DNA from: a virus | DNA length: 23,621 nucleotides | Strand: one strand, 5' to 3' | Virus record (IMG/VR): IMGVR_UViG_3300017917_005342 | Location: 1-23,621 of that record | Part shown: piece after piece, positions 1-23,621 of the stretch | How the letters are laid out: each line of letters starts with the position of its first letter | Position numbering within the stretch: the first letter of the stretch is position 1 | Made by a program: the position numbers and the translations under genes | Notes under the pieces: model-generated | The model's input: only the letters and a program-made list of their open reading frames with translations | Told to the model about the DNA's origin: nothing | Database searches by the model: none

Positions 1-183
1 CCTTACATTCCTGTAATGGTACAGAGAACCATTGGTCCTAACGATTTCGCTCCTCGTGTTGGCTTGCTAACACGTTATGGTGTTGTTGACAACATCTTTG
101 GTGCAAATCTTTATTACCACGTAATAATTCTGCAAGGTCTCGGTACTGCATTCACTCCGGGCACTCAGTCGGTGTACTTCTAA
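1..183 (+). CDS. Major capsid protein gp23-like, C-terminal fragment (partial)
   Basis: The open frame enters from the left edge and stops with TAA at 181-183, leaving the last 60 residues. The segment FAPRVGLLTRYGVVDN followed by FGANLYYHVIILQGLG resembles the conserved C-terminus of T4-type gp23 capsid proteins, where an F-A-P-R-V-G-L-x-T-R-Y-G block sits shortly before the end. In T4-like phages this protein forms the hexamers of the head shell. The fragment is less AT-rich than most of the window, as expected for a highly expressed structural gene. A strong terminator follows about 60 bp downstream. Only the C-terminus is seen, so a gp23/gp24-type paralogue cannot be excluded. Confidence 0.85.
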   Translation, partial: PYIPVMVQRTIGPNDFAPRVGLLTRYGVVDNIFGANLYYHVIILQGLGTAFTPGTQSVYF

Positions 184-243
184 GCAATTAGAATACGCGA
201 AAAAAAGAAATTAAATTTTTACCTGGTAAGTCCCAGGATCTTT

Positions 244-276
244 AAAAAAGGGCATCTTGCGGTGCCCTTTTTTTTT
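244..276 (+). terminator. Rho-independent terminator after the capsid gene
   Basis: An A-run precedes a 7-bp stem (GGGCATC / GGTGCCC, one G-U pair) closed by a TTGC tetraloop at 250-267. Nine T residues follow. It lies about 60 bp after the capsid stop codon and before the next late promoter, so it should end the capsid transcript. Confidence 0.9.
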
Positions 277-304
277 GCTTCTATAAAAAAAATAAGATAA
301 AAAG

Positions 305-312
305 AATAAATA
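305..312 (+). promoter_or_regulatory. T4-type late promoter box (AATAAATA)
   Basis: AATAAATA matches the T4 late consensus TATAAATA at 7 of 8 positions. It lies 5 nt before the ATG at 318. With T4 late-promoter geometry, transcription would start at or next to the start codon. Confidence 0.6.
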
Positions 313-317
313 ATTAT

Positions 318-674
318 ATGCCATCATATGTATTTGATTTTGAAGTTTCTAATCCATTAGCAACGAATCCTAATTCGTTAAATGCTTCATTAACATCAAA
401 TAGTGTAACGGTTGATACATTTGGAACAAACGCAAATGCACTATTATTTGAACCTGCAACGACATTATTAAACGGTGTTCTTGTATCTCTTACAGTTAAC
501 GGTACAACCCTGAGAGTCGACACAGCTTATCACGGATCATTATTTGCAATAGCTTCTGGAAGAGAAACTAGTGTATTTACAGTAAATTCTGGTTCCGCAG
601 CACAAACTGCAACTTATAATGGCTTTGATTCTGTAGGTCCTGAGGACAGAAGACTCTGGAATTTAAACGGTTAA
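318..674 (+). CDS. Small beta-rich protein, probably virion-associated
   Basis: This encodes 118 residues that I do not recognise. The protein is rich in Thr, Ser, Asn and Val, has short alternating hydrophobic stretches typical of beta structure, and has no signal peptide or membrane segment. It directly follows the capsid gene and its terminator and has its own late promoter box 5 nt upstream, so a head-decoration or other virion role is plausible but inferred. There is no Shine-Dalgarno sequence. Its TAA stop (672-674) abuts the stop of the convergent queF gene (675-677) with no spacer. Confidence 0.75.
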   Translation: MPSYVFDFEVSNPLATNPNSLNASLTSNSVTVDTFGTNANALLFEPATTLLNGVLVSLTVNGTTLRVDTAYHGSLFAIASGRETSVFTVNSGSAAQTATYNGFDSVGPEDRRLWNLNG

Positions 675-1601
675 TTATTGCCGTACCGTTTTAGTAAAAT
701 ACTTAAACTCATCAACAAGAGTCTTATCTAGTAAACTATAATTACTAGCTCTTGTTGGATTAATATCTATTCCACCGCGTCTTACATACAAACAACTAAC
801 CACAATCTCCTCAGGATTAAAGAGTTTAAATAAACGCATATATATTGTTTCACAGATTTCCTCATGAAAGTGACATTCGTCTCTAAAAGAAACTATATAT
901 TGAAGAAGGGAAGTCGGGTTAATTTCATACTTGCCCTTATAATGTATATATACGTCACCCCAATCCGGTTGTGATGTTACTCTGCAGTTACTTTTTAATA
1001 AAGCAGAATGAAATCTTTGTACTTTAGCTTCAGGAATCTCTATTGCAGATAGTATTGAAGGGTCTTCCGTATAAGACTTGGACTGTATCATTGTAACATC
1101 AATATTTGTTTCCAATGTCGGGTAGTCTTTATTAGAAAAGACTGGTGGGTAATAAAGATCATCAGAAATTGCTGCAGCAGATCGAACATAAACTTTGACT
1201 TCCGTTTCAAGTAATTTAGACAAATCTCTTGCAATTGTATTTTGTAATTCCATTAAAACATGAATAATATTACCTTTAAATACCTGCATATTAAAAGAAT
1301 TCATATACAGTTTAATAGACTTAGATTCGACAATATATTTGTTTCTGCAAGGATAAACAATCTTAGCTATAGCTGCAATTGGCATGCCTTCCTGTGTTAA
1401 GCAAGAAACTTCATAAGCATTCCAAATATCATACCCACAAAAAGGTACAAGACCGTTGACGCTATCATCATTAATGCCTAGATGCTTTCTGTTATTAATT
1501 CTAGGCTCTCGTACTAAAAGTGATGGATCATAAGTAGACTTATAACCAGTTATTTTGCCTAGATGTTTTGAAATATTACTATTATCTAATACCTTGTTCA
1601 T
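675..1601 (-). CDS. queF: NADPH-dependent 7-cyano-7-deazaguanine (preQ0) reductase QueF, bimodular type
   Basis: QueF reduces the nitrile of preQ0 to the aminomethyl group of preQ1. At about 308 residues the protein has the long E. coli-like (YqcD) architecture of two tunnelling-fold halves. Visible hallmarks are LGKITGYKSTYDPSLL near the N-terminus, the substrate/NADPH motif ESKSIKLYMNSFN (about 92-104), the catalytic Cys206 in SNCRVTSQPDWG, Asp213 in QPDWG, and the HFHE motif (His246, Glu247). I chose the ATG at 1601 rather than 1637 because the extra 12 residues are unlike QueF and would lengthen the overlap with the upstream kinase gene. The chosen start still overlaps that gene by 20 bp. 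It is the last gene of the minus-strand operon. In phages QueF implies preQ1-type DNA modification rather than tRNA queuosine. Confidence 0.93.
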   Translation of the reverse strand: MNKVLDNSNISKHLGKITGYKSTYDPSLLVREPRINNRKHLGINDDSVNGLVPFCGYDIWNAYEVSCLTQEGMPIAAIAKIVYPCRNKYIVESKSIKLYMNSFNMQVFKGNIIHVLMELQNTIARDLSKLLETEVKVYVRSAAAISDDLYYPPVFSNKDYPTLETNIDVTMIQSKSYTEDPSILSAIEIPEAKVQRFHSALLKSNCRVTSQPDWGDVYIHYKGKYEINPTSLLQYIVSFRDECHFHEEICETIYMRLFKLFNPEEIVVSCLYVRRGGIDINPTRASNYSLLDKTLVDEFKYFTKTVRQ

Positions 1602-2166
1602 GTAATTTAATTTTAATCTGTTCCATACGTTCTTCAACTGTTCCTTTTAAAATAGTTACCTTATCTTTCCATAAAAATTGATTTAAATAATAATTTTCAT
1701 ATTTATCAATAATTGCATTTCGAAAATCGACATCAATACTTCTTTCACCGTCATCGACAATTTCAATCTCATTAGGATCAGGATAAAAAATAATATCATA
1801 TTTAGAATAAAACCTATACCAATAATGTGTTGCTTGCTGCCATACTTGCACCGTCACTAATTTTTTATCATAAAAATATTCTGTATAAACTAAACCATCC
1901 AATAAACATCTATCATGCACTATACCTTTACACCACTTATCCATAGATACATTATTAAACAAATTCTTTAGTTCCTCGTTTATAATTAACAATTGAGTTA
2001 TATCATTAGCACCCTCTTCATTAATCTGTACATTACATTCATCTCTTATCTTTCTTGTAACTTCGTCAATATAAAAAAATTTGTCAAATATACCCCCACT
2101 ACTTCTCATTTTCTTAAGTAAAGTAGTTTTACCTGAACACTGAGGACCAGTAAACGTAATGTGCAT
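1582..2166 (-). CDS. P-loop nucleoside/nucleotide kinase-like ATPase (AAA_28/NadR-like)
   Basis: This 194-residue protein starts with a strand and a Walker A loop, GPQCSGKTTLL (residues 7-17). DRCLLDG near residue 85 has the position of a Walker B/lid-type Asp-Arg in deoxynucleoside and NadR-type kinases. A later DDGERSIDVDFR segment resembles the substrate-lid region of the AAA_28 family. It probably phosphorylates a nucleoside, a nucleotide or ribosylnicotinamide; the substrate cannot be read from the sequence. It lies 21 bp after the Nmad1-like gene and overlaps queF by 20 bp, so it belongs to the deazaguanine operon and may act on a purine or modified purine, which is inference. Confidence 0.8.
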   Translation of the reverse strand: MHITFTGPQCSGKTTLLKKMRSSGGIFDKFFYIDEVTRKIRDECNVQINEEGANDITQLLIINEELKNLFNNVSMDKWCKGIVHDRCLLDGLVYTEYFYDKKLVTVQVWQQATHYWYRFYSKYDIIFYPDPNEIEIVDDGERSIDVDFRNAIIDKYENYYLNQFLWKDKVTILKGTVEERMEQIKIKLHEQGIR

Positions 2167-2187
2167 AGCTTATTATAATCTATTAAA

Positions 2188-2532
2188 TTACTTACACCAC
2201 TTCTTTCTTTTTACTATCTCAGCAATAATACAATAAACAGAAGTATCTCCAAAAGCATCGAAAACCGGTTCATTAGCAGTTTCAAACGTCTTTTTTCTTA
2301 AAACTAAATTTATTAGTCGTTGTATCTTATCGTTCAATCTTACAACAATAGCAGAGATAGAGGCGTTAATATCTTCTTGTTTTCTTAATTCTGATCCTAA
2401 AGAAATATTATGAGGCCCATAATCAAATTGTTTTTTACAAAACAGTTCGTATTGCTCTCGTTGTATTTTTTTAAATTCTTCACATGTTTCCGGATAAGTT
2501 GACTCGACTGAGGTTATAAAGGAGTTTTCCAT
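2188..2532 (-). CDS. Nucleotide modification associated domain 1 (Nmad1/DUF1599)-like protein
   Basis: This 114-residue all-helical protein has FCKKQFDYGPHN (about 31-42), then RLNDKIQRLINL, and EPVFDAFGDTSVYCIIAEI near the end. The K-x-x-D-Y-G motif, the R-x-x-D-K-x-x-R-L helix and the terminal D-x-x-x-D-x-x-x-Y helix are the pattern of DUF1599/Nmad1. That family is associated with phage nucleotide hypermodification loci and resembles MazG-like helical pyrophosphatases. The biochemical role is not established. It sits 6 bp after the GMP reductase gene and 21 bp before the kinase, within the preQ1 operon, which supports a link to base modification. Confidence 0.78.
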   Translation of the reverse strand: MENSFITSVESTYPETCEEFKKIQREQYELFCKKQFDYGPHNISLGSELRKQEDINASISAIVVRLNDKIQRLINLVLRKKTFETANEPVFDAFGDTSVYCIIAEIVKRKKWCK

Positions 2533-2538
2533 AAAATG

Positions 2539-3495
2539 CTAAGCCTTTATACCATATTGAACATTTGTTAATGCAGATAAATTTATACCACCTGCATAGC
2601 TTATTGCACTTTGAAGATCCTGTTTAATCTCATCTATCTTTTCAAGATAAGTAAAATTATCCGTCTCCATTAATTTCATTGTACCTTCTATATTTTTTTT
2701 ATCAACTTTATTATGTACGCTTGCCGAACCATAATATTGCTTATACCGATGGCCTTTTTCATCGCGAACCACGGGTGCAGGGCTATCCGTACATGAAGCA
2801 AATATTGATCCACACATAACCATAGAAGCACCAGCGACTAATGCTTTTGCTATATCACCATTGCAACGTACCCCACCGTCTGCAATAATAGGTATATTTG
2901 TATCTTGTGCACATTCCTGAATACATGTAAACATGGGATATGTAAAGCCGGTCTTATCTTTAGTAGTACATGCATAACCCCCACCTATTCCAACCTTTAC
3001 AGCATCTGCACCTGCTGAATGTAGATAATTAATTCCTGCAGAAGTAGCTACATTACCGGCAATAATTTTTGTTGAAGGGAGATAATCTTTAATAATTTTA
3101 ATTTGATCAGCAACTTTAGTGTGATGACCATGCGCAACATCAATAGTAATAAAATCTACTCTCATTCCAAAACGACTGATATTTTTTATTAAAGCTTTAT
3201 CCTTTTCTTGAATACCTACGCTTATAGAAATATTATTAAATTTATCTTCTATTGCGTCTTTTATAAAGCCAAAAATATCAACATCAAACCGGTGCATTAT
3301 GTAAAAAAGAGAATGCTGATCTAAAAGTTTGCATATATCGTAATCCACGCAACACTTCATATTAGAAGGGAATACAGGCAAACTAAAATCTTTACCTAAA
3401 AAATTTACAGCGGTATTAATTTTTGAACGACTCTCTATAGAGGAGTGTTTTGGAATTAAAAAAATATTACTGTAATTGTAGCTTATCGATGTCAT
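2539..3495 (-). CDS. guaC: GMP reductase, GuaC type 2 (IMPDH/GMPR family)
   Basis: GMP reductase uses NADPH to deaminate GMP to IMP. The 318-residue TIM barrel shows FLIPKHSSIESRSKI near the N-terminus, DVAHGHH (119-125), AGNVATS, DAVKVGIGGGYACTTKDKTG with the catalytic Cys176, IIADGGVR, and YYGSASVHNKVDKKN followed by EIKQDLQSAISYAGG. The YxGSAS...KKN.EG and the C-terminal DLQS(A/S)ISYAGG blocks match the Bacillus-type GuaC2 better than IMP dehydrogenase, and there is no CBS insert. The usually conserved Gly-Pro-Gly before the catalytic loop reads Gly-Gly-Gly-Tyr. Its start overlaps the end of the formyltransferase gene by 29 bp. Inside this operon it may rebalance guanine nucleotides, or act on a deazaguanine analogue (speculative). 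Confidence 0.88.
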   Translation of the reverse strand: MTSISYNYSNIFLIPKHSSIESRSKINTAVNFLGKDFSLPVFPSNMKCCVDYDICKLLDQHSLFYIMHRFDVDIFGFIKDAIEDKFNNISISVGIQEKDKALIKNISRFGMRVDFITIDVAHGHHTKVADQIKIIKDYLPSTKIIAGNVATSAGINYLHSAGADAVKVGIGGGYACTTKDKTGFTYPMFTCIQECAQDTNIPIIADGGVRCNGDIAKALVAGASMVMCGSIFASCTDSPAPVVRDEKGHRYKQYYGSASVHNKVDKKNIEGTMKLMETDNFTYLEKIDEIKQDLQSAISYAGGINLSALTNVQYGIKA

Positions 3496-4060
3496 TATCT
3501 AGTATTTTATATGCTTTAAAAAAACTAATCCACAAATCTAATGCTACGACTCTCAACTTTTTATAAACGTCATCCAGCGTGCATTGTTGTATATCTACGC
3601 CTTGACTCATTAAAATTTCTCCCTCATCGACTTCCGGAATTACTTTATGAATAACACAACCCGCATGCTTATAATTCTCTTTAAAAGCTCTCTCTTGCGG
3701 ATTAAATCCTTTCAGAGAGGGGTACTTATTAATTAATCCAGGGTGAAGATTATATATTTCATACTTACTACAAATTTCTTTTGGTATAATTCTAAGATAA
3801 CCATGTAATGTTATAACAGGATTATTATATTGAGATAGTATATTTTCATATGATTCTATTGACGGTCTTCCTGGCAACATATACCAAATTGTCCTATTTA
3901 GTTTATGCTCTCTAAACGTAGTCGTGCTAAAAAGTTCTTTATTAATACCATCAGTTTTATGTCGATTAGTGATAATACCGTCTGGATAGATTTCTAAAGC
4001 TTTACAAATATCGTTTATTTCAGTTCCAGTTTGCGAAAAAAAGGCAATCCAAGGTCTCAT
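3467..4060 (-). CDS. GART-fold formyltransferase, probable dPreQ1 formyltransferase (DpdN-like)
   Basis: This 197-residue protein has the formyl-transfer fold of PurN/Fmt. The catalytic triad is visible: Asn104 and His106 in YNLHPGLINKYPSLKG, and Asp145 in GCVIHKVIPEVDEGEIL, equivalent to Asn106, His108 and Asp144 of E. coli PurN. Purine biosynthesis is unlikely to be its role because no other pur gene is near. It overlaps the dpdA-like gene by 4 bp (ATGA), which suggests translational coupling. Published work on phage deazaguanines predicted a formyltransferase, DpdN, that formylates the aminomethyl group of dPreQ1 to give fdPreQ1. With DpdA and QueF beside it, this is the best match, by context plus family. 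Confidence 0.8.
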   Translation of the reverse strand: MRPWIAFFSQTGTEINDICKALEIYPDGIITNRHKTDGINKELFSTTTFREHKLNRTIWYMLPGRPSIESYENILSQYNNPVITLHGYLRIIPKEICSKYEIYNLHPGLINKYPSLKGFNPQERAFKENYKHAGCVIHKVIPEVDEGEILMSQGVDIQQCTLDDVYKKLRVVALDLWISFFKAYKILDNDIDKLQLQ

Positions 4061-4863
4061 CTACGAATAATCTTACGAAACATTTTTAGATTATAATTTA
4101 ATAGATCTATTTGCTCGAGTGTTAATTGATGTTCCATCATATCCGCAAGTTTTGCATTCGGCTTAATATATAAGCCAAAATCTGCATCATATTTTAAATT
4201 ATGCATAGCGGCTACTACCGGATTACTCGTATCACAACTTACTATATTATATACATTTGTATCGACATAATAACGAAATTCTCTAGCTAACGAACACCCT
4301 AAAAGATGATGAGGTTTATTCCACTCCCAAACACCTTTTTCTATTAATTGTGCTATAAATCGCTGTCTACCAGAACAAAACCTTTCTAGTTGTGATACAC
4401 CTTCTCCGGTATATTCATAATAACTAAAATCAAAACTAATTGCAATCATGTCTGCTTCTGAAGACATAAACTTATAACAATTAATTAAATCATGCCATGT
4501 TTTACCTTGTACTGCACCTATAGATCTACATGAATGACTATTCTTAAGGGATTTAATTTTATCATTAAAGTTAATATAACTCTCAACAGTATCACCTGCA
4601 TTTTCAAGTACATCTGGTACAATAAACATATTTGGCTTTAATTCTAAAGCATAATTATAAAATTTTTCACTATCAAAAGCAGTACCGAGTTCAAAAATTG
4701 AATTATCTAATAATACCTCTCTATTATAAGAAGTCTTAGAATTCTTAAAAAAATTATAATATTCAGGATACCTATCAAACAGATGCACTAAAGCGTAGTC
4801 AAAATCATTATAATTTCTTGATTGATCCAATAAAACTAAGGGAGATTCGTGCGATACTTTCAT
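4057..4863 (-). CDS. dpdA: DpdA-like DNA guanine transglycosylase (TGT superfamily)
   Basis: Phage DpdA exchanges guanine in DNA for a 7-deazaguanine base. The 268-residue protein has TGT-type features in order: LLDNSIFELG (Asp53, at the place of the DSGGFQ motif), MFIVPDVLENAGDT (Asp84), IGAVQGKTWHD, HHLLGCSLAREFRY, and NIVSCDTSNPVVA with Asp211 where the TGT nucleophile lies. It is shorter than bacterial tRNA TGT and lacks an obvious C-terminal CxCxxC zinc site, as expected for short phage DpdA proteins. It is the first gene of the minus-strand operon, divergent from the baseplate gene across 39 bp. Subfamily assignment (DpdA2 or another) would need alignment. Confidence 0.82.
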   Translation of the reverse strand: MKVSHESPLVLLDQSRNYNDFDYALVHLFDRYPEYYNFFKNSKTSYNREVLLDNSIFELGTAFDSEKFYNYALELKPNMFIVPDVLENAGDTVESYINFNDKIKSLKNSHSCRSIGAVQGKTWHDLINCYKFMSSEADMIAISFDFSYYEYTGEGVSQLERFCSGRQRFIAQLIEKGVWEWNKPHHLLGCSLAREFRYYVDTNVYNIVSCDTSNPVVAAMHNLKYDADFGLYIKPNAKLADMMEHQLTLEQIDLLNYNLKMFRKIIRR

Positions 4864-4876
4864 AGCATAATAATAT

Positions 4877-4884
4877 TATAAATG
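4877..4884 (+). promoter_or_regulatory. Possible late promoter for the baseplate hub gene
   Basis: TATAAATG differs from the T4 late box TATAAATA by one base. It lies 18 nt before the ATG at 4903 in the 39-bp divergent spacer with dpdA. Confidence 0.4.
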
Positions 4885-4902
4885 TAAATATAATATATCA
4901 AC

Positions 4903-7878
4903 ATGAAAGAACCACAATATTTTGGTAACTATTTAGGGATAGTTGTTCAAAATAATGATCCATTAAGACAAGGTAGAGTAAAAGTTTTTGTACCGCATAT
5001 ATCCCCTACTGTATATAGTAAGTGGAATGAAGTTGTTAAGGATAAAAAATTTAAATTTTTAGGAAAAAATACGTTTAGCGATTTGACAGACATTTTAGAA
5101 GATCTTAAAAAAATATTACCCTGGGCAACTCTGGCAACACCTCTTGTAGGGGAATCGAGCAGCGGAAGATATAACAGCTATGTGAACGCTGGTTCTATAA
5201 GTGATTCTAGTACGCTAGATTCTTTCGTATTAAACTTATCAGGAAATGAACCTGATCCTAATTTAACTGAATATTCTCAGAATACAGATAATATAGGAGA
5301 AAAGCCAGGTAATATATATGATATTGGTTACTATAAGTTAAAAGATGCTTTCAGTGACCCGGCAGAACATAAAGCTAATGTTATTAATAAATTTAGTTAT
5401 AATTATACCCCGGAGTGTTATAGTAATTGTGCTAAAGGCAGTTTTCCTATTTTAAGTGTGGGAGCTCATGTTTGGGTTTTCTTTAGAGCAGGAGACCCTA
5501 TGTATCCGGTTATATTTGCTTCTTCTATGGGCGGTCAAGACTATAGGAGCATTTTTGATATTACTACAGCAAATACTAATATTTCCTCTATTAAAGATTT
5601 AGGAATAGATTACCCAGGCGAGTTTGAAAATGATCCATTACCATTAACAGAAAATGAAGAGACCGGTAATATTGAAGGTGGTGAATATAATATCAATACA
5701 GAGACTTATAGAAACAAATATGTAATAAATCAAAAAGGTGGAACTATTTCTTTCGTCAATAGTGACAACAGGGAGACTTTAAAGTTCACCCACTATTCCG
5801 GCTCATTCAAAGAATTTAATAATCTTACAAATATTGAATTTGCAGCAAGTAACGATCAAAAGCTTGTTTTAGGCGATCAATTTCTTACTGTAAGAGGTAC
5901 AAGAAATGAATTTACTGAACTCGATTATGATTGTATAGTAAAAGGTGATCGTTATAAAAAAATAGGTAATTTAAGAGCAGAAATTTTTAAGTTATGGAAA
6001 AATGTTTATGAAGGTAAGTCTAGCAGTATATCCCAAGAAGAAGTTAGTTACTTTGAAGAGCTTTATAAACGATATAATAAGCTCAACAGTTCTATAGTTG
6101 ATTCGCAGTTACTAAATAAAAATGCTAAATCTTTTGTAAGCGGATTAGCATCAGAAAAAGATAGTATACCAGATTTAAAACAACTTTTTGAAATTCAAAG
6201 ATGTGATTCATATGAAAATTCTTCCGGTATAAGATTAACTTCATCATTGCAAAATAAAAACGGAGCAGCAGCTCCTTGCCCGGTTTGTAATACTGCAGAA
6301 ACAAATTATTTCGTTTATAATAATAAAACTTTTGATGATTATATTAATATAGTGTTTCCATCTGTTGCTGATTCTTCCGGAGATTTTATCTTTGGTAAAA
6401 CATTTGATATTTCTAGTTTAGTTCAGAGCTTACGAGATATTGGTACTATAGGCAGCCCGGAGCTAGCATCTGCTTTATCTAATCTGGGGTTTGATAATGG
6501 TCCGGGTAAAATATTTGGAATAACGTGTCCTGCTTGTGGCGGCTCGGGAATTAGTCCTAGCTCATTTGGCGGAAAATATACAACAGATACAAACAAACAA
6601 AAACTTAAATCTATTTATGAACAGAAAATAAAAAAATTGGCAGAAATTGAAAAATTAATGGGCCTTGGTGGTAGCGAAATTATTGATATTACAAAGCATA
6701 AAATTGAAACCATTGGAATGGTAATGAATGATTCAAGTGCTATCCGTGTAGATATGAAGGGTAAGATGTTTATTTCTGATGTAGTGGTTGCGAAGTATGG
6801 ATGTTTCTATAATAGAACACCCACCCCGTTAGTAGAATTAGTGCATGTTGATGATTATCCGGGGGGTAATTATACATTGAATGTATGTAATAGATTTAAT
6901 GTATTAGTAGGTGCAGGAGGATTGAACTTGAAGAGTTATGGTGTCGTGAACATAAGCGGGGCTATGACTAACGTTGCAGGTGAACAAGTTAATGTTTCAA
7001 GCGAATTAGAAACTAATATAGATGGTGGAAAGAGATTAAGCTTAACAGGAGATGTTGTTAGTATTAAAAATAGAAATTTAGGTCAAGTAGTTATAGAGGG
7101 GTCTCTCGGTATAACAAATAATGTTGTTGTACAGGGTGGGCTTCATGTAGAAGGAGAGCTTACAGCTAATCATATCACAATACCCATGGAAATGCAGGGT
7201 ACTGAACAAGCTAAAGTCTTTGCTCGCCCCACGACAGATGTTGCAAATCTTAATGGTCTATGTACCGGATTTGGTGTACTATTAAATTCACCCCCTATAC
7301 AGGCACCGGGTGCGTTTGGTGAAACCGGTTTATGGGAATATAATCCTGCTATGATTGATACAGGTGCACCTTGGATTGGATTTACTGATGCACAGAGAAT
7401 TTGTGGAAGACTAATACAAGAATTACCTATAGGCTATATTAAAACCAATACGATAATTAGCGTTGGAAAAGATCCACAGGGTGGCGTTGTTACTGTTGTT
7501 AATATAAATGATGTACCAGTTTATGCATCTTCAACTGGACAGCCGGGCGGAGGTGATACGCCTGTATATGGCAGTGGTGTGGGTTCTGCTGGACAATGGT
7601 CTCCTGTAGGTGCAGCGCCGTATGATGGGTGTATTAAAGCGGTAAAATCTGCATTTACAAATATGCCAGACGGTTCTATTAACGCAACTCCCGCGCAAAT
7701 GAACGTGATGTTATTTGGTACGGGTGCTTCTTCTGACTGTATTCAGATTGAACCGCATTCTCATATGTTTAAAGGAGTTGCATGTTCGCTGCCTGAAACA
7801 AATTCCGGTGTAAGAAATAAAATAATAGGAATAGCTGGACCTATTAATTGTGAGCCAATTTCACACGGAAAAAAATAA
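4903..7878 (+). CDS. gp5-like baseplate hub / tail spike with OB fold and beta-helix, no lysozyme domain
   Basis: This 991-residue protein has the N-terminal OB-fold signature of gp5/VgrG-type spikes (YLGIVVQNNDPLRQGRVKVF), then a second OB portion (LPWATLATPL; GAHVWVFFRAGDPMYPVIFA). A region with GGTISFVNSDNRETLKF follows, and from about residue 670 to 770 there is a repetitive strand-rich stretch typical of a trimeric beta-helix (KSYGVVNISG, NVAGEQVNV, QVVIEGSLG, VVVQGGLHVEGEL). No GH24 Glu-Asp-Thr lysozyme motif is present, unlike T4 gp5; a separate lysozyme gene lies at 14409. The middle holds two CxxC knuckles (Cys459/462 and Cys542/545), a candidate zinc site. Near the C-terminus PHSHMF gives an HxH (His952, His954) like those that bind iron at the tip of P2-type spikes. 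Confidence 0.82.
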   Translation: MKEPQYFGNYLGIVVQNNDPLRQGRVKVFVPHISPTVYSKWNEVVKDKKFKFLGKNTFSDLTDILEDLKKILPWATLATPLVGESSSGRYNSYVNAGSISDSSTLDSFVLNLSGNEPDPNLTEYSQNTDNIGEKPGNIYDIGYYKLKDAFSDPAEHKANVINKFSYNYTPECYSNCAKGSFPILSVGAHVWVFFRAGDPMYPVIFASSMGGQDYRSIFDITTANTNISSIKDLGIDYPGEFENDPLPLTENEETGNIEGGEYNINTETYRNKYVINQKGGTISFVNSDNRETLKFTHYSGSFKEFNNLTNIEFAASNDQKLVLGDQFLTVRGTRNEFTELDYDCIVKGDRYKKIGNLRAEIFKLWKNVYEGKSSSISQEEVSYFEELYKRYNKLNSSIVDSQLLNKNAKSFVSGLASEKDSIPDLKQLFEIQRCDSYENSSGIRLTSSLQNKNGAAAPCPVCNTAETNYFVYNNKTFDDYINIVFPSVADSSGDFIFGKTFDISSLVQSLRDIGTIGSPELASALSNLGFDNGPGKIFGITCPACGGSGISPSSFGGKYTTDTNKQKLKSIYEQKIKKLAEIEKLMGLGGSEIIDITKHKIETIGMVMNDSSAIRVDMKGKMFISDVVVAKYGCFYNRTPTPLVELVHVDDYPGGNYTLNVCNRFNVLVGAGGLNLKSYGVVNISGAMTNVAGEQVNVSSELETNIDGGKRLSLTGDVVSIKNRNLGQVVIEGSLGITNNVVVQGGLHVEGELTANHITIPMEMQGTEQAKVFARPTTDVANLNGLCTGFGVLLNSPPIQAPGAFGETGLWEYNPAMIDTGAPWIGFTDAQRICGRLIQELPIGYIKTNTIISVGKDPQGGVVTVVNINDVPVYASSTGQPGGGDTPVYGSGVGSAGQWSPVGAAPYDGCIKAVKSAFTNMPDGSINATPAQMNVMLFGTGASSDCIQIEPHSHMFKGVACSLPETNSGVRNKIIGIAGPINCEPISHGKK

Positions 7879-8070
7879 TTATTTCTTCTTTTTCCAATTA
7901 TCCCTATGACGGGTTACCCAATCAATTAAAGCCCTTTCAAAACCTACATCACGCCCTTCACGTTCTGACATATACCATTTATTTTTTAAAATTTCTTCTC
8001 TTTCCTTTAAAAAATCTTTATAAAGATTTGTATTTTTAAATGCAAGATCATCGCTCGAAAGAGCATTCAT
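7879..8070 (-). CDS. Small conserved-looking phage protein, function unknown
   Basis: This encodes 63 residues, charged and helical, ending in a Lys tail. The core EREEILKNKWYMSEREGRDVG followed by FERALIDWVTRHRDNW resembles short proteins often seen in T4-like marine phages, with a K-W-x-x-S-E-x-x-G-x-D-(V/I)-G-F-x-x-A-L-x-D-W pattern; I cannot name a function. A late promoter box lies 8 nt before the ATG at 8070. Its stop directly follows that of the convergent baseplate gene (7878/7879). Confidence 0.75.
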   Translation of the reverse strand: MNALSSDDLAFKNTNLYKDFLKEREEILKNKWYMSEREGRDVGFERALIDWVTRHRDNWKKKK

Positions 8071-8078
8071 TACATAAG

Positions 8079-8086
8079 TATTTATT
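8079..8086 (-). promoter_or_regulatory. T4-type late promoter box (AATAAATA)
   Basis: On the minus strand AATAAATA is followed by 8 nt and then the ATG at 8070. Confidence 0.6.
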
Positions 8087-8109
8087 CATAATAAAAACAA
8101 TATTCTACT

Positions 8110-8156
8110 GTACACTAGTAGTCTCTAAGACTCCCACCGTCCCACCCCTAGTGTAC
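8110..8156. other. Intergenic structured element with nested hairpin and G-rich strand
   Basis: In the 114-bp gap 8071-8184 there is a perfect 9-bp inverted repeat, GTACACTAG (8110-8118) and CTAGTGTAC (8148-8156). Inside it lies a second hairpin, AGTCT-CTA-AGACT (8120-8132). The remaining 8133-8148 is C-rich on the plus strand, so the minus strand reads GGGGTGGGACGGTGGG, a potential G-quadruplex, unusual in such AT-rich DNA. No T-run follows directly on either strand, so a simple terminator is unlikely. Confidence 0.6.
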
Positions 8157-8184
8157 TACGTACATTACTCCTTCTAAATTTTAT

Positions 8185-8415
8185 TTATATTTGATTAGAT
8201 ATTTTTTCTTTTAAACTATCAAAAAAAATAGTTTTTTCTTCTAAGGCTTGAAGTTTTAAACTTTCTAAAATTGAAACGAGAGCATGGACTTTTAACATTT
8301 TTAAATGTTCAACTTTTACATCTACTCCTAGTGGTGATAAGATTTTATCACCAATAAAAAATAAAATAGATAATTCTTCTTCTGTTAAGCTTCTTATGGT
8401 ATCAGATAAAATCAT
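8185..8415 (-). CDS. Small helical protein of unknown function, coupled to nrdB
   Basis: This encodes 76 residues, rich in Leu, Glu and Lys and predicted helical, without a membrane segment or recognised motif. Its ATG overlaps the nrdB stop codon (TAATG arrangement at 8413-8417), so it is probably translated by termination-reinitiation after NrdB. The position suggests a role linked to ribonucleotide reductase or simply co-expression; nothing in the sequence decides between these. Confidence 0.75.
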   Translation of the reverse strand: MILSDTIRSLTEEELSILFFIGDKILSPLGVDVKVEHLKMLKVHALVSILESLKLQALEEKTIFFDSLKEKISNQI

Positions 8416-9479
8416 TATAGTTTTATATCTTCAAAAACATCGTCTGCTATACTTGTATCTCTAGCACCGATTTTATATGCGCTAATTTCTGTTTCCTGTG
8501 GTGCTACTTGTACCTTGCTGCTATCTAGATAACTATCTAACCATCCTGAAATAGGGTTAGTCTTTTCATTAAAAATCTTTTTATATCCTAAAGAACGAAG
8601 TCTGTTATCACACAACCATTTTGCGTATCCACCTAAAACATCAGCATTTAGACCAAGTAATGAGCCCTTGCTAAAAAGATATTGAGCCCATTCAATTTCA
8701 TTCTTAGCTGCTTGCTCATAAAAAGCATATATCTTATCTTCACTCTTTTTTGCAATTGATGTAAATCCTTCTCTATCTTCATCTCTTAGTATCTTTAATA
8801 AATTTTGAGTAATAGCAAAATGCTGTGATTCATCTCGTTGAATAAATTTAATAATTTTTGCATTACCTTCCATAATTCCCCGATATCCAAAATAAAACGA
8901 ACATGCAAAGCTAACATAAAATACTAAACCTTCCATTACGTTAACAGAAAGTATGCAATCAAATATTTTTTGCTTAATGTCTTTTTTTTCATCATTTCCT
9001 AAAATTTTATCGAAATTATCTCTAATTAATTCAGCACGAGAAACGATCTCTTTATCTTCCATAATACTATCAAAAAATGCTGATGCATCCGGGTGTACGT
9101 TATTTAGAAGATAAGAATAGCTATAACTATGAATACCTTCAAATCTCTGCCAGGTATTCATACATATCTCTAGCTCAGGATTTGAAACATAATCTTTTAG
9201 TGAATGTATAGATCTTGAAAGCATACTATCTCCGAGCGTTTGAAATTTTAAATTAGTATCAAATACAAAGCGTTGTTCTCCCTCTAGTTCTTTATAATCA
9301 TTTCTATCTTTTTGTAAAGAAATTTCATGAGGCCACCAAAAAAATTCTTCTTGTTTTTTAAACAATTCAAAAAATACCGGATACTTAAACTTGTCATAGC
9401 GTTGTAGGTTTAATTCTTCCCCAAAAAATAAAGGCTGCTTTGTATAGTCTATTTTTTTTCTATTTAAAACAGTTTTCAT
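8415..9479 (-). CDS. nrdB: Class Ia ribonucleotide reductase beta subunit NrdB
   Basis: NrdB carries the diferric-tyrosyl radical cofactor that activates NrdA for reduction of ribonucleotides. All ligand positions of the E. coli R2 protein are present in the 354 residues: Asp84 (LKFQTLGDS), Glu114 and His117 (FEGIHSYSY), Glu183 (VMEGLVFYVSFACSF), Glu217 and His220 (RDESQH), and the radical Tyr121 seven residues after Glu114. The C-terminus (ISAYKIGARD...FEDIKL) resembles the NrdA-binding tail of NrdAB-type enzymes. It lies 12 bp after nrdA, and a perfect TATAAATA box overlaps the nrdA stop 9 nt before its ATG, so it can also be transcribed alone. Confidence 0.96.
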   Translation of the reverse strand: MKTVLNRKKIDYTKQPLFFGEELNLQRYDKFKYPVFFELFKKQEEFFWWPHEISLQKDRNDYKELEGEQRFVFDTNLKFQTLGDSMLSRSIHSLKDYVSNPELEICMNTWQRFEGIHSYSYSYLLNNVHPDASAFFDSIMEDKEIVSRAELIRDNFDKILGNDEKKDIKQKIFDCILSVNVMEGLVFYVSFACSFYFGYRGIMEGNAKIIKFIQRDESQHFAITQNLLKILRDEDREGFTSIAKKSEDKIYAFYEQAAKNEIEWAQYLFSKGSLLGLNADVLGGYAKWLCDNRLRSLGYKKIFNEKTNPISGWLDSYLDSSKVQVAPQETEISAYKIGARDTSIADDVFEDIKL

Positions 9480-9488
9480 TTAGTATAA

Positions 9489-9496
9489 TATTTATA
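9489..9496 (-). promoter_or_regulatory. Perfect T4-type late promoter box upstream of nrdB
   Basis: TATAAATA on the minus strand lies 9 nt before the nrdB ATG and contains part of the nrdA stop codon. Confidence 0.6.
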
Positions 9497-11753
9497 ATTT
9501 ACATGCACCGCTCGAGCAGTCATTTTCAGATTTATCTAATATCTGTTCTTTATCTCCGTCATCCGTATTATTATAGTATAGACTTATTAATCCCATACTA
9601 TATGCATACAAAATTTCTTTCATGACTTTGCTATCTGGTAAAACATTATTTTGATAATGGCTGTAATTATAGTATATGTTTGTGGAAATTGCCATATCAA
9701 TATATTTTTGAATAATAGAATTTACATTAATAATACCGGTGTTATCTTTAAAATTATAACACAACTCATAGTTATTCTCGTATTTACCTATTCCAGGAAC
9801 TAAAACTGGTAGTTTACCGGTTTTAGATGTCTTAAAAGTAATTAGTGACCGTACAGGTTCTATTCCATTTGTCGAGCTTTGAATGACTGAGCTAGATTCA
9901 CACGGCATGCAACAAGATAATGTAGAGTGTCTAAGGCCGTATTTTAAAATATCTTTTTTTAAGCTATCCCAGTCGAGAGCTAATTTTCTTTTACAAATAT
10001 CATCAACATTCTTTTTATATGTTTCAACTGGTAAAATGCCTTTTGAATATTTTGTTCTATTAAATTTTTCGCAAGCCCCTCTTTCTTTTGCTAATGTTAA
10101 GCTGGCTTTTAAAAGATAGTATTGAAAATGTTCCATATATTCATCGAGTACAGAGAGGGTGTTTCTATTATTATAAGATAAATCGTTCTTTGCAAAATAT
10201 GCAGCAAGATTAGTTATACCAATTCCCAAGCTTCTTCTTTTTTTAGCAAAATTTTCTGCAGCAGGATTAAAGTATTGCTGTATATCTATAATCTCCTCCA
10301 AAAATCTAACTACTAATTCGCATGTCTTTTCTAAGTCTTTCCAATCTTTAATTTCAAGCATATTGATAGCTGATAAAATACACATACCAATTTCTGCGTC
10401 CGTATCTTTAAAGTCGCTTAAAGGGATAGTAGGGTGAATGACTTCTGTACATAAATTACTCATAGTTACTGTATCCAGCCATGCTCCATGCTCGTTAGCA
10501 CTATCAACATTTAAAATATAAATTCTGCCCGTTTCGACTCTTTCTTTAATAATAAGAGAAAATAATTTTCTAGCAGAGATTTTTTTCTTTTGTTTAATTT
10601 TTTTGTCATTTTCGCATTCAACATAAATAGAATCAAATTTCGATGTTCCCCATGCATTTGTTAGTTGAGGCACCGAATGGGGACTGAATAAAGTTATATC
10701 TTCGTTTTTAATCACTCTATCATAAAAAAGTTTTGAAAGACCAATAGTATAATCAAGCTTACGAACCCGGTTATCATCTGTACCTGCATTATTCTTTAGT
10801 ACCACAACATCTTCTATTTCGTAATGCCAGAATTGAATATTTGTGGTGGCTGATCCACCTCGTAACCCGTTTTGCTGCCAAGCTTTTACGGAAGCTTCAA
10901 AAATTTTTAAAAAGGGTATAATTCCAGTATGGACTACTTCACCATTATTAACACTTGAACCGATTGCTCTGATTCTAGAGACATCAATACCAATGCCACA
11001 GCGACTGGCTGTAGCTATGGAGACCGCGGTGCCACTTGCCGTAATAGATTCTTTATTATCGTCTACACCGATCAGACAGCAGCTAGCATACATTTTTGAA
11101 TTTGTTCTTACGCCTGCCATTATAGGCGTCGGTAAATTAATCTTATGCTTAGAAATAGCATTATAGAATCGTCGAACATACTCGATACGATGCTCTTTAT
11201 CGTAATTAATAAACGCATAGCAACTAATTAAAATATAAGCGAATTGTGGTGTTTCATAAATCTTATCCGTTACTCGATTTTTAATTAAATATTTGTCGCA
11301 TAACTGCTTTATACCTGCGTAGGTAAATAAAAAGTCGCGATCATGATCTATAAATTCACCAATTTTATTAATTTCATCTTCGCTATATTTTTCAATTATA
11401 GCTTGGTCATATATTTTTTTTCTTAACCCAGCATGTATAATATCAAGAAGTCTCTGCGCCACTCTACCACCCCAAACATCTTTACGGAGCTGATAATTTA
11501 ATAATCTGCTAGCAACAAATTGATAGTTGGGTGTTTCAAGATTAATTAAATTTGCAGCAGATTCAATTAATACTTGATGTATTTCTTTTGTAGAGATATT
11601 TTCTTTAATGTTAAGATTTGCATTTATTTCTACATCAGAAAGACTGACACCGTCAATACCGTCTATAGCCCAATTAATAACTTTATGAATTTTTTCTATA
11701 TTAAATTTTTCGAGATTACCGTCACGTTTCTTTACAAATATTTGTTTATTCAT
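9492..11753 (-). CDS. nrdA: Class Ia ribonucleotide reductase alpha subunit NrdA
   Basis: This 753-residue protein, close to the 761 of E. coli, reduces ribonucleoside diphosphates. An N-terminal ATP-cone is visible (FVKKRDGNLEKFNIEKIHK, with 55-70 completing it). Catalytic residues are Asn433, radical Cys435 and Glu437 in MSNLCTEVIHPT, the redox pair Cys225 (ASCCLIG) and Cys458 (GMCILSAIN), a PCESSSVIQSSTNGIEP loop, and the C-terminal shuttle cysteines Cys746 and Cys751 in CSSGACKL. It is full length with no intein or intron. A CATAAATA box lies 20 nt before the ATG. It heads the nrdA-nrdB-small protein operon and supplies dNTPs for phage DNA synthesis. Confidence 0.97.
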   Translation of the reverse strand: MNKQIFVKKRDGNLEKFNIEKIHKVINWAIDGIDGVSLSDVEINANLNIKENISTKEIHQVLIESAANLINLETPNYQFVASRLLNYQLRKDVWGGRVAQRLLDIIHAGLRKKIYDQAIIEKYSEDEINKIGEFIDHDRDFLFTYAGIKQLCDKYLIKNRVTDKIYETPQFAYILISCYAFINYDKEHRIEYVRRFYNAISKHKINLPTPIMAGVRTNSKMYASCCLIGVDDNKESITASGTAVSIATASRCGIGIDVSRIRAIGSSVNNGEVVHTGIIPFLKIFEASVKAWQQNGLRGGSATTNIQFWHYEIEDVVVLKNNAGTDDNRVRKLDYTIGLSKLFYDRVIKNEDITLFSPHSVPQLTNAWGTSKFDSIYVECENDKKIKQKKKISARKLFSLIIKERVETGRIYILNVDSANEHGAWLDTVTMSNLCTEVIHPTIPLSDFKDTDAEIGMCILSAINMLEIKDWKDLEKTCELVVRFLEEIIDIQQYFNPAAENFAKKRRSLGIGITNLAAYFAKNDLSYNNRNTLSVLDEYMEHFQYYLLKASLTLAKERGACEKFNRTKYSKGILPVETYKKNVDDICKRKLALDWDSLKKDILKYGLRHSTLSCCMPCESSSVIQSSTNGIEPVRSLITFKTSKTGKLPVLVPGIGKYENNYELCYNFKDNTGIINVNSIIQKYIDMAISTNIYYNYSHYQNNVLPDSKVMKEILYAYSMGLISLYYNNTDDGDKEQILDKSENDCSSGACKL

Positions 11754-11773
11754 GAGCCGTAAATTAAAAAATT

Positions 11774-11781
11774 ATTTATGT
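11774..11781 (-). promoter_or_regulatory. Late-type promoter box upstream of nrdA
   Basis: CATAAATA on the minus strand, 20 nt before the nrdA ATG. The spacing is larger than for the other boxes, so a short leader is expected. No clear Shine-Dalgarno sequence is present. Confidence 0.5.
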
Positions 11782-11798
11782 AATTTTTACTGTAAATC

Positions 11799-12380
11799 TT
11801 AAGCATCGTAATATTTTTTTATTACAGTATGCAAAAAATTATTGTTTGATGTTTGATAAAAATTTTTATTACTTAAAACATAAATAACAGGATAACCTAC
11901 ACCTTGAAAAATATTTACCTTAGAGTTGTCGAGCAATGAAAAGAGCTGTTCTTTATTTAAAAACTCCTTAGAAATTTTTTCAATACACTCACTATCAATA
12001 GGGTAAATCCCTTTTTGTAGGAAAGCAAAACAATTATCACAAGTTAAATTAAAACGATTTAAGATATTTTTGTATATATTAAGATTTATATTTTCAGCTG
12101 AGGTGCAATTTAAATTTTCTAGCATTGTAATAAAAGAAATAATTTGAGGTTTAATACTTAGTTTAATGCCACGAAAAAATTTTGGCATCATAGTTTCGCG
12201 TGGAACAAAATGAATAATATCGCTAATATTAAAGTCTTTCTTAAAAATTAGTCTTTTTTGATCGTAAAGATTTTTTAACTGAAATCCTAATAATACAACC
12301 GGATAATCACTATCACTAAGATACGAAAATGAATCTATATCTAGCGGTTCGTTAGATAACTCTACATCAAGTAGCTCCAT
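11799..12380 (-). CDS. Protein of unknown function
   Basis: This encodes 193 residues that I do not recognise. It has an acidic N-terminus (MELLDVELSNEPLDIDSF), a mixed helical/strand middle, a single CDNC pair near residue 115, and a C-terminus ending KKYYDA. There is no signal peptide or transmembrane segment. Its ATG is preceded by a perfect 16-bp palindrome (12384-12399). It follows the coiled-coil gene at 12408 by 27 bp and precedes nrdA on the same strand. Its place between putative virion genes and nrdA gives no clear hint of function. Confidence 0.8.
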   Translation of the reverse strand: MELLDVELSNEPLDIDSFSYLSDSDYPVVLLGFQLKNLYDQKRLIFKKDFNISDIIHFVPRETMMPKFFRGIKLSIKPQIISFITMLENLNCTSAENINLNIYKNILNRFNLTCDNCFAFLQKGIYPIDSECIEKISKEFLNKEQLFSLLDNSKVNIFQGVGYPVIYVLSNKNFYQTSNNNFLHTVIKKYYDA

Positions 12381-12383
12381 AAA

Positions 12384-12399
12384 AGGATTATATAATCCT
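12384..12399. promoter_or_regulatory. Perfect 16-bp palindrome just upstream of a start codon
   Basis: AGGATTATATAATCCT is self-complementary over all 16 bases and ends 3 nt before the ATG at 12380 (minus strand). It could be an operator or an mRNA hairpin covering the initiation region. No T-run suited to a terminator follows. Confidence 0.4.
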
Positions 12400-12407
12400 A
12401 ACTGATC

Positions 12408-12803
12408 TTATCCACCGATTCTTTTAAAAAATTCTGTTAAAAATAAAACAACTAAAGATGTTATAGACGCTAATGCAGCTGTCGTAATAGCTGTACGGTG
12501 ATTAAAGGAATTATTAACTACATTTCTTTTTAATTCAAATTCTTCTTTTATCTGCTGAGAAAGATGATCAAACTTTTCATTTACTATATTTGTAATGTTT
12601 TCAAACTTTAAATCAATTTCCCTCTCAAAGCTTTTAAATTTAGATTCTACTGTATCTGTTAATGAGGTTATTTTGCCATCTAATTTTGTTACTTGGTTTG
12701 TAAGTGATGGCGAACCGTTTCCATGATATACAGTTTTATAGACGTGTTCTAAGTCTTTTTGGAGCTTAGTAATATCTATACTAGGTGTTTTTTTACGGCT
12801 CAT
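12408..12803 (-). CDS. Coiled-coil protein with C-terminal membrane anchor
   Basis: This 131-residue protein has a polar N-terminus and a long heptad-rich region (about 45-95: repeated K-F-x-x-F/L, D-x-K-F, E-K-F-D). It ends with one hydrophobic segment (about 105-124, TAITTAALASITSLVVLFLT) and the basic tail EFFKRIGG. This amphipathic-helix plus C-terminal anchor layout is like XhlA-type phage membrane proteins, so a membrane-lysis or holin-associated role is possible but not proven. The start at 12803 overlaps the end of the upstream gene by 11 bp. Confidence 0.75.
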   Translation of the reverse strand: MSRKKTPSIDITKLQKDLEHVYKTVYHGNGSPSLTNQVTKLDGKITSLTDTVESKFKSFEREIDLKFENITNIVNEKFDHLSQQIKEEFELKRNVVNNSFNHRTAITTAALASITSLVVLFLTEFFKRIGG

Positions 12804-13035
12804 TTTTTACAAGAAAGGAATATGATAAGATACCCCGAGGGAGTGAATATACTTTTCCACGGGTTGCACCGGATTTCTCTTTAACAACTATAGTCATCTT
12901 ATCTTGTGTAACTACAGGTCCATTAACTATTTCTACATTACCTAAGCTTAAGCTATAAGTTTTTATGCCCTTTATAACATCAAAAACATTTATAGTATTT
13001 TTTCCTGCTAAAACAGCAGAATAAAGTTTTGTCAT
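12793..13035 (-). CDS. Small beta-rich protein of unknown function
   Basis: This encodes 80 residues with alternating hydrophobic pattern and many Val, Thr, Ser and Gly (NVEIVNGPVVTQDKMTIVV; GKVYSLPRGILSYSF), suggesting a compact beta fold. I do not recognise the family. A late promoter box lies 9 nt before its ATG, divergent from the tail fibre gene, so a late, virion-related role is a reasonable guess. The next gene overlaps it by 11 bp. Confidence 0.72.
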   Translation of the reverse strand: MTKLYSAVLAGKNTINVFDVIKGIKTYSLSLGNVEIVNGPVVTQDKMTIVVKEKSGATRGKVYSLPRGILSYSFLVKNEP

Positions 13036-13044
13036 ATTGATAAT

Positions 13045-13052
13045 TATTTATG
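13045..13052 (-). promoter_or_regulatory. T4-type late promoter box (CATAAATA)
   Basis: The box lies 9 nt before the minus-strand ATG at 13035. It shares a 53-bp divergent spacer with the plus-strand box at 13072. Confidence 0.55.
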
Positions 13053-13071
13053 TTGGATATCAAGTAAAAAC

Positions 13072-13079
13072 AATAAATA
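13072..13079 (+). promoter_or_regulatory. T4-type late promoter box (AATAAATA) for the tail fibre
   Basis: AATAAATA lies 9 nt before the ATG at 13089. Confidence 0.6.
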
Positions 13080-13088
13080 TTAAAAAAT

Positions 13089-14264
13089 ATGGCTGATACA
13101 ATTACCAAAATTTTAATTCGAAAAGGGTTAGATAGTCAACGCAGAACAGCAGACTCAACAGGTATTATTTTTAGCAGCGGAGAGCCAGGTTGGTGCTATG
13201 ATACAAACAGATTGTTTATAGGTGACGGGCAAACAGCTGGCGGCTTACCGGTGGGCAGTCAATTCATAGGTTCAGTTCAGCAGTTTTACGGCGGTATTAA
13301 CGGCTTTACAAACGAAGCTTTAGAAGTATTTAATGATAAAGGCGCCACTTACGGTGATATCATTTACGATAGAGATACTAGAGCTATTTTTGTACTTACC
13401 GCTTCTAGTAATTTTCCTCCACTCACATCTGAATTTATAAAACTTGATGTTTCGCCTTTACTAGATCCAGATCATCTCGAATATGATTCGTTAAGACAAA
13501 TACAAATAAAAAACGGCGGTGTCGGTCCTTATCAACTAGCTTTCGGGGTTGTAGATGGTAATACACTTACAAAAGCTTCGTTTAGCGACCCAATTTCAAT
13601 TGCTAATTCAGGTGTAACGAACGCAAAATTAGCTAGAATGAATCCTTTTACAGTAAAAGCCAATCCTTACGCAACATCAAACAATCCTTTTGATATTTTA
13701 GTTTATCCGAGAACAGTTATAGGGAGAACAGCATCATCAATTCTAACCAGCTTTTCATTTGATACAATATTAGCTGAATCCTCTCTTGCTGGGCAAAATG
13801 GTATAATAATTGATAAATCAGGCGCAAACTTTACAATACGTATAGATTCAACAAAAATTGCTTTAGGTTCAACCGCAATAAATTTATATAAACCTACAAC
13901 TGTTAACAGCTCTTTAAGTGTTACCGGTAACATTTACGCTACCGGGGATATTATAGCATACACAGCATTATCAGATAATAGAGTTAAAGAAGATTTAAAA
14001 ACTATAGAAGAACCCATAAAGAAATTAAACTATATTTCTGGTTATGAATTTAAATTTAATGATAGAGCACCAGAGCACCTTAGAGACAGACATGCATACG
14101 GTTTAATAGCTCAAGAGCTTAAAGAGATATTACCTCATGCGGTTGAATATAGAGATGAGTATTTAGGAATTAATTACGAGCAAGTTATACCTTTATTGGT
14201 TGAATCTATTAAAGAATTAAAAAAAGAAATAGAAGCTTTAAAATGCGATTTAACGAACAAATAA
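13089..14264 (+). CDS. Tail fibre / adhesin with C-terminal S74 intramolecular chaperone
   Basis: This 391-residue protein starts with an N-terminal attachment motif common in phage fibres (ILIRKGLDSQRR; GEPGWCYDTNRLFIGDG). A strand-rich shaft follows, then a C-terminal chaperone-of-endosialidase domain from about residue 293. The S74 hallmarks are ALSDNRVKEDL with the self-cleavage Ser295, a HAYGLIAQELKEILPHAV motif, LGINYEQVIPLLVESIKEL, and a terminal coiled coil. The domain trimerises the fibre and is usually cut off at the serine. The last 22 bp overlap the start of the next gene. The host receptor cannot be deduced. Confidence 0.9.
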   Translation: MADTITKILIRKGLDSQRRTADSTGIIFSSGEPGWCYDTNRLFIGDGQTAGGLPVGSQFIGSVQQFYGGINGFTNEALEVFNDKGATYGDIIYDRDTRAIFVLTASSNFPPLTSEFIKLDVSPLLDPDHLEYDSLRQIQIKNGGVGPYQLAFGVVDGNTLTKASFSDPISIANSGVTNAKLARMNPFTVKANPYATSNNPFDILVYPRTVIGRTASSILTSFSFDTILAESSLAGQNGIIIDKSGANFTIRIDSTKIALGSTAINLYKPTTVNSSLSVTGNIYATGDIIAYTALSDNRVKEDLKTIEEPIKKLNYISGYEFKFNDRAPEHLRDRHAYGLIAQELKEILPHAVEYRDEYLGINYEQVIPLLVESIKELKKEIEALKCDLTNK

Positions 14265-14431
14265 AAAAAATTTTAGAAGATTTTAATATACTACCCTATA
14301 ATCAGAATGCTGACAACATGGGACCAGATATAGGTATGACTACCGGGGATATACAAAATACTTTTCCCAGTAAGCAACAGGCATTAAAGATAAAGCTACC
14401 TAAAAAAATTAAGAAGAGAAAAAAAGGTTAG
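14243..14431 (+). CDS. Small basic protein with capsid-targeting-like N-terminus
   Basis: This encodes 62 residues. The N-terminus MRFNEQIKKILEDFN is nearly the same as that of the lysozyme encoded opposite (MRYNNIVKKILEQID). The middle is polar, and the C-terminus is a Lys-rich tail (KLPKKIKKRKKG). The leader resembles T4 capsid-targeting peptides of internal head proteins, which end in an (I/L)-x-E cleavage motif. A packaged DNA-binding protein is one possibility (inference). The start lies within the end of the fibre gene (22-bp overlap), and its 3' end overlaps the convergent lysozyme gene by 23 bp. Confidence 0.65.
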   Translation: MRFNEQIKKILEDFNILPYNQNADNMGPDIGMTTGDIQNTFPSKQQALKIKLPKKIKKRKKG

Positions 14432-14975
14432 CCAGACTCGAGACTCTGTTTTTAACTTGAGTAGCCCATTTACTTTTTAATATTTCTTCTCCTGCAAGTC
14501 TGTAATCACCATTTTCTATATATTTTTTTGTATTTACAAATTTGCTTAGCCGGGGATAACCGAGATTAAAAGACATATCAAGAACAGCTAGCTTTATATT
14601 TCTAGGCAAGCTATCAAACTGAGGAAGATATCTCTTAGCATCACTATATGCAGTTTTAATATTTATCTTAAAAAGAGTAAGTACTTGCTCGTCACTTAAT
14701 TCCTCTTTTCCTAAAAGTAAATTATTATAATTACCGCCAATTTCTTTAATAAGGCGTTTTGCATCAGGGCGCGTCATATTAAAACCTATTCCTATAGTCG
14801 GAATACCAAGTGAGTCGGAATAAATCTTTTTTCTATATCCTTCATGCTGCTTTAATAGAGAGAGGATATCATCAAAAGTAAGCTTGGTGTCTTCAGCTTT
14901 TTGAATCAACGCAGGTGGATCTGGAGGAAGATCTATTTGCTCTAATATTTTTTTGACAATATTATTGTATCGCAC
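14409..14975 (-). CDS. T4-type lysozyme (GH24 muramidase)
   Basis: This protein cleaves the glycan backbone of peptidoglycan. The 188 residues hold the GH24 catalytic set with T4 spacing: Glu45 (HEGYRKKIYSD), Asp54 nine residues later, and Thr60 (GIPTIGIGFNMT). AVLDMSFNLGYPRLSKF matches the hydrophobic helix of the C-terminal lobe. I chose GTG at 14975 over TTG at 14978 because the resulting N-terminus (MRYNNIVKKILEQ) matches the neighbouring gene at 14243. The roughly 35-residue N-terminal extension is not part of the lysozyme fold. It starts 8 nt after the 3D-domain gene stop, forming a likely lysis or cell-wall-entry pair. Confidence 0.92.
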   Translation of the reverse strand: MRYNNIVKKILEQIDLPPDPPALIQKAEDTKLTFDDILSLLKQHEGYRKKIYSDSLGIPTIGIGFNMTRPDAKRLIKEIGGNYNNLLLGKEELSDEQVLTLFKINIKTAYSDAKRYLPQFDSLPRNIKLAVLDMSFNLGYPRLSKFVNTKKYIENGDYRLAGEEILKSKWATQVKNRVSSLANLFFSS

Positions 14976-14983
14976 CAAAATAT

Positions 14984-15550
14984 TTAATTAATAACTGCTA
15001 CTTTAACTACTTTGGGATTGCGATTGGCAAACAACATTGCATCTTTTTTGTGTTCAAAAAACACATCAATAACAGGTAATTTACCGCTAGAAGCTTTCTT
15101 GGACACTACCGCAGAGCCTGTATCAACTGCCTTAACTACACCAATATTGGGTATAATAACTTCTTTTCTATAAGGTATAATTTTTGGATCAACAGCAATA
15201 GATTCACCTTGCTTTAGCGTATAGCCTGTAGAACTTTTTTTCTTAGATGAATAATAATCTGTATCCCCACCTTTAGCCCAATAAACAGTTAGTCTAACTG
15301 TTAGAATCTTAAAACCACTATTATTTGTTTTTGGAATAAAATCATCTCTATAAATTATACCGTCGGGTTTTATCTTTATTTCTTTTGCTAAAATTTTTCT
15401 TTCTTTTACCGGTACAGATTTTAATTCTGTTTTTAAATCCTTAACAGTAAGTTCCTTTTCCTTGTAATCCGTCAAACAAAATGATGTTGCTGACAGCGTT
15501 ATTATGGTTACCAGTACTAGTAGCTTGTGTAGTTTGTTTGTTGTATTCAT
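14984..15550 (-). CDS. Secreted 3D-domain (RlpA/MltA-like double-psi barrel) protein
   Basis: This encodes 188 residues. An N-terminal signal peptide is visible: basic MNTTNKLHK, then a hydrophobic core to about residue 24. The C-terminal half is a 3D domain with its three aspartates: Asp121 (ESIAVDPKIIPY), Asp143 (AVDTGSAV) and Asp162 (LPVIDVFFE). Such domains occur in lytic transglycosylases and cell-wall-binding proteins. Sec export together with the adjacent lysozyme suggests murein degradation in the periplasm. It begins right after a terminator T-run, leaving no room for a ribosome-binding site. Confidence 0.85.
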   Translation of the reverse strand: MNTTNKLHKLLVLVTIITLSATSFCLTDYKEKELTVKDLKTELKSVPVKERKILAKEIKIKPDGIIYRDDFIPKTNNSGFKILTVRLTVYWAKGGDTDYYSSKKKSSTGYTLKQGESIAVDPKIIPYRKEVIIPNIGVVKAVDTGSAVVSKKASSGKLPVIDVFFEHKKDAMLFANRNPKVVKVAVIN

Positions 15551-15576
15551 AAAAAAAATAAGGCCTAGAATGGCCT
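15551..15576 (-). terminator. Rho-independent terminator between phosphoribosyltransferase and 3D-protein genes
   Basis: On the minus strand the stem AGGCC / GGCCT with loop ATTCTA is followed by TATTTTTTTT. The T-run touches the ATG of the next gene at 15550. Confidence 0.75.
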
Positions 15577-15593
15577 AATAAATAATTAATTAT

Positions 15594-16061
15594 TTAATAA
15601 ATTATATCGTATTCCCAGGGAAAGTCAAGCCATATTTTTTTGTCAAAACCTTTAATAAAACAGTCTGGCACAAAAGAAGTTTTGTGTTTTATATAAAGAG
15701 TTGCATAATAAACATTTCTTAAATTACATTTATCTAGAATATTTTTTGCCATATAAAGAGTGCCTCCAGTATCGGACAACTCATCTAAAACAAGTACATT
15801 TTTATTTTTAGCTTCTTTACAGAAATTATTTCCAAGTTCTTGAATAATGACAATATTTTGTTTTTCTTTATTGCTATAACTTCTCATTCCTAAATTATAA
15901 ACATTTTTTACTCCGAGAACATGTGATGCTATAGAAGCGGGTACCATAGCCCCCCGTCCTAAAAAAACAATAATTTCTGGTCTAAAATACTGATTTATTC
16001 TGTAAGCTAAATTATACGAATCAGTAATTACGGTTGGCCAATCGATTTTTATTTTGTCCAC
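15594..16061 (-). CDS. Type I phosphoribosyltransferase, xanthine/guanine (Gpt)-like
   Basis: This 155-residue protein would transfer a phosphoribosyl group from PRPP to a purine base. It shows FLGRGAMVPASIAS (about 33-46) and the PRPP loop VLVLDELSDTGGTL (about 89-102). The DE-x-S-D-T-G form and the final LDFPWEYD segment resemble xanthine-guanine phosphoribosyltransferases. The start is a GTG at 16061 following an AATAAATT stretch. Substrate specificity cannot be proven by eye. In this phage it could salvage guanine set free when DpdA swaps bases, or host purines. A terminator follows the gene. Confidence 0.85.
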   Translation of the reverse strand: MDKIKIDWPTVITDSYNLAYRINQYFRPEIIVFLGRGAMVPASIASHVLGVKNVYNLGMRSYSNKEKQNIVIIQELGNNFCKEAKNKNVLVLDELSDTGGTLYMAKNILDKCNLRNVYYATLYIKHKTSFVPDCFIKGFDKKIWLDFPWEYDIIY

Positions 16062-16084
16062 AATTTATTATATAGAAAAAAAAG

Positions 16085-16351
16085 CTATTTACCAGCCAAT
16101 TTTGCAATAGTAGGTTCTATTTGTTTTATTAAAAATAATATCGTTTTATAATCCTCTAAAGAACCGCTTTGTGCTTTTACATGTATGGTTTTAATTTTAT
16201 TAAGTATCTCTCTTTTAGCAGGCTCTTCTTCTTGCTCCTCTCTACTAAAAGCATAGTCCATAACCCTGTAATTATAAGGTGAATCCTTGGTAGCAGTATG
16301 ATTAATACCTTGAGCATACCCTTCAAATATGGCTTTTATATCTAAATTCAC
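16085..16351 (-). CDS. Small helical protein with gp21-site-like N-terminus
   Basis: This encodes 88 residues from a GTG start placed 5 nt after a late promoter box. The N-terminus MNLDIKAIFEGYAQG contains I-F-E-G, an exact match to the T4 prohead protease consensus (I/L)-x-E before Ala/Gly, and resembles the start of the gene at 17002. The rest is charged, with an EEQEEEPAKRE stretch and predicted helices. I cannot name a family. A head-internal or virion-processed role is inferred. It diverges from the gene at 16364 with only 12 bp between start codons. Confidence 0.7.
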   Translation of the reverse strand: MNLDIKAIFEGYAQGINHTATKDSPYNYRVMDYAFSREEQEEEPAKREILNKIKTIHVKAQSGSLEDYKTILFLIKQIEPTIAKLAGK

Positions 16352-16356
16352 TTAAG

Positions 16357-16364
16357 TATTTATG
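16357..16364 (-). promoter_or_regulatory. Late promoter box overlapping the divergent start codon
   Basis: CATAAATA on the minus strand lies 5 nt before the GTG at 16351. Its first base is also the first base of the plus-strand GTG start at 16364. Confidence 0.55.
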
Positions 16365-16600
16365 TGGACGAAGAAATTAAAAAAAGAAAATTATTGGCTA
16401 AAAAAATTATTAAAAACATTTTTTATTATAAATTATGTGAAGGGTGTGAGTCGGTTATATTTGTTGATTCAATATTTTGCCCCGTGTGCCAAGGCTATAG
16501 ATTTGATTATGATTTAAACAAGATTGAACAGGCAGTTACTATTCTTTCTAATAGAAAACAAAAAACGCAAACTATGGAAGATTATGATGAGTTATTTTAA
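16364..16600 (+). CDS. Small zinc-ribbon protein
   Basis: This encodes 78 residues from a GTG start. Two CxxC knuckles (CEGC and CPVC, separated by about 13 residues, positions 25-42) form a likely zinc ribbon between a Lys-rich N-terminal helix and an acidic C-terminus (MEDYDELF). Such small ribbons often bind nucleic acid or a polymerase, but the target here is unknown. No ATG in frame precedes the zinc site. The last 9 bp overlap the convergent gene at 16592. Confidence 0.75.
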   Translation: MDEEIKKRKLLAKKIIKNIFYYKLCEGCESVIFVDSIFCPVCQGYRFDYDLNKIEQAVTILSNRKQKTQTMEDYDELF

Positions 16601-16750
16601 TGTACGTATAGTTTCATTTAGGTGCTGAGAGTAATAGATAACCTTTTTCATAATCTCTTCTTTTTTTACACCTTTTGTTTTTTTTGCCTCTTGATATAAA
16701 TCAAGAACAAAATTAGCGGTAATACGCTTATACTCACTTTTACCACTCAT
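16592..16750 (-). CDS. Small helical protein of unknown function
   Basis: This encodes 52 residues from the ATG at 16750 (MSGKSEYKRIT...); an upstream ATG at 16789 would add 13 residues of poorer quality. It is lysine-rich and predicted helical (FVLDLYQEAKKTKGVKKEEI). AT-rich sequence with an AATAAAATT stretch precedes the chosen start. No recognised domain. It converges on the zinc-ribbon gene with a 9-bp tail-to-tail overlap. Confidence 0.6.
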   Translation of the reverse strand: MSGKSEYKRITANFVLDLYQEAKKTKGVKKEEIMKKVIYYSQHLNETIRTLK

Positions 16751-16807
16751 AATAATATTTAATTTTATTCTAGTTGAATTATGATTCAAGGAGAATAATA
16801 TAATTAT

Positions 16808-16999
16808 ATGTCAAATATTAATCCTCTTACAGTACAAGAACACGTCGCAACATTCACCGAAGAATTTGAAAAATTTTCTGGTGGGAATAATTCGGCCGGT
16901 ACCCGAGCTCGTAAAGCCCTTCAAGAAATTATTAAGTTTTCCCGGGACGCTCGTAAAACAATTCAAGAAGAAAAAAATCAAAGAAAAACAAAAAAGTAA
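16808..16999 (+). CDS. Hc1-like histone H1-type nucleoid protein
   Basis: This encodes 63 residues. FEKFSGGNNSAGTRARKALQ and the following IKFSRDARKTIQEEKN match the conserved core of the chlamydial Hc1 (histone H1-like) family, where an F-x-x-x-N-x-x-A-G-T-R-A-R-K block is the signature. The Lys/Arg-rich C-terminus supports DNA binding. It may compact phage or host DNA. An AAGGAG lies upstream but about 14 nt from the ATG, too far for a standard ribosome-binding site, and the immediate context (AATTATATG) matches other starts in this genome. Confidence 0.75.
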   Translation: MSNINPLTVQEHVATFTEEFEKFSGGNNSAGTRARKALQEIIKFSRDARKTIQEEKNQRKTKK

Positions 17000-17001
17000 T
17001 A

Positions 17002-17316
17002 TTATTTCTTTAATCGCTTTTTTTCATTACGGTGTACAGACGCCATTGTCTGTATAATCTTAGTAGCTGTGTCAAAATCTTGAACGATTTTGTATATCAG
17101 CTCTACAATATCGTATGCAGCATGTATAGCTTTTCTATCTGTATCTACTTTGCCTAAACTTATAGTATTCTTTCTCTCTTCTTGATTTTCTGTTGAAGTA
17201 CCTAATGGCGTCATGGGTTTAGCAGGTATTACCGGTGAAGTTGTATTTGTTGGAGGGGGGTTTAAAACACCAGGTGATGTATAGGCTTCAAATATATTAC
17301 AACAATCCTGATTCAT
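17002..17316 (-). CDS. Small protein with gp21-site-like N-terminus, function unknown
   Basis: This encodes 104 residues. The N-terminus MNQDCCNIFEAYTSPG contains I-F-E-A, an exact fit to the T4 gp21 cleavage consensus, and parallels the start of the gene at 16085 (M-N-x-D-x-x-x-I-F-E). A Pro/Thr-rich linker (NPPPTNTTSPVIPAKP) follows, then a helical C-terminus with basic end (RNEKKRLKK). I infer a virion or internal head protein. A late promoter box lies 7 nt before the ATG. The gene ends 2 bp after the stop of the convergent Hc1-like gene. Confidence 0.7.
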   Translation of the reverse strand: MNQDCCNIFEAYTSPGVLNPPPTNTTSPVIPAKPMTPLGTSTENQEERKNTISLGKVDTDRKAIHAAYDIVELIYKIVQDFDTATKIIQTMASVHRNEKKRLKK

Positions 17317-17322
17317 GTACTA

Positions 17323-17475
17323 TTATTTATGTTCTTTATTAAGAAGCAATGTATTATAGTGCTTATAAACAGCCTGGTAATATGCACTATTGGAAATATT
17401 TCTTTGTTCAGATAGTATTTGCTCACATTCTTTTATTTTTAAAGAATTTACCTTTTTTTTAAATTTTTTAGCCAT
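17323..17475 (-). CDS. Small basic protein of unknown function
   Basis: This encodes 50 residues, MAKKFKKKVNSLKIKE... to ...LLLNKEHK, a Lys-rich N-terminus followed by a helical, tyrosine-containing C-terminal half. No known domain. The ATG at 17475 follows an AT-rich ATTAAATATTAAT context like other starts here. Its stop codon lies inside the late promoter box of the next gene (17324-17331), a tight packing that supports it being a real gene. Too small for a confident role. Confidence 0.6.
   Translation of the reverse strand: MAKKFKKKVNSLKIKECEQILSEQRNISNSAYYQAVYKHYNTLLLNKEHK
17324..17331 (-). promoter_or_regulatory. T4-type late promoter box (CATAAATA)
   Basis: The box lies 7 nt before the ATG at 17316 and inside the last codons of the preceding gene. 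Confidence 0.55.
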
Positions 17476-17504
17476 ATTAATATTTAATTATGGCTAAGTA
17501 CAAA

Positions 17505-18173
17505 TTATGTATATGCAGCTATAATACCCCGACAATGATTAATTCGCTCAACAGTATACTCAGAGGTAATTTCATTTATAGCATTTTTTATGTCAATAAA
17601 AGTAGGAAAATTACCTTGCCCACAATCATCCGCATCATCTATTAAAATAATATGATCTTTTCTATTGCTAAAGTCTTTAATAGCTTCAATTTCTTCTAGT
17701 AACGGTACTTCAAAAACACTATTATGTGCATCTAACCAAAAACAAGCTCGTTCATACGGACTTTCAGTTAAAACCGTTTTTAGAAAAGGTACAGAATCAC
17801 CTTGGTAGAAATTAATGTTCTTAAAGTTATCTTTTACTTTTCTATAAAAATTTTCTGGAAGACGGGTATCACTGGGTTTATATTTTTCAACCGTATCTAT
17901 TTTTTGAAAAACAGAGGACATGTGCATTGCTGTAATAGAATCACAAGTTCCTGTTTCAATAAACCAATTTAAATTATCTAAGTCTTTAATTTTCTTCTGC
18001 TGAATAAGAGAAAAGATTATATTAATTATAGGGTTTCTTGTATCACATTCCTTATACGGTGGCCAATGCTGTTGATCTTCAGGGTGCTCAGTAAATCCAA
18101 GAGTCTGATTTACCTTCTTCCAGTGCTGGGGGTAAACTTTCTCTTTATATACACTACATTTAGAAAAAAGCAT
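17505..18173 (-). CDS. Class I SAM-dependent methyltransferase-like protein
   Basis: This 222-residue protein has the order expected of a Rossmann-type methyltransferase: WFIETGTCDSITAMHM (residues 70-85, SAM-binding loop with an E-x-G-x motif), TVEKY (an acidic residue for the ribose), NFYQGDSVPFL, ACFWLDAHNS (about 143-152), VPLLEEIEAI and HIILIDDADD. The LDAH...PLLEE pattern is typical of Methyltransf_24/FkbM-like proteins that often modify sugars or small molecules. The substrate is unknown. The N-terminal 40 residues (many Trp, His and Pro) lie outside the core fold. Confidence 0.8.
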   Translation of the reverse strand: MLFSKCSVYKEKVYPQHWKKVNQTLGFTEHPEDQQHWPPYKECDTRNPIINIIFSLIQQKKIKDLDNLNWFIETGTCDSITAMHMSSVFQKIDTVEKYKPSDTRLPENFYRKVKDNFKNINFYQGDSVPFLKTVLTESPYERACFWLDAHNSVFEVPLLEEIEAIKDFSNRKDHIILIDDADDCGQGNFPTFIDIKNAINEITSEYTVERINHCRGIIAAYT

Positions 18174-18197
18174 ATAATATATTATTCTTATCTAAAA

Positions 18198-18581
18198 TTA
18201 ATCAATATTATGTCTTACAAAATAGCCTTCAGAATTTATTATCGTGGCACCGTGAAACTTATATTTTACAAAAAAATCTTTTGGACTTATTAATGAAAGA
18301 AATTTACTTCCATCATCTCTTTCATACAAATAATAAATTTGACCTACAATTGTTTCTGTTCGTATTTCAAACGATTCAACAAATTTGTTCCATTCAAAAA
18401 GACTTACTAAATTATTATATTCTGTTTTTAACTCTTCAAGGCGGGTTTTAATTTTATGAGAGAGATTAACCTGGCGATTATTCTCACATTTTTCAAGTTC
18501 AGGTAAAATAATCTTTGGAGCTGAATATTCGGCAATATAGCTTTTTTGATTTCTATCTAAAATTACTTTATCGTCGTCCAT
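18198..18581 (-). CDS. DUF2452-like protein
   Basis: This encodes 127 residues. A helical region (LSHKIKTRLEELKTEYNNLV) is followed by FEIRTETIVGQIYYLYERDDG and KFLSLISPKDFF. The order, a coiled helix then F-x-x-x-x-G-x-x-Y-x-L-Y-E-x-x-D-G-x-x-x-L-S-x-I-x-P, is that of DUF2452, a family of unknown function that I know mainly from Bacteroidota and some phages. It is the last gene of the minus-strand micro-operon and is coupled to the gene before it (TAATG). Confidence 0.65.
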   Translation of the reverse strand: MDDDKVILDRNQKSYIAEYSAPKIILPELEKCENNRQVNLSHKIKTRLEELKTEYNNLVSLFEWNKFVESFEIRTETIVGQIYYLYERDDGSKFLSLISPKDFFVKYKFHGATIINSEGYFVRHNID

Positions 18582-18739
18582 TAAAAAAATTTCTTAATCC
18601 TTTTTTTATTTTTATCTGAACGCGTAGCACGAAAACTTTTGAATCCATGATCTTCTCTCATTTGCCGGGCATGTTCTTTAGAATAAGCTACCCATGGGTT
18701 TCGGCGGTCAAACGTTTGTCTTGGCTTACTAGATCTCAT
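18581..18739 (-). CDS. Small basic protein with RSDK motif (paralogue pair member)
   Basis: This encodes 52 residues: MRSSKPRQTFDRRNPWVAY..., then MREDHGFKSFRATRSDKNKK and a basic end RIKKFF. It is very basic, suggesting nucleic-acid or ribosome contact. Its C-terminal half aligns with the protein at 19133-19270, sharing RE-x-x-G-(F/V)-K ... RA-x-RSDK-x-KKR. Both its start and its stop are TAATG overlaps with neighbours, which supports real translation. I do not recognise the family. Confidence 0.7.
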   Translation of the reverse strand: MRSSKPRQTFDRRNPWVAYSKEHARQMREDHGFKSFRATRSDKNKKRIKKFF

Positions 18740-18942
18740 TACCAATGCCTTATTACGTTAGCTATAATAAATCCACAAGTTACAAAATTTAATAAAACTA
18801 TTAAAGTCCGAATAATAAGGCTTATATTTGCATCTCGAACCCGGAGGGTCGGGATCTCCGGTCGACTCTTATCGGTCATTCCCACTCGATGATCTATTGT
18901 TCGGGACCAAATAAGCCAGACTTTTATAAATACTCTTTTCAT
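18739..18942 (-). CDS. Small single-span membrane protein
   Basis: This encodes 67 residues. A basic N-terminal region (MKRVFIKVWLIWSRTIDHRVG) and a charged middle lead to a C-terminal hydrophobic segment (about 41-64, SLIIRTLIVLLNFVTCGFII), giving one predicted membrane span. The stretch 18838-18910, which encodes the middle, is much richer in G and C than the flanks and could reflect a recent insertion. The start overlaps the previous gene as ATGA and the stop overlaps the next start as TAATG, so it sits in a coupled operon. Function unknown. Confidence 0.65.
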   Translation of the reverse strand: MKRVFIKVWLIWSRTIDHRVGMTDKSRPEIPTLRVRDANISLIIRTLIVLLNFVTCGFIIANVIRHW

Positions 18943-19133
18943 TTAATATATGTATTTTTATTCTTTACTTCCGTGATAAGCTTATAGATTAAATTTTCTG
19001 TCAGTTCTTGTCTCAATTTACCCATGGGTGTTTTGTTTTGTTCTCTACAAATACGTAAATGTTCCCCTAATGTCCAAGTAAGTTCTTTAAACTCCTCCTC
19101 AAAAAGAATTAATTCTTTAATATGATAATTCAT
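18939..19133 (-). CDS. Small helical protein of unknown function
   Basis: This encodes 64 residues, acidic N-terminal half (LILFEEEFKELTWTLGEHL) and basic C-terminal half, predicted fully helical. No recognised domain. Both boundaries are coupled: its ATG overlaps the stop of the gene before it (TAATG) and its TGA overlaps the ATG after it (ATGA). Confidence 0.7.
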   Translation of the reverse strand: MNYHIKELILFEEEFKELTWTLGEHLRICREQNKTPMGKLRQELTENLIYKLITEVKNKNTYIK

Positions 19134-19270
19134 TAGTAAGATCTACGCTTCTTACCCTTATCAGAACGTTGAGCCCTGCATTTTACCCCACACGATTCTC
19201 TCCAATATTTTGCCGCCGACTTATTATCCCTATTACCATACATACCAATAATCTTGTTTTTAGTTTTCAC
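19133..19270 (-). CDS. Small basic protein with RSDK motif (paralogue pair member)
   Basis: This encodes 45 residues from GTG at 19270, or 36 from ATG at 19243. The C-terminal part reads YWRESCGVKCRAQRSDKGKK and ends RRSY. It aligns with the 52-residue protein at 18581-18739, suggesting the two small genes are paralogues separated by two others. Two cysteines in CGVKC could bind metal. The stop overlaps the next start as TAATG. Basic charge suggests nucleic-acid binding, which is inference. Confidence 0.6.
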   Translation of the reverse strand: MKTKNKIIGMYGNRDNKSAAKYWRESCGVKCRAQRSDKGKKRRSY

Positions 19271-19286
19271 AATTTTAGTATAAAGG

Positions 19287-19565
19287 CTAGTTTTTATAGT
19301 TGCAACGAAAAACAGTCTCGGGGCGTATTAACACATAGCAGTCATTATTAGTGCGAAAAAATATAGGCGGGTCATTTTCTAAATAATATTCTTCAAGCTC
19401 AAGCATTTTTAAAAAATTTATATAATGAATAATTATTTCTAATTGAGTTTTCTCTTTTTTTACTGCAGGCTTAGATAATTCATTTATTATATCATCAAGG
19501 GTAACAGAATTAACCGGTTCTTTCTTCTTTATAAACCAAGAAATCATTTTCTTAATCCATCCCAT
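19287..19565 (-). CDS. Small protein of unknown function, first of the micro-operon
   Basis: This encodes 92 residues from ATG at 19565 (MGWIKKMISWFIKKKEPV...); ATGs farther upstream (to 19595) would run through the plus-strand promoter region. An amphipathic aromatic N-terminus is followed by helices and a strand-rich end (PPIFFRTNNDCYVLIRPETV). No known domain. It opens a minus-strand run of six genes extending to 18198. The last five are joined by start/stop overlaps; this gene is separated from the second by 16 bp. Confidence 0.65.
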   Translation of the reverse strand: MGWIKKMISWFIKKKEPVNSVTLDDIINELSKPAVKKEKTQLEIIIHYINFLKMLELEEYYLENDPPIFFRTNNDCYVLIRPETVFRCNYKN

Positions 19566-19572
19566 ATAAATA
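19565..19572 (+). promoter_or_regulatory. Perfect T4-type late promoter box (TATAAATA)
   Basis: TATAAATA on the plus strand overlaps the start codon of the divergent gene at 19565. It lies 60 nt before the ATG of the oxygenase gene, giving a leader that holds a possible 18-codon upstream frame. Confidence 0.5.
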
Positions 19573-19632
19573 CTTATATTTGAAATCATCAACACCTACT
19601 TTCACACCGACAATTAGTATTACCCCTATTAT

Positions 19633-20190
19633 ATGATTCAAACAGATTTACCTCTAACTGTTTCTCAAGAAATAGAAAAAATTTTTACACAAATACCTTT
19701 TATAAAAAATAGTAAACCAGAAGCTATTTATATAGAAAAACTTAAAAAAAATATTAGTGATTACAATTACTATATAAATGAAAATTTTTTAACAAACAAA
19801 GCTATTATTGACTCTAGTGAATACAAGAGAATGTATAATTTATTTCCTGCGATTACTTCTTATAGACCTGAATTAGAAAAATTTTTATACAACAAAGGGT
19901 TTGAAATCATAGAAAATAGAACATCGGGGTGTTTCTATTATCCCCCAGATGGATTTATGTCGTGGCACACGAATTATAAAAGACAGGATTGGAGAATTTA
20001 TATAGTAAAAAGCTTACATGGAGATAGTTTTTTTCGATACACCGAACAAGATAACATGATAACCGAATATGATCCCCAGGGGTATTCGTATAGAATATTT
20101 TACGTAGGTGATGAAGCCCGGCCTTTCTGGCACTGTGTATACGGGGGAAGCGGGAGATATAGTATTGGATTTAGATTAATGAAAATTTAA
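19633..20190 (+). CDS. Phage 2OG-Fe(II) oxygenase-like protein
   Basis: This 185-residue protein has a double-stranded beta-helix core: FYYPPDGFMSWHTNYKRQDW (His112, Asn114), DSFFRYTEQD, FWHCVYGG (His167) and RYSIGFRL (Arg175/Arg181). This WHTN ... SFFRY ... WHCV ... R-x-S-I-G-F-R layout recurs in T4-like marine phages and is annotated as 2-oxoglutarate/Fe(II)-dependent. The usual iron-binding HxD reads His-x-Asn, so activity or metal binding may differ. Substrate unknown. It ends with a 4-bp tail-to-tail overlap with the desaturase gene. Confidence 0.75.
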   Translation: MIQTDLPLTVSQEIEKIFTQIPFIKNSKPEAIYIEKLKKNISDYNYYINENFLTNKAIIDSSEYKRMYNLFPAITSYRPELEKFLYNKGFEIIENRTSGCFYYPPDGFMSWHTNYKRQDWRIYIVKSLHGDSFFRYTEQDNMITEYDPQGYSYRIFYVGDEARPFWHCVYGGSGRYSIGFRLMKI

Positions 20191-21140
20191 AAAGTACACT
20201 CCTTAAAAACACCATACACACCATTTTTAGTTATTTGAGCATTCTCTATATAATCTTTATTTTTTAATAGCTCTTTATGTAGAGCTTTTACGTTATACGA
20301 AGGTACGGTGGGGAAAAGATGATGGTCTAAGTGGTAGCTTAAATTCCAGTTAAAACCAAAAAATATTTTATCCAGTAATGTGGGGTACATAGTACGAGAA
20401 TCATCTATTTTTGTTTTTGTAAGACCAAAATGTTCACATATACTTCTTATTCTAAATACAAAAGGAAGATATAAGATAATAGGTAATATCCAAAATAATA
20501 TATAATAGAAAGCCCAGTTAAAATACAATAATATAAAAAACAATGTCCCGTTAAATAAGGTTATTCCTATAGCTTCTTTTTTATTGTTATTGTAAGTAAT
20601 ATGGTCGAGGGTACGAGATACAGTTGCGCCTCTTAAAAAATATTTTATTCTATCATAAAATGTTTTGTTCTTATTAAGAAAAGTTACCATATAATGAATT
20701 CCAAAAACGTATTTAAACACTGTTTTTAAAAACATAGTTTTTTTCTGGGGAAATTTAAATTCTATATTATCTTTTTTATAGATATAATCCGGATCATCAT
20801 CCGTATTATTATTTTTATGATGGAGAAGGTGACGGGTTCTATATTTTTGTTGAGAAGAAAACATGGGAAAATATAAAAATATGTTTGCAATCCATTCGTT
20901 TATTCTTTTATTTCTACATATACGGTAGTGCACACTATCATGGGCTATGGCTGAAAGACTGTGAATACGTGCTCCAATAAGTATAATAGCCAATAATACA
21001 GTAAAGATATTAAAAAGCTTTACTGTAAAAAACATAATACTAAAAATAGCAAAATATTCTAAAAAAATTTGAAATAAAGATATAAAAGTATTTGGCTTTG
21101 AAAGCTTTACTAAAATCTGATCACTTAGTCTAATCTTCAT
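20187..21140 (-). CDS. Membrane fatty-acid desaturase
   Basis: This 317-residue integral membrane protein has the three histidine boxes of the acyl-lipid/acyl-CoA desaturase family: HDSVH (67-71), HLLHH (104-108) and HLDHH (270-274), which bind the di-iron centre. Hydrophobic segments lie near 22-60, 82-95 and 195-235. It would introduce double bonds into membrane acyl chains using O2 and an electron donor, probably supplied by the host. It is full length and appears intact. A desaturase is an unusual auxiliary gene for a myovirus and could keep the host membrane fluid during infection (inference). Confidence 0.92.
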   Translation of the reverse strand: MKIRLSDQILVKLSKPNTFISLFQIFLEYFAIFSIMFFTVKLFNIFTVLLAIILIGARIHSLSAIAHDSVHYRICRNKRINEWIANIFLYFPMFSSQQKYRTRHLLHHKNNNTDDDPDYIYKKDNIEFKFPQKKTMFLKTVFKYVFGIHYMVTFLNKNKTFYDRIKYFLRGATVSRTLDHITYNNNKKEAIGITLFNGTLFFILLYFNWAFYYILFWILPIILYLPFVFRIRSICEHFGLTKTKIDDSRTMYPTLLDKIFFGFNWNLSYHLDHHLFPTVPSYNVKALHKELLKNKDYIENAQITKNGVYGVFKECTF

Positions 21141-21194
21141 TTATATTAATAATTATTAAAGTATATTCAAAATAACAGAAGGGGGTATATTTTT

Positions 21195-21209
21195 AGCTGC
21201 GCAGCAGCT
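21195..21209. other. Perfect hairpin in the desaturase/small-membrane-protein spacer
   Basis: AGCTGC-GCA-GCAGCT is a 6-bp perfect stem one base before an ATG at 21211. An AGAAGGGGG lies at 21177-21185. It may fold in mRNA to bring that purine tract to about 10 nt from the ATG, or serve as a DNA-binding site. No T-run follows. Confidence 0.45.
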
Positions 21210-21228
21210 TATGGCACAGCCCAAAATG

Positions 21229-21236
21229 TATAAATA
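21229..21236 (+). promoter_or_regulatory. Perfect T4-type late promoter box (TATAAATA)
   Basis: The box is followed by 7 nt and then ATG at 21244, the same spacing as other leaderless-looking genes here. Confidence 0.5.
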
Positions 21237-21243
21237 TACAAGA

Positions 21244-21375
21244 ATGTATCGATTTATTAAGTGGTTTATAAACGACTGCTCTATAGGATTAGCTCTTATT
21301 ATTATCGGTATTCTTATTGGCTGGTCCCTAAATACTCTTATCTATAATGTATATAACTTTATACAACGAATATGA
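21244..21375 (+). CDS. Tiny single-span membrane protein
   Basis: This encodes 43 residues from ATG at 21244 (MYRFIKWFINDCSIG...); an in-frame ATG at 21211 would give 54. There is one strong hydrophobic span (GLALIIIGILIGWSL) with a basic aromatic N-terminus, suggesting an inner-membrane peptide. I prefer 21244 because a perfect late promoter box lies 7 nt upstream and itself falls inside the longer reading frame. The stop overlaps the next ATG (ATGA at 21372-21375), implying coupling. A holin-like or membrane-regulatory role is possible but unproven. Confidence 0.65.
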   Translation: MYRFIKWFINDCSIGLALIIIGILIGWSLNTLIYNVYNFIQRI

Positions 21376-21542
21376 AAACATTTAAAGAATACTTCTTACT
21401 GGAAAAACGTAAACGTAAGAAACGAAAGACCAAGAGAACTAGAAGAGTTAGAGCTAATAGAATGTATGGGTACCCGTATTGGGGTGGGGGGTATTTTGAA
21501 TATGAAGGTAGTGGAGGTGGAGACGGTGGGGGTGGTGAATAA
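21372..21542 (+). CDS. Very basic small protein with capsid-targeting-like leader
   Basis: This encodes 56 residues. The N-terminus MKTFKEYFLLE closely resembles the T4 internal-protein capsid-targeting sequence (MKTYQEFIAEA type) and ends in L-L-E. A run of about 20 residues that is mostly Lys and Arg follows, then MYGYPYWGGGYFEYEG and a Gly-rich acidic end. I infer an internal head protein that binds DNA and may be processed by the prohead protease. It is coupled to the membrane peptide before it (ATGA) and is followed 8 bp later by the methyltransferase gene. Confidence 0.7.
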   Translation: MKTFKEYFLLEKRKRKKRKTKRTRRVRANRMYGYPYWGGGYFEYEGSGGGDGGGGE

Positions 21543-21550
21543 GTTAACAT

Positions 21551-22108
21551 ATGAATCTAGAACATATTCAAAATGATTTACTTGATCAAATTGATATGTC
21601 TCAAATACAAGAGGATGCCTATCTAGATGTAGATAACTATATTTCACAGAAGTCTGGAGAAAACCACTATAGGCTTTTGGCTCATATATCGACATTATAT
21701 AGGGGGGCTAAATTACTAGATATTGGAACCTTTCGGGGGTGGAGCGCCCTTTCTTTAAGCTATAATCCTGACAATAAAGTTATATCATATGATATATGTC
21801 AATCATTTGTAAAAAGCCCTAATCAATTAAAAGATAATATAGAGTATCGAATCGGTAACTTTCTAAACTACCCCGATGAAATAAAGGAGTCACCTTTTAT
21901 CTTCTTAGATGTAGATCCCCATGATGGTATACAGGAAAGACAGATATTTGATCAATTAGAAGATATTGGTTATAAAGGAATAGTTATGTTAGATGATATA
22001 CATCATTTCTCGGGGATGAATAGTTTCTTTAATAATATAAAGCAAAGAAAAGCAGATATGACAAAATATGGGCATTGCACGGGAACAGGTATTGTCTACT
22101 TCGAATAA
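21551..22108 (+). CDS. Class I SAM-dependent methyltransferase-like protein
   Basis: This 185-residue protein has a Rossmann core: KLLDIGTFRGWSALSLSY (54-71, SAM loop), VISYDIC (acidic residue at the end of strand 2), EYRIGNFLNY, FIFLDVDPHDG (motif at strand 4) and GIVMLDDIHHF (strand 5). The form fits Methyltransf_24-like proteins that act on small molecules or glycans. It differs from the methyltransferase at 17505 and seems not to be a recent duplicate. Substrate unknown. It is the last gene of the plus-strand group beginning at 21244. Confidence 0.8.
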   Translation: MNLEHIQNDLLDQIDMSQIQEDAYLDVDNYISQKSGENHYRLLAHISTLYRGAKLLDIGTFRGWSALSLSYNPDNKVISYDICQSFVKSPNQLKDNIEYRIGNFLNYPDEIKESPFIFLDVDPHDGIQERQIFDQLEDIGYKGIVMLDDIHHFSGMNSFFNNIKQRKADMTKYGHCTGTGIVYFE

Positions 22109-22125
22109 AGCCTTATAAGAAGCTA

Positions 22126-22161
22126 TATAAAAAATTATAAAAAAAATTTATAAAAAATTTT
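22126..22161. repeat. Three tandem TATAAAAAA-type AT repeats
   Basis: Units beginning at 22126, 22136 and 22149 each read TATAAAAAA(AA)TT. They fill the start of the 144-bp gap after the methyltransferase gene. They could be a flexible promoter/origin element or simple low-complexity sequence. Nothing else coding is visible in 22109-22252. Confidence 0.4.
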
Positions 22162-22235
22162 GGCATGCACCTATTAGAGAAAAAATTGTTTTGTTCTATA
22201 TCTATAAATTCCCGTACTTGGGTCTAGATCCCCGG

Positions 22236-22253
22236 GGGGGTTTTCAAACCCCC
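22236..22253. other. GC-rich hairpin between convergent transcription units
   Basis: GGGGGTTT and AAACCCCC flank a TC centre (7-8 bp stem). It lies between the plus-strand methyltransferase gene and the minus-strand gene ending at 22253, whose stop codon begins at its edge. It may stall or end transcription, but no T-run follows on either strand. Confidence 0.4.
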
Positions 22254-22438
22254 TACCGTGTTTTAGAAACCCTATTGTCTTCTAGATACCAGGGTCGAGG
22301 ATTGAACACTACCGATTGATCCACATCACCATACCATTTATGTTCACCTTCTATATAACGTTCGATGTCTTTCTTTTTAGTTAAGAAGTACTCCATAGCT
22401 GAGAGTACCTTTACCTCTGTATCATTCATTGTATTCAT
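22253..22438 (-). CDS. Small protein of unknown function with canonical ribosome-binding site
   Basis: This encodes 61 residues with an acidic helical N-terminal half (NDTEVKVLSAMEYFLTKKKD) and a Trp/Pro-rich end (PRPWYLEDN). No known domain. Unlike most genes to the left, it has a clear Shine-Dalgarno AAGGAG at 22447-22452, 8 nt before the ATG at 22438. It is the first minus-strand gene after the two tRNAs and may be transcribed with them. Confidence 0.7.
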   Translation of the reverse strand: MNTMNDTEVKVLSAMEYFLTKKKDIERYIEGEHKWYGDVDQSVVFNPRPWYLEDNRVSKTR

Positions 22439-22468
22439 TATACCGGCTCCTTATTATTTGGACAAGTA

Positions 22469-22540
22469 TGGACCGCGTAGGGCTCGAACCTACAACCAAT
22501 TGGTTAAAAGCCAACTGCTCTACCATTGAGCTAGCAGTCC
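22469..22540 (-). tRNA. tRNA-Lys (anticodon UUU)
   Basis: The 72-nt cloverleaf has acceptor stem GGACTGC / GCGGTCC (one T-G pair), D stem GCTC/GAGC, anticodon stem GTTGG/CCAAT with loop CTTTTAA (anticodon TTT), T stem GTAGG/CCTAC with loop TTCGAGC, and discriminator A. CCA is not encoded. Its AAA/AAG lysine codons are abundant in this AT-rich genome. Confidence 0.93.
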
Positions 22541-22551
22541 GTAATCGGTCT

Positions 22552-22624
22552 TGGGCGTACTAGGATTTGAACCTAGGACCAAGGCATTATGAGTGCCCTG
22601 CTCTGACCGCTGAGCTATACGCCC
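22552..22624 (-). tRNA. tRNA with CAU anticodon, probably tRNA-Ile2 (lysidine type), else elongator Met
   Basis: The 73-nt cloverleaf has acceptor GGGCGTA / TACGCCC, D stem GCTC/GAGC, anticodon stem GGGCA/TGCCT with loop CTCATAA (anticodon CAT), T stem CTAGG/CCTAG with loop TTCAAAT, and discriminator A. Around the anticodon and variable loop, GAGCAGG..ACTCATAAT..CTTGGTC is closer to bacterial tRNA-Ile2, whose C34 is changed to lysidine by TilS to read AUA, than to elongator tRNA-Met. Confidence 0.85.
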
Positions 22625-22633
22625 AATAGGTTC

Positions 22634-22933
22634 TTAGTCTATTTGATTATAACGTTCGAGGGCCTTATCAATACTCGTACACGTCCATCCCATAATACCC
22701 CACAACGAAGATCCTGGATACGTCTCAGATGGTTCAATAAACGACCCACCCATATTGTATCCATTATGACGACCTAGCCTGACTACCTCGTAATTGTTAA
22801 TCGTACTATCATCTCGGGTCTGTTGGAAGATAGCCTTCATACCATCCCGCTTTAGTTGTGTGTAGGTAAAGCCCTTCTTCTTAAACTGAGTAGGGATTAC
22901 TTTGTATTCAATACCATTAATTGTTTGTGTCAT
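22634..22933 (-). CDS. Small protein of unknown function
   Basis: This encodes 99 residues. It starts MTQTINGIEYKVIPTQFKKK and has a central YEVVRLGRHNGYNMGGSFIE stretch, then a Trp-containing segment (SSLWGIMGWTCTSIDKALER). The pattern is of a compact alpha/beta phage accessory protein, but I cannot name a family. Base composition is less AT-rich than in the left 22 kb. No strong ribosome-binding site is seen. It lies 18 bp after the small gene at 22952 and just before the tRNA genes on the same strand. Confidence 0.75.
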   Translation of the reverse strand: MTQTINGIEYKVIPTQFKKKGFTYTQLKRDGMKAIFQQTRDDSTINNYEVVRLGRHNGYNMGGSFIEPSETYPGSSLWGIMGWTCTSIDKALERYNQID

Positions 22934-22951
22934 ATAGTTATATTGTAGAGG

Positions 22952-23086
22952 TTAATTGCGTCCAAAGCAATTGAATAGTTGCTTCACATCCACCTTCATC
23001 GGGACGAAGTGTAGTTCAATGATGTTGTTCTTACAGTAGGTACGATATGCACCTAACATATAAGCGTAGATGTCGGTAACAATCAT
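22952..23086 (-). CDS. Small protein of unknown function (44 residues)
   Basis: This encodes MIVTDIYAYMLGAYRTYCKN... to ...QLFNCFGRN, 44 residues. I start it at the ATG at 23086, which overlaps the TGA of the tiny membrane peptide before it (ATGA). A longer frame to 23230 exists but would overlap the SprT-like gene by 77 bp and the membrane peptide entirely, so its N-terminal half is probably a shadow. No recognised domain. Confidence 0.6.
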   Translation of the reverse strand: MIVTDIYAYMLGAYRTYCKNNIIELHFVPMKVDVKQLFNCFGRN

Positions 23087-23154
23087 CGAGCTGTCCAGGT
23101 TGTAAAGATAGCTGTCAACACAGACAACGCAATAGCTGTAACAATGTATTCCAT
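23083..23154 (-). CDS. Tiny membrane peptide (23 residues)
   Basis: The frame encodes MEYIVTAIALSVLTAIFTTW plus TAR, almost wholly one transmembrane helix. The ATG overlaps the SprT-like stop (TAATG at 23152-23156) and the TGA overlaps the next ATG (ATGA at 23083-23086). Coupling on both sides is the main evidence for it; the frame alone is too short to prove. Confidence 0.45.
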   Translation of the reverse strand: MEYIVTAIALSVLTAIFTTWTAR

Positions 23155-23621
23155 TATGCCATCTCCTGAAGCTCTGAATACCGACTACCACTAGCCTTGG
23201 ACTCATAGACGTGATGCTCACTGATGGCACTACGCATTAAGTTCTCTACCGTCTCCCGTAAGGTCTGATCACCATACAATTGCTCTACCTCTTCGGCTAG
23301 GTTCTTATCGACTGCAATGAAGCGCTTGTTCGACTTAACAACACTGATGCGCTCTTCACTTACACGATAGACATGGAAGGGGTTCTTGTCATCCTTACAG
23401 AACTTATTCTTATACTTCTTGACCAGGTTATGAGCTTTCTCATCAAGAGAGGTCTTTGCATAGCCTTTGTTCTTCATGCGTTCGACCTTCAGGCCAAACT
23501 CCTCGGCCCTCTTTTTGAATGCCTTGTTATGATACTGATTGACATTACAGTCAACGATCTCTTCTACCGAGTTCTTATAATGAGCCATCTCATGGATCAA
23601 AGTCTCACAAACGTCTTCAAC
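23154..23621 (-). CDS. SprT-like zinc metalloprotease (partial, N-terminus beyond the window)
   Basis: The frame is open through the right edge, leaving 155 residues. It shows the HExxH zinc motif (LIHEMAHYKN, shortly after the edge) and QYHNKAFKKRAEEFGL, where the third zinc ligand lies in SprT/Spartan-type proteins. The C-terminal part (KRFIAVDKNLAEEVEQLYG) is helical and charged. Related proteins in eukaryotes cleave DNA-protein crosslinks; the role in phages is not established. Base composition is clearly less AT-rich than in the left part. The stop overlaps the start of the tiny membrane peptide. Confidence 0.82.
   Translation of the reverse strand, partial: VEDVCETLIHEMAHYKNSVEEIVDCNVNQYHNKAFKKRAEEFGLKVERMKNKGYAKTSLDEKAHNLVKKYKNKFCKDDKNPFHVYRVSEERISVVKSNKRFIAVDKNLAEEVEQLYGDQTLRETVENLMRSAISEHHVYESKASGSRYSELQEMA

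Follow-up and report, generated by a model that had tools for sequence, protein, structure and literature searches.

A phage gene cassette with a DpdA3-type transglycosylase, a formyltransferase and a constant kinase partner, predicted to place formylated preQ1 in DNA

The window, that is, the whole stretch of DNA analysed here, spans the full length of an IMG/VR virus record (23,621 bases) and, being no longer than that, is probably a fragment. On its minus strand, from position 4863 down to 675, lie six ORFs that encode, in order, a 268-aa protein of predicted TGT fold, a GART-family formyltransferase, a GMP reductase, a 114-aa protein, a P-loop kinase and QueF. Three of the junctions overlap, and at the remaining two the genes are 6 and 21 bases apart. 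The tight six-gene operon proposed in the initial annotation is thus borne out: all of the ORFs are present, closely packed and assignable to families. That the phage is T4-like also agrees with our data, as the cassette of a close relative is flanked by genes for a T4-type major head protein and a head protease and by a hub/lysozyme-like gene; among close relatives, the site of the cassette is between the T4-type major head gene and the hub/lysozyme-like gene. The minus strand further encodes, as context only, the ribonucleotide reductase subunits NrdB (8415-9479; phrog_86, 1e-119) and NrdA (9492-11753; phrog_84, 1.4e-279). A phosphoribosyltransferase on the same strand (15594 to 16061; PF00156, 4e-10) is not adjacent to the cassette and is a possible partner in guanine salvage.

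The first gene of the cassette (4057 to 4863, minus strand) encodes a predicted DpdA3-type guanine/7-deazaguanine transglycosylase. In tblastn searches, this 268-aa protein is 43-44% identical over 98-99% of its length (E about 1e-50) to proteins of the Campylobacter phages CP220, CPt10 and CP21 and of the Flavobacterium phage vB_FspM_immuto (Immutovirus), whose homologue is annotated as a DNA guanine transglycosylase. No TGT profile of Pfam or NCBIfam matches it, and a profile of the DpdA alignment gave zero matches to PDB sequences; the relation to TGTs is therefore visible by fold comparison only. An AlphaFold model built from 14 sequences (pLDDT 89.7) superposes on the archaeal TGT 1iq8 with a Z score of 17.8 and on 7ui4 with one of 17.2 (230-232 residues aligned), and on the strength of this model the protein is assigned the TGT (beta/alpha) barrel. 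The entry 7ui4 is itself a DpdA, a DNA preQ0 insertase. Residues D53, D84, Q119, G189 and D211 are invariant in 14 relatives, and the order of D53, D84, Q119 and D211 along the sequence is plausible when set against Asp102, Asp156, Gln203 and Asp280 of TGT. DpdA2 is likewise missed when DpdA is used in sequence searches (PMC6884629). Thus, the missing profile match does not exclude membership in the TGT superfamily. The initial annotation had recognised a TGT-superfamily protein with DpdA features and had proposed a profile search as the check; the assignment stands on the fold and on the CP220/immuto homology, and the search of Pfam and NCBIfam TGT profiles itself came back empty.

The CP220-type DpdA of Campylobacter Firehammervirus is, we take it, the published DpdA3. 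Cui et al. (2023) are said to have given the type this name and to have predicted DpdN as the formyltransferase for fdPreQ1. In CP220 and CPt10, 100% of dG is replaced by dADG (PMC8306585). By its sequence, then, the DpdA of the window is of the Campylobacter CP220 type, which is associated with complete replacement, a point that the initial annotation did not make. We consider DpdA-type guanine exchange by the cassette highly probable. Acidic charge or pI and small size were considered as signs of nucleotide specificity and set aside: the DpdA1 of Escherichia phage CAjan is also acidic and has only 306 aa, and charge does not discriminate between the two.

The formyltransferase gene (3467 to 4060, minus strand) matches Formyl_trans_N (PF00551, 2.7e-16), has PurN relatives in the PDB, and is 45% identical to immuto gp204. 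Asn104, His106 and Asp145 are invariant in eight relatives, and the GART fold with an intact Asn-His-Asp triad that had been claimed for it is upheld. Its similarity to PurN, Fmt and PurU is moderate, under every curated NCBIfam cut-off. A GART-family protein with this triad, encoded alongside DpdA and QueF, has the attributes expected of DpdN, and we predict that it formylates preQ1. Among the loci listed, no untruncated contig has a GART gene near DpdA without QueF. With QueF, a DpdA-type exchange and a formyltransferase in one cassette, fdPreQ1 holds up as the best guess at the product; it is a known type of product and a good prediction, and in our judgement a probable one. The moderate similarity, and a substrate that is not readable from sequence, leave some room for a different 7-deazaguanine end product, in which the GART protein would act on another amine or have another role, and the DNA would carry plain dPreQ1 or a derivative yet to be named. 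We regard this as improbable, given that the triad is intact, that the gene lies next to DpdA, and that the cassette includes QueF, the enzyme that makes the amine.

QueF, the preQ0 reductase (675 to 1637, minus strand), has both the QueF_N (4e-32) and QueF (4e-22) domains of Pfam, the residues Cys218 and Asp225, and an ESKSIKLY motif. The motif is of the NADPH type, ESKSIKLYMNSF. The bit scores are below both NCBIfam equivalog cut-offs (257 bits for TIGR03138, cut-off 293). The initial annotation had named this protein QueF with its catalytic Cys and Asp, which our results sustain with one correction: judging from relatives, ATG 1601 (giving 308 aa) is a more probable start of translation than TTG 1637. 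The absence of FolE, QueD, QueE and QueC from the window is expected of a 23.6-kb fragment. In 18 large relatives, these genes were sought beyond the cassette, as had been suggested, and FolE (12/18), QueD (14/18) and QueC (15/18) were found at a second site on the contig; QueE was seen in the one region that was read (G025). For the family, these finds give good support to preQ0 genes at another site of the genome, and the window's own copies, if any, would lie beyond the fragment. In the metagenome-bin contig L273, QueE, a phosphoribosyltransferase, QueD, FolE, DpdA, GART, kinase, QueF, QueC and a PRA-PH protein occur within about 9 kb, where the names QueE, QueD, FolE and QueC come from reading the sequences.

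The kinase gene (1582 to 2166, minus strand) resembles TMPK, dNK and NadR kinases. It matches AAA_28 (2e-15) and the thymidylate kinase family phrog_2107, and has the P-loop GPQCSGKT, in accord with the earlier assignment, as well as a DR motif; in the PDB, deoxynucleoside and thymidylate kinases match its profile weakly. We predict a (deoxy)nucleotide type of kinase, and a specificity for modified dGMP. Its constancy is a new observation. Kinase and QueF accompany DpdA in 75 of the 80 DpdA loci listed, the remaining five being at contig ends, and no listed locus long enough to judge has DpdA without the kinase. Conversely, of the ten kinase loci that lack DpdA, all but L180 lie at contig ends, and in L180 DpdA is elsewhere on the same 171-kb contig. 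In a search of 50,697 phage records (E 0.01 or better), every genome with a kinase homologue also had this DpdA type, four Streptomyces phages excepted. The partnership extends to divergent DpdA genes, those of CP220, CC_R7 and immuto. The homologous kinase of CP220 adjoins DpdA on its downstream side. In CC_R7, it sits between DpdA and DNA polymerase, and in immuto it follows DpdA with GART in between. The phages phiST and MA9V-3, with distant DpdAs, have P-loop genes of other Pfam families immediately upstream of dpdA. No P-loop gene occurs in the CAjan DpdA1 cluster. In Campylobacter phage NCTC12673, a phage reported to have deoxyinosine DNA, the initial 50 kb yielded no match above noise to the GMP reductase or the kinase.

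The GMP reductase gene (2539 to 3495, minus strand) matches PF00478 (1.1e-54), and its best matches, the GMP reductase 1ypf in the PDB (248 bits) and NF003966 (330.8 bits, cut-off 344), place it in the GMPR rather than the IMPDH subfamily, as had been proposed; the cysteine loop is retained at Cys176. In relatives, it is found within the cassette or across the hub gene. The fewest changes on the DpdA tree number 12 for this gene, 3 for GART and 4 for Nmad1/MazZ, which indicates that GMP reductase has repeatedly been acquired, lost or relocated in the vicinity of the cassette. Together with a phosphoribosyltransferase, it could bring the guanine released by exchange back to IMP, a role compatible with exchange at either the nucleotide or the DNA level. 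The DpdA cluster of L273 also contains PF00156, and genes of this family lie close to DpdA in L274 and immuto.

The 114-aa protein (2188 to 2532, minus strand) is a probable Nmad1/DUF1599 protein, judged by its family: 8/12 aligned members match PF07659 (best E 8.6e-5), and the window protein alone has no Pfam match. The initial annotation's "Nmad1-like" is therefore supported by way of the relatives. Its AlphaFold model is poor (pLDDT 48). In L173, GART and Nmad1 are fused in one gene. Nine of the cassettes listed encode, instead, a protein of PF18909, the dATP/dGTP diphosphohydrolase family, and both this MazZ-like gene and Nmad1 are positioned between GART and the kinase. The listed cassettes with GART include 72 with Nmad1, 9 with the MazZ-like gene and none with both; PF18909 was absent from 4/4 Nmad1 genomes searched and Nmad1 from 2/2 PF18909 genomes. 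This exclusion rests on few independent events. Homology between the two families was considered and lacks support (hhalign E 0.11, not significant), which leaves the mutual exclusion as the supported relation. Nmad1 may act as an analogue of a dGTP hydrolase, or it may work together with the formyltransferase. PRA-PH genes adjoin DpdA in immuto and L274, the L273 cluster includes one as well, and phiST has a MazG gene. Searches of immuto and CP220 for PF18909 and Nmad1 found neither. Across these clusters, dGTP-type diphosphohydrolases (MazZ, MazG, PRA-PH) and phosphoribosyltransferases recur.

Scans of IMG/VR with the DpdA, kinase and Nmad1 alignments returned at least 80 loci each (20 in a first DpdA scan). 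With intact cassettes defined as including kinase and QueF, there are at least 105 distinct ones. The 105 listed comprise 72 with GART and Nmad1 (GMP reductase inside in 27, outside in 8, not nearby in 37), 9 with GART and the MazZ-like gene, 4 with GART and neither, and 20 with DpdA, kinase and QueF only; that the 85 with GART all have QueF follows from the construction of the count. Two contigs of 4-5 kb, L257 and L258, have GART-Nmad1-kinase-QueF without DpdA, and in L257 another gene precedes GART. Because related gene orders recur in at least 105 distinct cassettes, the gene set is not a chance assembly. GMP reductase and PurN-like genes are common in phages, and the genes of the cassette could simply boost the purine or queuosine-tRNA metabolism of the host, leaving phage DNA unmodified. 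We judge this very improbable in view of a cassette order conserved across at least about 100 distinct phage contigs and of DpdA homologues in phages whose guanine is 100% replaced (PMC8306585).

The cassette belongs among the 7-deazaguanine DNA modification systems already known. Immuto shares the order DpdA, GART, thymidylate-kinase-like gene, QueF, with FolE, QueD and QueE a few kb away; it differs in that GMP reductase and Nmad1 were not found, a PRA-PH-type pyrophosphohydrolase lies beside DpdA instead, and its kinase is only about 29% identical to that of the window. CP220 and CPt10 have the homologous DpdA (43%) followed by the homologous kinase, but QueF and GART are not near DpdA, the product is the amide dADG, and an HD + P-loop gene lies upstream. 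CAjan likewise combines a TGT-like transglycosylase with preQ0 genes, but replaces G partially, lacks a P-loop kinase in its cluster, and was not hit by the window DpdA in tblastn. The Z-genome (2-aminoadenine) phages with PurZ, MazZ and DatZ follow a comparable logic, from dGTP to dGMP to an altered nucleotide and a rebuilt dNTP, and the likeness extends to the PF18909 genes of some cassettes; their chemistry is that of PurZ, without a transglycosylase. We know of no earlier description of a variant that combines GMP reductase, Nmad1 and kinase.

An important question regarding these phages is when guanine is exchanged. The presence of a kinase, Nmad1 and GMP reductase, with a phosphoribosyltransferase nearby, speaks for chemistry on the nucleotide pool, an aspect that the initial annotation did not raise. 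Our best overall explanation, held with about even confidence, is an fdPreQ1 pathway in which the exchange on a free deoxynucleotide is slightly favoured. FolE, QueD, QueE and QueC, encoded elsewhere in the genome, would supply preQ0, which QueF would reduce to preQ1. A hydrolysing step, perhaps by Nmad1 here and by a MazZ/MazG-type enzyme in relatives, would convert dGTP to dGMP. The DpdA3-type enzyme would then swap the guanine of dGMP for preQ1, and the cassette kinase would phosphorylate the modified dNMP. A host enzyme would complete the dNTP for incorporation by the phage polymerase. The GART-family enzyme would formylate the aminomethyl group, and GMP reductase, probably with a phosphoribosyltransferase, would recycle the released guanine.

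The same product could arise if DpdA3 acts on finished DNA, which is the published view of DpdA, while the kinase, Nmad1 and GMP reductase lend general help to nucleotide metabolism. This alternative is plausible, if less probable. In phage 9g and CAjan, the 7-deazaguanine is placed in DNA by DpdA (PMC6884629), DpdA was cited in 2025 as an example of modification at the nucleic-acid level (PMC12783734), and T4-like phages are rich in dNTP genes anyway, with ribonucleotide reductase next door in this case. It leaves unexplained, however, a constant kinase that is found also beside divergent DpdA and is absent from the CAjan DpdA1 cluster. Four facts fit exchange within DNA poorly, and for this reason we rate the free nucleotide as the slightly likelier substrate: the kinase is the constant partner of this DpdA type; P-loop genes lie upstream of dpdA in phiST and MA9V-3, with none in the CAjan cluster; nucleotide pyrophosphohydrolases (PF18909, PRA-PH, MazG) recur; and complete replacement is the usual mark of a changed nucleotide pool. 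Full base replacement proceeds through the nucleotide pool in T4, with its hydroxymethylcytosine, and in Z-DNA phages.

Several points count against exchange at the nucleotide level. Crippen et al. (2019) reportedly saw no dADG phosphates in Firehammervirus-infected cells, and Cui et al. (2023) reportedly concluded that insertion comes after replication whatever the DpdA type. To our knowledge, no TGT homologue uses a mononucleotide. We also count against it that the activity and the specificity of the kinase are predictions, that the Nmad1-MazZ profile relation falls short of significance, and that searches of immuto and CP220 turned up neither PF18909 nor Nmad1. PMC6884629, cited above for DpdA action on DNA, also mentions a modified dGTP as proposed for Campylobacter phages. 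On balance, exchange at the nucleotide level seems marginally favoured to us. The more general proposal, that DpdA3-type proteins are TGT homologues that swap the base of a free deoxyguanosine nucleotide, from which the kinase makes a polymerase substrate, we put forward tentatively, with somewhat less than even confidence.

If this proposal is true, complete guanine replacement would be a nucleotide-pool system, convergent with those of T4 (hydroxymethylcytosine) and the Z-DNA phages, and Nmad1/DUF1599 would be its dGTP-hydrolysing or formylation-linked partner. Whether 7-deazaguanine enters before or after replication decides the route to complete guanine replacement, and the constant kinase and recurring dGTP-type hydrolases open the timing of exchange to direct test with a handful of purified enzymes. 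Further, our survey offers a functional link for Nmad1/DUF1599, and it points to a wide occurrence of formylated preQ1 among the T4-like phages known from metagenomes.

At L114, one of the loci compared with the window cassette, DpdA is made up of two ORFs lying about 45 bases apart (4155-5068), an arrangement that could stem from a frameshift, an insertion or an assembly error. On the short contig L257, the place of DpdA, upstream of the GART formyltransferase, Nmad1, kinase and QueF genes, is taken by an ORF (173-1063) that, judged only from a reading of its sequence, resembles a sugar nucleotidylyltransferase. At a further locus (L173, 5002-5976), the formyltransferase is fused to Nmad1 in a single ORF of 324 amino acids.

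A second AAA_28/thymidylate-kinase-like protein adjoins QueE at the preQ0 site of G025, one of the large relatives (L260, 5040-5780), and two kinase places are likewise present in most records of Firehammervirus, Campylobacter phages such as CP220 and CPt10.

The window, itself a phage fragment, also carries a minus-strand fatty acid desaturase gene (20187-21140; PF00487, 1.9e-36), for which there was no PHROG match, and adjoining tRNA-Lys(ttt) and tRNA-Met(cat) genes (22469-22625, minus strand).

The window DpdA gave no match in Brevundimonas phage StAshley. In that phage, a dNMP kinase (DNMK), FolE and a phosphoribosyltransferase are found beside ribonucleotide reductase (L276, 5631-7465), and this gene group may represent another nucleotide-level route.
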